From positions 62,001 to 126,000 of the forward strand of contig NZ_QJKC01000011.1 in the NCBI RefSeq assembly GCF_003202035.1: a DNA stretch of 64,000 nt, read 5' to 3'. This DNA comes from Aquitalea magnusonii (GTDB taxonomy: Bacteria; Pseudomonadota; Gammaproteobacteria; Burkholderiales; Chromobacteriaceae). How positions within the stretch are numbered: the stretch's first letter is position 1; every line of letters begins with the position of its first letter. A model generated the notes under the pieces. That model made no database searches and was not told the DNA's origin. It saw only the letters and a list, made by a program, of their open reading frames with translations. This document shows positions 1-64,000 of the stretch, one piece after another. The translations under genes were made by a program, and so were the position numbers.

Positions 1-429
1 TTCCGCCTGAACATTGTCGAGGATGAGGTGCAGTTCAACCTGCCTGGCGAGGATGGCAGCACCTTGTGTCTGTCACTGGGGGCCGGACAGCGCTTTAGTC
101 CGGAGCAAATGGCAATCTTGAGCCTGTTGCAGCCCTGGGTACTGGCCCTGATGCGCCAGCGCCTGCATTTCGAGCAATTGGCGGCCAGCAAGCCTGCTGT
201 AGCCGCCCCGCAGGCAGCCCCGGTCGGGCTGGAGGGGCAGGGCCTGACCCTGCGCGAGAATGAGGTGGCGCAACTGATGCTGGGCGGCCATTCCAGCAAG
301 GCGATTGCCCAGCGCTTGCAGATATCGGTGGAGACCGTGCGCGTACACAAGAAACACCTGTACAGCAAGCTGGGCATCAATTCGCAATCCGAGCTGTTCT
401 CGGTATTCCTGCGCGCCAGCCGGGCGTGA
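1..429 (+). CDS. LuxR-type HTH transcriptional regulator, C-terminal part
   Basis: The frame is open from base 1 to the TGA at 427-429, so the gene enters from beyond the left edge and only its last 142 residues are seen. The final 60 residues are a classic GerE/LuxR helix-turn-helix: LTLRENEVAQLML followed by SSKAIAQRL and VETVRVHKKHLYSKLG. The upstream part (EQMAILSLLQPWVLALMRQR) is helical and looks like the end of a GAF-like or other input domain. It has no visible partner in the window and its ligand is unknown. The internal GTG at position 28 is not a convincing start because the reading frame and domain continue upstream. Confidence 0.85.
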   Translation, partial: FRLNIVEDEVQFNLPGEDGSTLCLSLGAGQRFSPEQMAILSLLQPWVLALMRQRLHFEQLAASKPAVAAPQAAPVGLEGQGLTLRENEVAQLMLGGHSSKAIAQRLQISVETVRVHKKHLYSKLGINSQSELFSVFLRASRA

Positions 430-454
430 AAAAGCCTGCGCGTGGCAGGCTTGG
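430..454 (-). terminator. Rho-independent terminator, minus strand
   Basis: Hairpin AAGCCTGC / GCAGGCTT (432-439 with 445-452). Read on the minus strand it is followed by TTTTTC, so it terminates leftward transcription. It sits just beyond the truncated copy of the mnmA tail at 461-504 and was probably the original mnmA terminator. Confidence 0.6.
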
Positions 455-460
455 TGTGAT

Positions 461-504
461 GCCGGGCTTGCTTACTGGATGATGCCGCCACCCAGACAGA
501 TGTC
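461..504 (-). repeat. Duplicated mnmA 3' end (truncated copy)
   Basis: These 44 bases match 1156-1199, the last codons of mnmA plus ten bases beyond the stop, with only two mismatches. The copy is not attached to an mnmA body. It marks the left edge of a unit of about 695 bp that separates mnmA from the LuxR-type gene. Confidence 0.8.
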
Positions 505-532
505 GTATTGGCTTATCCAGACCTAGTCTTGA

Positions 533-1015
533 TCATTTTGCCGGTATCGATTGCTGCTTCCATTCCCTGACATAGTCGGCAAATTTCAAAGGGAGCCCAC
601 CGCTATCACCTGTGCCTTCGGCAAATTCCCTGAGTAAGGAACGGGTACAGAAATAGTCATCCTTGAAATGGTAATTTTGTGGAAAATGAATCGGTGCGAT
701 TTGTTGGCTTGCTGCATATTTGAAAGCGGCAATGGCCTGTTCTGTTTGTTCCGCACCAACTTCAAGGAGCAGATTTTTGCGGATGATCTGCTGCAATTCC
801 TGTTGATATACACCGTGTTTTGCTTGCCATTGTGCATACGCGGCTTGCAAGGGGGCTACGCTGGCCGGGGCAATGTCTGAGCAGGATTGCAGCGTATTCG
901 GGAATAAACCCTGTACATCCAGAAAGGCAGTCGCGAAGATTTGCATCTTGCCAGCGTTGCCTGCGAAAACAGAGCTGGTTAGGCCAGCAAGCAACGCCAC
1001 GAGTATTCTGAGCAT
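533..1015 (-). CDS. Small exported protein of unknown function
   Basis: 160 residues. The start at 1015 is chosen because GGAGGCGAT lies directly upstream of its ATG and because it gives a clean signal peptide (MLRILVALLAGLTSSVFA, probable cleavage after Ala). The mature part has two cysteines (in SCSD and YFCTRS), which could form a disulphide, and a helical middle (AAYAQWQAKHGVYQQELQQI). I do not recognise the family. It lies between two copies of the mnmA 3' end, which suggests it arrived as an insertion next to mnmA. Periplasmic location is inferred from the signal peptide only. Confidence 0.6.
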   Translation of the reverse strand: MLRILVALLAGLTSSVFAGNAGKMQIFATAFLDVQGLFPNTLQSCSDIAPASVAPLQAAYAQWQAKHGVYQQELQQIIRKNLLLEVGAEQTEQAIAAFKYAASQQIAPIHFPQNYHFKDDYFCTRSLLREFAEGTGDSGGLPLKFADYVREWKQQSIPAK

Positions 1016-1116
1016 ATCGCCTCCATTGTGATGATTGGACCGCCACCATGAGTGGTGGTGGCCAATTGAATCAGTGATTCTCAACAATGATTGAAGCGAT
1101 GCGCAATGACACAAAT

Positions 1117-1145
1117 AGCCATTGCGTATTTTGGCAATGGCTTTT
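1117..1145 (-). terminator. Hairpin downstream of mnmA
   Basis: Inverted repeat AGCCATTGC / GCAATGGCT (1117-1125 with 1134-1142) about 25 bp beyond the mnmA stop. The T-run is on the plus strand, so its role as a terminator for mnmA is uncertain. Confidence 0.35.
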
Positions 1146-1155
1146 AGCTGGTGGT

Positions 1156-1199
1156 GCCGGGCTTGCTTACTGGATGATGCCGCCGCCCAGACAAATGTC
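1156..1199 (-). repeat. mnmA 3' end, intact copy of the 44-bp direct repeat
   Basis: Partner of 461-504. This copy is in frame with the mnmA body and supplies its stop codon (1167-1169). Confidence 0.8.
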
Positions 1200-2243
1200 C
1201 CCGTCGTACAGCACGGCAGACTGGCCCGGCGTCACCGCCCACTGTTTTTCGCGGAAGGTGAGGGTGGCCTGGCCATCCACCACCGGCGACAGCGAACAGG
1301 CGGCATCGGCCATGCGGTAGCGGTTTTTGGCGGCGTATTCGCCGGCAGCCGGCGCGCCATTCAGCGTCCACGACAGATCGCTCATCGCCAGCGTGGGCTT
1401 GAGCAGCAGCGGGTGGTCGTGCCCCTGCACCACAATCAGCTTGTTGCCTGGAATATCCTTGCCGGCGACAAACCACGGCTCGCCACTGCCATCCTTGCTG
1501 CCGCCTATGGTCAGGCCCTTGCGCTGGCCCAGCGTGTAATACATCAGGCCCATGTGCTCGCCCACCACCTTGCCATCCGGCAAGATCATCTGGCCGGGCT
1601 GGGTGGGCAGATAGCGTTGCAGGAACTCACGGAAGGGGCGTTCGCCGATAAAGCAGATGCCGGTGGAGTCCTTCTTGGCGGCGGTAGGCAGCCCGGCTTC
1701 CTCGGCCAGCTTGCGTACTTCGGTCTTGCGGATGTCGCCCAGCGGGAACATGGCTTTGGCCAGCTGGTGTTGCTGCAGGCGGTACAGGAAGTAGCTCTGG
1801 TCCTTGGTGTGGTCCACCGCCTTCATCAGGTAGTGCAGGCCGTCCTTTTCCATCTTGCGGGCGTAATGACCGGTGGCGATGCAGTCGGCACCCAGTTCCA
1901 GCGCATAGTCCAGAAAAGCCTTGAACTTGATTTCGGCATTGCACAGCACGTCCGGATTGGGCGTGCGGCCGGCCGAGTATTCCTTGAGGAAGTAGGAGAA
2001 CACCCGGTCCTTGTATTCCTTGGCGAAATTGACGATTTCCATGTCGATGCCGACGATGTCGGCCACGCTCATGGCATCCAGTGCATCCTGCTTGATGGAG
2101 CAGTATTCGTCGTCGTTGTCGTCTTCCCAGTTCTGCATGAACACGCCGATGACTTCATGGCCCTGTTGCTTGAGCAGCCAGGCGGTTACCGACGAATCCA
2201 CACCGCCGGACATGCCGACGACAATACGTTTCTTACCCGTCAC
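1167..2243 (-). CDS. mnmA: tRNA-specific 2-thiouridylase MnmA
   Basis: 358 residues, normal length. MnmA uses ATP and sulphur relayed from IscS/Tus proteins to thiolate U34 of tRNA-Lys, -Glu and -Gln in the cytoplasm. The PP-loop SGGVDSS is at residues 12-18. The catalytic cysteine pair is C101 (in NPDVLCN) and C197 (in STGICFIG). GTG at 2243 is taken as start: it aligns with the family N-terminus and its GTGA overlaps the stop codon of the upstream exported-protein gene, implying translational coupling. The last codons are duplicated at 461-504, probably by insertion of the neighbouring small gene. Confidence 0.96.
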
Positions 2244-2797
2244 GGGGAAAATCCTTCTTTCCAGAGAGCCAGGGGCACCACCACGGGCGGTTCCCCGAAT
2301 GAATTGAACCAGCTGTCCACCACCCATTCCTGGCCGGTGTCCTGCTCGGTGATATGGCTGGCAAAATGTTGTGCCACCAGATAGCGGGTGCGGCGCACGA
2401 TGTCGTCGACCCGGTGATAATGCAGCCAGCCCTGTGCCGCCAGATAGTGCAGAAAGGCCGAGTCGTTATGGCTGTGGTCGATGCAGTCCATGCGGCCATC
2501 GGCATCGTTGTCGAAGCGGTCGCCCCCCTTGTCGTGCCATAGCGGGCTGTCCTGGGCGGCCAGCAGATACAGGGCCTGCACTGCGTGCTGGATCTGGCTG
2601 CGTTCGATGGTGGCGTCATGCAGGTCGTCAAACAGTCCGGCCAGCCAGTCGCGGGCCTCGCCGGAAATTTCCATTTCCAGCTGTTTGGCGCAGCCGTAAT
2701 CATAACAGAGCTGCAAGGGCTCCGCATGTAGCGTCCCGGTCGCCAGCAGCATGGCCAGCCACAGGCAGTGGCGCAGTAACAGGCAAAGTCGAGGCAA
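2240..2797 (-). CDS. Exported protein of unknown function
   Basis: 185 residues with a TTG start at 2797, chosen because GAGAGGAAACC lies just upstream. Residues 1-25 form a signal peptide (hydrophobic stretch [19 protein letters not shown]). The mature protein has an early cysteine pair ([10 protein letters not shown]), a conserved-looking acidic segment ([20 protein letters not shown]) and a C-terminal [14 protein letters not shown] do not recognise a named family. It lies between nudJ and mnmA in one leftward run and overlaps mnmA by 4 bp, so the three are probably cotranscribed. A periplasmic location is inferred. Confidence 0.75.
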
Positions 2798-2820
2798 GGT
2801 TTCCTCTCTTGCCGCCCGTT

Positions 2821-3267
2821 TCAGGGTTGATGGTGGATCAGATCCAGATCGAAACGTTTACCGAGCCGGTAGTCATCCAGACAGTGCATGACCACCGGGC
2901 TGCGGTGTTGCAATGCGCAGGCGGCGATCTCATCGTAGGTAAGCCAATGCGCGCTGACAATGCCTGTGTCGAGTTTTTCCGCCGGATGATGGCGAATGGC
3001 GCGGGCGGCAAAGGCAAAGCGCAACCAGGTGATGTCACTGTCCGGCTTGTCCACCATGTAAATGCCGACCAGGTGTTGCAATTCCACCTCCCAGCCGGTT
3101 TCTTCGCGGGTTTCGCGGATGGCTGCGGCAAACAGGCTTTCGCCATGTTCCAGATGGCCGGCCGGCTGGTTGAAGCGCAGGCCGTATTCGGTTTCTTCTT
3201 CCACCAGCAGATAACGACCATCCTGTTCCACGATGGTGGCCACTGTGGTATTTGGCTTCCATTGCAT
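2821..3267 (-). CDS. nudJ: NUDIX hydrolase, NudJ-like
   Basis: 148 residues. The Nudix box is visible as GHLEHGESLFAAAIRETREE followed by TGW, matching GX5EX7REUXEEXGU; the glutamates bind the catalytic divalent metal. The start MQWKPNTTVATIV and the segment LRFNQPAGHLE match NudJ, which hydrolyses HMP-PP and nucleoside di- and triphosphates in E. coli. AGGAGCAGGCAC precedes the ATG. It heads the nudJ - exported protein - mnmA run, and nudJ also neighbours mnmA in enteric bacteria. Substrate assignment is by family only. Confidence 0.88.
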   Translation of the reverse strand: MQWKPNTTVATIVEQDGRYLLVEEETEYGLRFNQPAGHLEHGESLFAAAIRETREETGWEVELQHLVGIYMVDKPDSDITWLRFAFAARAIRHHPAEKLDTGIVSAHWLTYDEIAACALQHRSPVVMHCLDDYRLGKRFDLDLIHHQP

Positions 3268-3286
3268 GTGCCTGCTCCTAATGTAA

Positions 3287-3333
3287 TTGACAATCGTTAT
3301 TATTTGAAAATACCATACAGAGAATTATTCTCA
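3287..3333 (+). promoter_or_regulatory. Two Fur boxes over the bfd promoter
   Basis: TGACAATCGTTATTA at 3288-3302 matches the 7-1-7 Fur consensus TGATAATnATTATCA at 12 of 14 defined positions. AGAGAATTATTCTCA at 3319-3333 matches at 11. The first overlaps a TTGACA -35 hexamer (3287-3292), with TACCAT at 3311-3316 as a weak -10. Iron-dependent Fur repression of bfd is the expected arrangement, and the boxes could also affect divergent nudJ. Confidence 0.75.
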
Positions 3334-3348
3334 TTAAGGGTTTGAGCC

Positions 3349-3549
3349 ATGTATGTCTGCTTGTGCAATGCGGTAACCGACAGCCAGATCCGTCAGGCAG
3401 TAGAAGACGGTGCCACGCGCATGTGCGACCTGCGGGCAGAGCTGGGCGTGGCTGCCGAATGTGGCAAGTGTGCCTGCTGCGCCAATCAGCTGCGCAAGGA
3501 AACCCTGCAGCAGCTGGCTGCCAGCCATCCGGCGCGGGCGGCCGCCTGA
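3349..3549 (+). CDS. bfd: Bacterioferritin-associated ferredoxin Bfd
   Basis: 66 residues, the usual size. Bfd carries a [2Fe-2S] cluster and reduces bacterioferritin so that stored iron is released. Cluster ligands C4, C6, C38 and C41 are present in the Bfd-specific spacing CXC-X31-CXXC; further cysteines at 26, 43 and 44 are not needed. Two Fur boxes lie upstream, which fits induction under iron limitation. Bacterioferritin itself is not next door. The GC-rich alanine-rich tail is unremarkable. Confidence 0.95.
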   Translation: MYVCLCNAVTDSQIRQAVEDGATRMCDLRAELGVAAECGKCACCANQLRKETLQQLAASHPARAAA

Positions 3550-3598
3550 TTCGGCCTGTCGTGGCAGGCGCCTCCGCGGCGCGGTCTGCTCAGCAATG

Positions 3599-3624
3599 AA
3601 AAAAGGGGGCAGCAGCCCCCTTTG
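3599..3624. terminator. Bidirectional terminator between bfd and the DUF945 gene
   Basis: Stem GGGGGC / GCCCCC (3606-3611 with 3616-3621), with an A-run on the left and TTT on the right, between convergent genes. Confidence 0.75.
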
Positions 3625-3641
3625 TCACGTCTGCCATCCGC

Positions 3642-5240
3642 CTATTTGGCGGCGCTGGCGGCCTTGGCTGCAGGGGCCGAGGCAGTCGGTGCCGGGTCTT
3701 CCTGCTCTTCCCACGGCAGGCCCACTTTCTTGTTGTTGATGGACAGGTTGCCACCCTTGTAGTTGAGCTGGGTGGAAATCTGCCCCTTGTCCTCGTTGAT
3801 GAACTTTTCGTCCTTCCACTGCGTCAGCTGGCTGTCCAGCAGGCTGCGCGCCAGGTCTTCCACTTCGCTCATGTTCGGCTGCACTTCGGCGCTCTGGTCC
3901 ACCATGAACAGGGTGCGCGCCTGGGCCACCACCAGGTTTTCCAGCGTCTTGCGCGGCAGGCTGAGCTTGGCTTCCACTTCAAAGCGCTTGAGGAAGGCGG
4001 TGGAGTTGTTGAGGTCGGCTTCCTGCAGGCCATTCAGTCCCAGGCTGCCTTGCAGCGTGGTTTCACCACTGGGCATCTTCAGATAGAAGTCGTTGATCAC
4101 CAGTTTCGGATTGTTGGTGAGCAGCGGAATGCCGGTGTGCTTGATGGTGTCGATGTACTGCTTGCGCAATACCGCCGGGTCCACGCCCTCGAACGGAATC
4201 TGGCTGATGGCCTGATCCAGCTTGAGCAGGGTGGGGCCGTGCAGGTGATTGGCCGACACATCCAGCCGCAGCGGGCCGTAATGCTGGTCGTTGTAGTTGA
4301 ATTCGGCAAAATCCAGCTTGCCGCGGGTATTGATGAATTCATCCTGTTCGCTGCTGACGATCTGGTAGCGGAAATTCTTCAGCGATACCGCCGACGGCTT
4401 GAATTCGCCGGACGGATTGATGAATTCGCCCACGCGCATGCGCGTCATCAGGTAAACCAGTTCGTTCAGCTTGATGCTGTAAGGAACGCTGTCCTTCCAG
4501 TTGAGCTGCACATTGCCCACGGTCAGTTCGCTGGTGCCCAGCTTGATGCCGGTGGCACCAGGGCGGATGTCGGAGACATAGCGCACACCATCAAACGCCA
4601 CGCTGCCCTTGCTGGAGGCTTCTAGCAGGAAGCCCGGCGAATTGGCTTCGGTCTTGTATTCCTTGTAGCCGGAGGCGTAGTCCAGCTTCAGGTCAAAGCC
4701 TTTCCATTTCATCTTGACGCCGGACAGCGCCTCTTCGTAATCGAAGGACGGAACGTCGACATGCAGCTCGCCGCCACCGCCAAAGCCCAGCCGGTTGGTA
4801 ACGGTAATCGGGTCCTTGTCGCCAAAAAAGGTCTTGAGCGTCTTGCGAGTGGCATCGCTCATGGCAAATTCCGTGGTGACCAGCGCACGCGCAGGACGGA
4901 AGTCCAGGCTGGACAGGCCGGGGAAGGGGCCATGCTTGATGTGGTTGGTGAACTTGATGGTGGAGTTCAGCAGCGGCTTGAAGTTGTCCGGCAGCATGTT
5001 TTCATACGGCCCGGACAGGCGGCGGTTGAACTCCAGCTCGGTGGTTTCGGTGGAGGAGAACCAGCCACGGTCATAGCTGTGCGACTTCACCTTGAACAGC
5101 GGCAGGCTGGCCAGCATCTTGTGCTGTTCCTCCAGCGTGTCCTCGGCTTTCATGCCAGCCCAGAAGGCGGCGGCCCCATTGAACACCAACAGGCCACCCA
5201 GGGTGGCTCCCGCAATAATCAGACGTCGTTTTGGCAACAC
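3642..5240 (-). CDS. DUF945 (YdgA-like) family protein
   Basis: 532 residues from the GTG at 5240, which gives a typical YdgA N-terminus (PKRRLIIAGATLGGLLVFNGAAAFW), a probable uncleaved membrane anchor or signal peptide. A longer version from GTG 5297 has no ribosome-binding site. The body has DUF945 features: HSYDRGWFSST near the N-terminus, then long beta-rich repeats (KGFDLKLDYASGYKEY, LKNFRYQIVSSEQ). A charged C-terminus ends in an Ala/Lys-rich tail. The function of the family is poorly known; in E. coli YdgA is an inner-membrane or periplasmic protein. It is transcribed alone, convergent with bfd. Confidence 0.8.
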   Translation of the reverse strand: MLPKRRLIIAGATLGGLLVFNGAAAFWAGMKAEDTLEEQHKMLASLPLFKVKSHSYDRGWFSSTETTELEFNRRLSGPYENMLPDNFKPLLNSTIKFTNHIKHGPFPGLSSLDFRPARALVTTEFAMSDATRKTLKTFFGDKDPITVTNRLGFGGGGELHVDVPSFDYEEALSGVKMKWKGFDLKLDYASGYKEYKTEANSPGFLLEASSKGSVAFDGVRYVSDIRPGATGIKLGTSELTVGNVQLNWKDSVPYSIKLNELVYLMTRMRVGEFINPSGEFKPSAVSLKNFRYQIVSSEQDEFINTRGKLDFAEFNYNDQHYGPLRLDVSANHLHGPTLLKLDQAISQIPFEGVDPAVLRKQYIDTIKHTGIPLLTNNPKLVINDFYLKMPSGETTLQGSLGLNGLQEADLNNSTAFLKRFEVEAKLSLPRKTLENLVVAQARTLFMVDQSAEVQPNMSEVEDLARSLLDSQLTQWKDEKFINEDKGQISTQLNYKGGNLSINNKKVGLPWEEQEDPAPTASAPAAKAASAAK

Positions 5241-5319
5241 AAGCGTTTTTCTGAAGGGTGTGTGGAATAAGGCCCTATGGTACACCAAGCGCGCCACAAG
5301 TCGAACCGTAGAAAACAGT

Positions 5320-5348
5320 CTGACACTGCCGGATCAATTGGTTAAAAT
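5320..5348 (+). promoter_or_regulatory. Sigma-70 promoter for the desaturase gene
   Basis: CTGACA (5320-5325), a 17-bp spacer, then TAAAAT (5343-5348), 36 bp upstream of the ATG at 5384. Confidence 0.6.
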
Positions 5349-5383
5349 GGAGGATTGTCCAAATTACAAGGTTGCCGGCCCTC

Positions 5384-6559
5384 ATGCATTGGCTTAACGG
5401 TTTGCTTGATCTCCCGTGGTGGGGTTATATCGTTGCTGCACTGATCCTCACTCATATCACCATCGTGTCGGTCACCATCTTCCTGCATCGCCATCAGGCG
5501 CACCGCGCGCTGGACCTGCATCCGCTTGCCAGCCACTTTTTCCGCTTCTGGCTGTGGCTGACCACCGGCATGGTCACCAAACAGTGGGCGGCCATCCACC
5601 GCAAGCATCACGCCAAGTGTGAAACCGCAGAAGACCCGCACAGCCCGCAGATCCTCGGTATCAAGAAAGTGCTGTGGGAGGGGGTGGAGCTGTACCGTGC
5701 CGCCTGCAAGGATCAGTCCATCATGGACAAGTTTGGCCATGGCACGCCGGACGACTGGCTGGAGCGCAAGCTGTATGCACCGCATTTTGGCAAGGGCATC
5801 TTCCTGATGCTGGGCATCGACCTGTTGCTGTTCGGCCCGGCTGGTCTGTCGATCTGGGCGGTGCAGATGCTGTGGATTCCCTTCTGGGCCGCCGGCGTCA
5901 TCAATGGCCTGGGGCACTGGTGGGGCTATCGCAACTTCGAAAACGAAGATGCCTCTACCAACCTGATTCCCTGGGGCATCATCGTGGGTGGTGAAGAGCT
6001 GCACAATAATCACCACACCTTCGGCACCTCGGCCAAGCTGTCTTACAAGTGGTACGAGTTTGACATCGGCTGGATGTATATCCGCATGCTGGAAATCTGC
6101 CATCTGGCCAAGGTGCGCCGCGTGGCACCGCGCCTGGTGCAGGATGCCAGCCGGACGCAGCTGGATCTGGAACATCTGCAGGCCATCATCGCCAACCGCT
6201 ATGCCATTGCCTCGCGCTATGCCCGCGAGCTGAAAGAGGTGTATCGCAGCGAGCTGGAAAAGATCAGCCTGCCGGACATGGATGACATGACGCGCAAGAT
6301 GAAGGTATGGCTGAAGCAGGATGCCAAGGACACGCCGTCTGGCGACAAGGCACAGCTGGCAGCGGTGCTGCAGCACAGCGAAACCTTGCATACCGTCTAC
6401 ACCATGCGCCAGGAGCTGTGCCGCTTGTGGGAGCGATCCTCGCTTAGTCGCGAGCAATTGCTGCATGAGCTGCAGGACTGGTGTGTGCGCGCCGAACAGT
6501 CCGGCATTGCCGCGCTGGAGCGGTTTGCCCAGAGTCTGCGCATGACGGCCGTGGCCTGA
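5384..6559 (+). CDS. Membrane acyl (delta-9 type) fatty acid desaturase
   Basis: 391 residues. This diiron, membrane-embedded enzyme inserts a cis double bond into acyl chains, which adjusts membrane fluidity. The three histidine boxes are present: HRHQAH (from residue 35), HRKHH and HNNHH, with hydrophobic segments before and between them (YIVAALILTHITIVSVTIF; LMLGIDLLLFGPAGLSIW). The C-terminal 140 residues are helical and cytoplasmic, as in bacterial DesA-type enzymes. ATG at 5384 is preferred over an in-frame TTG at 5372, which has no spaced ribosome-binding site. Monocistronic, with its own promoter and terminator. Exact position of desaturation cannot be read from sequence. Confidence 0.92.
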   Translation: MHWLNGLLDLPWWGYIVAALILTHITIVSVTIFLHRHQAHRALDLHPLASHFFRFWLWLTTGMVTKQWAAIHRKHHAKCETAEDPHSPQILGIKKVLWEGVELYRAACKDQSIMDKFGHGTPDDWLERKLYAPHFGKGIFLMLGIDLLLFGPAGLSIWAVQMLWIPFWAAGVINGLGHWWGYRNFENEDASTNLIPWGIIVGGEELHNNHHTFGTSAKLSYKWYEFDIGWMYIRMLEICHLAKVRRVAPRLVQDASRTQLDLEHLQAIIANRYAIASRYARELKEVYRSELEKISLPDMDDMTRKMKVWLKQDAKDTPSGDKAQLAAVLQHSETLHTVYTMRQELCRLWERSSLSREQLLHELQDWCVRAEQSGIAALERFAQSLRMTAVA

Positions 6560-6583
6560 GAAATACCCCTGCACCACACAGAT

Positions 6584-6608
6584 AATCCCGCCGCAGGCGG
6601 GATTTTTC
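6584..6608 (+). terminator. Terminator of the desaturase gene
   Basis: AATCCCGCC / GGCGGGATT (6584-6592 with 6596-6604) followed by TTTT. It lies between convergent genes and may also serve mgtC. Confidence 0.8.
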
Positions 6609-6623
6609 ATGGGCAGGACCGTA

Positions 6624-7328
6624 TTACTCGGTAATGCTCTGGTTCCAGTAAGCCTGCTTGATATAGGGCTTGGCCGCCAGCTGGCTGGCAATCCGCTCCA
6701 GCACGGCCGAATCGGCCGATGTCGACAACAGGGTGGCGGTGATTTCCACATCATCATCCCCAAACGGCTCGACATTCATGTCGCCCAGCGGGTACTGCGC
6801 CTGCTCCAGCAACTGGTCGATCAGGGTGAAGGCCAGTTTCTGCTGTTCGTCCTCGCTGATCACGCATAGCTGGTAGGTGACTTCGCTGTGCTCATCGTCC
6901 AGTGGGGTGCGGTTGATCGAGTTGACCACCGGCCGCAGCAGGGTGTTGGCGGCCAGTACGAACACGGCGTCCAGCAGTGCCGCATCCAGCAGGCCGGCTC
7001 CGGCGCAGGCACCGGCCGCCGCCGAGCCCCACAAGGTGGCGGCGGTATTCAGGCCGCGTACATTCAGCCCTTCCTTCATGATGGTGCCGGCGCCGAGAAA
7101 ACCCACGCCGGACACCACATAGGCCACCACATGGGTGGCACCGTCATTACCACCCAGCCGCACGGCCAGATCAACAAAAGCGGCAGCGCCCACGGCAACC
7201 AGCGCATTGGTGCGCAGGCCGGCGGTACGCTGGCGCACCTGGCGCTCGTAGCCGATGGCCGAGCCGAGCAGGAAAGCCGTCACCAGGGCGATGAAGGAGT
7301 GGGTAAAAACAGCAAAATCGAAGTGCAT
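6624..7328 (-). CDS. mgtC: MgtC/SapB family inner-membrane protein
   Basis: 234 residues. The N-terminal 150 residues form the MgtC membrane domain: LLGSAIGYERQVRQRTAGLRT, then GVGFLGAGTIMKEG and GLNTAATLWGSAAAG. The C-terminal 85 residues form a soluble ACT-like domain. MgtC proteins promote growth in low Mg2+ and modulate F-type ATP synthase in Salmonella; they are not themselves proven Mg2+ importers. AGGAGGGCTGC gives a strong ribosome-binding site. The gene is 118 bp downstream of an NRAMP-family gene on the same strand, so both may share the Mg2+-responsive leader proposed at 9088-10113. Confidence 0.9.
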   Translation of the reverse strand: MHFDFAVFTHSFIALVTAFLLGSAIGYERQVRQRTAGLRTNALVAVGAAAFVDLAVRLGGNDGATHVVAYVVSGVGFLGAGTIMKEGLNVRGLNTAATLWGSAAAGACAGAGLLDAALLDAVFVLAANTLLRPVVNSINRTPLDDEHSEVTYQLCVISEDEQQKLAFTLIDQLLEQAQYPLGDMNVEPFGDDDVEITATLLSTSADSAVLERIASQLAAKPYIKQAYWNQSITE

Positions 7329-7418
7329 GCAGCCCTCCTGTTGTGATGGTCTGGTGCAGGTGTATGTGTAACAGCTGGCGATTGCAATCTGACGAAACCA
7401 CCAGCTGTCATGCGGGAT

Positions 7419-7440
7419 GGCAGGACCCTGGCGTCCTGCC
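7419..7440 (-). other. Perfect hairpin between the NRAMP-family gene and mgtC
   Basis: GGCAGGAC / GTCCTGCC, 8 bp with a 6-nt loop and no T-run, just after the upstream stop codon. It could stabilise the upstream mRNA or lower mgtC expression; no proof either way. Confidence 0.5.
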
Positions 7441-7446
7441 CGGTCG

Positions 7447-9087
7447 TTACAGCATGGAGGCGACGACCTTGTAGATCACCATGCCCATGGCCGCCAGCAG
7501 ATAGCCGCGCAGTACGGCCATCCACAGCTTGTTGCGCTGTGACAGCACCAGCGGGGGCAGCTGGTCCAGTGCCGGCATGCGCCAGGTATGCAGGTGATGC
7601 AGATCGACTTTGCGCGCCTTGTGCTGCGGAACCTCGCCCTTTTCCATTTCTTCGCGGGCATGCAGCACGTTCACCACGATGGCAATGATCATGCCGATCA
7701 CGCTGCCGCCAATCAGGATATTGCTGATGGTTTCGCCTGACATGTCGGGGAAGACCACCGCCGCAGTCAGGATGATGGACAGCAGCACCAGTACCGCCAC
7801 GATGATGGCCGACAGCACATTGAAGAAGCGGCCGTTCACCCACGGGCCCAGTACATCCTTGTCATTGCACAGCAATAGCAGGAAGACGGTGGCGCTGGGC
7901 AACAGCACCCCAGCCAGGGTTTGCACGGCATTGGTCAGCAGGCCCAGCGGCACGCCCGGAATCAGCACCAGTGCCGCCGCCAGCACGATCAGCCCGCAAT
8001 ACATGGCATAGAAGCCCTTGGCGTCACCCGGCTTGCGGTGCAGCGAGTGTTTCAGGCTCAGTACATCGCCCAGCGCATAAGCGGTGGACAGCGATACCGC
8101 CATGGCACCGATGATGCTGGCGTCAATCAGGGCGACGGCGAACAGCGTGCCGGGCAGGCGACCGTAGTATTTGGCCAGACCGCTGGCCACCGCACCGGCA
8201 TCCTGGAAGTTGCCGAACTCCGGATGACCCATGAACACCATGGCGGTGAAGGCAATCATCGCCACGGCGCCAATCACCACCAGTGCAATGCCCAGCCACA
8301 GGTCGGCACGCTCATAGGAGATGAAGCGCGGGGTGATGCGCTTGTCGATCAGATAGCTTTGCTGGAAGAACAGCTGCCACGGTGCCACGGTGGTACCGAC
8401 AATGGCAATAATCAGTAGCATCACGTCGGCCAGCTTGCCGCCTGCAGGCATTTGCGGTACCAGGAAATCATGCGCCACCTGGGTCATCGGCGGGTGCACC
8501 ATCACCAGGATGGGTACCAGCAGCAGGCTGCCGGCCACCAGAATCAGCGAAAAGCGCTCGAAGCGGCGGAAGTCGCCGGTACTGGCCGACAGCATGATGA
8601 ATACCGCAGCCAGGCCCACGCCGACGATTTTGGGTACGCCCAGAAAATCCATGCCCAGGCTGATGCCGATGAATTCGGTGACGATGGTCAGCGCATTGAG
8701 CAGGAACAGGTCGATGGCGCTGAAAGCACCCCAGAACCTGCCAAAGCGTTCGAGGATCAGCCGGGCATGGCCCACGCCGGTGACGGCACCCAGGCGCAGC
8801 ACCATTTCCTGATTCACGTACAGCACCGGGATCAGCAGCGCCAGCGTCCACAGCAAGCTGGTACCGTAGTTCTGGCCGGCCTGGGCATAGGTGCTGAAGG
8901 CACCGGCATCGTTGTCCCCCACCATCACGATGAGGCCGGGGCCGAGAATGGCCAGCAGGGTCTTGAATTTGGCCATCCAGCCATGGCGGGCCTCGGTGTC
9001 ATTGTGACGGATGGTGCCCAGTGCGCCGCGGATGTCACCGATGTGGGCGCTATCCAGTACGGCGGTGCGGTTATCCTGTTTGGACAT
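7447..9087 (-). CDS. NRAMP-family transporter, probable NRAMP-related Mg2+ transporter (NRMT type)
   Basis: 546 residues, longer than MntH (about 410), with around 11 membrane segments and a hydrophilic N-terminus of 40 residues. The fold is NRAMP (AILGPGLIVMVGDNDAGAF; QAGQNYGTSLLW). In the metal site, canonical DPGN in helix 1 is D60-A-G-A63, and canonical MPH in helix 6 is A235-P-W. The Asn and Met that select transition metals are thus both Ala, the pattern of NRMT magnesium transporters. ATG 9087 is chosen for its AGGGAG site. It lies upstream of mgtC on the same strand, and an elaborate leader precedes it. Mg2+ as substrate is inferred, not shown; Mn2+ remains an alternative. Confidence 0.85.
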   Translation of the reverse strand: MSKQDNRTAVLDSAHIGDIRGALGTIRHNDTEARHGWMAKFKTLLAILGPGLIVMVGDNDAGAFSTYAQAGQNYGTSLLWTLALLIPVLYVNQEMVLRLGAVTGVGHARLILERFGRFWGAFSAIDLFLLNALTIVTEFIGISLGMDFLGVPKIVGVGLAAVFIMLSASTGDFRRFERFSLILVAGSLLLVPILVMVHPPMTQVAHDFLVPQMPAGGKLADVMLLIIAIVGTTVAPWQLFFQQSYLIDKRITPRFISYERADLWLGIALVVIGAVAMIAFTAMVFMGHPEFGNFQDAGAVASGLAKYYGRLPGTLFAVALIDASIIGAMAVSLSTAYALGDVLSLKHSLHRKPGDAKGFYAMYCGLIVLAAALVLIPGVPLGLLTNAVQTLAGVLLPSATVFLLLLCNDKDVLGPWVNGRFFNVLSAIIVAVLVLLSIILTAAVVFPDMSGETISNILIGGSVIGMIIAIVVNVLHAREEMEKGEVPQHKARKVDLHHLHTWRMPALDQLPPLVLSQRNKLWMAVLRGYLLAAMGMVIYKVVASML

Positions 9088-9100
9088 GCAATACTCCCTG

Positions 9101-9118
9101 ACTATGCTTTTTGCAAGC
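9101..9118 (-). other. Hairpin near the ribosome-binding site of the NRAMP-family gene
   Basis: ATGCTT / AAGCAT arms around a TTTTGC-type loop, ending about 15 nt before the start codon. It could influence access of ribosomes. Weak evidence. Confidence 0.3.
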
Positions 9119-9250
9119 ATTTGGCAGCAGAAGCCGGCAGTTCTGGGTGCATGGATGTGTTTTCTTGTGCGCGGACAAGAGAAGATATCTAGGCATCCTG
9201 AAACAGGTCAGTCGCTGCAAGATCAATGAATGTGGCCGGGAAGGCCGGCG

Positions 9251-9303
9251 TGCGGGGAGGTCGCACTGAAGGAAGGGAGGCGGACAGGAGGAAGAGGAGC
9301 GCT
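9251..9303 (-). promoter_or_regulatory. C/U-rich, G-poor tract; candidate Rho-utilisation (rut) region
   Basis: On the transcribed minus strand this stretch is nearly all pyrimidine from 9300 down to 9268, with many YC dinucleotides (CTCCTCTTCCTCC, then CCTCCCTTCC), then CCTCCCC. It starts 3 nt after the stop of the leader ORF at 9306-9377 and ends before a GCCGG / CCGGC hairpin. Rho prefers such unstructured C-rich RNA. Rho-dependent control is inferred from composition and position only. Confidence 0.5.
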
Positions 9304-9305
9304 GT

Positions 9306-9377
9306 CTAGTGAGTCCTCATCCGGCCTGGCGGCGCCTTGCCGCTCAGTACGACCGCGCTACTGGGGTAGGGGTCCAT
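9306..9377 (-). CDS. Putative 23-aa leader peptide (mgtL-like) upstream of the NRAMP-family gene
   Basis: ATG at 9377 with AAAGGATAAAT upstream; stop TAG at 9308-9306. The peptide begins Met-Asp-Pro-Tyr-Pro-Ser-Ser and has two more prolines together near its C-terminus (KAPPGR). 19 of 23 codons end in G or C, as in real genes here. The Asp/Pro-rich start resembles MgtL of Salmonella (begins MEPDPTP), whose translation is aborted at low Mg2+ and so switches mgtA on. A C/U-rich tract follows immediately, and the Mg2+-transporter-like gene starts 218 bp downstream. Function is an inference; no homology search was possible. Confidence 0.5.
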   Translation of the reverse strand: MDPYPSSAVVLSGKAPPGRMRTH

Positions 9378-9410
9378 ATTTATCCTTTCTGTGCCGCAAA
9401 CAGGGCAGTT

Positions 9411-9554
9411 TCAGTGAAAAAACTTCAGTTTCAGTGCCTGCAGCTTGCCGGCGAGGCAGGCCCACAGGCTTTCGTCTTCCTGGTACAACTTGAAGTTGTC
9501 CGGCAGGGTGATTTCGCGCTTCTGGCTGGAGGAAAGCAGCATGGCGTAATGCAT
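9411..9554 (-). CDS. Small protein of 47 aa, unknown function
   Basis: ATG at 9554 with AGGAG at ideal spacing (7 nt), stop TGA at 9413-9411, ending 33 bp before the putative leader peptide on the same strand. 38 of 47 codons end in G or C, the genome's coding signature, which a random frame would not be expected to show. The peptide starts MHYAMLLSSSQKREITLPDN, is soluble and mildly basic at its end, and has no membrane segment or signal peptide. I do not recognise it. Position suggests a role with, or cotranscription with, the Mg2+-transport genes. Confidence 0.55.
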   Translation of the reverse strand: MHYAMLLSSSQKREITLPDNFKLYQEDESLWACLAGKLQALKLKFFH

Positions 9555-9600
9555 GATCAGACTCCTGGAATGTTCCGGGTCCTGCCTGATCGCGCTCGTC

Positions 9601-9678
9601 TCAGGCTATGGCGGCATTTCCCGGGGAGAAAAATGGCGTAAGGGTAGGGCAATCACATCGACAACTGTCTGATGGCAT
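9601..9678 (-). CDS. Possible 25-aa cysteine-rich peptide
   Basis: ATG at 9678 is preceded by AAAGGAGCCGCC, a strong ribosome-binding site; stop TGA at 9603-9601. The peptide holds three cysteines within five residues (CRCDC) and four prolines. Only 11 of 25 codons end in G or C, unlike genes here, so it may be a translated leader rather than a conserved protein, or chance. Confidence 0.3.
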   Translation of the reverse strand: MPSDSCRCDCPTLTPFFSPGNAAIA

Positions 9679-10083
9679 GGCGGCTCCTTTCTGTCGCGTG
9701 GACATCGCGGTGCAGGTTTTGCTGTCTGGGTTGCGGCCAGTCAGCGCGGCGGCCTGTCCTGGCTGCTGGAGGCGTCGACAGCCATGGCTGCGCGATGGCA
9801 GGGCTAGCCGAATCACCCGGTGCAGCGGCAAGGAGCCGCGCAACACCGCAATGAGGGCTGGGCCATGACCATTGACCTGCTTGTCGGGCAAACAGGGCAG
9901 GGCACAACACGGGCTGCTGGTTTTTTAGGGGGTGTGCTGCAAGAAATCTGGAAGCGCACCGGCCTGCTTATTCGGCAGGACGGCGGCGAAGGAATACGAC
10001 GCGTGTCTTACCGAGTAAACTGAAAACGTTGTTGACGACTCTGGCAGTCCAAGGCAGTAAACCTGAAAAATAAGATAGGGCGG
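9679..10083. other. Part of the long leader with no supported gene
   Basis: About 400 bp between the strong leftward promoter and the first short ORF. Weak open frames exist on both strands, but none combines good codon use with a ribosome-binding site. I see no match to the M-box or yybP-ykoY riboswitch cores. It may be an untranslated leader or hold a small RNA. Confidence 0.4.
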
Positions 10084-10113
10084 ATTCTATTCCCATGCTT
10101 TTTGCCATGTCAA
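10084..10113 (-). promoter_or_regulatory. Strong sigma-70 promoter facing the NRAMP-family gene
   Basis: Minus strand TTGACA (10113-10108), 18-bp spacer, TAGAAT (10089-10084). The start would be near 10076, about 990 nt from the NRAMP-family ATG, so the transcript would cover all the short ORFs. The A/T-rich flanks are atypical for this GC-rich region. Confidence 0.6.
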
Positions 10114-10274
10114 CGCTGCTTTTATGTTTTTTTGCGCTTTTGACAAAATGGCGCCGCGCAGGTCGGACGGAAGCGCGCCTGATGCCCCTGTGCTATTGAA
10201 AACGGGCTTTCAGCGCGCGCCATTATCGGTAAAATCGCGCTTTTACCCACCACCCGTAGCAAGAGGGAAGCAGC

Positions 10275-10622
10275 ATGAGCATCTATCGTCACAAGCAGGG
10301 CGCACGTCTGGCCGAGGCGGCCGTTTGCAATGGCATGATTTTCCTGGCTGGCCAGGTGCCGGAAAACACCGAGGCCGATGCCCAGGCGCAGACCGCCAAT
10401 GTGCTTGCCCAGATCGACACCCTGCTGGCCGAGCTGGGTTCGGACAAGAGCAAGATTCTGGATGTGACCATTTTCCTGGCCAGCCTGGCCGATTACGACG
10501 CGATGAACGCCGCCTGGGATGCCTGGGTGCCGGCGGGCAATGTGCCGGCGCGTGCCACGGTGGAAGCCAAGCTGGCCAACCCGGCCTGGAAAGTGGAAAT
10601 CAAGCTGGTGGCTGCCAGCTGA
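10275..10622 (+). CDS. RidA family protein
   Basis: 115 residues, single-domain RidA/YjgF fold. RidA proteins hydrolyse reactive enamine/imine intermediates released by PLP enzymes such as threonine dehydratase. The conserved substrate-binding arginine lies in NVPARATVEAKLA, with the family's Glu near the C-terminus (WKVEIKLV). AGGGAAGCAGC precedes the ATG. The sequence is closer to the YoaB/Rid-like subgroups than to archetypal RidA, so the exact substrate is open. Monocistronic with its own terminator. Confidence 0.9.
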   Translation: MSIYRHKQGARLAEAAVCNGMIFLAGQVPENTEADAQAQTANVLAQIDTLLAELGSDKSKILDVTIFLASLADYDAMNAAWDAWVPAGNVPARATVEAKLANPAWKVEIKLVAAS

Positions 10623-10643
10623 TTTGCGAAACCATGGCCAAAC

Positions 10644-10668
10644 AAAACCCGCTACGGCGGGTTTTTTC
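10644..10668 (+). terminator. Terminator of the ridA-family gene
   Basis: ACCCGC / GCGGGT around a TACG loop, followed by TTTTT. It lies between convergent genes. Confidence 0.8.
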
Positions 10669-10686
10669 TTGTGGGCAGGTGCTTGC

Positions 10687-11664
10687 TCAAAAGCTGCCCT
10701 GATAAGCCAGGCTGTCTGCCGGCGGCTGACCGGCCATGAAGTCGCTGCAGGCCTGCAGCACGCAGTCGGTCAGGTCGGGGCGCTGGGCGCTGACCGGAAT
10801 CACCGGCAGGCTGCGCATCCAGGTCAGCTGGCGCTTGCACAGCTGGCGGGTGGCGGCCACGCCGCGTTCGATGAATTCGGCCTCGCTGCATAGCCCGTCC
10901 AGATAGTCCCAGGCCTGGCGGTAGCCGACGCAGCGCATCGAGGGCAGGTCGGGCGTGAGTGTCGGGTAGTCCTGGCGCAGGCGGCGTACTTCGCCGAGAA
11001 AATCCTGCTGCAGCATCAGGTCGAAGCGCTGGGCAATGCGCTGGTGCAGCCAGCTGCGCTCTTCCGGCACCAGGGCCAGCGGCAGGCAGTGAAAGTCAGC
11101 CGCGGCTTCCTTGCCACGGGCAATCAGGCTGGACATGGTCTGGCCGCTGACGAGGCAGATTTCCAGTGCGCGGTGAATGCGCTGCGCGTCGTTGGGATTG
11201 AGGCGGGCGGCGGTGTCCGGGTCCAGCACGGCCAGCCGCGCGTGCATGGCGGGCCAGCCGATGGCGCTGGCTTCGGCATCCAGTTCGGCGCGCAGGGCCG
11301 GGTTTGCCTGCGGCAGCTCGGACAGGCCTTCCAGCAGCGCCTTGTAATACAGCATGGTGCCGCCCACCAGCAGCGGCATATTGCCGCGCGCGCGGATTTC
11401 CATGATCAAGCGGTTGGCATCGGCATGAAACTGGGCGGCGGAATACGTCTCCAGCGGGCTGATGATGTCGATCAGGTGGTGCGGGCAGGCGGCCATTTCC
11501 TCAGGTGTGGGTTTGGCGCTGCCGATATCCATGCCGCGATACACCAGGGCCGAATCCACGCTGATGATTTCCACCGGGAAATGGCGGGCCAGCGCCAGCG
11601 CGAGGCCGGTCTTGCCGGAAGCGGTGGGGCCCATCAACAGAATGGCGTCGGGTGTGTGTGACAT
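10687..11664 (-). CDS. miaA: tRNA dimethylallyltransferase MiaA
   Basis: 325 residues. MiaA transfers a dimethylallyl group from DMAPP to N6 of A37 in tRNAs reading U-starting codons. The P-loop GPTASGKT is at residues 12-19. Other signatures are the [18 protein letters not shown] segment, the [16 protein letters not shown] helix and the [11 protein letters not shown] motif. Start 11664 matches the family N-terminus. It lies on the same strand 70 bp downstream of sbcB. In many gammaproteobacteria miaA follows mutL; here sbcB and tdk are interposed in the run mutL-tdk-sbcB-miaA. Confidence 0.97.
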
Positions 11665-11734
11665 GGTGTGGTCTTTGCACTGGCTGGGTCTGGGGCGGGA
11701 TTGTCGCACAGCTGCATCCGCCCCGGAACCGCTT

Positions 11735-13162
11735 TTACGGCTGTGGCGCCAGCAGGCTGGTGGCATAGCGGTCCAGCTGTTGCAGGATGTCCTGCTGGGC
11801 CGGTGTCAGCTCGCGTGCCCGCACCGCAGCCATTTCCTGCTGGAACTGCGCCAGGCTGCGTCCACCCACGCCGTCCTGCAGCTTGTGCCGGCACCAGGCT
11901 TGCCAGCGTTGGCTTTCTTCGCCGGACAGGCTGTCAGGGAAGTTTCGTGCGCGGTAGCGTAACAGCAGCTCACCCAGCTGGGCATCTTCAAAAAAGGCCA
12001 TCTCACCAGTCAGCTGCGCGGCGGATTTCAAGCGTAGCTTGTTCAACACCTTGCGGTCGTTATTGCTGACAAAGCCGCCATACAGGTTTTCGTCCACATC
12101 ACGCGGCTCGCCGGCTTCGCGGCGGTAGACCTGGCGCCAGATGGGCGTGAGGTCGGGCAGGGCGGCGGCGCTGGCGGCATGCTGTTGTATCTGCACCATG
12201 TCCACGCCCCAGTGCGCTGCCCGATCTGCGCCCAGAACCTTGAGATTGGCTACCACAAAAGGCGATTTGTTGATGTGGATGGTTTTGAGCGGCAGCCGCG
12301 TGACGCCTTCCGGTAGCTCTTCCGTGCGGGTGTAGATGCGCTGGCGGATGGTGTCGGCGCTCAGGCCGCGCAGCATGGCCGGGTCGAAGGCCAGGTCCCA
12401 CACGATGACTTCATTGCCATTGGTCGGGTGCTGGGCCAGCGGCCAGACGATGGCCATATTGCCGCGTTCCACACCATACATGCCGGACACATGCAGCAGC
12501 GGTTGCGGGCGATGCAGGTTCAGCTGGGCCTTGACCGCGTCTTTCTTGTGCAGGCTGAGGTAAAAATCGAAGAGCTTGGGCTGCTTTTGCTTGATCAGCC
12601 GCGCCAGCGCAATGGTGGCGCGCACATCGGACAGTGCATCGTGGGCGGCTTCGTGCAGCAGGCCGTTGGCAGCGGACAGGTGTTCCAGCTTGAAACTGGG
12701 GCGGCCGTCCTCGTGCTGTGGCCATTCGATGCCCTCCGGGCGCAGCACGTAGGTGGCGCGTACCAGGTCCAGCATGTCCCAGCGGCCGCACTGGTTCTGC
12801 CATTCGCGCGCATAGGGGTCGATCAGGTTGCGCCAGAACAGAAAGCGGCTGACCTCATCGTCAAAGCGCAGCGAGTTGTAACCCACGCCGATGGTGCCGG
12901 GCGCGGCCAGTTCGCGTTCGATCACGCCGGCGAACTCATGCTCGGCCACACCATGGGCCAGACAGTGCTGCGGGGTGATGCCGGTGAGCAGGCAGGCTTC
13001 CGGCGCCGGCAGGTAGTCGGGTGCCGGCTGGCAGTACAGCATCAGCGGTTCGCCGATTTCGTTCAGCTCGGCATCGGTGCGTATCCCGGCAAACTGCGAA
13101 GGGCGATCCTGGCGCGGCACGGCGCCAAAGGTTTCATAGTCGTGCCAGAAAAAAGTATGCAT
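11735..13162 (-). CDS. sbcB: Exodeoxyribonuclease I (SbcB)
   Basis: 475 residues (479 if the GTG at 13174 is used; neither start has a clear ribosome-binding site). ExoI degrades single-stranded DNA 3' to 5' and acts in recombination and mismatch repair. The DnaQ-type active site is visible: HDYETFG (Asp and Glu), [17 protein letters not shown], and the HDALSDV motif with His and Asp. [16 protein letters not shown] and the [11 protein letters not shown] segment are typical of SbcB. Its place next to mutL fits a shared role in mismatch repair excision. Confidence 0.95.
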
Positions 13163-13243
13163 GGAGGCTGTCACTTGGTGGGTGGCCGGGCCTTGAGTGT
13201 GGCAGCGATGTGCACACGGGCCAAGGCGTGGTGGTGGGCGGCT

Positions 13244-13801
13244 TCAGTCGGCCTGATGAAAACAGCGGCCGCACACCGCGCGATAGCGTGCTTCGCCACC
13301 AATCTCCACTTGCGGGCCCTCGATCACCCGGCTGCCATCGGCATTGATGCGGATATGCATGGTGGCTTTCTTGCCGCAGGCGCAGATGGTCTTGATTTCT
13401 TCGATTTCCTCGGCGCGGGTCAAGAGCCAGGTGGCGCCGGGGAAGGGGTGGCCCTGGAAGTCCACGCGCAGGCCGAAGCAGATCACCGGGATATTGCGGG
13501 TGTGCGCCAGCCGGTGCAGCTGGCAGACCTGCTCCGGCGTCAGGAACTGGGCTTCATCCAGCAGGATGCAGCTGATGCCGGCCAGCTCAACAGCCAGGAA
13601 ATCGGTGTCGCCGCCAAAGGTGTGCGCCTGGCGCTGGATGCCCAGCCGCGAGGAAATCATGCCCACGCCAAAGCGGTCGTCGATGGCCGCGGTATACAGC
13701 GCCACCTGCTTGCCCATGGTTTCGTAGTTATTGGCAATTTGCAGCAATTGGGTGCTCTTGCCGCTGTTCATGGCGGCGTAGCGGAAAAACAGTTTGGCCA
13801 T
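13244..13801 (-). CDS. tdk: Thymidine kinase (type II)
   Basis: 185 residues. It phosphorylates thymidine with ATP to give dTMP in the salvage pathway. The P-loop region AAMNSGKST is at residues 9-17, the Walker B/DEAQF motif is LLDEAQFL, and a C-terminal zinc ribbon has CACGKKA and CGRCFH. The length is normal for a bacterial TK1-type enzyme. It sits 25 bp after mutL on the same strand. Confidence 0.96.
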   Translation of the reverse strand: MAKLFFRYAAMNSGKSTQLLQIANNYETMGKQVALYTAAIDDRFGVGMISSRLGIQRQAHTFGGDTDFLAVELAGISCILLDEAQFLTPEQVCQLHRLAHTRNIPVICFGLRVDFQGHPFPGATWLLTRAEEIEEIKTICACGKKATMHIRINADGSRVIEGPQVEIGGEARYRAVCGRCFHQAD

Positions 13802-13826
13802 ACGTCTGTTTCGGATAAAAGAGGGT

Positions 13827-15734
13827 TCAGCGCCCGCGCATGAACAGATTGTCGAGGTCTTTCATGCCCAGTCGCGACCAGGTGGGGCGGCCGTGATTGC
13901 ACTGGTTGGAGCGTTCGGTGTTTTCCATGTCGCGCAGCAGGGCATTCATTTCGGTCAGCGTCAGCTGGCGATTGGCGCGCACCGCACCGTGGCAGGCCAT
14001 GGTGGCCAGCAGTTCGTTGCGGCGTTCGGTCAGCACCTGGCTGAGGCCGAATTCACGCACGTCTTTCAGCACGGCGCGGGCCAGCTCTACCGGATTGCCA
14101 TCCTGCAGCCACACCGGAATGCCGCGCACGGCGATCTGGGTGGGGGACAGCGGGGCCAGTTCCACGCCCAGCTGTTTCAGCTGCTCGCCATGTTCGTGCA
14201 CCGTGGCCACTTCCATGCGGTCGGCGGCAAAGGATACCGGCAGCAGCAAGGGCTGCATGGGAATGGTGTCGGCTTCCAGCGCGGTTTTCAGCCGTTCGTA
14301 GACAATACGCTCGTGCGCGGCATGCATGTCCACCACGATCAGCCCGTCCTCGCACTGGCTGAGGATATACACGCCGTGCAACTGGGCCAGGGCAAAGCCC
14401 AGTGGCGGAATGCCCTCGCTGGCCTGTGGCAGCGCCTGCAGCTGGGCCGGCGACAGCATGGGCGGCAGGCTGTCGAGCGCTGGCGCGCTGGCTGGCGGCG
14501 TACTGCGCTGTTCTTCTTCCCGCAGGCCGGAGAACATCTTGTCGTAGCTGCCGAGCGCCTCGCGTACCACATGCAGCGGAATGCTCTGCTGCTGATAGCT
14601 GAAGGGGCGGACCGGGGTATGGCCGCTACTGCCCGATGCGCTGCCCGGCAGGGGGGTACGCGGCGGGAATAGCGCCGCTTGTGGTTCTGCGGTATTGGCG
14701 CTGGTGTTGATGTCGCCCTGCGCCGGTACCGGGCTGCTGCTGCCGGCGGTGGTGGCGGCCAGCGCCTTGTTGATGCTGTGGAACAAAAACTGGTGGATGG
14801 CCTGGCTTTCGCGAAAGCGCACCTCGATCTTGGTCGGGTGCACATTCACATCCACCCCGGCCGGGTCCATCGACAGGAACAGCGCATACACCGGGTGGCG
14901 GTCGTGATGCAGCACATCGCGGTAAGCCTGACGCAGCGCATGCTGGGCGGTCTTGTCGCGCACGAAGCGGCCATTGACATAGAAATACTGGGCGTCGCGG
15001 CTGGCTTTGGAGTAAGTGGGCGAGCCGACAAAACCGCTCAGCGTCATGCTGCCGGCAGAGGTCTCCACCGCAATGGCTTCGCTGATGAAGTCCTTGCCCA
15101 GCAGTGCAGCCACCCGCTCGGCCAGGTCTTGCACCGGCAAGCGCCAGATCACCTTGCCATTGTGGCGCAGCAGAAACTCCACTTGCGGGTGTGCCAGCGC
15201 AATGCGTTCGAAAGTGGCTTCGCAGTGGGCGTATTCGGTGTTTTCGCTCTTGAGGAATTTGCGCCGCGCCGGGGTGTTGAAGTACAGGTCCACCACTTCC
15301 ACGCTGGTGCCGGGGGCATGCGCGGCCGGTTCCACCGGATGCAGGGCGCCGTCGATGGCGATGATCTGGTGGGCGTGAGCACTGTCCGCCGGGCGGCTGG
15401 TCAGGGTGAGGCGCGAGACCGAGGCCACGCTGGCCAGCCCCTCACCGCGAAAACCCAGCGTGCCCACCTGTTCCAGATCATCCAGCGAAGCGATCTTGCT
15501 GGTGGCGTGGCGGTCCAGCGCCAGCGGCAGGTCATCGGCGGTGATGCCGCTGCCGTTGTCGGTGACGCGGATCAGCTTGATGCCACCCTGGGCCAGATCA
15601 ACCGTGATCTTGCTGGCGCCGGCGTCCAGGCTGTTTTCCAGCATTTCCTTGAGGGCGGAGGCGGGGCGTTCCACCACCTCGCCAGCAGCAATCTGATTGA
15701 CCAGATGGTCAGGAAGCTTGTGAATGCGTTTCAT
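13827..15734 (-). CDS. mutL: DNA mismatch repair protein MutL
   Basis: 635 residues. MutL links MutS mismatch recognition to downstream excision. The GHKL ATPase motifs are present at the N-terminus: HLVNQIAAGEVVERPASALK, ENSLDAGA, TDNGSGI and GFRGEGLASV. A long Pro/Ser/Ala-rich linker (about residues 340-440) precedes the C-terminal dimerisation domain. Beta-proteobacterial MutL often has an endonuclease motif DQHAAHERI; here the equivalent is VVDMHAAHERI, and I could not confirm the remaining metal-binding residues. Start 15734 (MKRIHKLPD) matches the family. It is first in mutL-tdk-sbcB-miaA. Confidence 0.97.
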   Translation of the reverse strand: MKRIHKLPDHLVNQIAAGEVVERPASALKEMLENSLDAGASKITVDLAQGGIKLIRVTDNGSGITADDLPLALDRHATSKIASLDDLEQVGTLGFRGEGLASVASVSRLTLTSRPADSAHAHQIIAIDGALHPVEPAAHAPGTSVEVVDLYFNTPARRKFLKSENTEYAHCEATFERIALAHPQVEFLLRHNGKVIWRLPVQDLAERVAALLGKDFISEAIAVETSAGSMTLSGFVGSPTYSKASRDAQYFYVNGRFVRDKTAQHALRQAYRDVLHHDRHPVYALFLSMDPAGVDVNVHPTKIEVRFRESQAIHQFLFHSINKALAATTAGSSSPVPAQGDINTSANTAEPQAALFPPRTPLPGSASGSSGHTPVRPFSYQQQSIPLHVVREALGSYDKMFSGLREEEQRSTPPASAPALDSLPPMLSPAQLQALPQASEGIPPLGFALAQLHGVYILSQCEDGLIVVDMHAAHERIVYERLKTALEADTIPMQPLLLPVSFAADRMEVATVHEHGEQLKQLGVELAPLSPTQIAVRGIPVWLQDGNPVELARAVLKDVREFGLSQVLTERRNELLATMACHGAVRANRQLTLTEMNALLRDMENTERSNQCNHGRPTWSRLGMKDLDNLFMRGR

Positions 15735-15779
15735 AGGCCAAGGATGATAATGCCGGACGGGCAAGAAGGGTAGGGCGAT

Positions 15780-15803
15780 GCTCCCGCCGCCGCGGGCGGG
15801 AGC
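15780..15803. other. GC-rich inverted repeat between dedA and mutL
   Basis: GCTCCCGCC / GGCGGGAGC, 9 bp with a 6-nt loop, after the dedA stop. There is no T-run, so terminator activity is doubtful. Confidence 0.4.
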
Positions 15804-15812
15804 GGCAAAGGC

Positions 15813-16457
15813 TTACTGGCGCTGCGCCGCGCGCTTGTGCCGCCAGAACTCGATGATGGCCGGCAGGAAGGACACGAAAATGATGCCGAAGATCAGCAGT
15901 TCCAGATTCTTGCGCACGAAGGGCAGATTGCCGAAAAAATAACCGGCATAACAGAAACCCGCCACCCACAGCACGGCACCGGTCACGTTATACACGGTGA
16001 ACTGGCGATAACCCATGCTGCCGATGCCGGCCACAAACGGGGCAAAGGTACGGATGATGGGCACGAAGCGGGTGAAGATGATGGTTTTGCCACCGTGCCT
16101 GTCGTAGAAGGCATGGGTCTTGGCCAGGTATTCCGGCTTGATCAGCCGCGGAAAGCGCCGCAGCAGGGCCGTGCCCAGATAGCGGCCGATGGTGTAATTG
16201 ACGCTATTGCCCAGCACGGCGGCCACGGTCAGCAGCAGCACCAGCATGTGCGCATCCATCTTGCCCATGGCCGCCAGCGCACCCGCAACGAACAGCAGCG
16301 AGTCGCCCGGCAGGAAGGGCGTTACCACCAGCCCGGTTTCGCAGAAGATGATGAGAAACAGGATGGCGTAGATCCACACACCATACTGGGCGACCAGCTG
16401 GGTCAGGTGGACATCGATGTGCAGGATGAAGTCGAGCAGGAATGTGATGGCTTCCAT
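15813..16457 (-). CDS. DedA family membrane protein
   Basis: 214 residues with about five membrane segments. DedA proteins act as lipid-carrier flippases or proton-coupled transporters and are needed for membrane homeostasis. Family marks are [19 protein letters not shown] near residue 40, the [13 protein letters not shown] segment, and [17 protein letters not shown] with its conserved arginines. The short basic tail (HKRAAQRQ) is cytoplasmic. It lies 85 bp downstream of secF and is leftward like its neighbours, but there is no functional link to secretion. Substrate (undecaprenyl phosphate or another lipid) is not readable from sequence. Confidence 0.92.
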
Positions 16458-16542
16458 GAGTCACCGTGGTGGTTGGCTATGGTGGATAAAAAACCGGCCG
16501 GACAAGCCGGCCAGTGTGTGCTGCATAGGGAGCTGCCCTGGT

Positions 16543-17478
16543 TCAGACCACGGCTTCTTCTTTTGGTTTGGTCGGCTTGATCATGTGCTCGCGGCTGACA
16601 CCCAGCCACAGTGCGATCGGGCTGGCCACCAGTACCGAAGAGTAAATGCCGAAGATGATGCCGATGGTCAGCGCCATGGCAAAGCCGTGCAGCGCCGGGC
16701 CGCCGAATACCAGCATGGACACCACCATCATCTCGGTGGAGAAGTGGGTGATGATGGTACGGCTCATGGTGGCGGTAATGGCATTGTCGATGATGCTGGC
16801 GGTGCTCTTGCCACGCAGGCCCGGCTTGCGGAAGTTCTCGCGGATACGGTCGAACACCACTACCGATTCGTTCACCGAGTAGCCCAGCACCGCCAGCACG
16901 CCGGCCAGTACGGTCAGCGAGAATTCCCAGCGGAAGAAGGCAAAGCAGCCGAGGATGATCACCACGTCGTGCATGTTGGCGATGATGGCCGACACGGCGA
17001 AGCGCCATTCAAAGCGCATGGCCAGATAGGCCATGATGCCCAGGCACACCAGAATGGCGGCAGTCAGGCCGTGGCTCACCAGCTCCTCGCCCACGCTGGG
17101 GCCGACAAAATCGACCTTGCGCAGTTGCACGGTGCTGTCCTTGGCCTTGAGCAGGTTCATCACCTTTTCCGACAGCTGGGCCGAGGTGGTGCCCGGCTTG
17201 TTCGGCAGGCGAATCATCACATCGCTGCTGCTGCCCAGGCTTTGCACGGTGGCTTCGCCCAGCTTGAGGCTGTCCACGGTGTCGCGGATCAGGTTCAGGT
17301 CGGCCGACTGCTGGTACTGCACTTCCAGCACGGTACCGCCGGTGAACTCAACACTGTAGTTAAGGCCGCGGGTGGCCAGGAAGAACACGGCCAGAATGAA
17401 GGTGACCAGCGAAATCGCCGTGGTCAGCCTGCCGTAGCTCATGAACGGGATGTCCCGTTTGATGCGGAAAAGCTCCAT
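16543..17478 (-). CDS. secF: Protein translocase subunit SecF
   Basis: 311 residues. SecF with SecD uses the proton gradient to help pull preproteins out on the periplasmic side of SecYEG. It has an N-terminal membrane segment, a periplasmic loop beginning NYSVEFTGGTVLEV, and five C-terminal segments with the signatures GYSVNESVVVFDRIREN and FGIYSSVLVASPIALW. Start 17478 (MELFRIKRDIPFM) is chosen over an upstream frame for family fit and an AGGACAG site. It is 14 bp after secD. The tail PTKPKEEAVV is short and charged. Confidence 0.97.
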   Translation of the reverse strand: MELFRIKRDIPFMSYGRLTTAISLVTFILAVFFLATRGLNYSVEFTGGTVLEVQYQQSADLNLIRDTVDSLKLGEATVQSLGSSSDVMIRLPNKPGTTSAQLSEKVMNLLKAKDSTVQLRKVDFVGPSVGEELVSHGLTAAILVCLGIMAYLAMRFEWRFAVSAIIANMHDVVIILGCFAFFRWEFSLTVLAGVLAVLGYSVNESVVVFDRIRENFRKPGLRGKSTASIIDNAITATMSRTIITHFSTEMMVVSMLVFGGPALHGFAMALTIGIIFGIYSSVLVASPIALWLGVSREHMIKPTKPKEEAVV

Positions 17479-17492
17479 GATCTGTCCTGTCC

Positions 17493-19334
17493 TTATTTCT
17501 CGGGTTTCCACACCTGGCCAATGGCCAGCGAGGTCAGTTTGCGACGGCGGCCGTACCACAGGTTCACCAGGCCGCGCGAAACCAGCACTGCCGAGAACAT
17601 CGAGGTCATGATGCCGATGCAGTGCACCACGGCAAAGCCGCGCACCGGGCCGGAGCCGAAAATCAGCAGGGCCAGGCCGGCAATCAGCGTGGTGACGTTG
17701 GAGTCCAGAATCGTCGCCCAGGCATGGCCGTAACCGGCCTGGATGGCCGAGTGCGGCGGTACGCCGTTGCGCAGCTCTTCACGGATACGCTCGTTGATCA
17801 GCACGTTGGCATCAATCGCCATGCCCAGCGCCAGCGCAATGGCGGCAATGCCGGGCAGGGTGAGCGTGGCCTGCAGGATGGACAGAATGGCCAGCAGCAG
17901 GAACACGTTGACCGCCAGCGAGATGGCAGAGAACACGCCAAACACGCCGTAGTAGATCACCATGAACACCGCGATGGCAGCAAAGCCCCACAGGGTGGAG
18001 TGGAAGCCCTTCTCGATGTTTTCCTTGCCCAGGCTCGGGCCGACGGTACGCTCTTCGATGATGTTCATCGGCGCAGCCAGCGAACCGGCACGCAGCAACA
18101 GGGCGGTGTCATTGGCTTCGGCCGGGTTCATGCTGCCGGAGATCTGCACGCGGCCACCACCGATTTCCGAGCGGATGACCGGCGCAGTCACCACTTCGGC
18201 ACGGCCTTTTTCCACCAGGATCATCGCCATGCGCTTGCCGATGTTTTCCGCCGTCACCTGACGGAAGATGGAAGCGCCGGTGGAGTCCAGATTGATGTGT
18301 ACCGCCGGGGCGCCGTTTTCATCAAAGCCGGCTTGCGCGTCGTTGATGTTGTCGCCGGTCAGCTCCACGTCCTTCTTCACCAGGATCTTGCTGTCGCCAT
18401 GCGAGGTGGCTTCGTCCAGCAGGTCGTAGCCAGCCGGAATATTGCCGGCCAGCGCATCGCTGACCTTGCCCTGGTCGTCTTCCACCATGCGCACTTCCAG
18501 CGTGGCAGTGCGGCCGATGATGTCCTTGGCGCGGGCAGTATCCTGGATACCCGGCAGTTCCACCACGATGCGGTTGGGGCCGGCCTGCTGGATGATGGGT
18601 TCGGAGGTGCCCAGCTCGTTCACCCGGTTGTGCAGGGTGGAGATGTTCTGCTTCACCGCATCGCTCTGGATCTTGGTGACTTCTTCCGGCTTCAGCGTGG
18701 CGGTCAGCTTGTAATTGGCATCGTCGCTGCTCACCACCAGGGTGGGCAGGGTGCGGCTGACCACGTTCTGCGCGGCTTTCAGGGTGTCGGCATCACGCAG
18801 CTGCACTTCCAGCACATTGCCATTGCGCTTGATGCTGCCATAGCGCACCTGCTTGTTCTTCAGCTCGCGGCGAATGTCGCCGGCATAGCGTTCCATGGTC
18901 TTGTCGATGGCAGCCTGCATGTCCACCTGCAGCAGGAAGTGCACCCCACCGCGCAAGTCCAGACCCAGGAACATGGGGTAGGCTTTCAGGTCGGCCAGCC
19001 ACTGCGGCGAGGCCGGCAGCAGGTTGAGCGCAATGATGTAGCTGTCACCCAGCGCATGCTGGATGGCGTCGCGGGCCTTGATCTGGGTGTCGGCATCCTT
19101 GAAGCGGATTTTCAGGCTGCTGCCGTCCAGATAAAGACCGTCCGGGCTGATGTTCTGGGCTTTCAGAGCCTCTTCCACGCGGCCCATCAGGGCGGTGTCC
19201 ACCGGAATGGACTGGCGGGTGCTGGAGACCTGTACCGCGGGAGTCTCGCCGTAGAAGTTGGGTAGCGTGTAGATCGTGGCAATGATCAGTGCTACCACAA
19301 TGACGAGGTATTTCCAGAGAGGATAGCGGTTCAT
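17493..19334 (-). CDS. secD: Protein translocase subunit SecD
   Basis: 613 residues, normal for proteobacteria. There is one N-terminal membrane segment (LVIVVALIIATIYTLPNFYG), a large periplasmic P1 domain starting with the conserved LGLDLRGGVHFLLQVD, then five membrane segments with ALGMAIDANVLINERIREEL. It partners SecF, 14 bp downstream. YajC is encoded just upstream in the same order as in most proteobacteria. No signs of truncation. Confidence 0.98.
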   Translation of the reverse strand: MNRYPLWKYLVIVVALIIATIYTLPNFYGETPAVQVSSTRQSIPVDTALMGRVEEALKAQNISPDGLYLDGSSLKIRFKDADTQIKARDAIQHALGDSYIIALNLLPASPQWLADLKAYPMFLGLDLRGGVHFLLQVDMQAAIDKTMERYAGDIRRELKNKQVRYGSIKRNGNVLEVQLRDADTLKAAQNVVSRTLPTLVVSSDDANYKLTATLKPEEVTKIQSDAVKQNISTLHNRVNELGTSEPIIQQAGPNRIVVELPGIQDTARAKDIIGRTATLEVRMVEDDQGKVSDALAGNIPAGYDLLDEATSHGDSKILVKKDVELTGDNINDAQAGFDENGAPAVHINLDSTGASIFRQVTAENIGKRMAMILVEKGRAEVVTAPVIRSEIGGGRVQISGSMNPAEANDTALLLRAGSLAAPMNIIEERTVGPSLGKENIEKGFHSTLWGFAAIAVFMVIYYGVFGVFSAISLAVNVFLLLAILSILQATLTLPGIAAIALALGMAIDANVLINERIREELRNGVPPHSAIQAGYGHAWATILDSNVTTLIAGLALLIFGSGPVRGFAVVHCIGIMTSMFSAVLVSRGLVNLWYGRRRKLTSLAIGQVWKPEK

Positions 19335-19363
19335 GAGTGATATCGGAGGTAGGAAACGAAACT

Positions 19364-19391
19364 GGCCGCCCGGTTTGCAGGCCGGGCGGCC
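19364..19391 (-). other. Strong hairpin between yajC and secD
   Basis: GGCCGCCCGG / CCGGGCGGCC, a perfect 10-bp stem with an 8-nt loop, 10 bp after the yajC stop and without a T-run. It may tune the ratio of YajC to SecDF or stabilise the yajC message. Confidence 0.5.
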
Positions 19392-19401
19392 GTCCTGGGG
19401 A

Positions 19402-19725
19402 TTACAGGGACTTCAGCGTGCCCTTTTCCACCTTGCCGGTAACGGCCGGGCGCTGCACATTGATTTCCACGCCATTGGCGATTTCTACGGTCAGGAACTG
19501 TTCGCCGGTCTTGACGACGCGGCCCAGAATGCCACCCTGGGTAATGACTTCATCGCCCTTCTGGATTTCCGACAACATCTTCTGGTGCTCTTTCATTTTC
19601 TTCTGCTGCGGGCGAACCATCAGGAACCAGAACAGCACGAAAATGACGATCATCGGCAGGAAAGACATGATGTCAAAACCGCCCGGTGCGGCGCCAGCGG
19701 CGAAAGCCTTGTCAATAAAGGGCAT
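19402..19725 (-). CDS. yajC: Sec translocase accessory protein YajC
   Basis: 107 residues with one membrane segment (FLPMIVIFVLFWFLMVRP) followed by the hallmark RPQQKKMKEHQKML and a small beta domain (GDEVITQGGILGRVV). YajC associates with SecDF. AGGGAGCAAATCC precedes the ATG. It is first in yajC-secD-secF and follows tgt by 130 bp. Confidence 0.96.
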   Translation of the reverse strand: MPFIDKAFAAGAAPGGFDIMSFLPMIVIFVLFWFLMVRPQQKKMKEHQKMLSEIQKGDEVITQGGILGRVVKTGEQFLTVEIANGVEINVQRPAVTGKVEKGTLKSL

Positions 19726-19855
19726 GGATTTGCTCCCTTGTTATAGTGTTGATGGTGAAACAAACGGGCCATTGTAGCCACGCTGCGTGTCTTTTCCAAC
19801 CTTCCGGCCTGAACGCAGGCTCAGACCGGCCGGCCAGCTGGCAGGTTCCCGCGCT

Positions 19856-20983
<1,128 letters not shown>

Positions 20984-21049
20984 TTATGCAAAATCAGCGC
21001 GCTAGTATACAGCAAGCGGGTCGCTGCGGTGTTTTTACGAAAAATGGCC

Positions 21050-21078
21050 TTGCATTTTCAGGATGTGTACTTTAGTAT
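21050..21078 (+). promoter_or_regulatory. Sigma-70 promoter of tRNA-Val
   Basis: TTGCAT (21050-21055), 17-bp spacer, TAGTAT (21073-21078); the tRNA starts 15 bp further on. Confidence 0.65.
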
Positions 21079-21093
21079 TGCCAACTCGACGAC

Positions 21094-21170
21094 AGGCACG
21101 TAGCTCAGCTGGTTAGAGCACCACCTTGACATGGTGGGGGTCGTTGGTTCGAGTCCAATCGTGCCTACCA
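21094..21170 (+). tRNA. tRNA-Val (GAC)
   Basis: 77 nt with encoded CCA. The acceptor AGGCACG pairs with CGTGCCT. The anticodon stem CCACC/GGTGG encloses TTGACAT, giving anticodon GAC. D- and T-arm sequences (AGCTCAGCTGGTTAGAGC, GGTTCGAGTCC) are standard. Confidence 0.97.
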
Positions 21171-21190
21171 ATACTTAGCATGGAGTTATC

Positions 21191-21297
21191 CCAGGTGAAA
21201 CACTGGCGAACTACCACAACCCGACATTCTCACGCTAGCTGAGCCTTGCGGGTTGTACCATGCAAAAAAAGAGCGGCTCAGGCCGCTCTTTTTTTTT
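21191..21297 (+). promoter_or_regulatory. Structured leader with terminator upstream of thrS
   Basis: Three successive hairpins lie between tRNA-Val and thrS. They are CCAG...CTGG (21191-21206), ACAACCCG / CGGGTTGT (21216-21223 with 21249-21256, with inner CTCA/TGAG), and AGAGCGGC / GCCGCTCT (21270-21277 with 21282-21289) followed by eight T. The last is a textbook terminator. It may end the tRNA transcript or act as an attenuator for thrS. Confidence 0.6.
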
Positions 21298-21335
21298 ACC
21301 CTTCGCAATGAAATTTCGCCCTGTTTGGAGTTGAC

Positions 21336-23237
21336 ATGCCTGACATTCGCCTGCCTGACGGCTCGGTTCGATCCTTCGACAAGCCGGTAACGGTTCATGA
21401 AGTGGCTGCGTCCATCGGTACCGGTCTGGCGCGTGCTGCGCTGGCGGGTCGCGTTGACGGCGTGCTGGTGGATACCTCGTACAGTATCGACCGCGATGCT
21501 GATCTGGCCATTGTGACCGACAAGGATGCCGATGGCCTTGGCATCATTCGTCACTCGACTGCCCACTTGCTGGCTTATGCAGTGAAAGAGCTGTTTCCGG
21601 AAGCCCAGGTCACCATCGGACCGGAAATCGAAAACGGCTTCTATTACGACTTCGCCTACAAGCGCCCGTTTACGCCGGAAGACCTGACCGCCATCGAAAA
21701 GAAGATGAGCGAACTGGCCAAGAAGGATATTCCGGTCGAGCGTTACGAGCTGCCGCGCGATGAGGCCATTGCCTACTTCAAGAGCATCGGCGAAGCCTAC
21801 AAGGCCGAAATCATCGAATCCATTCCGCAAGGCGAGGTGCTGAGCCTGTATCGCGAGGGTGAATTCACCGACCTGTGTCGTGGTCCGCACGTGCCGTCCA
21901 CCGGCAAGCTGAAAGTGTTCAAGCTGATGAAGGTGGCTGGTGCTTACTGGCGCGGCGACAGCAAGAACGAAATGCTGCAGCGCATTTACGGCACGGCCTG
22001 GGCCAAGAAAGAGGATCTGGAAGCCTACCTCTACATGCTGGAAGAGGCGGAAAAGCGCGACCACCGCAAGCTGGGCGTGCAGCTGGACCTGTTCCACCTG
22101 CAGGACGAGGCACCGGGCATGGTGTTCTGGCATCCCAAGGGTTGGCAGCTGTGGCAGAACGTCGAGCAATACATGCGCGGCAAGCTGGTGAAAGAGGGTT
22201 ATCAGGAAGTCCGCACGCCGATGATGATGGATGTGGAGTTGTGGAAGAAGTCGGGTCACTGGCAGAACTACAAGGAAAACATGTTCATCACCGAATCGGA
22301 AAAGCGCGACTATGCCGTCAAGCCGATGAACTGTCCGGGGCATATCCAGATTTTCAACAGCGGCCTGCGTTCCTATCGTGACCTGCCGCTGCGCTATGCC
22401 GAGTTTGGCTCCTGTCACCGTAACGAGCCGGGCGGTGCGCTGCACGGCATCATGCGCGTGCGTGGCTTTGTGCAGGATGACGGTCATATTTTCTGCACCG
22501 AAGACCAGATCAACCAGGAAGCCAAGGCTTTCCATCGTCTGGTGATGGAAGTGTATGAACGCTTCGGTTTTGACAAGGTGTCGATCAAGCTGGCGCTGCG
22601 TCCGGAAAAACGCCTGGGTGCGGAAGAAACCTGGGACAAGGCCGAGCAGGGCATGCGCGAAGCGCTGCAGGCTTGTGGCGTCGCCTGGGAAGAGCTGCCG
22701 GGCGAGGGGGCTTTTTATGGTCCCAAGATCGAATACCACGTCAAGGATGCGCTGGGTCGCTCCTGGCAGTGTGGTACCCTGCAGCTCGACTTCATGCTGC
22801 CGGAAAGTCTGGGTGCCGAATACGTGGCCGATGACAACAGCCGCAAGCGTCCGGTGATGCTGCACCGCGCAGCGCTGGGTTCGCTGGAGCGCTTCCTGGG
22901 CATTCTGATTGAAAACCATGCCGGGGCCTTCCCGCTGTGGCTGGCGCCGGTGCAGATGGTGGTGATGAATATCACCGAAGCACAGGCCGATTATGCTGCG
23001 GAAATTGCAGGAGCTTTGCAGAAACAAGGCTTCCGCGTTGATCTTGACTTGAGAAACGAGAAGATCGGCTATAAAATCCGCGAGCATAGCCTGCAAAAGC
23101 TGCCGTACCAGATTATCGTGGGCGACAAGGAAAAAGCAGGTGAACTGGTTGCCGTGCGCGCCCGGGGTGAAGATCTCGGTCAGCTCACGCTGGATGCATT
23201 CATTGCCCGCCTCAAGGCTGAGATGCCCGAGGCCTGA
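21336..23237 (+). CDS. thrS: Threonyl-tRNA synthetase
   Basis: 633 residues. N-terminal TGS domain (residues 1-60, [19 protein letters not shown]), editing domain with [16 protein letters not shown] near residue 70, class II catalytic core with [10 protein letters not shown] (zinc Cys), the motif-2 region [20 protein letters not shown], and motif 3 in [16 protein letters not shown], then the anticodon-binding domain ([11 protein letters not shown]). GGAGTTGAC precedes the ATG. It begins the conserved run thrS-infC-rpmI-rplT-pheST-ihfA. The upstream hairpins suggest leader control. Confidence 0.98.
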
Positions 23238-23281
23238 TCCGGCAACGGCAGGCATTTGATAGATTAATAGGAGATTTGGCT

Positions 23282-23800
23282 ATAGCTCAGGAACGCGAAG
23301 CACGGATCAACGGCGAGATTACCGCTCGCGAGATTCGTCTGGTAGGCATGGAAGGTGAGCAGATCGGTGTTGTCGGTCTGCGTGAGGCAATGGCTCTGGC
23401 CGAGGAAAATGATGTGGATCTGGTGGAAATTTCGCCGACCGCACAACCCCCGGTGTGCAAGCTGATGGACTACGGCAAGTTCAAGTACGAACAGTCGAAG
23501 AAACGTCACGAAGCCAAGCAGAAGCAGAAGCAGGTCCAGATCAAGGAAATCAAGTTCCGTCCGGGCACTGACGATGGCGATTACAACGTGAAACTGCGTA
23601 ATCTGGCCCGCTTCCTCAATGATGGCGACAAGGCCAAGATCACCCTGCGTTTCCGTGGTCGTGAAATGGCTCACCAGGACATCGGCCTGGCCCTGCTCAA
23701 GCGTGTCGAGGCCGATCTGGCTGAAATTGCGACAGTCGAGCAGTTCCCCAAGCTGGAAGGTCGCCAAATGGTGATGATGATTGCCCCGAAAAAGAAATAA
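23282..23800 (+). CDS. infC: Translation initiation factor IF-3, probable AUA start
   Basis: 172 residues from the proposed start. IF3 binds the 30S subunit and rejects non-canonical initiation codons. Conserved features are [51 protein letters not shown] and the C-terminal [10 protein letters not shown]. The AGGAG at 23269-23273 is only 2 nt from an in-frame TTG (23276) but 8 nt from ATA (23282), which begins the family-typical sequence (M)[10 protein letters not shown]. As with AUU in E. coli infC, this rare codon would let IF3 repress its own translation. Confidence 0.95.
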
Positions 23801-23811
23801 TCGGGTATAAT
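23781..23811 (+). promoter_or_regulatory. Possible promoter for rpmI-rplT at the end of infC
   Basis: TATAAT at 23806-23811 with a poor TTGCCC at 23781-23786 (19-bp spacer). The -10 is perfect, the -35 weak. Confidence 0.4.
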
Positions 23812-23822
23812 CGTTTCCTCAA

Positions 23823-23872
23823 TACGGCAGGGTCATCCCTGCCGTGTTGATTTTGTGGGGTGGCAACACCCC
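23823..23872 (+). promoter_or_regulatory. Hairpin leader upstream of rpmI
   Basis: Stem ACGGCAGGG / CCCTGCCGT around TCAT, followed by GTTGATTTTG, then a second stem GGGGTG / CACCCC. The 156-bp gap between infC and rpmI is where L20 represses rpmI-rplT in E. coli, so these stems may be a ribosomal-protein operator. This is inference. Confidence 0.4.
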
Positions 23873-23956
23873 GCGCAAAAGCGTGACGCAGTGGTATCAA
23901 GCGCCTTCGGGCCACCCTGTGTCTAATCTAACTCAGAAATTCTGCAGGAGTTTTCC

Positions 23957-24154
23957 ATGCCGAAAATGAAGACCAAGTCGAGCGCGAAAAAGCGTCTCAA
24001 CGTGCTGGGCAATGGCGGTGTAAAGCGCTCTTATGCGTTCAAGCGTCACATCCTGACCAAGAAAACCACCAAGAACAAGCGCCAGTTGCGCGGTACCACC
24101 ATGGTACACGCCACCAACATGGCTTCTGTTCGCGCCATGATGCCCTACGCATAA
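23957..24154 (+). CDS. rpmI: 50S ribosomal protein L35
   Basis: 65 residues, strongly basic, beginning [13 protein letters not shown] and ending VRAMMPYA, with the conserved [28 protein letters not shown] precedes the ATG. It is followed 12 bp later by rplT, as in nearly all bacteria. Confidence 0.98.
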
Positions 24155-24166
24155 GGAGACTGAATA

Positions 24167-24523
24167 ATGCCACGCGTTAAACGCGGTGTAACCGCACGTG
24201 CTCGTCACAAGAAAATCCTTGCCCTGGCGAAAGGCTATCGCGGCCGTCGCAAGAACGTCTATCGCATCGCCAAACAGGCGGTGATGAAAGCCGGTCAATA
24301 TGCCTACCGCGACCGTCGTCAGAAAAAGCGTCAGTTCCGCCAGCTGTGGATTGCCCGTATCAACGCCGCTGCGCGTGAAAACGGTCTGCCGTACAGCAAG
24401 TTCATGAACGGCCTGAAAAAAGCTGCCATCGAAATCGACCGTAAGGTCCTGGCCGACCTGGCCGTGTTCGACAAGCCGGCTTTTGCTCAGATCGTTGAAA
24501 AGGCGAAAGCTAGCCTCGCTTGA
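24167..24523 (+). CDS. rplT: 50S ribosomal protein L20
   Basis: 118 residues. L20 binds 23S rRNA early in 50S assembly and represses its own operon in E. coli. Conserved parts are [27 protein letters not shown] and [10 protein letters not shown]-type [16 protein letters not shown]. It directly follows rpmI and precedes pheST. Confidence 0.98.
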
Positions 24524-24536
24524 TAGCAAGACTGTA

Positions 24537-24566
24537 AAAGGGGAGGCTGATGCCTCCCTTTTTTTT
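24537..24566 (+). terminator. Terminator after rplT
   Basis: GGGAGGC / GCCTCCC (24541-24547 with 24552-24558) followed by eight T. The same T-run encodes the Phe codons of the putative leader peptide at 24550-24582. Confidence 0.8.
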
Positions 24567-24582
24567 CATTTGCCTGTGGTAG
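24550..24582 (+). CDS. Putative pheM-like leader peptide (MPPFFFICLW)
   Basis: A 10-codon ORF with three consecutive Phe codons lies exactly where E. coli has pheM, between rplT and pheS. AAGGGG precedes the ATG by 6 nt, and a second terminator hairpin (24598-24633) follows the stop by 15 nt. Stalling at Phe codons could let pheST be transcribed when Phe-tRNA is scarce. The Phe codons come from a terminator T-run, so chance is a real alternative. Confidence 0.4.
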   Translation: MPPFFFICLW

Positions 24583-24597
24583 TGAAGTAGCAAGAGC

Positions 24598-24633
24598 GCT
24601 GACCAGACTGCCATGAGTGTGGTCAGCCTTTTT
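24598..24633 (+). terminator. Attenuator-like terminator upstream of pheS
   Basis: GCTGACCA / TGGTCAGC (24598-24605 with 24620-24627) followed by CTTTTTG. It is a second terminator within 70 bp of the first, before pheST. Confidence 0.65.
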
Positions 24634-24727
24634 GTTTCGACCAGCCGGTCGATGCAGGATGCCGATGTTGTGATGCAGCGGCCGTCGCATCGCCTGCCGG
24701 GTGGCCGGAAAGACGCATACGGTGTGA

Positions 24728-25717
<990 letters not shown>

Positions 25718-25737
25718 TCGCAGGCAGGGGATAAACA

Positions 25738-28110
25738 ATGCAATTTTCCGAACAGTGGCTGAGAAGCTGGGTTAATCCTTCCCTTTCCAGCGAGGAATTG
25801 TCCAATCTGCTGACCATGGCAGGTCTGGAAGTGGAAGAAACCACCGCGGCGGCGCCGGCCTTTACTGGCGTGGTGATTGGCGAAGTCAAGGAATGCGTCA
25901 AGCACGAAAACGCCGACCGCCTGCGCGTCACCAAGGTGGATGTCGGTACTGGCGAACTGGTGCAGATCGTCTGCGGTGCACCGAACGTGGCTGTGGGCGT
26001 GCGCGTGCCGTGCGCGCTGCCGGGCGCGGTATTGCCGGGTGATTTCAAGATCAAGCCCACCAAGATGCGTGGTGTGGAATCAGGCGGCATGCTGTGCTCC
26101 GGCAAGGAGCTGGGCGTGCCGGAAGATGTCGACGGCCTGATGCTGCTGCCGGCTGATGCGCCGGTTGGCCAGAACATCCGCGACTATCTGGGCCTGGATG
26201 ATCAGCTGTTTACGCTGAAAATCACCCCCAATCGTGCCGACTGCCTGTCGATCAAGGGCATTGCCCGCGAAGTGGCGGCACTGACCGGTGCTGCGCTGCA
26301 GCCGCAAGCCATTACCGCCGTCGCCCCGCAAATCGACGATGTGGTGCCGGTAGCCATCGCTGCCCCGCAAGCCTGCGGTCGCTATATCGGCCGTGTCATC
26401 CGCAATGTCAATGCCGCTGCGCCGACCCCGGACTGGATGAAACGTCGTCTGGAGCGTTCCGGTCTGCGCTCCATCTCGGCCATCGTTGATGTCACCAATT
26501 ATGTGCTGCTGGAGCAAGGGCAGCCGATGCACGCCTTTGATCTGGCCAAGCTGGATGGCGGCATCACCGTGCGCATGGCCAAGGCAGGCGAGCAGCTGCT
26601 GTGCCTGAATGAAAAAACCGTCACCCTCAGCGACGAGCATCTGGTGATCGCCGATGATGCCAAGGTGCTGGCCATCGCCGGCATCATGGGCGGTGAAGAA
26701 AGCGGTGTCACAACCGCCAGCACCGACATCATGCTGGAAAGCGCCTTTTTCGCACCGGCAGCGATTGCCGGCAAGGCCCGTGCCTGGGGTTTCGGCTCTG
26801 ACTCTTCCTTCCGCTTTGAGCGCGGGGTGGATTTCCAGCTGCAAAGCGAAGCCATGGAGCGTGCTACCGAGCTGGTGCTGTCCATCTGTGGTGGCGAAGC
26901 CGGCCCGCTGAACGAAAAAGTGGCCGAACTGCCGGCGCGCGGTGGTGTCAAGCTGCGTACCGCCCGTGTGGCGCGCCTGTTGGGTATCAGCCTGACTGCC
27001 GAACAGATTGCCACCATTCTGGCTCGCCTGGGCTTGTCCTTCGATACGCTGGAAGACGGCTTCCTGGTACATGCACCGTCCTTCCGCTACGACATCGAAA
27101 TCGAAGAAGACCTGATCGAGGAAGTAGCCCGCGTACATGGTTACGATGCCATCCCTTACGCTGCCCCGGCTGCCCGCCTGCGCATGCTGGCACTGCCGGA
27201 AGAGCGTCGCCCGCGTGAAGACATCCGCCATTTCCTGGCAGGCCGCGACTATCAGGAAGTGGTCAGTTACGCCTTTGTCGAAGAAGCCTGGGAACGTGAT
27301 TTCGCCGGCAATACCGACCCGGTACGCCTGATCAACCCGATTGCCTCGCAAATGAGTGTGATGCGTTCGTCGCTGATCGGTGGGCTGGTGAACGTGCTGC
27401 AAGGCAACCTCAACCGCAAGCAGCCGCGCGTGCGTGTATTCGAAGTAGCCCGCGTGTTTGGCAAGAACGCTGCCGGTGTGGCCGATGAAAGCACCCAGCC
27501 GGAAAAAGTGGCTGGTCTCGCCTGGGGTCCGCGTGTCGCCGAGCAGTGGGGTGCCAAGGCCGAGCGCATCGATTTTTACGATGTGAAAGCCGATGTGGAA
27601 GCCCTGTTGCTGCCGGCACAAGCCAGCTTTGCCAAGGCGGCACACCCGGCCTTCCATCCAGGCCGTTGCGCCGAGATCAGCCTGAACGGCAAGGTGATTG
27701 GCGTGATGGGTGAGCTGCACCCCAAGTGGGCGCAGCAGTATGGCCTGCCAACGCCGCCGGTGCTGTTTGAACTGGACTTGGCTGCTGTTGAACAACGCGC
27801 TGCCATCAAGGCCCAGCCGGTCAGCAAATTGCAGCCGGTACGCCGTGATCTGGCGCTGGTGGTTGACGAGCAGGTAACGGTTGCTGCTATGCTGGATGCC
27901 TTCAGCAGCAAGGCAACGTCCTTGGTCAAGGAAGTGGCCTTGTTCGACGTGTATCGTGGCAAGGGTGTGGAAGAGGGCAAGAAGAGCCTGGCCTTCCGCG
28001 TGGTGCTGCAGGATGAGGCGCGCACTCTGACCGATGAAGATGTCGAGCCAGTGATTCAGGCCTTGCTGGATGGCGTTGCTGCCGCCCATGCCGCACAATT
28101 GCGTCTGTAA
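25738..28110 (+). CDS. pheT: Phenylalanyl-tRNA synthetase beta subunit
   Basis: 790 residues, full length. Domains in order: N-terminal segment, EMAP/tRNA-binding fold (residues 40-150, VTKVDVGTGELVQIVCGAPNV), B3/B4 editing domain, B5 domain (RVARLLGISLTAEQIATIL), core with EEVARVHGYDAIP, and C-terminal ferredoxin-fold anticodon-binding domain (QPVRRDLALVVDEQVTV). It edits Tyr-tRNA(Phe). It is followed by ihfA. Confidence 0.98.
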   Translation: MQFSEQWLRSWVNPSLSSEELSNLLTMAGLEVEETTAAAPAFTGVVIGEVKECVKHENADRLRVTKVDVGTGELVQIVCGAPNVAVGVRVPCALPGAVLPGDFKIKPTKMRGVESGGMLCSGKELGVPEDVDGLMLLPADAPVGQNIRDYLGLDDQLFTLKITPNRADCLSIKGIAREVAALTGAALQPQAITAVAPQIDDVVPVAIAAPQACGRYIGRVIRNVNAAAPTPDWMKRRLERSGLRSISAIVDVTNYVLLEQGQPMHAFDLAKLDGGITVRMAKAGEQLLCLNEKTVTLSDEHLVIADDAKVLAIAGIMGGEESGVTTASTDIMLESAFFAPAAIAGKARAWGFGSDSSFRFERGVDFQLQSEAMERATELVLSICGGEAGPLNEKVAELPARGGVKLRTARVARLLGISLTAEQIATILARLGLSFDTLEDGFLVHAPSFRYDIEIEEDLIEEVARVHGYDAIPYAAPAARLRMLALPEERRPREDIRHFLAGRDYQEVVSYAFVEEAWERDFAGNTDPVRLINPIASQMSVMRSSLIGGLVNVLQGNLNRKQPRVRVFEVARVFGKNAAGVADESTQPEKVAGLAWGPRVAEQWGAKAERIDFYDVKADVEALLLPAQASFAKAAHPAFHPGRCAEISLNGKVIGVMGELHPKWAQQYGLPTPPVLFELDLAAVEQRAAIKAQPVSKLQPVRRDLALVVDEQVTVAAMLDAFSSKATSLVKEVALFDVYRGKGVEEGKKSLAFRVVLQDEARTLTDEDVEPVIQALLDGVAAAHAAQLRL

Positions 28111-28179
28111 GACTTTTGCCGGAGGGCGTGGCTGCAGGCCCGTCCTCCATGTTTCAGTTCAAGAAGTTAAGGGGTAGTC

Positions 28180-28482
28180 ATGACTTTGACCAAAGCTGAG
28201 TTGGCCGACCTGCTGTTTGACCAGGTTGGTCTGAACAAGCGTGAAGCCAAGGACATGGTTGAAACGTTTTTCGAGGAAATCCGTATCGCGCTGGAGGCTG
28301 GTGATTCGGTAAAACTGTCCGGTTTCGGCAATTTCCAGCTGCGTGACAAACCGCAACGTCCGGGTCGCAATCCCAAGACCGGGGAAGAAATCCCCATCAC
28401 GGCACGCCGGGTGGTCACCTTCCATGCCAGTCAGAAACTCAAAGGAATGGTTGAGCAATACCATGCTAACAAGCAAGGCTGA
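28180..28482 (+). CDS. ihfA: Integration host factor alpha subunit
   Basis: 100 residues. IhfA pairs with IhfB to bend DNA sharply at specific sites, and such bending serves sigma-54 promoters like those HoxA would use. Signatures are [41 protein letters not shown] with the DNA-intercalating proline, and [25 protein letters not shown] precedes the ATG. The order pheT-ihfA is conserved with E. coli. Confidence 0.98.
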
Positions 28483-28816
28483 TCTGCCGGCAATCCCGTC
28501 CAAGCGCTACTTCACCATTAGCGAAGTCAGCGAGCTGACCGGGGTCAAGCCGCACGTGCTGCGATACTGGGAGCAGGAATTCTCCCAGTTGCGCCTGGTC
28601 AAGCGCCGTGGCAATCGTCGCTACTACCAGCACCACGAAGTGCTGCTGGTGCGGCGCATTCGTGGTTTGCTGTATGACGACGGTTTCACCATTCATGGTG
28701 CGCGTCAGCGCCTTGGTGCCGGCGGTGAGATGGAGCGCCCGATTACTGCGCAGGAAGTTCGCGCAGAATTGGAAACGATTCTGGCCTGGCTGGATTCAGG
28801 TATTGGCAAATCGTAA
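28463..28816 (+). CDS. MerR-family transcriptional regulator
   Basis: 117 residues; starts inside the last 20 bp of ihfA, implying coupled translation. The N-terminal winged helix-turn-helix is typical: [40 protein letters not shown] and the arm [20 protein letters not shown]. The C-terminus is short, with no cysteine cluster, so a metal effector is unlikely. This gene follows ihfA in many Neisseriales and other beta-proteobacteria; its targets are unknown. Confidence 0.92.
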
Positions 28817-28831
28817 ATAAACAGTTACAAT
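28803..28831 (+). promoter_or_regulatory. Sigma-70 promoter of tRNA-Pro
   Basis: TTGGCA (28803-28808), 17-bp spacer, TACAAT (28826-28831), overlapping the end of the merR gene; the tRNA starts 15 bp downstream. Confidence 0.65.
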
Positions 28832-28846
28832 GCGTTTCTCTTGAGT

Positions 28847-28923
28847 CGGGGTGTAGCGCAGCCTGGTAGCGCACCTGCATGGGGTGCAGGGGGTCGGAAG
28901 TTCGAATCTTCTCACCCCGACCA
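28847..28923 (+). tRNA. tRNA-Pro (GGG)
   Basis: 77 nt with encoded CCA. The acceptor CGGGGTG pairs with CACCCCG. The anticodon stem CCTGC/GCAGG encloses ATGGGGT, giving anticodon GGG. Confidence 0.97.
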
Positions 28924-28947
28924 CAAGACCACAGCAATACCAACATT

Positions 28948-28975
28948 AAGCCATCCTGCGGGGTGGCTTTTTTGT
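28948..28975 (+). terminator. Terminator of tRNA-Pro
   Basis: AAGCCATCC / GGGTGGCTT (28948-28956 with 28961-28969) followed by TTTT. Confidence 0.75.
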
Positions 28976-29345
28976 TTTTTATCCATTCATTGACAGATGC
29001 CGCAGGGGTTTTATTCCTGGCATCTGCAGCTCAGTTGCTCTGTCCTTTTATTCTCTCCTCGCTTGTTTGTCTCTATCAAATTCATTTCGCCGGGTGGCTG
29101 GGGCAATCGCTGGCGTCACTGACTCGGCACATTAGCCGCAGTGCTGGCTTTGCCGATTCTTATTCCGCGCTCGGCAAAAAAAGCCTGTAAGCCAGGATCT
29201 GCATCAGTTTTGGCTAAAGTGCAAAAACCATACAGTTATTATTGTTTTTTGTTCTGAATCAGTGCCTCTTTACATTTGCTCTGGTTTAATCAGCTTATTA
29301 TTCGCCATCATCCGATTGCAATAGGGCTCGATCTCTTGTACGCCA

Positions 29346-29373
29346 GAAAGTCTGCCGGATGAGCGGGCGATAC
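29346..29373 (+). promoter_or_regulatory. Possible flagellar sigma-28 promoter of the aer-like gene
   Basis: GAAAGTCT then GGCGATAC resembles the FliA consensus TAAAGTTT-N11-GCCGATAA, but the spacing is one base longer than ideal. Chemoreceptor genes are often FliA-dependent. Confidence 0.3.
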
Positions 29374-29428
29374 TCTTCTGATTGCAGCATGACTTTTTCC
29401 TGATAAAAACCAAATAAAACAAAAAGAT

Positions 29429-31057
29429 ATGAGAAATAATCAACCCGTTAACCAGCAGGAAACCATCGTTCCGGATGGCGTGTTCATTTATTCGCGTACT
29501 GATACCCAGGGCAATATCGTCGAGGCTAATAAAGCCTTTGCCCAGATCAGTGGCTTTGAGCAGGAGGAAATGATTGGCCAGCCGCATAATTTGATCCGGC
29601 ACCCGGACATGCCGGTCGAGGCATTTGCCGATATGTGGCGCAATCTGAAGGAGGGGCGGCCATGGCGTGGGCTGGTGAAAAACCGGCGCAAGGATGGCGG
29701 TTTTTATTGGGTAAGGGCCAATGCCTCGCCGGTGCGTGAGCATGGGCAGATCGTCGGCTACCAGTCGGTACGGACGCCTCCCGGTCGCGATGAAGTGGCT
29801 GCCGCCGAACTGCTATACCGCCGCATCCGCCAGGGCGACCGTTCCCTGGCTATCGAAAATGGCCGTGTGGTAAAAAAACGCTCGCAACTGCTGCAAGCGT
29901 TGAGCGGTTTTGTTTTCCAGCTTTACGCGGTGCAGGTGCTGGCCGCATTCGCCTTGTTGCTGGGCCTGGTGGCCAGCAGCCAGAGCAGCTTCATGCCCTG
30001 GTTTCAGGGGGCCGCGGTGCTGGCCTTGCTGTCCTGCGTGTTGGCTGTGGTGTTCATCCTGCCGGGTGTGGTCGGTAGGCTGGGCCGCATCCACCAGTTT
30101 TTGCTGGACTTGCTCAAGACAGGCAATCTGCGTGCCAATCTGCAACCCACGCACAATGATTTGATCAGCAAGATTGCGGCGGCGCTGGACAATCAGACTG
30201 CGGCGGTCAGCGCCACCATCCAGGTGATGATGAATTCGGCCAATAATGTGCAGGATACCTCGGGCAATCTCAACCAAAGCGTGGTGTCGCTGGTTTCCTC
30301 CGCATCATTGCAAACCGAAAAGACTACGGCTTCGGCGGCTACTATCGAGCAGCTGGCGGCATCGATAGGCTTGATCGCTCAGCACGCGCATGACACCGAA
30401 ACCGTGACGCGGGATGTCGGCAGCAAGGCCGGCGAGGCGGCACGCTTGTCGGAGCGGGCCAGTGAGACCATACGCGAGCTGGCGGCTACGGTTGCCAGCT
30501 CGGCGGAAACCGTGGAGAAGCTGGGGCAGCGTACCGAAGACATCGGCAAGGTGGCCAGTGTGATCAAGGATATTGCCGATCAGACCAATCTGCTGGCACT
30601 CAATGCCGCGATCGAGGCCGCCCGCGCCGGTGAAACCGGGCGTGGCTTTGCCGTGGTGGCCGATGAAGTACGCAAGCTGGCGGAGCGCACGGCCAATGCC
30701 ACTCAGGAAATCGACAAGATGATTTCGCGCATCCAGGCCGATACCGTAGGCTCGGTCAGCGGCATGCGCCAGAGTGCGGCGCAAGTCGGGACCAGTGTCG
30801 AGCTGGTGCATCAGGCGCATGCGGTGCTGGACGAAATCAGCGTGCAAATGGACAGGGCAGTCAGCATGGTGGCGGAAATCAGTCACTCTGCCGATGAACA
30901 GAAAACGGGCATGGACCTGATGGGCCAGGGACTGGAGTCGGTGGCCGCGCTGACTGGCAAAAACCTGGAAGTGGCACATGCCACCGAAGCGGCATCGACC
31001 CGTTTGCAGCTTAATGTGGAGCGCATGGGCAAGGCGGTGGCACAGTATCAGGTCTGA
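29429..31057 (+). CDS. aer: Aer-like aerotaxis receptor (PAS + methyl-accepting domain)
   Basis: 542 residues. An N-terminal PAS domain (about 20-115) has the Aer-type features [20 protein letters not shown] and [17 protein letters not shown], the pocket that binds FAD and senses redox state. Two close membrane segments follow (about 165-215), with no periplasmic domain of size, again as in Aer. The C-terminal half is an MCP signalling domain with the hairpin tip [20 protein letters not shown] and [17 protein letters not shown]. No cheB/cheR neighbours. FAD binding is inferred from motif similarity. Confidence 0.9.
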
Positions 31058-31076
31058 TCGTGCCGGGTGCATGAGC

Positions 31077-31113
31077 AAGGCCCCGTCGCATGCGGATGCG
31101 ACGGGGCCTTGTC
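31077..31113. terminator. Long perfect hairpin after the aer-like gene
   Basis: AAGGCCCCGTCGCAT / ATGCGACGGGGCCTT, 15 bp with a GCGG loop, between convergent genes. The T-run is short, but the stem is very stable. Confidence 0.6.
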
Positions 31114-31159
31114 ATTTACCACGAGCCCAGGCTGAGTGGAGGCGGTTTAATGCGCCGGC

Positions 31160-31486
31160 TCAGAGCACGCTCTTGATCTTTTGCCACATGGTTTTTTCTT
31201 TGTGCACCTTGCAGTATTCATCAATCTCCGGGCGAACTTTTTCGACATCAGCAATGATTTCGGTGGCGCTTACCTTGCCACTTTTGTGCTTGCTGATTTC
31301 GTAGCCAAGGATGATGGGCTTGTCTGTTTCCTTGAGAATGAGATAGTCGTTACACGTGATGGCGTATTTGGCACTCGATTTGTTGCCGGAAGCATTCTGT
31401 TTGCCAGTGTTGCTGCTGGCAGCAGCGGCAAAGGCAGAGCTGCCGAGCAATGTGATCAGGACCATGATTTTCAGTTTTGCAGACAT
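31160..31486 (-). CDS. HdeA/HdeB-like periplasmic acid-stress protein
   Basis: 108 residues from ATG 31486 (AAAGGAATCC upstream), with a signal peptide ending near SSAFAAAA. The mature part follows the HdeA pattern: a first cysteine in ITCNDYLILKE, GYE in the middle, then VEKVRPEIDEYCKVHKE with the second cysteine, giving a likely disulphide, and a C-terminal MWQKIKSVL. HdeA/B chaperones bind unfolded periplasmic proteins at low pH. Similarity is by pattern only; the family is less common in Neisseriales. Monocistronic. Confidence 0.7.
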   Translation of the reverse strand: MSAKLKIMVLITLLGSSAFAAAASSNTGKQNASGNKSSAKYAITCNDYLILKETDKPIILGYEISKHKSGKVSATEIIADVEKVRPEIDEYCKVHKEKTMWQKIKSVL

Positions 31487-31904
31487 GCTTGGATTCCTTT
31501 GTGAAGGTAATTGCCGAAACAAAACGCAAGTGCTTCGGGTGTTGCCATCCTCCGATTCTGCATTTTTTTGGTCAAGGCAAGCTGCTGTCGATATTTCCGT
31601 TCGGTTTTATGAATTTTCTCTATAGGCAGGGATTATTCAGCGCTTAATAAGACGAAATATCTATGTGTCTGAATTTATTATCATTATTTACTGCTGGGGC
31701 CAGCGCGTGTTTTGGCTCGGTGAGCAGGCCTGGACAGCGGACTCGCGGTGTTTTCCGGGCTGAACAGGGTGCCGCCGGCGCCAGGCCCGGATGGGCCCGC
31801 TTCCTGTCCTGCGACCAGGACTGGCCCACGCAACTGCGCCGCTACCCCGGATGGGATGCACCGATGCCGGCAGGCGACTGCAAAGTCGGTGCTGCGGGCC
31901 GGGC
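31487..31904. other. Intergenic region of about 420 bp without a supported gene
   Basis: The right half (31692-31904) is GC-rich with inverted, proline/arginine-coding frames on both strands but no ribosome-binding site or recognisable domain. The left half is AT-rich and probably holds the promoter of the HdeA-like gene. No terminator is evident after the response-regulator gene. Confidence 0.4.
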
Positions 31905-32564
31905 TTAGCCCGCCAGGAGGGGACCGGCCTTGATCACCGCCTGGGTGCGGCTGCTGACTTCCAGTTTGCGCAGGATGGCGGAAACATGCGCCTTGACCGT
32001 GCTCTCGGCAATATTCAGTTCGTGCGCCACAATCTTGTTGGGTTTGCCGGCGACGATGGCTTCCAGCACGCAACGTTCCTGACGGGTCAGGCTGCCAAGC
32101 CGGGTTTGCATGGCTTGTTGTTCCGCCGTGAGCGGGAGGGGCGTCGGGCTATTGGTATCGTGGCCGGCGAGGGTGGGGGGCTGATAGATTTCGCCGTCGG
32201 CGCTGATGCGGCGTACCGCTTCGGCCATTTGCTGGCGCGGGGTAGATTTGGGAATGAAACCGCAGACGCCCAGTGCCAGCGCGGCCTGCACCACTTCGCT
32301 GCGCTCGTCGGCCGACACCACCACCAGCGGCACGACCGGTGCGCTGCGGCGCAGGCTGGCGACGCCGTTCAGACCCTGCATGCCAGGCATGTTGAGGTCG
32401 AGCAGTGCCAGTTCCAGGCTGTCGTCGTGGATGGCAGCGCTGGCTTCCGCCAGCGTGGTGCATTCGATCAGGCGGATGTCCGGGCCAAACACTTCCCGCA
32501 CCACGTCCTTCAAGGCTTCGCGAAATAGCGGGTGGTCGTCGGCAATCAGTACACTCATTTCCAT
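31905..32564 (-). CDS. NarL/FixJ-type response regulator (ErbR/AgmR-like)
   Basis: 219 residues. Receiver domain (1-125) with acidic pocket ADDHPLF, phosphoacceptor D56 in LLDLNMPG, and IPKS lysine. The C-terminal LuxR-type helix-turn-helix is LTRQERCVLEAIVAGKPNKI with ESTVKAHVSAILRKLEV. A start at Met3 (32558) is possible. It diverges from the nosP-nahK pair. In Pseudomonas aeruginosa the same neighbourhood holds erbR/agmR, a regulator of ethanol oxidation, and an exaC-like gene lies nearby here too. Partner kinase not proven. Confidence 0.88.
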   Translation of the reverse strand: MEMSVLIADDHPLFREALKDVVREVFGPDIRLIECTTLAEASAAIHDDSLELALLDLNMPGMQGLNGVASLRRSAPVVPLVVVSADERSEVVQAALALGVCGFIPKSTPRQQMAEAVRRISADGEIYQPPTLAGHDTNSPTPLPLTAEQQAMQTRLGSLTRQERCVLEAIVAGKPNKIVAHELNIAESTVKAHVSAILRKLEVSSRTQAVIKAGPLLAG

Positions 32565-32879
32565 ATCGATTCAGTCTCGCAAAAATGGCGCGGCCGGGCA
32601 GCGGCGGCGTCCAAGACTATAGCTTGAATCGGCCAATGCTGGCAGCATGTCCGCTGCATGGCAGCTCCCCCATTTTGCCACCTGCGGCAGATTGCGCGCA
32701 GGCATGGGCGATCTGGCCGGCTGCTCACGCTAGAATGAAGCTGCCTGTCAGTCGCCGTCATGCCTCAGCCCCGTCTGATGCATGGCAGCGGTCGGGGCAT
32801 GGTCCAAGCCGGCAACAGACCGGCCAATAGCATGACAAGGTCGCCGCCCGCCGTGGCGCGGCGGCAAGGTGGAGACAAG
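32565..32879. other. Divergent control region, response regulator / nosP
   Basis: 315 bp between divergent genes. It must hold both promoters, but I cannot point to a convincing -35/-10 pair or an operator repeat. Confidence 0.4.
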
Positions 32880-34046
32880 ATGGACAATAACCTGGTGTTG
32901 CTGGGCAGTACCCAGCAGCAGGATCCCGCACTGGCTGCCGCCGAGCTGTTTCAGCAGCTGCATCAGCCAGATCTCGCACTGGTATTGCTGTTCATTTCGC
33001 CGGCCTACGATCTGGCCCGCCTCGGCCCCTGCCTGCACCGGCATTTTGGCGATGCGCTGGTGGTGGGGTGTACCACAGCGGGCGAAATCGGCTGCCATGG
33101 CTACCAGCAGGGCAGCATCAGCGGGGTGAGTTTTGCCGAGCCCGACTTTTTTGCCGTGGCGGCGCGGCTGGACAATCTGCACACATTCGAACTGGCCGAT
33201 GCCTTCGAGGCGGTGATGAGCTCGCGCCATGAGCTGGCGCGCAAGAGCGGCCAGGCCATCGACCGCAACAGCTTTGCCCTGATGCTGATCGACGGGCTGG
33301 CGGCCTGCGAGGAGCGGGTGGCCAGCCGGCTGTCGTCGGCGCTGGGGCATATTCCCTTGCTGGGCGGATCCGCCGGCGACAATATGCGTTTCGAAAACAC
33401 CGCCATCCTGCTGGGCGGGCGCTTTCACAGCAATAGCGCGGCTTTTGTGATGGTGGCCAGCCGTCATCCCTTCGAGATGTTCAAGTCCGAGCATGCCGCC
33501 CGCAGTGGCGAGCGCATGGTGATTACCGAAGCGGATGCCGACAGCCGGCTGGTGACCGAGATCAATGCCGAACCGGCGGCGGCGGAATACTGCCGGCTGC
33601 TGGGGCTGGACCCCGATCAGCTGGACCCGCACACCTTTGCCGCCCACCCGCTGGTCTTGCAAGTGGGCGGCGTGCCTTATGCGCGCTCCATCCAGCGCGT
33701 CAACGATGACTTGTCGCTATCCTTTTTCTGCAGTGTGGACGAGGGCGTGGTGCTGTCCGGGACCGAAGCGCAGGATCTGGTCGCCAGCCTGGCCCACACT
33801 TTTTCCCAGGTCCGTGACAAGCTGGGCCGCTTGCAGCTGGTGCTGGGCTGTGACTGCATCTTGCGGCGCATCATGATCAGCAATACCGCCGCGCAGAGCC
33901 GTCTGTCCGCTTTGCTGGTGCAAAACCGGGTCGTGGGTTTCAACACCTATGGCGAGCAGTTCAATGCCATGCATGTCAACCAGACCTTTACCGGCATTGC
34001 CATCGGCTATGCCGCCGGGCCGTCTGCAACACACGGAGCGGGATGA
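32880..34046 (+). CDS. nosP: FIST-domain sensor protein, NosP-like
   Basis: 388 residues. FIST_N (about 20-215, with ALVVGCTTAGEIG, GVSFAEPDFFAVAARL and LGGSAGDNMRFE) and FIST_C (about 225-365) domains. In Pseudomonas and Vibrio, NosP is a heme-binding nitric oxide sensor that controls the autokinase activity of its partner NahK. GTGGAGAC before the ATG at 32880. Its stop overlaps nahK by ATGA, the same pairing as in P. aeruginosa. Heme and NO binding are inferred from family and context; I could not identify the heme ligand with certainty. Confidence 0.85.
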   Translation: MDNNLVLLGSTQQQDPALAAAELFQQLHQPDLALVLLFISPAYDLARLGPCLHRHFGDALVVGCTTAGEIGCHGYQQGSISGVSFAEPDFFAVAARLDNLHTFELADAFEAVMSSRHELARKSGQAIDRNSFALMLIDGLAACEERVASRLSSALGHIPLLGGSAGDNMRFENTAILLGGRFHSNSAAFVMVASRHPFEMFKSEHAARSGERMVITEADADSRLVTEINAEPAAAEYCRLLGLDPDQLDPHTFAAHPLVLQVGGVPYARSIQRVNDDLSLSFFCSVDEGVVLSGTEAQDLVASLAHTFSQVRDKLGRLQLVLGCDCILRRIMISNTAAQSRLSALLVQNRVVGFNTYGEQFNAMHVNQTFTGIAIGYAAGPSATHGAG

Positions 34047-36646
34047 TGGAGCAGGAGATCGATTTAGCCCTGGCCGACCGATCACAGCTGCTGCAGCACA
34101 TTGCCCGGCTGGAAAAGGACAATGCCAAGCTGCGCAAGATCAACAAGGCGCTGATCTACCGCGTGGAAAGCGGCATGGCCGACAATGGCAATTCCTTTAC
34201 CATCTTCCAGGTATCGGCCGAGCTGGAAAAACGCATACAGGAGCGTACCCACGCACTGGAGCGGGCCATGAATGACCTTAAAACCAGCAATATCGCACTG
34301 GAAGAAGCCCGGCTGGCGGCCGAGCAAGCCAATAACCGGCTGGTGGTGGCGGTGGATACCATCGCCGACGGCTTTGCCCAGTGGGACCAGCACGACCGGC
34401 TGGTGCGTTTCAACCAGCGTTTTGTCGAGCTGCAGCCGGCATTGCGGCGGCATGTGCGCAGCGGCATGCAGTTTGCCGAATACCTCGACCATCTGGCCGA
34501 TTCCGGCAGCGCGCTGGAGGCGCTGGGTCAGGTCGACCGCTGGCGCGAGCAGCGTATCCAGCTGCACCGCGACAGCAGTGGCAGCTATCTGGAGGCGCTC
34601 AGCGACGGCCGCTATTTGCGCATCAGCGAACGCCAGACTGCCGACGGTGGCCGGGTGGCCATTTATACCGATATCAGCGAAATCAAACGGCAGGAGCAGA
34701 GCCTGCGCCAGCAGGATCAGGCGGCCCACCGCCAGTTGCTGGAGGCTACCGTCAACAGCCTGCGCCAGGGTATTGCGGTGTTTGATCACCATTCTTTGCT
34801 GCTGGCCTGGAATCACCGTTTTTGCGAGCTGGCCGGGCTGCCGCCGGCAGCCTTGCGCGTGGGGCAGGCCTTGCCGGCCAGCGCGGAAATACCGCTGCTC
34901 TGCCCGGTCAATGGCAGTTACGAGGTGGAAACCGCCAGCGGTCTGGTGCTGGAAATCGAATCCTGCCCCATGCCCAATGCCGGCTTTGTGATTACCTGCA
35001 GCGATGTCACGGCCCGCAAGCGTGACGAGCTGGCCCTGCGCGAAAGCGAGTCCAAGCTGCGGCTGATTACCGATGCGCTGCCGGCACTGATTTCCTATGT
35101 CGATAAAGACCAGGTTTACCGCTTCACCAACAAGGGTTACGAGGACTGGTTTGGCCTGCCGGTGCAGGAAATCAATGGCCGTACCCTGCGCGAGGTGCTG
35201 GGCCCGGACTTGTACGATCCGCGCCGGCATTTTGTCGAACGTGCGCTGGCCGGGGTGTCGTCGGTATTTGAACTGAAAATGCCGGCTCCCAAGCGGGCGG
35301 TGGAGTACGCCCAGGCGGCCTTTATTCCGCATATTGGCGAAGATGGCGTGGTACATGGCTTCTACGCGCTGATCCAGGACATTACCCAGACCCGCCGTGC
35401 CGAGCAGCTGCTGACGCAGGCCAAGCAGGAACTGGAGCTGCGGGTCACCGCCCGCACCAGCGAACTGCGCCGTGCCAATAGCCGCTTGCAGGAGGCCATT
35501 GTTGCCGCCGAAGAAGCCAACCGCAGCAAGACGCGCTTTTTTGCCGCCGCCAGCCACGACCTGCTGCAGCCACTGAATGCCGCGCGGCTGTTTGTGGCCA
35601 GCCTGGCCGAACGCGAGGCCAGCAGTGAGAACATGCGGCTGGTGCAGCATGCGGCCACTTCGCTGGAGGCGGTGGATGATCTGATCAACACCTTGCTGGA
35701 ATTGTCACGCATCGATGCCGGTGCCATCGAGGTGGAGCGCAGCCACTTTCATATCGACCAGCTGCTGCGTCAGCTCAGCATCGAATTCAGCCCGCTGGTG
35801 GCCGAGCGCGGGCTGAGCCTGCGCAGTCATCTGTGTGCTGCCGTGGTGTACAGCGATTGGGTCTTGCTCAGCCGCATCCTGCGTAATTTTCTCAGCAATG
35901 CCTTGCGCTACAGCGAGCATGGTCGCTTATTGCTGGCCGCCCGCCGTACCGCCGAAGGCGTGCTGGTTGGCGTGTGGGATCAGGGGCAGGGCATTCCGGC
36001 CGACAAGCTGGCGCAGGTTTTTGAGGAATTCCAGCGCCTGCCCGAGCATCGCGCCATGTGCAGCAAGGGCCTGGGGCTGGGGCTGGCCATCGTCAAGCGG
36101 CTGGCCACGCGCTTGCAACACCGGCTGGTGGTGCGCTCACAGCATGGGCGCGGTTCTTTTTTCGGCATTGTCCTGCCCTATGGCGAGCAGGCGGCTGCCA
36201 GCGCCATGCCACGACAGCAGGAAGGGATCAGTACCGTGCTGCCATCGGAATTGCAGGGCCTGACCATCTTGCTGATCGACAACGAAGCGGCGATCCTGGC
36301 CGGCATGACCACCTTGCTCTCCGGCTGGGGTTGCCTGCCGCTGGCGGCGGCCGGCCTGGACGAGGCCCGGGCCTTGCTCGCGCAGCTGAGTCGCCCGCCA
36401 GATGTGATTCTGGCCGACTACCACCTGGATCATGGCGTCAGTGGGCCGCAAGTCATCCTGGCCTTATGTCGCCAGCTGCAGCTGAAGATTCCCGCCGCCA
36501 TCATCACGGCTGACCGCAGCCCGGAAGTGGCTGCCGAAATCGCAGGCGAAGGCTGGTCCTTGCTTAGCAAACCGGTTCGGCCGGCCAGGCTGCGTGCGCT
36601 GATCGGCCATCTGGGCAAGCTGGCGGTGCCGCAGCGTGCGGGCTGA
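34043..36646 (+). CDS. nahK: Hybrid PAS histidine kinase, NahK/ErcS'-like
   Basis: 867 residues. N-terminal coiled coil (about 15-105), then three PAS-like segments (from about 100, 240 and 335; the last contains YVDKDQVYRFTNKGYEDWFG). HisKA follows with H505 in AASHDLLQPLNA, then HATPase_c (LRNFLSNALRYSEHG; GVWDQGQGIP; KGLGLGLAIVKRLA), and a C-terminal receiver with D792 in ILADYHLDHG. No membrane segment, so it is cytosolic. Coupled to nosP by a 4-bp overlap. In Pseudomonas this kinase feeds an Hpt-linked biofilm pathway; the downstream partners here are unknown. Confidence 0.9.
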   Translation: MMEQEIDLALADRSQLLQHIARLEKDNAKLRKINKALIYRVESGMADNGNSFTIFQVSAELEKRIQERTHALERAMNDLKTSNIALEEARLAAEQANNRLVVAVDTIADGFAQWDQHDRLVRFNQRFVELQPALRRHVRSGMQFAEYLDHLADSGSALEALGQVDRWREQRIQLHRDSSGSYLEALSDGRYLRISERQTADGGRVAIYTDISEIKRQEQSLRQQDQAAHRQLLEATVNSLRQGIAVFDHHSLLLAWNHRFCELAGLPPAALRVGQALPASAEIPLLCPVNGSYEVETASGLVLEIESCPMPNAGFVITCSDVTARKRDELALRESESKLRLITDALPALISYVDKDQVYRFTNKGYEDWFGLPVQEINGRTLREVLGPDLYDPRRHFVERALAGVSSVFELKMPAPKRAVEYAQAAFIPHIGEDGVVHGFYALIQDITQTRRAEQLLTQAKQELELRVTARTSELRRANSRLQEAIVAAEEANRSKTRFFAAASHDLLQPLNAARLFVASLAEREASSENMRLVQHAATSLEAVDDLINTLLELSRIDAGAIEVERSHFHIDQLLRQLSIEFSPLVAERGLSLRSHLCAAVVYSDWVLLSRILRNFLSNALRYSEHGRLLLAARRTAEGVLVGVWDQGQGIPADKLAQVFEEFQRLPEHRAMCSKGLGLGLAIVKRLATRLQHRLVVRSQHGRGSFFGIVLPYGEQAAASAMPRQQEGISTVLPSELQGLTILLIDNEAAILAGMTTLLSGWGCLPLAAAGLDEARALLAQLSRPPDVILADYHLDHGVSGPQVILALCRQLQLKIPAAIITADRSPEVAAEIAGEGWSLLSKPVRPARLRALIGHLGKLAVPQRAG

Positions 36647-36913
36647 GCGGGCGGGCGCCTGTCCCCGCTGCCGACCATGGGCTGCTTGGGTGTGCCCGGT
36701 GCCATCTGCCGGGACTGGCGTGGCGGCCTGCGGCCAGGCGGCGCTACTGCGCAGTGCGGCGACGTGATCACGCTGTTTCGGCGCAAGGCTGCCGGCTAGG
36801 TGCCGTGTCTAAGACCAAAGTCGAATAGAGCAGGGCGACACAATTTCGCACAATGACCTGGCTGCCGGTTGCAATTGCCGGCGCTCCGATTCTAATAGCC
36901 AGGAGGCAACGTC

Positions 36914-38434
36914 ATGTATCAGCAAGCACTCGCCGCACTCAGCAAGAAGATCCCGTTGAAGTCCCGCTACGAAAACTTTATCGGTGGCCGTTGGGTGGCG
37001 CCGGTACAAGGGCAGTATTTCACCAATATCAGCCCGATAGACGGCAAGCCGCTGTGCGACATTGCCCGTTCCACCGCGGCAGACATCGAACTGGCACTGG
37101 ATGCCGCCCATGCCGCGGCTGACCGCTGGGGGCGCACTGCTCCCGCCGTGCGTGCCAATGTGCTGCTGAAAATTGCCGACCGCATGGAGGAATACCTGCC
37201 TTTCCTCGCGCTGGTGGAAACACTGGACAATGGCAAGCCCATTCGCGAAACCAACGCGGCCGACCTGCCGCTGGCTGTTGATCACTTCCGCTACTTTGCC
37301 GCCTGCCTGCGTGCCCAGGAAGGCTCGCTGTCCGAGCTGGACGAAGACACCGTGGCCTATCACTACCACGAACCGCTGGGCGTGGTGGGGCAGATCATTC
37401 CCTGGAACTTCCCGCTGCTGATGGCCGCCTGGAAGCTGGCACCGGCCTTGGCTGCCGGCAACTGCATCGTGCTCAAGCCGGCCGAGCAGACCCCGATGGC
37501 GATTCTGGTGCTGATGGAGGTGATTGCCGACTTGCTGCCGGACGGCGTGCTCAATGTGGTGAACGGTTTTGGTGTGGAAGCTGGCAAACCGCTGGCCACC
37601 AACCCGCGCATTGCCAAGGTGGCCTTTACCGGTGAAACCGGCACCGGCCGCCTGATCATGCAGTACGCCGCCGAAAACATCATCCCGGTAACGCTGGAGC
37701 TGGGTGGCAAGTCGCCCAATATCTTCTTCGAAGACGTGATGCGTGAGGACGACGATTACTTCGACAAGGCGCTGGAAGGCTTCGCCATGTTTGCCCTCAA
37801 TCAGGGGGAAGTATGTACCTGCCCGTCGCGCGTGCTGGTGCAGGAATCGATCTACGAGGCCTTCATGGAGCGTGCGGTGGCCCGCGTCCAGGCCATCAGG
37901 CAGGGCAATCCGCTGGACATGGCCACCATGATCGGTGCCCAGGCTTCGCGCGAGCAGCTGGACAAGATTCTGTCCTACATCGACATTGGCCGCGCCGAAG
38001 GCGCCCAGGTGCTGACCGGTGGTGGTCAGGCCCATCTGGGTGGTCAGCTGGCCGAGGGCTTCTATGTGCAGCCCACCATCCTGGCCGGCCACAACAAGAT
38101 GCGCGTGTTCCAGGAGGAGATCTTCGGGCCGGTGGTGGCTGTCACCACCTTCAAGGACAAGGAGGAAGCCCTGCATATTGCCAATGACAGCGCCTTCGGC
38201 CTGGGGGCCGGTGTGTGGACGCGTGATGGCAATACCGCCTACCGCATGGGTCGCGAGATCAAGGCGGGCCGTGTCTGGACCAACTGCTACCACCTGTATC
38301 CGGCGCATGCAGCCTTTGGTGGTTACAAGAAGTCCGGTATCGGTCGTGAAACCCACAAGATGATGCTCGACCACTACCAGCAAACCAAGAACCTGCTGGT
38401 GAGCTACAGCCCGAAGGCCCTGGGCTTCTTCTAA
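36914..38434 (+). CDS. exaC: NAD-dependent acetaldehyde dehydrogenase, ExaC/AldB-like
   Basis: 506 residues. It oxidises acetaldehyde and similar aldehydes to the acid, usually during ethanol use. Typical ALDH motifs are present: [29 protein letters not shown], catalytic glutamate in [11 protein letters not shown] and catalytic C301 in [11 protein letters not shown] (a second Cys at 303 is typical of this subgroup). AGGAGG lies 6-8 nt before the ATG. The next gene is DUF779, its usual companion. The neighbouring ErbR-like regulator and nosP-nahK pair suggest an alcohol-linked regulon; no quinoprotein ethanol dehydrogenase is in the window. Confidence 0.93.
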
Positions 38435-38448
38435 GCAGCCCTTGTCGG

Positions 38449-38506
38449 CCGCTGAGCGCTGGCGCGGCCGGATGCGCGCCAGCAGCTTGCCGGCAGCGGT
38501 TTTTTA
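38449..38506 (+). terminator. Long-stem terminator after exaC
   Basis: CCGCTG...CAGCGG outer arms (38449-38454 with 38494-38499) with inner GCTGGCGC / GCGCGCCAGC pairing, followed by six T. It may reduce readthrough into the DUF779 gene. Confidence 0.5.
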
Positions 38507-38614
38507 CGGTCATGCCCGCGGGCGCATGGCCGCTTGCAAGCAGCGGTCCTCCTTGGGGGTGGCGTGAGCCGCTCTCGCTTTGGCGCCGCCGGTATCTCGC
38601 AAAAAAGGGGTGAC

Positions 38615-38989
38615 ATGATTTCCCGAGTCAACATGACAGAGCGTGCTGCGGAACTATTGTCGGTGTTGTGCCAGCGCCATGGTTCCTTGCTGTTCCACCA
38701 GTCTGGTGGATGTTGCGACGGCAGTGCGCCACTGTGTTTTACCCAGCAGGAATTCCGTGTTGGCGATCATGACATCCTGTTGGGAGAAATCGGCGGCTGC
38801 CCTTTTTACATCAGCGAATTTCTGTATGGCTATTGGCAGAACTGCGTCCTGACCATCGATGCCTTGCCGGGGCGTGGCAGTGGCTTTTCCCTGGAGTCGG
38901 CCGAAGGGATGCGCTTTGTCACGCTGTCGCGCTTGTTGAGCGAGGAGGAACTGGCTGCGGACGGGCAACAATGCAGCGCACCGCCCTGA
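38615..38989 (+). CDS. DUF779 protein, companion of acetaldehyde dehydrogenase
   Basis: 124 residues from ATG 38615, chosen for AGGGGTGAC directly upstream. The conserved block is QSGGCCDGSAPLC, followed by GGCPFYISEFLYGYW. DUF779 genes lie next to aldB/exaC-type dehydrogenases in many bacteria; the cysteine-rich motif may bind a metal or act on the dehydrogenase, but the role is not established. It is 180 bp after exaC with a hairpin between. Confidence 0.88.
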   Translation: MISRVNMTERAAELLSVLCQRHGSLLFHQSGGCCDGSAPLCFTQQEFRVGDHDILLGEIGGCPFYISEFLYGYWQNCVLTIDALPGRGSGFSLESAEGMRFVTLSRLLSEEELAADGQQCSAPP

Positions 38990-39059
38990 CTGGCGGTTAC
39001 AATACGGCCATCCTTGTGATGACCGGGTAGGAATGTGCAGGCCACTTGGCCATGAGCCG

Positions 39060-39084
39060 AAAAACCCCGCTAGCCGGGGTTTTT
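39060..39084 (+). terminator. Terminator after the DUF779 gene
   Basis: ACCCCG / CGGGGT around CTAGC, preceded by AAA and followed by TTTT. Confidence 0.75.
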
Positions 39085-39136
39085 GCTTTGTATCGTACTG
39101 GTGGGCTGATGTTGGCCTGCGAGCGGCCAGGCTGAT

Positions 39137-39385
39137 TCAGGATGCGTCCAGGTAGTCGTAGCCGGCCCAGTCCAGTGCATAGCCATTGATCCGACGCAGA
39201 TTGACCGGTTTGAGCAGCCCATGCTGCTGCATGTGGCGCAGATGCTCATGGATGGTCTGGTCGTTGAACTCATCACCCGTTTCGCGGCGAATGGCGGCGA
39301 TCAGCTGGCGCTCGTCCAGATATTGCACCTGTTTCAGCCGCAAAATGCGTAGTATCCGGAACACCAATAATTCGTTGCGTGGCAT
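39137..39385 (-). CDS. Small unrecognised protein, possible winged helix
   Basis: 82 residues. The layout (FRILRILRLKQVQYLDERQL, then INDQ-like FNDQTIHEHLRHMQQHGLL and VNLRRINGYALDW) looks like a winged helix-turn-helix: helix, turn, recognition helix, then a beta wing. I cannot assign a family. AAAGACACA upstream is a weak ribosome-binding site. It diverges from the DUF1289 gene, so it could regulate it, which is speculative. Confidence 0.6.
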   Translation of the reverse strand: MPRNELLVFRILRILRLKQVQYLDERQLIAAIRRETGDEFNDQTIHEHLRHMQQHGLLKPVNLRRINGYALDWAGYDYLDAS

Positions 39386-39481
39386 TTGTGTCTTTATTGT
39401 TGCAGCGACCTTTCATTTATCTGACAGTTTTATTGAGAAAGTCAAGAAATATGACAGAAGTGTTTCAGGCAGGAGTGGCGC

Positions 39482-39877
39482 ATGGCGCTTGAGCGTCCCG
39501 ATTCCCCTTGCATTGCCCGCTGCACGACTGCCGTGGGAGACAATGTCTGCCGCGGCTGCGGTCGCAGCTTTGCCGAAATATCCAACTGGTGCTTCATGGA
39601 TGAATCCGCACGCGAACAGGTATGGCAGCAGTTGCCACAGCGGCAAGCTTTGCTGGATATCGCAGAGCGGCTGGGGGTGCTGCTCGACCTGCAGCTGCTG
39701 GATGGCGAAGAGTGGGGGACCTTGTCGCTGAATGGGCGGCCACTGTTCATCCGCATGCAGTCCGCCACCGTGCAGCTGCGCTTGCCCGATGGCCGCTCGC
39801 TGCCACTGGATGTGCAGCAAGGCGTGGATGGCGTTGCGGCGCAATTGCGTCAGTATGTGGCGCTGATCAATCAGTAG
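39482..39877 (+). CDS. DUF1289 domain protein
   Basis: 131 residues. The N-terminal 40 residues are the DUF1289 motif: SPCIARC, then VCRGCGRSFAEISNW, a small cysteine cluster probably binding Zn or Fe-S. The longer C-terminal part (to 131) is not part of that domain and ends in a helix. AGGAGTGGCGC precedes the ATG. Followed 18 bp later by the methyltransferase gene, so they are likely cotranscribed. Function unknown. Confidence 0.85.
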   Translation: MALERPDSPCIARCTTAVGDNVCRGCGRSFAEISNWCFMDESAREQVWQQLPQRQALLDIAERLGVLLDLQLLDGEEWGTLSLNGRPLFIRMQSATVQLRLPDGRSLPLDVQQGVDGVAAQLRQYVALINQ

Positions 39878-39895
39878 TTAATGGAGAACTGAAAT

Positions 39896-40507
39896 ATGGC
39901 GCAGGACAGTTCCTTGCCCGACTTCTGGGACGTGCGCTACCAGCAGGGCGTCACCCCATGGGAGGGGGCGCAGCCGGATGTGCTGATGCAGCGTTTCATC
40001 GCCAGCCTGCCGCCGGGAAGCCGGGTCTTGCTACCGGGCTGTGGCTCGGCGGCAGATGTGCGCTGGCTGTTGCAGGCCGGCATGCAGGTGGATGCCATCG
40101 ATTTCAGCCACGAAGCCATCAGGCGGGCGGCGGCCGCACTGCAGGATAGTCCGGTGCGCTTGTGGCAGGCCGACTTCTTTGCCCTGGATGCCGCAGCACA
40201 CTATGACCTGGTATTTGAACGAGCCTTCTTGTGCGCCTTGCCGCCGAGGCGGTGGAAGGACTATACCCAGAAGATGATGCAACTGATTCCTAGTGGCGCA
40301 TATCTGGCCGGGGTGTTCTTTCTGGCGGATAAAGCCAAAGGTCCCCCTTTTGGCACGAGCCGCGAGGCCTTGCAGCAACTGTTGGCCGAGGGCTTTGAAT
40401 TGATGGATTGCCAGCCGGCTGGCGCGACTTTGCCGGTGTTTGCCGGGCAGGAGTTCTGGATGGTATGGCAGCGCAAGCCTGCTGCTGACGGCAGGCCCGC
40501 GGAATAA
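39896..40507 (+). CDS. TPMT-family SAM-dependent methyltransferase
   Basis: 203 residues. It resembles bacterial thiopurine S-methyltransferase: FWDVRYQQGVTPWE at the N-terminus, SAM-binding motif I LLPGCGSAADVRWL, motif II VDAIDFSHEAIRRA and the LVFERAFLCALPPRRW segment. Related enzymes methylate thiols, selenium or tellurium compounds. GGAGAACTGAAAT precedes the ATG. The substrate cannot be told from sequence. Confidence 0.88.
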   Translation: MAQDSSLPDFWDVRYQQGVTPWEGAQPDVLMQRFIASLPPGSRVLLPGCGSAADVRWLLQAGMQVDAIDFSHEAIRRAAAALQDSPVRLWQADFFALDAAAHYDLVFERAFLCALPPRRWKDYTQKMMQLIPSGAYLAGVFFLADKAKGPPFGTSREALQQLLAEGFELMDCQPAGATLPVFAGQEFWMVWQRKPAADGRPAE

Positions 40508-40681
40508 TCTTTCATATTCTGTCGTGACTGTTTGTGCTTGCTGTGAAATGGCTGAGTGAGGAGCTTGATAATGGTCATTTTTATTGCAATTGGGATTGGT
40601 TATTTCACAGATTTCAGGTAAAAATGTAGCGCCCGCTTTAAACATATAACAAGCAATATCAGCAGGTCGTAAGGAGAGAGC

Positions 40682-42505
40682 ATGGATTGGTTCTGGCGCG
40701 TATATGCCTTGGTCGAAAAAACGTTTTTCAATACCCTGACCAGGAAATTGTGCAGTTTCTTTTGTTTGAGCCTGTTCCAGTTGATCATGCTGGCTTATTC
40801 ATATCTGGTGTTGACCGACATTCGTGGCCAGCTGAATAATCCGGCGGTCCCCAGTACCGTCTCCACCCACATCCTGTCCAGTATCGACAGCGCCATTTTC
40901 TGGGGCAGCTGTCTGTGGGTGCTGGGTTTGGCCTTTACCAGCTTCATGGTCTGGTATCTGCGCTATCTTATCGTGCGGCCGCTGAAAATGATTATCGGCA
41001 TCTTCAATGAGATTGGCGCCGGCGAGGGGGATCTGTCACGCGATATCCCGGCCATCACCTATGATGAAATCCGCGATGTTTCCGTCTCCTATAATCGCTT
41101 CCAACTGAAAATGCGCGAAATCATCAGCAATGTGCGGCTGATGACTGTGCGTATCGCCATGGATTCCGCGCGTACGCGCAAGAATGTCAGTGAATCCCTG
41201 GGGAGTGCGGTACGCCAGGATGAATTCGCCACCCGCGTGCGCGATGCCAGCGATCAGACCACCACCGGCATCAATCAGGTCACCGGTCAGACGCAAAGCA
41301 TTTCCGTGTCCACCCTGTCCAATCTGGACGTGGCACGCGAGTCTTACGATGAGCTGAAAACGGTGGCCGACCGCATCTATGACATCAGCCAGAAAGTCGG
41401 TCACTTCAACGAAACGGTAGAGGACCTGAGTCAGCGCTCGGCCAGCATCAAGACCATTGTCGATCTGATCAAGGATATTTCCGACCAGACCAATCTATTG
41501 GCACTGAATGCGGCCATCGAAGCAGCACGGGCCGGCGAGAGCGGCCGTGGTTTTGCGGTGGTGGCCGACGAAGTGCGCAAGCTGGCGGAAAAGGTGAAAA
41601 AGGCTACCGACGAAATATCCAGCAATATCGACGGCATGCTCGGGCTGGTGTCGGATACCCAGGTGGAAACCAACGAAATCACGGCCGGAACTCATCAGGC
41701 GCGCGAAGTGGTATCGCGTGCCTCGCAGCACTTCGGCCGCATGATGGGTGATTTCGAAGCCACGGCCAGCAGTCTGACGCAAATCGCCGGCACCATGGAA
41801 GATTTCGCCGAAACCAATCGCCAGGTAAACCGCCATGTATCGGAAATTCACGATCTGGGCCAGCAGGTAACCGAACGCCTCAACCATACCGAGCAGGTTG
41901 CCGACGAATTGTCCGGCGTGGCCGAGCAGGTGCAGGAAATGGTATCGCGCTTCGTGATTGGCGAAGGTGAGTTTGACCGCATGATAGGCTTGGCGCGCAA
42001 TATGCGCGATCAGTTGCAGGGCGTGTTGCAGCAGCAGCAAAAAGCCGGCGTCAATGTGTTTGATCAGCGCTACCAGCCCATCCCCGGCAGCAAACCCAGC
42101 AAATACCATACGGCCTATGACGAGAAGCTGGCCGGTCTGGTACAGCCGCATTACGACAGTCTGGTGCGGGATGTGGTGGGAGGGCGCTTCTGCCTGCTGG
42201 TCGACAACAATGGCTATGCGCCTACCCATAACAGCTGGTATAGCCAGCCCCTGACTGGTGATGAGCAAAAAGATCTGGTCAACAGTCGTGACAAGCGCAT
42301 TTTTGCTGATCCGGCCGGCCTCAAGTCGGCGCGCAATACCGAGCCCTTTCTGCTGCATACCTATATGCGCGATACCGGCGAGATTTTGTCTGAACTGACG
42401 CTGCCGGTGTTTATCGATGGCAGGCACTGGGGTGCGCTGCGCCTGGGCTTTGATCCCGGCAGTCTGCTGGAGGCAGCAGGTCTGGAGAAAAAAGGCCGGC
42501 GCTAA
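40682..42505 (+). CDS. Methyl-accepting chemotaxis protein with an extra C-terminal sensory domain
   Basis: 607 residues. Two membrane segments (about 24-46 and 75-100) flank a short periplasmic loop of about 28 residues, too small for a normal ligand domain. HAMP follows, then the MCP domain with the tip [20 protein letters not shown]. After the signalling domain, residues 460-600 form an extra globular domain: [38 protein letters not shown], and [19 protein letters not shown] then [11 protein letters not shown], which looks like a Cache/PAS-type sensor facing the cytoplasm. AAGGAGAGAGC gives a strong ribosome-binding site. Ligand unknown. Confidence 0.9.
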
Positions 42506-42524
42506 AGCCAGTCAGGCAGTAAAT

Positions 42525-42555
42525 AAAAAAGAGGCCATACGGCCTCTTTTTTTTT
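42525..42555. terminator. Bidirectional terminator between the chemoreceptor gene and mscL
   Basis: AAAGAGGCC / GGCCTCTTT around ATAC, with A- and T-runs on both sides. Confidence 0.85.
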
Positions 42556-42576
42556 ATCGGAACCTGCACCAGTGCA

Positions 42577-43038
42577 TCAATCCAGCTGCGAGGTGCAGCA
42601 AGGGCAGCGGCTGGCCTTCTCCGGCACGGAGGACAGGCAGTAGCGGCATTCCTTGGTGGCTGCTGCCGGGGCTGCTTCAACCGGCGCCTCGCGCTTGAGA
42701 TTGTTGATGGCCTTCACCAGCATGAAGATGGCGAAGGCCACAATGGTAAAGCTGACCAGCGAATTGATGAACAGGCCGATATTCATGGTCACCGCACCTG
42801 CCTGCTTGGCAGCGGCCACCGACGCGTAAGGCCCGGCTTGCTTGGCGCCTTCCTTTAATACGAAGAACAGGTTGGCAAAATCGACATTGCCGACGAGCAG
42901 ACCAATGGGGGGCATGATGACATCGTCGACCAGCGATTTGACGATGGAGCCGAACGCACCGCCAATGACCACACCGACGGCCAGATCGATGACATTGCCT
43001 TTAACAGCAAATTCCTTGAATTCCTTCAGAATGGACAT
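42577..43038 (-). CDS. mscL: Large-conductance mechanosensitive channel MscL
   Basis: 153 residues. MscL opens under membrane tension to release solutes after osmotic downshock. Signatures are [20 protein letters not shown], the pore helix [27 protein letters not shown], and TM2 ([17 protein letters not shown]). The C-terminus carries a zinc-ribbon-like CXXC pair ([19 protein letters not shown]) found in a subset of proteobacterial MscLs. AGGATCAGCC precedes the ATG. Confidence 0.96.
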
Positions 43039-43171
43039 GGCTGATCCTATGGTTATTGTTTAATACAGAGTTAATCAATGCTTATTTTAGCACGAATAAA
43101 CCGCTGTGATAGTCAGACGATTCTTTGCGAGAAAGTGAGGTCTTGTCAAAAGGAAGCGGCAATGGCAATGC

Positions 43172-43199
43172 AAAAAGCCCGCTATCAAAGCGGGCTTTT
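43172..43199 (-). terminator. Terminator of the tRNA-Asn array
   Basis: AAAGCCCGCT / AGCGGGCTTT with a T-run on the minus strand, just after the last tRNA-Asn in transcription order. Confidence 0.8.
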
Positions 43200-43202
43200 G
43201 TC

Positions 43203-43278
43203 TGGCTCCCCGAGCAGGGCTCGAACCTGCGACCTGCGGATTAACAGTCCGTCGCTCTACCGACTGAGCTATCAGGGA
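43203..43278 (-). tRNA. tRNA-Asn (GTT), copy 3 in transcription order
   Basis: 76 nt with encoded CCA. Acceptor TCCCTGA pairs with TCGGGGA (one G-T and one mismatch-like pair as in the other copies). The anticodon loop CTGTTAA gives GTT. Identical to the two other copies. Confidence 0.97.
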
Positions 43279-43303
43279 ATAAACTGGCTTGGCATTGTAG
43301 GGG

Positions 43304-43379
43304 TGGCTCCCCGAGCAGGGCTCGAACCTGCGACCTGCGGATTAACAGTCCGTCGCTCTACCGACTGAGCTATCAGGGA
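43304..43379 (-). tRNA. tRNA-Asn (GTT), copy 2
   Basis: Same 76-nt sequence as its neighbours, separated by a 25-nt spacer from copy 3 and 33 nt from copy 1. Confidence 0.97.
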
Positions 43380-43412
43380 ATAACCGGCAATGCACAATAA
43401 ATTGTAGGGTCT

Positions 43413-43488
43413 TGGCTCCCCGAGCAGGGCTCGAACCTGCGACCTGCGGATTAACAGTCCGTCGCTCTACCGACTGAGCTATCAGGGA
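43413..43488 (-). tRNA. tRNA-Asn (GTT), copy 1
   Basis: First of three identical tandem genes on the minus strand, 19 nt from the promoter's -10 hexamer. Confidence 0.97.
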
Positions 43489-43506
43489 ACATCCAAGAGA
43501 GTGCGA

Positions 43507-43535
43507 ACTATACCGATGGTAATCAGGCCTGTCAA
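43507..43535 (-). promoter_or_regulatory. Strong sigma-70 promoter of the tRNA-Asn array
   Basis: Minus strand TTGACA (43535-43530), exactly 17 bp, TATAGT (43512-43507). Near-consensus, as expected for stable RNA. Confidence 0.85.
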
Positions 43536-43718
43536 CGCTTTGCCCATGGAAAATGCCAGCTTTTTAAACCGCTGCAGAGCGTGTGTTGGTTAAGTGCATG
43601 AGGCAAAAAGAATATCACCGCAGCATGTATTCCCGGCATGTGGTGGTGCTGGCAGTAATCAGCTGAAAAAAGTAAAATTCTTGACTAATTTAGTGTGCTT
43701 AATCACAGGTATCGCAAC

Positions 43719-44747
43719 ATGAACCAGCTGTGGCAGTCGTGGGTAGACAAGAATCAGGGACAGATCGACCAGGAAGGGCGGCTGTCGTTTTCCGATTTTC
43801 TGGCGCAAGTCGCTGCCGTGCGTACCGGCAATGCGCTTGCACTGCTGGATAACCTGGCAATCATCCGGGTGACGGGCGAGGATGCGCAAAGCTTTCTGCA
43901 GGGGCAGTTTTCTGCCGATATCCGGGACGTGACGGCAAGCCATGCGCAATTCAGCACCTACTCCACCGCCAAGGGCCGCATGCTGGCCAGCTTTCTTATC
44001 TGGCAGCATGAGGACAGTTATTTTCTGCTGCTGTCGGCGGATATTGCTGCTGCCATTGCCAAGCGTCTGACCATGTTTGTCATGCGATCCAAAGTAAAAG
44101 TCGCTTTGCTGGATGCAGCAGAGGTGCACGTGGCTGGTGTGCGCGGGGCAAGGCTGGAGCAAGTAGTGGAAGCCCATTTCACGCTGCGACAGCCGCAGCC
44201 GCTCACGGTGATGCAGCAGGGTGGAGATATTGCGATAGCCTTGCCGGAGGGTGGTTATCTTGTCTATCCGGTGATTGATTCAACATTGCCGGCATTGCTG
44301 CAGGCGGTGGATGCGGTTGCCGTGTCTGCTGCTGCCTGGGCGATTCGGGATATTGATGCGGGCATTGCCTGGGTGACGCTGGCCACCCAAGAACAGTTCG
44401 TGCCGCAAATGGCAAATATGGAAGTCATTGGCGCCGTCAGCTTTAAAAAGGGCTGTTATCCAGGCCAGGAAATTGTGGCGCGTACCCAATATCTGGGTAA
44501 GCTCAAGCGGCGCTTATACAAAGCCCGGCTGGCCCGATTTGCTGCGGTTGGCAGCAAGTTATTCAGCCCGGAGCTGCCTGAACAGTCCATCGGGATGGTG
44601 GCGGCTATTTGTCAGGTGGCAGAGTGCGAGTATGAGGCTTTGGTCGTGGTGCAGTCGGCATGCTGGGATAAGGGTATTTATCTGGAGGCTGAATATATCA
44701 ATGCGCTGGAGCCTCTGGCATTGCCATATCCTACTCAGGATGAATAA
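43719..44747 (+). CDS. ygfZ: YgfZ-like folate-binding protein (GcvT fold)
   Basis: 342 residues. YgfZ aids assembly or repair of Fe-S enzymes such as MiaB and depends on tetrahydrofolate. The diagnostic motif KGCYPGQEIVART is at residues 244-256 with C246. SFLQGQFSADIRDV near residue 60 and STAKGRMLASF match the GcvT-like fold. ATG 43719 with AGG 9 nt upstream is preferred to the GTG at 43695. Monocistronic. Its target RimO-type enzymes are represented in this window by rimO. Confidence 0.92.
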   Translation: MNQLWQSWVDKNQGQIDQEGRLSFSDFLAQVAAVRTGNALALLDNLAIIRVTGEDAQSFLQGQFSADIRDVTASHAQFSTYSTAKGRMLASFLIWQHEDSYFLLLSADIAAAIAKRLTMFVMRSKVKVALLDAAEVHVAGVRGARLEQVVEAHFTLRQPQPLTVMQQGGDIAIALPEGGYLVYPVIDSTLPALLQAVDAVAVSAAAWAIRDIDAGIAWVTLATQEQFVPQMANMEVIGAVSFKKGCYPGQEIVARTQYLGKLKRRLYKARLARFAAVGSKLFSPELPEQSIGMVAAICQVAECEYEALVVVQSACWDKGIYLEAEYINALEPLALPYPTQDE

Positions 44748-44784
44748 ACTGTTGCCTTGTTTGCTGAAATTTAACCACATTGCC

Positions 44785-44814
44785 TTGACTAGTCGATGGG
44801 CTTTTGGCTAAATT
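44785..44814 (+). promoter_or_regulatory. Sigma-70 promoter of the H-NS-family gene
   Basis: TTGACT (44785-44790), 18-bp spacer, TAAATT (44809-44814), 39 bp before the start codon. Confidence 0.6.
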
Positions 44815-44853
44815 GAATCAGTGGTTCTCCAACTGAATAATAAGGGCGGCAAA

Positions 44854-45162
44854 ATGGATATCAGCAATCTGAGTTTTACTGAACTGGTAGCATTGAAAGG
44901 CGACGTTGAAAACGAAATCAAGCGTCGTGAATCTGAAGAAAAATCCAAGGCTAAGAAGCAGATCATCGAGCTGGCAAAAGCTTATGGTCTGAGCGTGGAA
45001 GAGGTGCTGGGCAAGGTGGGTGCCACCGTGCGCAAGCCGGTTGAAGCCAAGTATCGTCATCCGGAAAATGCCGAACTGACCTGGACTGGTCGCGGCCGCA
45101 AGCCGGTTTGGGTACAAGAACTGCTGAATGCTGGCAAAACGCTTGAAGATCTCGCTATCTGA
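44854..45162 (+). CDS. H-NS family nucleoid protein
   Basis: 102 residues from ATG 44854 (AAGGGCGG upstream). N-terminal coiled-coil oligomerisation part (residues 8-45, LVALKGDVENEIKRRESEEK) and C-terminal DNA-binding core YRHPENAELTWTGRGRKPVW, in which GRGRKP is the minor-groove hook. Such proteins silence AT-rich and foreign DNA. The length matches the beta-proteobacterial H-NS/BpH3 subgroup, where several paralogues per genome are common. Confidence 0.93.
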   Translation: MDISNLSFTELVALKGDVENEIKRRESEEKSKAKKQIIELAKAYGLSVEEVLGKVGATVRKPVEAKYRHPENAELTWTGRGRKPVWVQELLNAGKTLEDLAI

Positions 45163-45189
45163 TGTGACACTGTCTTCCAAGTGCCTGAC

Positions 45190-45215
45190 AAAAAGCGCCT
45201 GCACGGGCGCTTTTT
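45190..45215 (+). terminator. Terminator of the H-NS-family gene
   Basis: AAAAAGCGCC / GGCGCTTTTT around a short loop. Confidence 0.85.
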
Positions 45216-45335
45216 GTTTTGTGGCACAAGTTCTTCTTGCTGATTTGCCGGCTTGTATAAATACTGGTAGGGCCGACTAGCGCAAGCTCCGGGTTCGCCT
45301 TGATCCCGTCATGATGACAGACTGAAAGTTACGCC

Positions 45336-47060
45336 ATGTTGGACTTTTTCTCCCGAGGCTCAAAGAACAAGTCAGATCCTTTGGCCAATGCTGCTGCTGC
45401 CAAGGTTTATGCCGATACTCTCAAGCAAGAGTATGGCGCGGCTGCGCACGAGAGAATTACCGAGATGCTGGCCGAGGTCAATGCGCTGTCTCCCCATGTG
45501 ACGGCGGATTTGCTGGATGCCGTGTTGACGCTCAATCTGGAAATCCAGCCGCTGCATGAAAACCTGTGCACGCAATATTTCATGAATTCCCGTATGCCCA
45601 AGGTGCTGGAAGGGCAGTTGCGTTCGCAGATACTGGCTTATGGCAAGCAGTTTCTCGAGTTTTATCAGCGAGCCTTGTCGGTTGATACCGACATGCAGCA
45701 AGAAGAGCGGATCCGTGCCATGCTGCCCCTGGTATTGGTACGCATGATGCATTTTTTTGGTGAGTTCGCCCGTTGGCAATACCTGCGGCATTTCACTCCG
45801 GATGATGTTTTCTGGCTGAATGTAAATCAGCTTTATCGCCTGGCAGAGCAGCGACGTATTGACTCGACTCCGGTGTTTTTATTCGGAGAGGACAGCCCCG
45901 GTACGACGGTGCAGGATCAATACCTCATCATGCTGATGTTGTCCTTGTTAAGTAGTGGCAATCTCAGCCTGCGCCAATTCAATTTCTCCTACCAGTTGTT
46001 ATGCCTGGTTTCCAATCGCATGTCGCTGCATCCGCAATATGATGAAGAGGCCAGCTTTGCCGTGACACTGGCCGAGGCCAAACCAGCCGCACGTGCCAAT
46101 CCCAGCTTTGTCAGTGATTCTGCCCGTTTCTGGAGTACCGCCAATATGGTGGAAATCATCCATAGCTGGGCCACGGTGATGGAAGGCGGGCGGGTGCCGC
46201 CGGAACTCAAGCCATTGATCGAGCCTGGCATTGATGCCGGTTTGCTGCACATGCTGTGCCGTGAATGGTCGGCCAAGCCGATGCGCTTCGAGCGGGCCGA
46301 GCGGGTTGCCGTGACAAACCGCAATCTGGAAGTGGCGCATCGCCTGTCAACCCTGCACCGGCTGATTCGGCAGCCAGATGAGGCCATACAGGCGCAGGCG
46401 CGGCATACCGACAACGACAGTTTTGATGATGCCGCCAATATTCGCATCTATGGCTTTGTCACCAGCCGCAAGCGTGATCGCAGCACGCTGGCGCTGGCTC
46501 CGCTGACCATGACCGGCGATGCGACGCCGGCGGCACAACCCTTGCGCGACGAGTTCCTGCGCTGGTCGGTCGAGAATGTCAGCCAGAGCGGCCTTGGCGT
46601 GACGCTGGACTCGCTGGGCAATGAGTGGGTGACACTGGGCAGCCTGGTAGGCTATCGCGATGTGGACAGTGCCAACTGGAGCCTGGGGCTGGTGCGCCGG
46701 GTCAAACGCGCCAATCAGCGGGAGCGCATCTATCTGGGGGTGGAGACCCTGTGTACCCGACCGGTGGCGGCCTCCATTCGCCCAACCGACAGCAAGCTGA
46801 TCGATCCCACCTTGCCCCCCGACATGGTGTGGCTGGCCGGGCATATCGCCTTGTTTGTGCCTTTTGATCGCGGAGGGCGGCGTATCAATGCCCTGATCAT
46901 GCCGATTTCGGTGTATACCCTGGGCCGGCAGTATTACATGACGGCACGCGGCAAACACTTTCAGATTGCGCTGGGCAAGGTGCTGGAAAAAGGCAGCGAC
47001 TGGTGTCTGGCCGAAATCGAACTGGTGAAGGCGCTGGAAAGATTGCCACTGGCCATGTGA
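45336..47060 (+). CDS. Large cytosolic protein of unknown function
   Basis: 574 residues, no signal peptide or membrane segment. The N-terminal 250 residues are helical (EYGAAAHERITEMLAEVNAL; RMMHFFGEFARWQYLRHF). Residues 250-400 hold RFWSTANMVEIIHSWATVME. The C-terminal 170 residues are beta-rich (ENVSQSGLGVTLDSLGNEW, VGYRDVDSANWSLGLVRRVKRA), a layout that recalls PilZ-like domains, though I do not see a full RxxxR...DxSxxG signature. I cannot name the family. Conserved-hypothetical status in beta-proteobacteria is likely but untested. Transcribed alone. Confidence 0.75.
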   Translation: MLDFFSRGSKNKSDPLANAAAAKVYADTLKQEYGAAAHERITEMLAEVNALSPHVTADLLDAVLTLNLEIQPLHENLCTQYFMNSRMPKVLEGQLRSQILAYGKQFLEFYQRALSVDTDMQQEERIRAMLPLVLVRMMHFFGEFARWQYLRHFTPDDVFWLNVNQLYRLAEQRRIDSTPVFLFGEDSPGTTVQDQYLIMLMLSLLSSGNLSLRQFNFSYQLLCLVSNRMSLHPQYDEEASFAVTLAEAKPAARANPSFVSDSARFWSTANMVEIIHSWATVMEGGRVPPELKPLIEPGIDAGLLHMLCREWSAKPMRFERAERVAVTNRNLEVAHRLSTLHRLIRQPDEAIQAQARHTDNDSFDDAANIRIYGFVTSRKRDRSTLALAPLTMTGDATPAAQPLRDEFLRWSVENVSQSGLGVTLDSLGNEWVTLGSLVGYRDVDSANWSLGLVRRVKRANQRERIYLGVETLCTRPVAASIRPTDSKLIDPTLPPDMVWLAGHIALFVPFDRGGRRINALIMPISVYTLGRQYYMTARGKHFQIALGKVLEKGSDWCLAEIELVKALERLPLAM

Positions 47061-47081
47061 GTGCTGCAGGCAGGGGAAAAC

Positions 47082-47112
47082 AAAAAAGCCGGAATCGCGA
47101 TTCCGGCTTTTT
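47082..47112. terminator. Bidirectional terminator
   Basis: AAAAAGCCGGAATC / GATTCCGGCTTTTT around GC, a perfect stem between convergent genes. Confidence 0.9.
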
Positions 47113-47128
47113 GCTGGCTGCAGGGTGA

Positions 47129-48256
47129 TCAGCGCAATTCGTTGATCACCGCGTAGATCGGTGTCAGTGCTGCTTCGCCCATGCGCAGGCTGCGCTGGCC
47201 ATTCCAGCCGTAGTCGTCATCCGGCAGGTTGGCATTGTCCTTGAACGGCATTTCCAGGGTAAAGGCCAGGCATTTGAAGTTTTCACCGACCCAGTTGGTG
47301 GCCAGGCTCAGATTGGCCGATCCCGGCGCATCCTTGTCGTAGCCGAATTCATCCTGGAAGTCCGGATTGGCCACCATCAGGTAGTGCTTGAACTTGTCTT
47401 CCAGCTGGCGGATGCGTTCGTTGTAAGAAGGAACGCCTTCTGTTCCGGCGACAAACACATAGGGCAGTTTTTCGTCGCCGTGGATGTCGAGGAACAGGTC
47501 AACGCCGGTCTCCAGCATTTTGTTGCGCACGACCAGTACTTCCGGACTGGTTTCCTGCGATGGTGCCAGCCATTCGCGATTGAGATTGGCCCCGGCGGCA
47601 TTGGTGCGCAGATTGCCCAGGATGGAGCCATCCGGGTTCATATTGGGCACCACGTAGAAGGTGGCCTTGTCCAGCAGGGCGCGCGAAGTGGCATCCAGCG
47701 GATCGAGCAGGCGGTTCAGGAAACCTTCGACAAACCACTCGGCCATGGTTTCGCCGGGGTGCTGGCGCGCGGTCACCCAGATTTTCAGATCAGACTCGAC
47801 TTCATGGCCAATGGTCAGCAAATTGATGTCGCGGCCCTGTACGGTAAAGCCCAGGTCATGAATCTGGCACAGGCCCGATCCTTGCGCCTGCCCCAGCAGA
47901 TTCAGGTGCTGCTCGTGGGAGTAGGGCTCGAAATAGGCGTAATACACGCTATTGGCCAGCGGCACATGTTCAACCGTCATGACCTGGCCGTCAAAATGAG
48001 CAGGTACGCGGAACCAGTTGATGCGGTCGTACGATGCCATCAGCTCGTAATCAGTCCATCCTTCCGGATAGGCGCATTCGCCGGCATTGAGAAAGCGCAG
48101 CGTACAAGCCTGATAGGCGGCACCCTGTAGCCGGAAATAAAACCATTGAGCAAAGTCCGCGGCATTGTCATGGGGAATCCGCAGCTGGATGTCGTCGAAA
48201 CTCTCCATGGAAACGATTTCGATGCTGCCTGCGTCAAAGTTGCTGCTGATTTTCAT
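47129..48256 (-). CDS. M14 family zinc carboxypeptidase
   Basis: 375 residues from ATG 48256. The N-terminal 110 residues form a beta-sandwich (IRPH-like LRIPHDNAADFAQWFYFRLQ) typical of the M14-type cytosolic carboxypeptidase subgroup. The zinc site is RQHPGETMAEWF (His and Glu) with the third ligand in FLDIHGDEKLPYVF. Catalytic Glu is in the C-terminal AFTLEMPFKD. No signal peptide, so it is cytosolic. Bacterial members may trim acidic or other C-terminal residues; the substrate is unknown. Confidence 0.9.
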   Translation of the reverse strand: MKISSNFDAGSIEIVSMESFDDIQLRIPHDNAADFAQWFYFRLQGAAYQACTLRFLNAGECAYPEGWTDYELMASYDRINWFRVPAHFDGQVMTVEHVPLANSVYYAYFEPYSHEQHLNLLGQAQGSGLCQIHDLGFTVQGRDINLLTIGHEVESDLKIWVTARQHPGETMAEWFVEGFLNRLLDPLDATSRALLDKATFYVVPNMNPDGSILGNLRTNAAGANLNREWLAPSQETSPEVLVVRNKMLETGVDLFLDIHGDEKLPYVFVAGTEGVPSYNERIRQLEDKFKHYLMVANPDFQDEFGYDKDAPGSANLSLATNWVGENFKCLAFTLEMPFKDNANLPDDDYGWNGQRSLRMGEAALTPIYAVINELR

Positions 48257-48334
48257 GCGTTGAACCCGTGGTCTTTGCTGGAACTCAAAGAAAGAATTGT
48301 AAACCTGCGCCGGCCAGCTTGCATCATGCAAAAC

Positions 48335-48360
48335 AAAAAACCCCGCCAAAGCGGGGTTTT
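48335..48360 (-). terminator. Terminator of phaP
   Basis: ACCCCGC / GCGGGGT around CAAA; on the minus strand it is followed by TTTTTTGTTTT. Confidence 0.85.
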
Positions 48361-48380
48361 GCAGCAGGCGAAGCCGTGAA

Positions 48381-48926
48381 TCAGGCGCGCTTGGTGGCGG
48401 TCTTCACTGCATCGGCAGTGGCGCTGCTGGCAGCCTTGATGCTGCTATCAGTGAATTCGGCAACTTGCTGGGCAGCCTTGCTGAAGCTGTTAACGGCAGC
48501 AGCGGCAGCAGCCAGCGAGGTCTTGACGGCGTTCAGTGCATTGTCGGAACCTGCCGGGGCGTTCTTGGCAGCACCTTCCAGTGCGGTGATCAGGTTCTTG
48601 TTGAAGCTGCCGAGGTTTTCTTCAGCCAGCTTGGACAGTTCGCTTTGCGCGGCGGATACGATTTCGTATACGTTGCGGGAGTTGGCAACAGCCTTGTCCA
48701 CCGATTGGCTGGCCAGTTGGTTGAACTGGTTCAGGGCTTCCTGGGCATCGCCAGCGCCGGCCAGAGCCTTGGCGACCTTGACGTTTTCTTCCAGGGTTTG
48801 CTTGGAGGCTTCCAGGTTCAGCTTGACCAGGCGCTCGGCGCTGTCCAGGGAGATCTGGGCAACACGCAGGGCGGCTTCAAAGCCGGACAGGGAGATTTTG
48901 CTGATTTGATCGTTGGTATTGAACAT
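48381..48926 (-). CDS. phaP: Phasin, polyhydroxyalkanoate granule protein
   Basis: 181 residues from ATG 48926 (GAGGGTTAAAAAC upstream). Almost wholly amphipathic helix, rich in Ala, with the phasin_2 features FEAALRVAQISLDSAERLVK and LNLEASKQTLEENVK. The tail is Ala/Lys-rich (ADAVKTATKRA). Phasins coat PHA granules and control their size. It diverges from phaR, and a probable PhaR operator lies inside its promoter. The PHA synthase genes are not in the window. Confidence 0.94.
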   Translation of the reverse strand: MFNTNDQISKISLSGFEAALRVAQISLDSAERLVKLNLEASKQTLEENVKVAKALAGAGDAQEALNQFNQLASQSVDKAVANSRNVYEIVSAAQSELSKLAEENLGSFNKNLITALEGAAKNAPAGSDNALNAVKTSLAAAAAAVNSFSKAAQQVAEFTDSSIKAASSATADAVKTATKRA

Positions 48927-49000
48927 GTTTTTAACCCTCATCATTGGATTTCGTAGAAAAGACCGACAAGCTCTGTGTTGACTGTGATTTTTTTTCTTGT

Positions 49001-49029
49001 TTTATATTGCACTGCACAATAAGTGCGAA
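49001..49029 (-). promoter_or_regulatory. phaP promoter with embedded PhaR-type operator
   Basis: Minus strand TTCGCA (49029-49024), 17-bp spacer, TATAAA (49006-49001). The spacer contains the near-palindrome TTGTGCAGTGCAA (49019-49007). A similar TGCACTGC block recurs at 49038-49045. Binding here would block RNA polymerase. Confidence 0.6.
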
Positions 49030-49063
49030 ATGTAGCATGCACTGCGCGAGGGGGATAGAAGTT

Positions 49064-49092
49064 TTGCTCTAGCTTGTTGTATTTATGATAAA
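49064..49092 (+). promoter_or_regulatory. Candidate phaR promoter
   Basis: TTGCTC (49064-49069), 17-bp spacer, GATAAA (49087-49092), 43 bp before the phaR ATG. Confidence 0.45.
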
Positions 49093-49135
49093 TTGCGGGT
49101 GCACAACACCAACGACAATAATCCGGGAGTGTTAC

Positions 49136-49702
49136 ATGAGTGTTGAAAAAAGGGTCATCAAGAAGTACCCGAACCGCCGCCTGTATGACACGGCGACAAG
49201 TTCCTACATCACATTGGGAGACGTGAAACAACTGGTGCTCGAGAACGTGGATATCCAGGTTGTCGATGCCAAATCACAGGATGACATCACCCGCAGCGTG
49301 CTGCTGCAGATCATCCTGGAGGAGGAGAATGGCGGCATGCCGATGTTCAGCTACGAAGTGCTGACACAGTTCATCCGCTTTTATGGTCAGGCCATGCAGG
49401 GCATGATGGGGCCCTTCCTGGAGAAGAACCTGCAGCTGTTCGGGCAGATGCAGCAGAAGCTGCAGGAGCAAACCCGCGCCATGTATGGCGACAAGGCAGT
49501 GTTCAACACCACCATGTGGGGCGAATTCATGAAGCTGCAGGGGCCGGCGATCCAGAATGTCATGTCCAGTTATATGGAACAGAGCACCGGCATGTTCCTG
49601 GAAATGCAGAATCGCATGCAGGAACAAACCAAACAGTTGTTCAGTGGTTTCACTTTCCCGGGCTATGTGCCGCCCGGCAAGGATGATGCAGGCAAATCCT
49701 GA
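49136..49702 (+). CDS. phaR: Polyhydroxyalkanoate synthesis repressor PhaR
   Basis: 188 residues from ATG 49136 (GGGAGTGTTAC upstream). The N-terminal DNA-binding domain begins RVIKKYPNRRLYDTATSSYI, diagnostic for PhaR, and continues VKQLVLENVDIQVVDAKS. The C-terminal half is helical and Met/Gln-rich (MQGMMGPFLEKNLQLFGQMQ), thought to bind PHA granules. PhaR represses phaP until granules titrate it away. Divergent from phaP with 209 bp between. Confidence 0.95.
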   Translation: MSVEKRVIKKYPNRRLYDTATSSYITLGDVKQLVLENVDIQVVDAKSQDDITRSVLLQIILEEENGGMPMFSYEVLTQFIRFYGQAMQGMMGPFLEKNLQLFGQMQQKLQEQTRAMYGDKAVFNTTMWGEFMKLQGPAIQNVMSSYMEQSTGMFLEMQNRMQEQTKQLFSGFTFPGYVPPGKDDAGKS

Positions 49703-49718
49703 TCAACCCAGCATGCTG

Positions 49719-49747
49719 AAAAAGCCCGTTACCAGACGGGCTTTTTC
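49719..49747 (+). terminator. Terminator of phaR
   Basis: AAAAAGCCCGT / ACGGGCTTTTT around TACCAG. Confidence 0.88.
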
Positions 49748-49925
49748 TTTTGTAGCCTCCGGTTTTCAGTCGCGGCCCGCCGCTGCCCTGGCAGCCCGCT
49801 GCGGATAGCGCAGACCCCAGGGCAGCGCCTCCAGTATTCTGGGCCGCGGAAGGTGCGGCAGTGGCGCTCTGGGAAATGGGTGGACGCAAGCCAGGCCCTG
49901 CCTGGCTTGCGTCTGGGATGCCCAG

Positions 49926-51218
49926 TCAGTCCGCAGGCTGATGCCGCCGCGGCGCAAACAGCAGCAGCGTTGCCACGCAGGCCGAGAGCGCAGCAAACAG
50001 CAGCCACCAGGCCGGTGAACTCTTGCTGTGCGTCATTTCCACCAGCGCGGTGGATACCGCCGGGGTCAGGCCACCGAAAATGGCGGTGGCCAGGCTGAAG
50101 GCCAGCGAAAAGCCCACGGTACGCACATACACCGGCATCACCTCGGTCAGTGCCGCCACCATGGCACCGTTATACATGCCGAAGAAAAACGAGAACCACA
50201 GCAATACCGTCAGCAACCGGATAAAGCTTGGCCCATCCCCCAGCCAGGCCATGGCCGGGTAGGCGGTCAGCAAGGCCAGCAGCGAAATACCCAGCAGCAA
50301 GGGCTTGCGGCCAATGCGGTCGGACAGGGCGCCGCCGATGGGCAGCCAGCAGAAATTGGACAGGCCCACGCACAGGGTGACGATCAGGCTGTCCTGCGCG
50401 CTCAGGTGCAGCACGCTTTTGCCAAAAGTGGGGGTGTAGACGGTGATGAAGTAAAACAGCGTGGTGGTGAGCGAAACCAGAAACATGCCCGCCACAATGG
50501 TGCGCCAGTGCAGGCCGATGGTGGCAAAGATTTCACGCAGGCTGGGGCGGTGATGACGCGCCAGGAAGGCATCGGTTTCCTGCAGCGAGCCACGCAGCAG
50601 GAAAATCAGCGGGATGATCAGGCAGCCGATGAAAAACGGCACGCGCCAGCCCCAGGCGGCAATCTGCGCCGGGCTCAGCCATTGCTGGATGCCATAGCCG
50701 ATGGCCGCCGCCACCACAATGGCCACTTGCTGGCTGGCCGACTGCCAGCTGGTGTAAAAGCCCTTGCGACCCGGTGTGGCAATCTCGGACAAATACACCG
50801 ACACCCCTCCCAGCTCCACCCCGGCGGAAAAGCCCTGCAGCAGTCGGCCCAGCAGCACCAGCAAGGGCGCGGCCAGCCCGATCTGGCTGTAGTCCGGCAC
50901 AAAGGCAATCAGCACCGTGCCACAGGCCATGATGCCCAGCGTGACAATCAGCCCCTGACGGCGGCCGATGCGGTCCACATAACTGCCCAGCACGATGGCA
51001 CCCAGCGGGCGCATCAGGAAACCGGCACCGAAGACGGCAAAAGTCAGCATCAGCGAGGCGAACTCGCTGCTGGTGGGGAAAAATGCCTTGCCGATATACG
51101 TGGCATAAAAACCGAACAGAAAGAAATCGAACTGTTCGAGAAAATTGCCACTGGTCACGCGCAGTACCGCACCCAGTCGGGACTGGGCGGGGTGCTGGCG
51201 CTCTGGCGCTTGTTGCAT
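49926..51218 (-). CDS. tcuC: Tricarballylate (MHS family) transporter TcuC
   Basis: 430 residues, 12 membrane segments, metabolite:H+ symporter of the major facilitator superfamily. MHS signatures are [40 protein letters not shown] and [23 protein letters not shown] 51218 is chosen for AGGAGAGTACGC. It ends the leftward run tcuR-tcuA-tcuB-tcuC, whose context points to tricarballylate or citrate-like tricarboxylates. The protein alone could also be read as a citrate-proton symporter. Confidence 0.9.
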
Positions 51219-51286
51219 GCGTACTCTCCTTTGTTGCATCTGTTGCGTTGTATTTATTGCTTTTCTGAATGTTTACTGATGGACGG

Positions 51287-52420
51287 TCAGCGGCGTTGAC
51301 GCTTCTCGATGGCCCATTTCAGCAAGGCCGCGCTGCGGAAAATACCGTGGGCAAACTTGCCATAGGGCAGGGTGACAAACAGCGCCATCACCACGCCCAG
51401 ATGCACGGCCAGCAGGCTGCCCAGCACATGGCTGTGGCGGGCAAATGGCAACAGCAGGCCGCTGGCGCTGGTGAGCAGCAACAGGGCAATGAAGCCGCGG
51501 TCCATCGGGCGTTGTTGTATGTCGCCATGCTGCGGGTCGCGCTGCAGGTTCAGCCACAGCAGACCGGCCGGGCCAATCAGCAGCCCGATACCACCGGCGC
51601 AGCCCAGCAGCACCGGCAGGCTGTTCAGTGCATAGGGGGCTGGCAGACCCAGCAGATAGTGGTAGCCGGTGGCGGTGATGGTGGCGGCAAAGCAGGACAG
51701 GAAGCCATAGAAGGTGAAATGGTGAAAACGCCGCCGCCACAGGGTGTAGGCATCGTCGGCGTTATTGCAGCCCTGGCCGTGGCCGCCATCCAGATACTTC
51801 AGCGTGGCTACTGCATGACCGGCATCCAGCACCGCCGGTACATCCGGCGCTTGCGGGCTGATGTCACGCCAGAAGCGGCGCACACCCAGGCCCAGCGCCA
51901 GCATGGCAAAGCCGAATACCGGGCCAAACAGCCCGGCCAGCAGATGGTGCGGGAAGTAGTCGTAGAAATTGCCGCTGCTCACGCTGGGGGCCAGCGCCTG
52001 CAATAGCAGCAGGAACAGCGCGAGGCCGCTGGCCAGTGCCAGTGCCACGGTCAGCCCGGCATGCTGATACAGCCGCCCCAGCGCGCCCGGCCAGGCAAAG
52101 CGGGTATAGCTTTGCTGGCGTACCTGGGCCATGGCTTTGGGAATGTTGACGGCAAATTCATGTGGCGGTGCGTACTGGCAGGCATGCAGACAGGCGCCGC
52201 AGTTGTGGCAGAGATTGGCCAGGTAATGAATGTCGGCCTGGCCGAATTCCAGCCGTTGGGTCATGGCGGGAAACACTGCGCAAAAGCCCTCGCAATAGCG
52301 GCAGGCATTACAGATTTGCAGGTCGCGCGCCACTTCGGCTTCGGCTTTGTCCAGCAGGGAGCCCGGCTGGCCGGCAGCCAGTTGTTGCGCCTCGTCGATC
52401 AGGCGGGTGAGTTGTTGCAT
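51287..52420 (-). CDS. tcuB: Tricarballylate utilisation protein TcuB (CitB)
   Basis: 377 residues. The N-terminal 110 residues carry two [4Fe-4S] motifs ([15 protein letters not shown] and [16 protein letters not shown]). The rest has about six membrane segments with histidines suited to heme. TcuB reoxidises FADH2 of TcuA and passes electrons to the quinone pool. The start 52420 lies 1 nt after the tcuA stop, with AAGGAATCTGAC upstream, so translation is coupled. Confidence 0.94.
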
Positions 52421-52421
52421 G

Positions 52422-53822
52422 TCAGATTCCTTGTGAAACAGCCTGAGCTGCCTGGGCGGCACGGCTGCCGGCAATACGACCAAAAGCCGTGCCGATGGCC
52501 ATGCCGATACCGGCCACATAACCCTTGCCCAGCACATTGCCGGCCATCATTTCACCGGCCACAAACAGGTTGGGGCTGGGCTGGCCGGCAAAGTGCACGG
52601 CGGCATCGGCATTGGTTTTCAGGCCCAGATAGGTAAAGGTGATGCCGGGGCGCAGCGCGTAGCCGTAGTAAGGCGGGGTATCCAGCGGCAAGGCCCAGTG
52701 GCTTTTGGGCGGGGTGAGATCTTTGGTGTGGCAGTTGTCCAGCACGGTGTGGTCGAACTGCCCGGCCTGACAGGCCGCGTTATAGCGCTGGACGGTGTCG
52801 ACAAAGCGCACCTCGTCCAGTCCCAGCTGGCGTGCCAGTTCCGGCAGGGTATTGGCCTTGTTGCCGGGGAATACCGGCGGCATGAAACGGCCTATGGCCT
52901 TGGAGTCGATGATGGAGTAGCCGATCTGCTGCGGCTGTTGCGCGACCAGCCGCCCCCAGATGGCATAGCGCTTGGGCCAGAAGTCCTCGCCCTCATCGTA
53001 AAAGCGCTCGGCGTTGCGGTTGAGCATGATGCCCAGCGACACGCAGTCCACCCGGGTGCAGATGCCGCCATCGTATAGCGGCGCGCGGGCGTCAATCGCC
53101 ACACAGTGCGATTGTGACGGATCGCCCACCATGTCGGCCCCGGCCTGCTGCATGAACTTGAGCAGCACGCCCTGATTGAAACGGGTGCCACGGATCAGAA
53201 AGTTATCTGCTGGCCAGTCGCCCTGGTCGTTCTGGCCCCAGGCGCTGCGCAGCCATTCGCGGTTGGATTCGAAACCGCCAGCCGCCAGCACACAGCTGCG
53301 AGCGCTGATGCGCTCGCCGCCAGCCAGCTGGGCAGCAACAAAGCGGCCATCCTGCAATTCCAGCCGCTCCACCGCGCTGTCGTAGCGAATCGCCACGCCC
53401 AGTTTTTCCGCGCTGCGGTAGTAGGCATTCACCAGTGCCTTGCCGCCGCCCATGAAGAAGGCATTGGTACGGGCGGTATGCAGCGCGCCGGACAGCGAGG
53501 GCTGAAAGTGCACGCCGTGACGGCGCATCCAGTCGCGACAGCTGCCGCTGGCGCGAATCACCAGCCGGGCCAGCGCTTCGTCGGTCTGGCCGCCGGTCAC
53601 GCGCAGCAGGTCCTGCCAGTATTCTTCTTCCGGATACGCCTCCACCAGCACGTCTTGCGGGGCATCGTGCATGCAGCGCAGGTTACGGGTGTGCTGCGAA
53701 TTGCCGCCGCGCCAGGCGCGCGGGGCGGACTCCAGCAGCAGCACCGAGGCCCCGGCTTCGCGGGCCATCAGTGCGGCGCAGAGTGCGGCGTTGCCGCCGC
53801 CGATGATCAGAACATCAAACAT
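52422..53822 (-). CDS. tcuA: FAD-dependent tricarballylate dehydrogenase TcuA
   Basis: 466 residues. It oxidises tricarballylate to cis-aconitate. The N-terminal FAD-binding fold is [22 protein letters not shown]; the [11 protein letters not shown] segment and the C-terminal [20 protein letters not shown] with the second FAD contact match the family. The active-site region [17 protein letters not shown] resembles fumarate reductase-type flavoproteins. Immediately followed by tcuB. Confidence 0.94.
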
Positions 53823-53901
53823 GGGTACAGCCTCCCTGAGACAAGCGGAGACTGTAAAAAGCCCTCAGCCCGGCCGCCAGAGCGGATCGGGCAACAGGTG
53901 T

Positions 53902-54828
53902 TTAGCGTTTGTAAACAGTGGCTCCCGGCCACTGGCCGCTGCTGGCCAGTTCGCTGGCCACTTGTTGCAGCACCACACGGGTGGCCAGCCCGGCCGGGGA
54001 CAGCTCGTCATCGGACAGGCTCACCAGCAGATTGGGACGGCTGACGCTGGCGTCGGTGATGTCAATCAGACGGAATTCCTCCGGCGGCAGGCGGGCAATG
54101 GCGGCACCGGGCTGGATGGTGGCACCGTAACCAGCCCGCACCGCATCCATCAGCAGTGACAGGCCGTCGATTTCCGCGCTGATGTTCAGCGCGTGTGCGC
54201 CCTGGGTGCTGGCGTTGTTGAGAAGTGCGCGCAATCCATGCGGGCCACTGGGCATGATCAGCGGAATGTCGCCCAGCTCGGCCAGGCTGATGTGGTCCTG
54301 CGTGGGTGCTGCGGGCAGGTCGCGGCGGCAGATCAGGAACAGCTTTTCCTCCAGCAGCGGCAGCACGCTCCAGCGCCGGGTGCGTTCTTCCTGAAACAAC
54401 ACCGCCAGATCAAGCTGGCGTGCGCCCAGCATGGTGGCCAGATTGCCGGACAGGTTTTCCACCAGATGCAGGCGGATGTCCGGGTAACGCTGGCGCATGG
54501 CCGCCATGAAGGGCAGGCCCAGCACGCCGGTGGTGCTGGGGGCCATGCCCACGCTGACATGGCCGGACAGCCGGGCCAGCTGGGCGGCACGCATGGCGTC
54601 GTCGGCATGGCGGATGGCCAGCTGCGCCTGCCGCCAGAAGGCCAAGCCAGCATCGGTAGGAACCACGCCGCTGGAGGTGCGCTGCAATAGCCGGGTGGAC
54701 AATTCGCCCTCCAGCCGGCTGATCTGCTGGCTCAGTGCCGAAGTCCCCACCCCCAGTTCCAGCGCAGCGCGTCCCATGCTGCCTTGTGCCACCACGCTGA
54801 CGAAATAGCGTAATTGTCTCAGTTCCAT
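53902..54828 (-). CDS. tcuR: LysR-type regulator TcuR
   Basis: 308 residues. The N-terminal helix-turn-helix is ELRQLRYFVSVVAQGSMGRA with SALSQQISRLEGEL; the rest is a periplasmic-binding-type effector domain. In Salmonella TcuR activates tcuABC with tricarballylate as coinducer, and the gene order is the same here. It lies 79 bp upstream of tcuA on the same strand, so the tcuA promoter must lie in that gap or inside tcuR. Confidence 0.9.
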   Translation of the reverse strand: MELRQLRYFVSVVAQGSMGRAALELGVGTSALSQQISRLEGELSTRLLQRTSSGVVPTDAGLAFWRQAQLAIRHADDAMRAAQLARLSGHVSVGMAPSTTGVLGLPFMAAMRQRYPDIRLHLVENLSGNLATMLGARQLDLAVLFQEERTRRWSVLPLLEEKLFLICRRDLPAAPTQDHISLAELGDIPLIMPSGPHGLRALLNNASTQGAHALNISAEIDGLSLLMDAVRAGYGATIQPGAAIARLPPEEFRLIDITDASVSRPNLLVSLSDDELSPAGLATRVVLQQVASELASSGQWPGATVYKR

Positions 54829-55151
54829 GCTGCGTCCTCTTGCCGTGCTGACACGGCTATCTGTATCGCGTCAGTTTACTGGATACGCTGCGGGCTGCCG
54901 GGTGCATCAGGCAGAAACCGTGGTTTTGTTGTGCCAGCGGTGGGGAGGGCAGGGTGCCGGCGGGGGCGAAATGGTGGCAGCGCAAGGTGCGGCGGTGGTG
55001 CAGCTTGCCGGGAAATCCCGGCGCAATGGCGGCGGAAGCGGGTGATGACGCCAGGCTGTGCCCTGTTGCCATTTCCCGCATAAGCATGCTTGGGTATCAA
55101 GTGGCAAATGGCTGTATAATCTGGCGTTTTTCATTTTTTGCACTACGCCAC
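54829..55151. other. Divergent intergenic region, tcuR / rimO
   Basis: About 320 bp. The left part is GC-rich and uninformative. Near the right end a TATAAT (55115-55120) with a distant TTGGGT (55090-55095) is a likely rimO promoter. No ORF with a credible start was found. Confidence 0.45.
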
Positions 55152-56474
55152 ATGTCCAAAGCTCCTCGTATCGGCATGGTTTCGCTTGGCTGCCCCAAGG
55201 CCCAGAGCGATTCCGAACAGATTCTCACCCGCCTGCGCGCGGAAGGTTATGAAATTTCCTCCTCCTACGATGGTGCCGACCTGGTGGTGGTGAATACCTG
55301 TGGTTTTATCGATTCGGCGGTGACCGAATCGCTGGATGCCATTGGTGAAGCCCTGAGCGAAAACGGCAAGGTGATTGTCACCGGCTGTCTGGGTGCCAAG
55401 GATGGCGTGGTGCAGAGCGCACACCCCTCGGTGCTGGCGGTAACCGGCCCGCATGCCACCGACGAGGTAATGACGGCGGTGCACAACTACCTGCCCAAGC
55501 CGCACGACCCCTTTGTCGATCTGGTGCCGGATGTCGGCGTGCGCCTCACCCCCAAGCACTACGCTTACCTGAAGATTTCCGAAGGCTGCAACCACCGCTG
55601 CACCTTCTGCATCATCCCGTCCATGCGTGGTGATCTGGAAAGCCGCCCGGTACACGATGTACTGCGCGAAGCCGCCAGCCTGGCGCGTGCCGGCGTCAAG
55701 GAACTGCTGGTGATTTCGCAGGACACCTCGGCCTATGGCGTGGATGTGAAGTACAAGCTGGGCTTCCATGATGGCCGCCCGGTGAAGACCCGCATGACCG
55801 AGCTGTGCGAGGAACTGGGCAAGCATGGCATCTGGGTGCGCCTGCACTATGTTTACCCGTATCCGCATGTGGACGAAGTGATCCCGCTGATGCGCGACGG
55901 CAAGATCCTGCCTTATCTGGACATTCCCTTCCAGCATGCCAGCCAGAAAGTGCTGAAGCTGATGAAGCGTCCGGCCAATAGCGACAATGTGCTGGCCCGT
56001 ATCAAGAAGTGGCGCGAAATCTGCCCGCAGCTGGTGATCCGCTCCACCTTCATCGTCGGCTTCCCCGGCGAAACCGAAGAAGACTTCGAAGAACTGCTGC
56101 AATTCCTGCGCGAAGCCCAGCTGGATCGCGTGGGCTGCTTCACTTACTCCGCTGTCGAGGGTGCCACCGCCAACGACTTGCCCGACCAGGTGCCGGAAGA
56201 GGTCAAGGAAGCGCGCAAGGAACGCTTTATGGAAGTGCAGGCCGAAATCAGCGCACGCAAGCTGGAAGCCCGCATCGGCCAGCGCCTGACCGTGCTGGTG
56301 GACGAAATCGACGACGAAGGCACGGCGATTTGCCGCAGCTATGCCGATGCGCCGGAAATCGACGGCCTGGTGTTTGTCGATGATGCGGTCGGCCTGGAAG
56401 CCGGCCAGTTTGTCGAGGTGGACATCGTCGATTGCAGCGAACACGATTTGTGGGGCGAACGCGTGTCTGCCTGA
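55152..56474 (+). CDS. rimO: Ribosomal protein S12 methylthiotransferase RimO
   Basis: 440 residues. RimO, a radical SAM enzyme, adds a methylthio group to an aspartate of ribosomal protein S12. N-terminal UPF0004 domain with its cysteines ([36 protein letters not shown]), the radical SAM motif in [18 protein letters not shown], and a C-terminal TRAM domain ([20 protein letters not shown]). ATG 55152 matches family starts; a longer frame upstream lacks support. Confidence 0.97.
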
Positions 56475-56494
56475 TGTGCCACACGCCGCTCAAG

Positions 56495-56527
56495 TAAAAC
56501 GGTCTGCCTGCGGGCAGGCCGTTTTTC
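56495..56527. terminator. Terminator between rimO and hoxJ
   Basis: AAAACGG-CTGCC / GGCAG-CCGTTTTT arms around TGCG, between convergent genes. Confidence 0.75.
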
Positions 56528-56542
56528 ATGGCGCGGGCTGAT

Positions 56543-57904
56543 TCAGTGGCGGTAGGCCGGCAGGCGCAAGGTAAAACAGGCACCGCCGCCCAGCGGGCTG
56601 TCGGCGCTCAGCGTGCCGCCATGGCGCTCGACGATGCCATAGCTGATGGACAGGCCCAGCCCGGTGCCCTTGCCGATGGGCTTGGTGGTGAAGAAGGGGT
56701 CGAAAATCAGCGGCAACGCCTCTTCGCTGATGCCGGGGCCATTGTCCAGCAAGACCAGTTCCACCCTGTCGCCGAGCTGTTCCAGCCGTAGCTGCAGCGT
56801 GGGTTGCGGGGTTTTCTCGATGGCATCGAAGGCATTCTGGATCAGGTTGACCAATACCTGTTGCAACTGGTTGGCCGAGCCGCACACCCAGGCCGGCTGA
56901 TCCAGCCCGCTGCTGCTGACCTCGACCCGGAAGGGCGCGGCCCGGCTGACCCAGTGCACGGCGCGCTGGGTGAGGTCGGCCAGATCCACCCGCTGGCGGG
57001 TGTTTTCTTCCACGGCGGAAAAGCGCTTCAGCGCATCCACGATATGGCCGCTGCGCTCGGCACCTTCCATCAGCCCGGCGCTGAGCGAGGGCAGGTCGGC
57101 CAGCAGGCGGTCGATTTTCAGCTCGATGCGCAGCGCCTGGGTCTCGCTGCCCAGGTCATGGGCGTGGATGGCATTGAGATAGCGGGTGAGCTTGCCGGCA
57201 TAGCGCTGCATGGCGTGGGCATTGCCCAGGATAAAGCTGATGGGATTGTTCAGCTCATGCGCCACCCCGGCCACCAGCCGGCCGAGCGAGGCCATCTTTT
57301 CTGCCTGCACCAGCTGGGCCTGGGCTGATTTCAGTGCCTGATGCGCCGCTTGCAGCTGGGCATAGGCACGCTTGAGTTCGCCGATGGGGCGGCCCACGGC
57401 GACAAAGCCGCTGTAACGGCCTTCGCCATCGTAGAGCGGGCTGACATTCCAGGTGACCGGCACCGGCTCACCCTGCTGGCGGGGCAGGGCGATTTCCACA
57501 TCCTGCACATCGCTGCGGCCTGCCGCCAGCAGGGTGGCGATCTGGCTGCGTGCCTGCTGGTCTTCCACCAGCTCGGCCAGTTCGCGCCCCACCAGCTGGT
57601 CTTCCGCATGGCCGGTCAGCTGCAGCATGGCACGGTTGACCTGGCGCACCTTGCCCACCGTATCGCATACCACCAGCACATCGGTCATGGCGGCCAGCAC
57701 GCCCTCGGTGAAGTGATGGGCTTCGGCCAGCTCGCGGTGCTTGGTTTCCAGCGTTTCCTGCGAGGCCACCAGCTCGCTGTACACCTCGTCCATGCGCTGG
57801 ATGACATCGATCCAGGCCGCTTCGGCCAGCTCCTGACCGGCCGCCGCTGTCTGGTCATCCGGCAAGCTGACCGGCGCGTTCAGTGCGTGGTGCAGACCTG
57901 GCAT
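56543..57904 (-). CDS. hoxJ: H2-sensing histidine kinase HoxJ/HupT
   Basis: 453 residues, soluble. A PAS domain (about 65-175, VLVVCDTVGKVRQVNRAML) couples to the regulatory hydrogenase. Then the phosphoacceptor H216 in VAGVAHELNNPISF, and HATPase_c motifs (NLIQNAFDAIE, DNGPGISEEALP, GKGTGLGLSISYGIVERHGG). Partner response regulator is HoxA, encoded upstream in the same run. Its start lies inside the last 25 bp of hoxC. In Ralstonia and Rhodobacter, H2 sensed by HoxBC/HupUV modulates this kinase. Confidence 0.92.
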   Translation of the reverse strand: MPGLHHALNAPVSLPDDQTAAAGQELAEAAWIDVIQRMDEVYSELVASQETLETKHRELAEAHHFTEGVLAAMTDVLVVCDTVGKVRQVNRAMLQLTGHAEDQLVGRELAELVEDQQARSQIATLLAAGRSDVQDVEIALPRQQGEPVPVTWNVSPLYDGEGRYSGFVAVGRPIGELKRAYAQLQAAHQALKSAQAQLVQAEKMASLGRLVAGVAHELNNPISFILGNAHAMQRYAGKLTRYLNAIHAHDLGSETQALRIELKIDRLLADLPSLSAGLMEGAERSGHIVDALKRFSAVEENTRQRVDLADLTQRAVHWVSRAAPFRVEVSSSGLDQPAWVCGSANQLQQVLVNLIQNAFDAIEKTPQPTLQLRLEQLGDRVELVLLDNGPGISEEALPLIFDPFFTTKPIGKGTGLGLSISYGIVERHGGTLSADSPLGGGACFTLRLPAYRH

Positions 57905-59319
57905 GGATCGAAACTCCTGACAATGTGCTGGACCTGCAAGGCTTGCGGGTCGCTGGCGTCCACGCCTTCCAGCGCTTTTTCCAGTGGGCCGGGCAGCTCC
58001 TTGCTGTCGCGTGGGGAAAAATTCCAGGTGGTGGGGGCGATGATCTGGTAGCGGCTGATGCGGCCGGCATCCAGCGTCACCCAGTGCCCCAGCATGCCGC
58101 GGGCGGCTTCGGTCAGGCCGACGGCGCTGCTGTGTTGCGGGCTGGCCGGGCAGGGCTGCTGGAAGGGCTGTTCCAGCTGCAGTGCCGCCAGCCAGTGTTC
58201 CATCAGCGGCACGATGCGCGCCACTTCGGTGAGGCGTGCCACCACCCTGCTCAGTACATTGCCGCCGGCACTGGCCACCATCTCGCTTAGCAGCGGCTCG
58301 CCGCGCAGCAGGCCGCGCGCCAGGGCACCGGTTTCGGCGGCGAGGCCAGCCACGCGCGGAGCCTTGCTCCAGCTATAGCCTTCGGCCTTGTCCGGCAGTG
58401 GCACGGTGTCGGTGTGCAGCGGGGCGCTCGGGCCATCGCCGGCCAGCCAGCTGCGGTGGTTGTCTTCGCTGATCTGCTCCAGCGGCAGCGGCTGGCTCAC
58501 GCCCTGTTGCCACAGCCCGGCCGGGCTCCAGGGGCCGTCCGGGCCGGCATAGGCTGCCGCCGCGATGAAGTGGTCGTAGCTGCGGCCCAGCTGGTGTAAT
58601 TGCAGCTGCGCGGCAAGGTGCAGGAAATGGGCGAAGTCGGCGGCTGGTGTCTCTAAGCGGTAGTGTTCCAGCGCTGCCTGGCTATCCAGTGCGGCGATGG
58701 CTTCCAGCGGCTGGCCAAAAGTGCGCTGCTCCAGAAAGCGGCGGAAGCTGCGCAGCCATTGTTGCAGCCGCACCCGCTCGGCGGCGCTGACCACCTTGGT
58801 TACCCCGCCCGGTTGCAGGCACAGGGTATGTGGCCAGTGGCCGGCCAGGCTGCCCATGAAGCGCATCAGGATGGCGCGTGCTTCCAGCATGGGGGCGACG
58901 GCGCTGCCGCGCTGGGCCTGGAAGCGGGCCAGGGTTTCGCCGTGCCAGGCATGTGACTGGTAGTCGGCGCGGGCAAAGTCCGGCATGAAAAACAAATAGA
59001 AATGACTGAGGTGATCGGCGATGTTTTCCACCGCGTGGATCAGGTTCAGCACCCGCTGGCCATTGGCCGGTGGCGTGATGCCGTACAGCTGGGACAGCGC
59101 ATGCGCCGCCGCCACCGATTGCGATACCGAGCAGATGCCGCAGATGCGCGGCACGATGGCCAGCGCGTCCAGTGGCTCGCGCCCCAGCAAGATCCGCTCG
59201 AAGCCACGGAACAGCGGTGCGGTGACGCGGGCGGCACTGACCTTGCCATCGGCAAAATCCAGCGTGATGTTCAAATCCCCTTCCACACGGTTAAAGGGGC
59301 CAAGAATGCGGCGGCTCAT
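57880..59319 (-). CDS. hoxC: Regulatory [NiFe] hydrogenase large subunit HoxC/HupV
   Basis: 479 residues. Ni-Fe ligands are C60 and C63 in RICGIC and C473 and C476 in DPCQVC. The chain ends TTH directly after the second pair, with no C-terminal extension to be cleaved, as in H2-sensing hydrogenases and unlike most energy-converting ones. Start ATGA overlaps the hoxB stop. It requires the Hyp maturation proteins, some encoded upstream here. Confidence 0.95.
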   Translation of the reverse strand: MSRRILGPFNRVEGDLNITLDFADGKVSAARVTAPLFRGFERILLGREPLDALAIVPRICGICSVSQSVAAAHALSQLYGITPPANGQRVLNLIHAVENIADHLSHFYLFFMPDFARADYQSHAWHGETLARFQAQRGSAVAPMLEARAILMRFMGSLAGHWPHTLCLQPGGVTKVVSAAERVRLQQWLRSFRRFLEQRTFGQPLEAIAALDSQAALEHYRLETPAADFAHFLHLAAQLQLHQLGRSYDHFIAAAAYAGPDGPWSPAGLWQQGVSQPLPLEQISEDNHRSWLAGDGPSAPLHTDTVPLPDKAEGYSWSKAPRVAGLAAETGALARGLLRGEPLLSEMVASAGGNVLSRVVARLTEVARIVPLMEHWLAALQLEQPFQQPCPASPQHSSAVGLTEAARGMLGHWVTLDAGRISRYQIIAPTTWNFSPRDSKELPGPLEKALEGVDASDPQALQVQHIVRSFDPCQVCTTH

Positions 59320-60317
59320 GCCTTGCCCTTTTTCGGTAGCGAGGGGGGGACGGTCAGGCGGTCGCGGGTGGCATTCTGCCGTACCCGTGCCGGCGTGGCG
59401 GATTTGGACAGGGTGGACAGCGCGACAAACCAGGCCTTGGGCATGTCGGTGGGCAGGCCCACCGGGAAACCGGCTACCTGTGGTGTGCTGAAGAAGCCAT
59501 GGCCGGGGTCGGCAAAATCCGGTGCCGTGCAGTTGATGCAGGGATAGCCGCCGGTCAGGCAGGAGCCCTCGCCATTCCAGCCACGGCTATTGCAGTCGGC
59601 ATGGGCCTGGGTGCCCTTGCAGCCCACGTATTCCATCAGGCAGCCCATCTGGCCGGGCGCGGTGGCGCTGGCCTTGAATTCGTAAAACTCGTTCTTGTCG
59701 CAGCCGTGGTGAACCAGCTTGTCGGCGTAAAAACGCGGACGACCCAAGGGGTCGAGGTCGCTGGCATGCAAGCTGTCGGCCGCCAGCAAGGCCAGGGTTT
59801 CCAGCACCCAGCCCGGATGGGTGGGGCAGCCGGAGATATTCACCACCGGCAGGCCGCCGGCGGCATGGAAATTCCCACCCAGCAGGCCGCCGGGATGATT
59901 GCCGGTATAGTCCAGCCCCACTGCACCGGTGAGGTTGTCGCCGGCGGCACTGATGCCGCCATAAGCGGCGCAAGTGCCCACGGCGATGACCTGGCCGGCG
60001 CGGCGGGCCAGCTGTTCGATCAGCGTGCTCATGCTTTGCCCGTCCGGCAGCAGGTGGAAACGGCCGGCGGCACCGGTCATCACCGAACCTTCCAGGCAGA
60101 GCATGTCCAGCGCTTCGCGGCCATCCGCCAGCCGCTGCAACAGTTGCATGGCTTCATCCAGGCTTTGTTCGGCAAAGCTGGGGTGCCAGACCAGCTCGAT
60201 GCCGATGTCGGCCAGCGTGGTGAACAGGCTGGGGGCATCGGTATTGAGCAGCGACAGGGTGCAGCCACCACAGCCACCGGATTGCAGCCACAGCAGGCGT
60301 TTATTTTTCGAGGCCAT
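59316..60317 (-). CDS. hoxB: Regulatory [NiFe] hydrogenase small subunit HoxB/HupU
   Basis: 333 residues. Fe-S cluster ligands begin with C16 and C19 (SGGCGGCTLSLL), followed by GTCAAYGG, SGCPTHPGWV, and the distal clusters in HGCDKNEFYEF and CLTGGYPCINC. There is no Tat signal peptide, so the dimer is cytoplasmic, as expected for a sensor. Overlaps hoxA by 17 bp and hoxC by 4 bp. Confidence 0.95.
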   Translation of the reverse strand: MASKNKRLLWLQSGGCGGCTLSLLNTDAPSLFTTLADIGIELVWHPSFAEQSLDEAMQLLQRLADGREALDMLCLEGSVMTGAAGRFHLLPDGQSMSTLIEQLARRAGQVIAVGTCAAYGGISAAGDNLTGAVGLDYTGNHPGGLLGGNFHAAGGLPVVNISGCPTHPGWVLETLALLAADSLHASDLDPLGRPRFYADKLVHHGCDKNEFYEFKASATAPGQMGCLMEYVGCKGTQAHADCNSRGWNGEGSCLTGGYPCINCTAPDFADPGHGFFSTPQVAGFPVGLPTDMPKAWFVALSTLSKSATPARVRQNATRDRLTVPPSLPKKGKA

Positions 60318-61740
60318 AGCGGGTCAGCTTGTTACGCAGGCCGACGCGGGACAGCCCCAGCTCGGCGGCGGCGCGGGTCTTGTTCCAGCGCTGGCGGGTG
60401 AGGGTTTCGCGCAGGATCTGTTTTTCCAGCTCGTCCATGCGGGTTTTCAGATCGCCGGGCAGGCCCGTGAGAAAGGCCAGCTCGGCCACCTGTTCTTCGG
60501 CGGCGGCTTGCAGCACTTCGGCCGACAGCAGTTCGGCGCCCAGCAGGTCGTCGTCGCTCAGCACCAGCATGCGGTTGATCTCGTTGCGCAGCTGGCGCAC
60601 ATTGCCCGGCCAGCGGTAATCGCGCAGTGCCTGCAGCGTGTCCTCGCCAAAGCGGGCAGCCGGGCGCTGATAGTGATGGCGGGCTTCTTCCAGCAGGGCC
60701 TGGGCGATCAGCGGAATGTCCTGCGGCCGTTCGCGCAGCGGCGGCACGCTGACGGTAAACGCCGACAGCCGGTAGTAGAGGTCTTCGCGAAACTGGCCGG
60801 CGCGCACCAGTTCCGGCAGCAGCTTGTTGGTGGCCGATACCACGCGCACATTCACTTTCAGCGGGCGCGGGCTGCCCACCGGGCGGATTTCGCCCTCCTG
60901 CAGCACCCGTAGCAGCTTGGCCTGGAAGGCGGGCGAGGTTTCGCCGATTTCATCCAGGAAAATGGTGCCGCCATCGGCTTGCTGAAACAGGCCGATGCGG
61001 TCCTGATAGGCACCGGTGAAGGCGCCGCGCTTGTGACCGAACAGCTCGCTTTCCAGCAGCTGTTCCGGCATGGCGGCGCAGTTTTCCACCACGAAGGGGC
61101 GGTCGCGGCGGTGGCTGGCGTAGTGCAGGGCGCGTGCCAGCAATTCCTTGCCCACGCCGGATTCGCCCTCGATCAGCACCGAGATGTCAAACGGCGACAC
61201 CCGTGCCAGCAGCGCGCAGATCTTGCTCATGCTGCTGTCCGGCGCCCGCACGATATTGTCCATGGCCGAGCGTTCGCGCATCTGTTCGCGCTTGCTGTCC
61301 ACCTTGACCTTGAGCCAGGGTTCGGAGGCTTTCAGCTCGATATTGAGCAGCTCGTTTTCCTGCTGCAGGCGAAACAGCTCCACCGCGCCCTGCACGGTCA
61401 GCAGCAGCGATTCCGGCCGCCACGGCTTGAGCAGGTACTGGTAGATGCCGGCGTCGTTGACGGCGGCGATGATGTCGGCGTTGTCGGTGTAGCCGGACAG
61501 GATGATGCGGATGACCTGCGGGCAGCGCTCGCGTACCTGCTTGAGGAATTCCACCCCGCTCATGTCCGGCATGCGCTGGTCGCTGACCACCACCTGGATG
61601 AATTCCGATTCCAGAATGGCCAGTGCTTCCGCGCCTCCCTGCGCGGTAAACAGGGTGAAGTCGTCTTCCAGCGTCCGTTCCAGTGCTTCCAGCGAGCGGA
61701 TTTCGTCATCCACCAGCAAAATGGCGGGTTTTGCGCGCAT
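60301..61740 (-). CDS. hoxA: Sigma-54-dependent response regulator HoxA/HupR
   Basis: 479 residues from ATG 61740. Receiver domain with D54 in VVSDQRMPD, AAA+ domain with Walker A GESGVGKE, the sigma-54 contact loop GAFTGA in HKRGAFTGAYQD, Walker B GGTIFLDEIGE, and a C-terminal Fis-type helix-turn-helix (TRAAAELGLSRVGLRNKL). It activates uptake hydrogenase operons; HoxJ is the likely kinase. The hydrogenase genes it would control are not visible in the window. Confidence 0.95.
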   Translation of the reverse strand: MRAKPAILLVDDEIRSLEALERTLEDDFTLFTAQGGAEALAILESEFIQVVVSDQRMPDMSGVEFLKQVRERCPQVIRIILSGYTDNADIIAAVNDAGIYQYLLKPWRPESLLLTVQGAVELFRLQQENELLNIELKASEPWLKVKVDSKREQMRERSAMDNIVRAPDSSMSKICALLARVSPFDISVLIEGESGVGKELLARALHYASHRRDRPFVVENCAAMPEQLLESELFGHKRGAFTGAYQDRIGLFQQADGGTIFLDEIGETSPAFQAKLLRVLQEGEIRPVGSPRPLKVNVRVVSATNKLLPELVRAGQFREDLYYRLSAFTVSVPPLRERPQDIPLIAQALLEEARHHYQRPAARFGEDTLQALRDYRWPGNVRQLRNEINRMLVLSDDDLLGAELLSAEVLQAAAEEQVAELAFLTGLPGDLKTRMDELEKQILRETLTRQRWNKTRAAAELGLSRVGLRNKLTRYGLEK

Positions 61741-61836
61741 TGTTCTTATCCCAGTCAAGCGTTGTTATTGTCTGTGCGCCCGGACTGTGTCGCCCGGGTC
61801 GGTGGCTGCGGCCATGGCCGCAGCCGCTGTTTCAGC

Positions 61837-62877
61837 CTAGCAAATGCGTGGCAGCATTTCGCCGCTGAGCCAGTCCAGCAGGCGTTCGCCGCCAAAATCG
61901 GTGGCCACGCGGACAAACTGGTGGGCATCATTCACCACCTCGCCGATGATGGCCGCCCGCTGCCCCAGCGGGTGGGCTTGCAGCGCCGCCAGAGCGGCGG
62001 CGGCCTGTTCTGGCGGACAGATGGCCACCAGTTTACCCTCGTTGGCGATGTAAAGCGGGTCCAGTCCGAGAAATTCACAGGCAGCGCGCACGCTGGCCTG
62101 TACCGGAATGGCGTTTTCCTGCAGACGCATGCCCACACCGGACTGCTGGGCGATTTCATTCAGCGTGGTGGCCAGCCCACCGCGGGTGGGGTCGCGCATC
62201 AGGCGCAGGCCGGGGCAGGCGGCCATCAGGCTAGCGGCCAGGGTGTGCAGCGCCGCGCTGTCGGACAGGATGGGGCTGGCAAAGCCCAGCCCTTCACGCT
62301 GGGACATCACCGCCATGCCGTGATCGCCCAGGGTGCCGGACAGCAGGATCACATCGCCGGGGCGGGCCTGATCGCCGGACAGCTTCACCCCGTCCGCCAC
62401 CACGCCCACGCCGGTGGTGGTAATGAACACGCCATCGCCCTTGCCGCGTTCCACCACCTTGGTATCGCCAGTGACAATGGCCACCCCGGCATCGCGTGCG
62501 GCGGCAGCCATGGAGCGCACGATGCGCGCCAGATCGGCCAGCGGCAGGCCCTCTTCCAGAATGAAACCAGCACTCAGATACAGCGGCGTGGCCCCGCCCA
62601 TGGCCAGGTCGTTCACCGTGCCATGCACCGCCAGGCTGCCGATGTCGCCACCGGGGAAGAACAGCGGCGAAATGACATGGCTGTCGGTGGCCATGGCAAT
62701 GCGTGTACCCGGTGGCGGCAGGATGGCCTGGTCATTGCCCTGGGCCAGCCAGTCGTTGGCAAATTCGGCAGCAAACAGCTCGCTCACCAGCTGGGCCATG
62801 GCGCGGCCGCCGCTGCCGTGGGTCAGGTTGACCAGACCGTGCTTGAGATCGAGCGGACGGGTGTAGGGCTTGCTCAT
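61837..62877 (-). CDS. hypE: Hydrogenase maturation protein HypE
   Basis: 346 residues. HypE dehydrates the carbamoyl group on its C-terminal cysteine to make the cyanide ligands of the NiFe site. It ends PRIC, the conserved reactive tail, and has LTHGSGGRAMAQLV near the N-terminus and GTVNDLAMGGATPLYL in the AIRS-type ATP-binding fold. Its ATG overlaps the hypD stop by 4 bp. Confidence 0.97.
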   Translation of the reverse strand: MSKPYTRPLDLKHGLVNLTHGSGGRAMAQLVSELFAAEFANDWLAQGNDQAILPPPGTRIAMATDSHVISPLFFPGGDIGSLAVHGTVNDLAMGGATPLYLSAGFILEEGLPLADLARIVRSMAAAARDAGVAIVTGDTKVVERGKGDGVFITTTGVGVVADGVKLSGDQARPGDVILLSGTLGDHGMAVMSQREGLGFASPILSDSAALHTLAASLMAACPGLRLMRDPTRGGLATTLNEIAQQSGVGMRLQENAIPVQASVRAACEFLGLDPLYIANEGKLVAICPPEQAAAALAALQAHPLGQRAAIIGEVVNDAHQFVRVATDFGGERLLDWLSGEMLPRIC

Positions 62878-63992
62878 GCCGTGGCTCCCTGTACGAAACG
62901 GCCATAGTGATAGTGGGCGGCGCAGGCACCTTCACTGGACACCATGCAGGAGCCCAGCGGGTTGTCCGGATTGCAGACAATGCCGAATACCTTGCAGTCC
63001 TGCGGCCGTTTTTGCCCGCGCAGGATGGCTGCGCATTCGCAGGCCTTGTGGTCCGGCACATGGCGATAGGGCAGGGCAAAGCGCAGTTCGGCATCAAACT
63101 CGGCAAAGTCCGGGTGGATGGCCAGCGCGGAATGCGGCACCTGGCCCAGGCCGCGCCATTCGAAGCTGTCGCGCAGGGTCATGGTCTGCGCCACCCGCGC
63201 ACGCGCCTTCTGATTGCCGTCATGGGTAACCGCGCGGCTGAACTGGGTTTCCACCTCGGTGCGCCCTGCATTGATCTGCTCCACCAGCATGGCCACCGCT
63301 TGCAGCACATCCAGCGGTTCAAAACCGGCAATCACCACCGGCTTGGCAAACTCCTCGGCCACCGCGGCATAGGGCGCGCTGCCGATGACGGTGCTGACAT
63401 GCGAGGGGCCGATAAAGCCGTCCAGCTGCACGGCGTCACCCGCCGCCAGCAGATGACGCATGGCCGGCGGCGTGAGTACGTGGTTGCAGAACACGCTGAA
63501 ATTGGCCAGCTGCTCCTGCCGCGCCTGCAATAGCGCCAGCGCGGTGGGCGGGGTGGTGGTTTCAAAACCGATGGCGAAAAACACCACCTGTTTGTGCGGG
63601 TTGTCGCGGGCAATCTGCAAGGCGTCGTTGGTGGAGTACACCATGCGCACGTCCGCGCCCTGGGCACGGGCCTGGTACAGGCTCATCTTGTTGGACGCCG
63701 GCACGCGCAGGGTGTCGCCATAGCTGCACAGGATGACATCCGGGCGCAGTGCCAGCGCGATGGCGGAATCCACCCGGCCGATGGGCAGCACGCACACCGG
63801 ACAGCCGGGGCCGTGAATCAGCCGGATATTGTCCGGCAGCAAGCCGGTGAGGCCGTAGCGGGCAATGGCGTGGGTGTGGCCACCGCAGAATTCCATCAGC
63901 CGGTATTGCCGGTCCGGCTGCACCAGCGTGCGGATGTGGGCGGCCAGGCCACGGGCGATGTCGCCGCGGCGGAATTCGTCTACATATTTCAT
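62874..63992 (-). CDS. hypD: Hydrogenase maturation protein HypD
   Basis: 372 residues. HypD, a [4Fe-4S] scaffold, assembles Fe(CN)2CO together with HypC and HypE. Conserved motifs are MEFCGGHTHAIARYG, HGPGCPVCVLP and the FFAIGFETTTP segment; a C-terminal cysteine cluster lies in HKACECAAILRG and GIVCNPDNPLGSC. It appears complete. GAGCAGGC precedes the ATG. Confidence 0.97.
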   Translation of the reverse strand: MKYVDEFRRGDIARGLAAHIRTLVQPDRQYRLMEFCGGHTHAIARYGLTGLLPDNIRLIHGPGCPVCVLPIGRVDSAIALALRPDVILCSYGDTLRVPASNKMSLYQARAQGADVRMVYSTNDALQIARDNPHKQVVFFAIGFETTTPPTALALLQARQEQLANFSVFCNHVLTPPAMRHLLAAGDAVQLDGFIGPSHVSTVIGSAPYAAVAEEFAKPVVIAGFEPLDVLQAVAMLVEQINAGRTEVETQFSRAVTHDGNQKARARVAQTMTLRDSFEWRGLGQVPHSALAIHPDFAEFDAELRFALPYRHVPDHKACECAAILRGQKRPQDCKVFGIVCNPDNPLGSCMVSSEGACAAHYHYGRFVQGATA

Positions 63993-64000
63993 GCCTGCTC
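63989..64000 (-). CDS. hypC: Possible 3' end of hypC
   Basis: The last 12 bases, read on the minus strand, can encode Glu-Gln-Ala-stop, with the TGA overlapping the hypD ATG (ATGA). The order hypC-hypD-hypE is near universal, so the tail of hypC is expected here. Too short to prove. Confidence 0.3.
   Translation of the reverse strand, partial: EQA

Follow-up and report, generated by a model that had tools for sequence, protein, structure and literature searches.

A candidate leader-peptide attenuator upstream of an NRMT-like transporter gene and mgtC in Aquitalea and related bacteria

Results

A short leader ORF and a C-rich tract precede an NRAMP gene and mgtC

We analyzed a stretch of 64,000 nucleotides from Aquitalea magnusonii (hereafter the window), whose minus strand carries, in this order, a 23-codon ORF, a C/U-rich tract, an NRMT-like gene of the NRAMP family and mgtC. 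An earlier note on this DNA had described the ORF, its ribosome-binding site, the C/U-rich tract and the 218-nt spacing to the NRAMP gene, and both its coordinates and its description proved correct. The ORF belongs to what we call element B. Upstream of it, a sigma-70-like promoter probably marks the start of a leader transcript of ~1 kb, which would carry three further short ORFs ahead of that of element B; neither these ORFs nor the long-range helix described below figure in the note. The features of the locus are as follows.

10113..10084, minus: sigma-70-like promoter, TTGACA-18-TAGAAT, 11 of 12 consensus matches; probable start of the leader transcript
10074..9947, minus: element A, a TTG-start leader ORF at 10052..10008 (MDCQSRQQRFQFTR, then stop) and a hairpin, CCGTCCTGC...GCAGGCCGGTGCGC; matched by model R2 at E 7e-22, the window copy being a member of that model
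9678..9601, minus: short ORF X, MPSDSCRCDCPTLTPFFSPGNAAIA, then stop; similar starts seen by eye in Burkholderia/Paraburkholderia loci
9554..9411, minus: short ORF Y, MHYAMLLSSSQKREITLPDNFKLYQEDESLWACLAGKLQALKLKFFH, then stop; similar ORFs stand ahead of NRAMP genes of Burkholderia and Paraburkholderia
9383..9388, minus: Shine-Dalgarno sequence AAAGGA of the element B leader ORF, five nt upstream of its ATG, read from the sequence
9377..9306, minus: leader ORF of element B, MDPYPSSAVVLSGKAPPGRMRTH, then stop; 23 codons, ATG start, acidic-Pro N-terminus in 17/17 aligned copies
9345..9354, minus: 5' arm of a long-range helix, GGTCGTACTG, within leader codons 8-11 (RNAalifold and pair counts over copies)
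9259..9303, minus: C/U-rich, G-poor tract, a candidate Rho-loading (rut) site from its base composition, Rho binding being putative
9259..9268, minus: 3' arm of the long-range helix, CAGTGCGACC (RNAalifold and pair counts over copies)
9200..9152, minus: a further stem-loop, CAGGAYGCYTRGATWTCT...ACATC, lying past element B and ahead of the NRAMP start; conserved in Aquitalea and a Paludibacterium
9087..7447, minus: NRAMP-family transporter gene, NRMT-like, its ATG 218 nt after the leader stop
7328..6624, minus: gene for an MgtC family protein (mgtC), downstream of the NRAMP gene

No intrinsic terminator-like site was found in 8950-10270 of the window. A search of the window against Rfam 15 at the gathering score gave no match to any curated Mg-sensing leader RNA, including the M-box, and a search of nine related loci at E values up to 5 likewise gave no Mg-sensing leader RNA or M-box. 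On these searches, a known riboswitch or Rfam element was rejected as the identity of the leader.

Element B recurs in front of the same gene

The leader was traced by reading upstream regions and then with a covariance model, R1. It was found in Aquitalea and Paludibacterium, in one more genus of the family and in two Pseudomonas, P. gingeri and P. batumici; in the latter two, both of which are in the covariance model, it again precedes the NRAMP gene. This recurrence across genera argues that the leader is not a product of chance. Strong R1 matches (E 4e-12 or better) were obtained in 16 of the 61 family genomes, 15 of them directly 5' of an NRAMP gene and the sixteenth before its remnant: in that genome of the same genus (G001; locus L146, C6:111000-117000), element B and mgtC are kept and a 200-aa NRAMP remnant, recognized by eye, lies between them. 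Since most of the matched sequences either belong to the model or closely resemble its members, the R1 scores do not count as independent evidence, and the placement does.

Before any other gene, element B was found in none of the 61 family genomes, under stricter filters that may miss weak copies, and the Chromobacterium genomes searched gave no match. Three weak R1 matches in family genomes had E values of 0.002-0.0075. Two of them, at L147 and L148, lie opposite long coding frames and were rejected, with no leader seen there, and seven weak matches (E 4e-4 to 9e-3) obtained from 369 class genomes were presumed to be chance hits.

The acidic-Pro start of the leader peptide is conserved

Within the window, 116 ATG ORFs of 8-60 aa on both strands are preceded by a Shine-Dalgarno sequence, and a single one has [DE]P at residues 2-5, namely this leader. 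All 17 aligned copies carry an acidic residue followed by proline within residues 2-5, the N-termini being MDPYP, MDPSP, MDPWP, MDPSS, MEPSP, MDEDP and MEEP. Across these copies, the motif uses GAC for aspartate, GAA for glutamate and CCC, CCT or CCA for proline; that the codons vary while the acidic-Pro motif stays indicates that the peptide itself is kept. In two copies, an additional acidic codon is inserted without a change of frame. Proline accounts for four of the 23 codons of the window leader, and PPG or PPD stands near the end of the leader in 11 of 17 copies, being missing from L005, L006, L007, L009, L011 and L013. An 18th copy, that of G001, encodes MDPYPSLAV.

Two observations count against reading this leader as an attenuator. 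The codon-position signal is weakly coding-like, with differences of 0.35, 0.30 and 0.38 at positions 1, 2 and 3; the overlap with RNA pairing described below may be one reason. The motif of the window leader also holds one acidic residue, compared with two in the EPDP of MgtL.

A covarying helix links the ORF to the C-rich tract

Leader codons 8-12 are complementary to a segment 26-58 nt past the stop, with 8-10 of 10 bp in all 17 copies; several Paludibacterium copies have GGTCACGCTG as the 5' arm and CAGCGTGACC as the 3' arm. Run on 15 of the 17 copies, RNAalifold returned this long-range helix as its sole structure. From alignment A1 the near copies L006 and L010 had been dropped, and from A2 L005, L010 and L063. 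In the 15 copies, 145 of 150 helix cells were paired (96.7%), compared with 28.7-46.7% when the partner was slid by 1-3 columns, and five of the ten helix pairs showed compensatory double changes. The covariation score of the helix exceeded that of all 500 shuffles; against this, 16 of the 500 also reach five pairs with double changes. The helix forms in a single-sequence fold of 9235-9400. For the longer stretch 9087-9400 it is present in the centroid and absent from the minimum-energy fold, which counts against it, and the G001 copy makes six of ten helix pairs despite its MDPYP start, which counts against an attenuator. A hairpin inside the ORF (CGGTC-ACGCT-GACCG) was considered as a conserved structure and rejected, as it showed no covariation and 77% of its cells paired.

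The C-rich tract sits in the loop of the long-range helix. On the minus strand, 9251-9303 contains 27 C and 8 G, and a C-minus-G excess as large occurs in 63 of 127,894 overlapping 53-nt segments on both strands of the 64 kb, those over the tract itself included. Of the 17 copies, 16 have a tract with a C/G ratio of 1.9 or more; in L013 the ratio is 1.2 and the tract is not C-rich. When the ORF was masked as ribosome-covered, modelled tract accessibility rose in 17/17 copies, with a gain of 0.31 observed against 0.21 in shuffled sequences (10 of 17 copies), so that the gain mostly reflects composition; since shuffles give two thirds of the effect, we treat this modelling as weak support. The earlier note had named conservation in relatives as its own test, and both the acidic-Pro start (17/17) and the C-rich tract (16/17) proved to be conserved.

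The transporter resembles NRAMP-related magnesium transporters

Homologues of the transporter occur in 25 of the 61 family genomes (E 1e-60), and among the matches listed its closest named relative is the homologue of Aquitalea sp. LB_tupeE, at 97% identity. The best PDB match is 7qia (E 1.2e-51), which we take to be EleNRMT, an NRAMP-family transporter of Mg2+; MntH entries come next at E 8e-17. The NRMT signature combines TxxA/T in TM6, in place of A/CxxM, with DxxG in TM1 (PMC8806188). The TM6 signature is present here (GTTVAPWQ vs GTTIAPWM of 7qia, PW included) and the TM1 signature is absent (NDAGA vs NDAGG of 7qia), and because TM1 reads DxxA we call the protein NRMT-like and not NRMT. 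The related NrmT of Acidobacterium, which has no M-box, moved Mn and not Mg (PMC4072509), and for this reason we infer the substrate rather than take it as given. Judged from its sequence, the gene product is probably a magnesium transporter. The earlier note's designation of the gene as a Mg2+-transporter gene is supported by these Mg-type features; the binding-site signature comes near that published for NRMTs, with TxxA and PW in TM6, and departs from it in TM1, where DxxA replaces DxxG.

Leaders with an acidic-Pro start are enriched upstream of the NRAMP clade

We followed the transporter clade through at least 80 named loci. Short upstream ORFs that carry [DE]P within residues 2-5, a pattern chosen after some of the counted loci had been inspected, were found at 22 of 91 non-redundant NRAMP loci, compared with a mean of 0.52 and a maximum of 3 in 100 shuffle runs and with 1 of 93 ORFs on the reverse strand. 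This count leaves out L042 and L043, which are fragments of a single gene, as well as L093, L097 and L104, which have <400 nt upstream. Counted by ORF, 16 of the 92 that lie upstream show the pattern (at 15 of 76 named loci; L091, L093, L097 and L104 left out) vs 9 of 932 same-locus control ORFs (p 5e-12), the controls being drawn from the window and the remainder of 76 of the 80 named loci. Because shuffled regions hold fewer qualifying ORFs (38 vs 101), the comparisons with the reverse strand and within the same loci are the fairer. The simple start-codon rule put the gene start too early at some loci, including L012, L014 and L015, and the 560-nt upstream segment is shifted there.

No [DE]P leader is seen at 61 of the 76 named loci, which counts against the attenuator reading. 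Some of the [DE]P leaders are unlike element B: MDPDPSW in Roseateles, MPDPEPC in Paraburkholderia, MSDPDPS in Trinickia, MPDPDGS in Andreprevotia and MDPAPI in Ramlibacter. The DPDP and DPEP of these leaders resemble the EPDP of MgtL (PMC11282234).

Element A precedes magnesium-related and other genes

The ORF of element A starts ~30 nt past the sigma-70-like promoter and is followed by a hairpin with GGTGCGC; a promoter-like sequence also stands before element A in relatives (by eye). Its model R2 comprises 18 copies, that of the window among them. With it, matches were obtained in 45 of 300 genomes from the order and in 30 of the 61 family genomes (E 1e-3), as well as in 1 of 228 other class genomes (E 1e-4), and element A had no Rfam match in the window or in nine related loci. 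Of the 80 named loci followed, 35 have element A ahead of the NRAMP gene and on its coding strand (E 2e-4 or better; a few of these copies are in the model). At L094, L103, L105, L107, L115 and L116, a second, divergent copy lies at 1742-1973 minus, ~250-325 nt from the first and facing the opposite way.

Twenty regions with further copies of element A were taken, and 18 proteins from 14 of them were scanned (L208, L210, L211, L214, L219 and L221 lay outside the scan). Mg- or NRAMP-type genes were found at seven of the 14 loci, where element A precedes MgtC (L206, L220 and the second gene of L222), MgtE (L222, a weaker match at E 4e-7), cation P-type ATPases that we read as MgtA-like (L216, L218) and Nramp (L209 and the second gene of L224, in which a porin gene precedes Nramp). 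The other seven carry OprB porins (L207, L212, L213, L217), ABC parts (L205; L223, E 2e-5) or a peroxidase (L215); porin genes are present at five scanned loci in all, and one L205 protein was assigned no family by the scan. That element A also precedes MgtE, MgtC and MgtA-like genes argues for a Mg2+ signal, and the porin, ABC and peroxidase genes at half of the scanned loci leave room for another or a wider signal. Element A may be a general Mg2+ leader of betaproteobacteria.

In L205 and L223, which come from different families, an ABC ATPase with AAA_assoc_C follows element A and is a candidate Mg2+-linked ABC transporter.

Weak matches of the element B model (E 0.01-0.5) land on element A copies at L054, L062, L069, L072, L084 and L106, and the L054 and L062 peptides begin MEPGPS; on these grounds the two elements may be related. 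Starts like that of ORF X were seen by eye in Burkholderia/Paraburkholderia loci (MNDSDSC, MPDSDSY, MPDPEPC). ORF Y has about 45-50 codons and starts M[HN][YF][GA][ML]L, with look-alikes MNFGLLLSNLP... in Burkholderia/Paraburkholderia; it is highly variable beyond the first residues, and the window copy had no Pfam or NCBIfam match.

Discussion

MgtL is the well-known case in which the ribosome senses Mg2+ through its own nascent peptide and, to our knowledge, it is known from enteric bacteria only. There, full translation of the leader keeps a Rho-dependent terminator accessible (PMC11282234). That element B acts on the NRMT-like/mgtC operon as a leader-peptide attenuator is, in our view, an even call; Mg2+ sensing by the element is likely, and its dependence on Rho is plausible. 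When Mg2+ is ample, ribosomes would clear the acidic-Pro codons at the N-terminus, go on to translate codons 8-23 and thereby keep the 5' arm open; with the helix open, the C-rich tract would be single-stranded, Rho could load and transcription would stop before the transporter gene. At low Mg2+, ribosomes would be destabilized or slowed at MDPxP and drop off before codon 8, upon which the 5' arm would pair with the 3' arm, the tract would be folded away and the transporter would be transcribed.

The same leader-peptide switch could instead respond to proline supply, EF-P or translation capacity, with Mg2+ acting indirectly. The four proline codons among 23 and the PPG or PPD near the end of 11 of 17 copies would suit such a signal, as would two published precedents, namely the sensing of ATP and charged tRNA-Pro by Salmonella mgtM/mgtP (PMC8092293) and the C-terminal RAPP arrest motif that acts in Bordetella CruR (PMC9426467). 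However, PPG/PPD is missing in six of 17 copies, four of them from Aquitalea, whereas the acidic residue, which proline sensing would presumably not need, is present in 17/17, and we consider this signal unlikely. We find it just as improbable that the element is chiefly an RNA switch or a translation-coupling device that works without Rho, the helix governing RNA stability or another terminator and translation of the ORF just opening the helix. The helix is the best-supported feature of the element, and the roles of the tract and of Rho are inferred; yet 8950-10270 contains no intrinsic terminator-like site, and the tract is C-rich in 16 of 17 copies.

Least probable, and in our view very unlikely, is that the element responds to Mn2+ or to a different divalent metal, with the NRAMP gene encoding a Mn/Fe importer. 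The Mn transport by an NrmT without M-box (PMC4072509), the DxxA that departs from the DxxG of NRMTs, and the one peroxidase gene and five porin genes behind element A would fit a metal other than magnesium. Set against them are TxxA-PW in TM6, as in NRMTs and not A/CxxM, the presence of mgtC within the operon, and the MgtE and MgtC genes that element A precedes.

Read as a Mg2+-responsive attenuator, element B can be placed beside several published systems. Like MgtL/mgtA of Escherichia coli and Salmonella, it has a short ORF with an N-terminal acidic-Pro motif before a Mg2+ transporter gene, putative here, and alternative mRNA conformations, which for element B are predicted from a covarying helix with one arm inside the ORF. 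In contrast to the P-type ATPase of that system, the genes here are an NRAMP-type transporter and mgtC; the ~1 kb leader of element B holds further short ORFs, and by the Rfam searches the element falls outside the curated Mg-leader families. The mgtM/mgtP leader of Salmonella mgtCBR is alike, by description, in its several short ORFs and its mgtC-containing transcript (PMC8092293). Salmonella mgtQ is alike in that its acidic residues are described as hindering its own translation, whereas it lies between mgtC and mgtB and acts on mgtB translation (PMC8092293). The CruR uORF of Bordetella is likewise a betaproteobacterial, metal-responsive uORF with a C>G bubble, PP near its end and Rho, whose part is putative here (PMC9426467). 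CruR differs in being a DUF2946 protein with CXXC that senses copper, and the release of the stalled ribosome by copper shuts its operon off (PMC9426467); the 23-residue element B peptide of the window lacks Cys and carries APPG, in place of RAPP, near its end. M-boxes before NrmT genes, mostly in Clostridia and Deltaproteobacteria, share with element B the Mg2+ control by a 5' leader, putative here, and the NRAMP-related gene (PMC4072509). The M-box is a metal-binding riboswitch, in contrast, and neither the window nor nine related loci gave a match to it.

The mgtL-like leader architecture that the earlier note had proposed before a different transporter family and mgtC is supported: ORF, tract, NRAMP gene and mgtC were all found, together with a helix that the note does not mention. 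That note had left open that this logic was kept from an mgtL ancestor, a view that finds no support, as no Rfam family matched; for the same reason an origin independent of mgtL seems the more likely, a missing match being no proof. Most likely, element B acts like MgtL, with no sign of homology. A leader peptide before an NRAMP gene was not described in the titles and abstract starts of open PMC papers among the matches listed, a set that mostly leaves out subscription journals, and this agrees with the earlier note, whose author knew of no description.

More broadly, we tentatively propose an undescribed betaproteobacterial Mg2+ regulon, to which we give slightly less than an even chance. 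Acidic-start leader ORFs (A, MDSCSSR/MEPGPS; X, MPDSDS/MPDPEP; B, MDPYP/MDEDP), single or in tandem, would stand before unrelated transporters (NRMT-like, MgtE, MgtA-like ATPase, mgtC, ABC, porin) and turn the instability of ribosomes at low Mg2+ into antitermination, with an origin independent of enteric mgtL. A further leader that shares the peptide logic of MgtL, together with a covarying helix of its own and another transporter family, would mean that the instability of ribosomes at acidic-Pro starts has served repeatedly as a Mg2+ sensor. The leaders also provide a set of peptides for testing the acidic-Pro rule, and they predict a Mg2+ regulon across a large group of bacteria.
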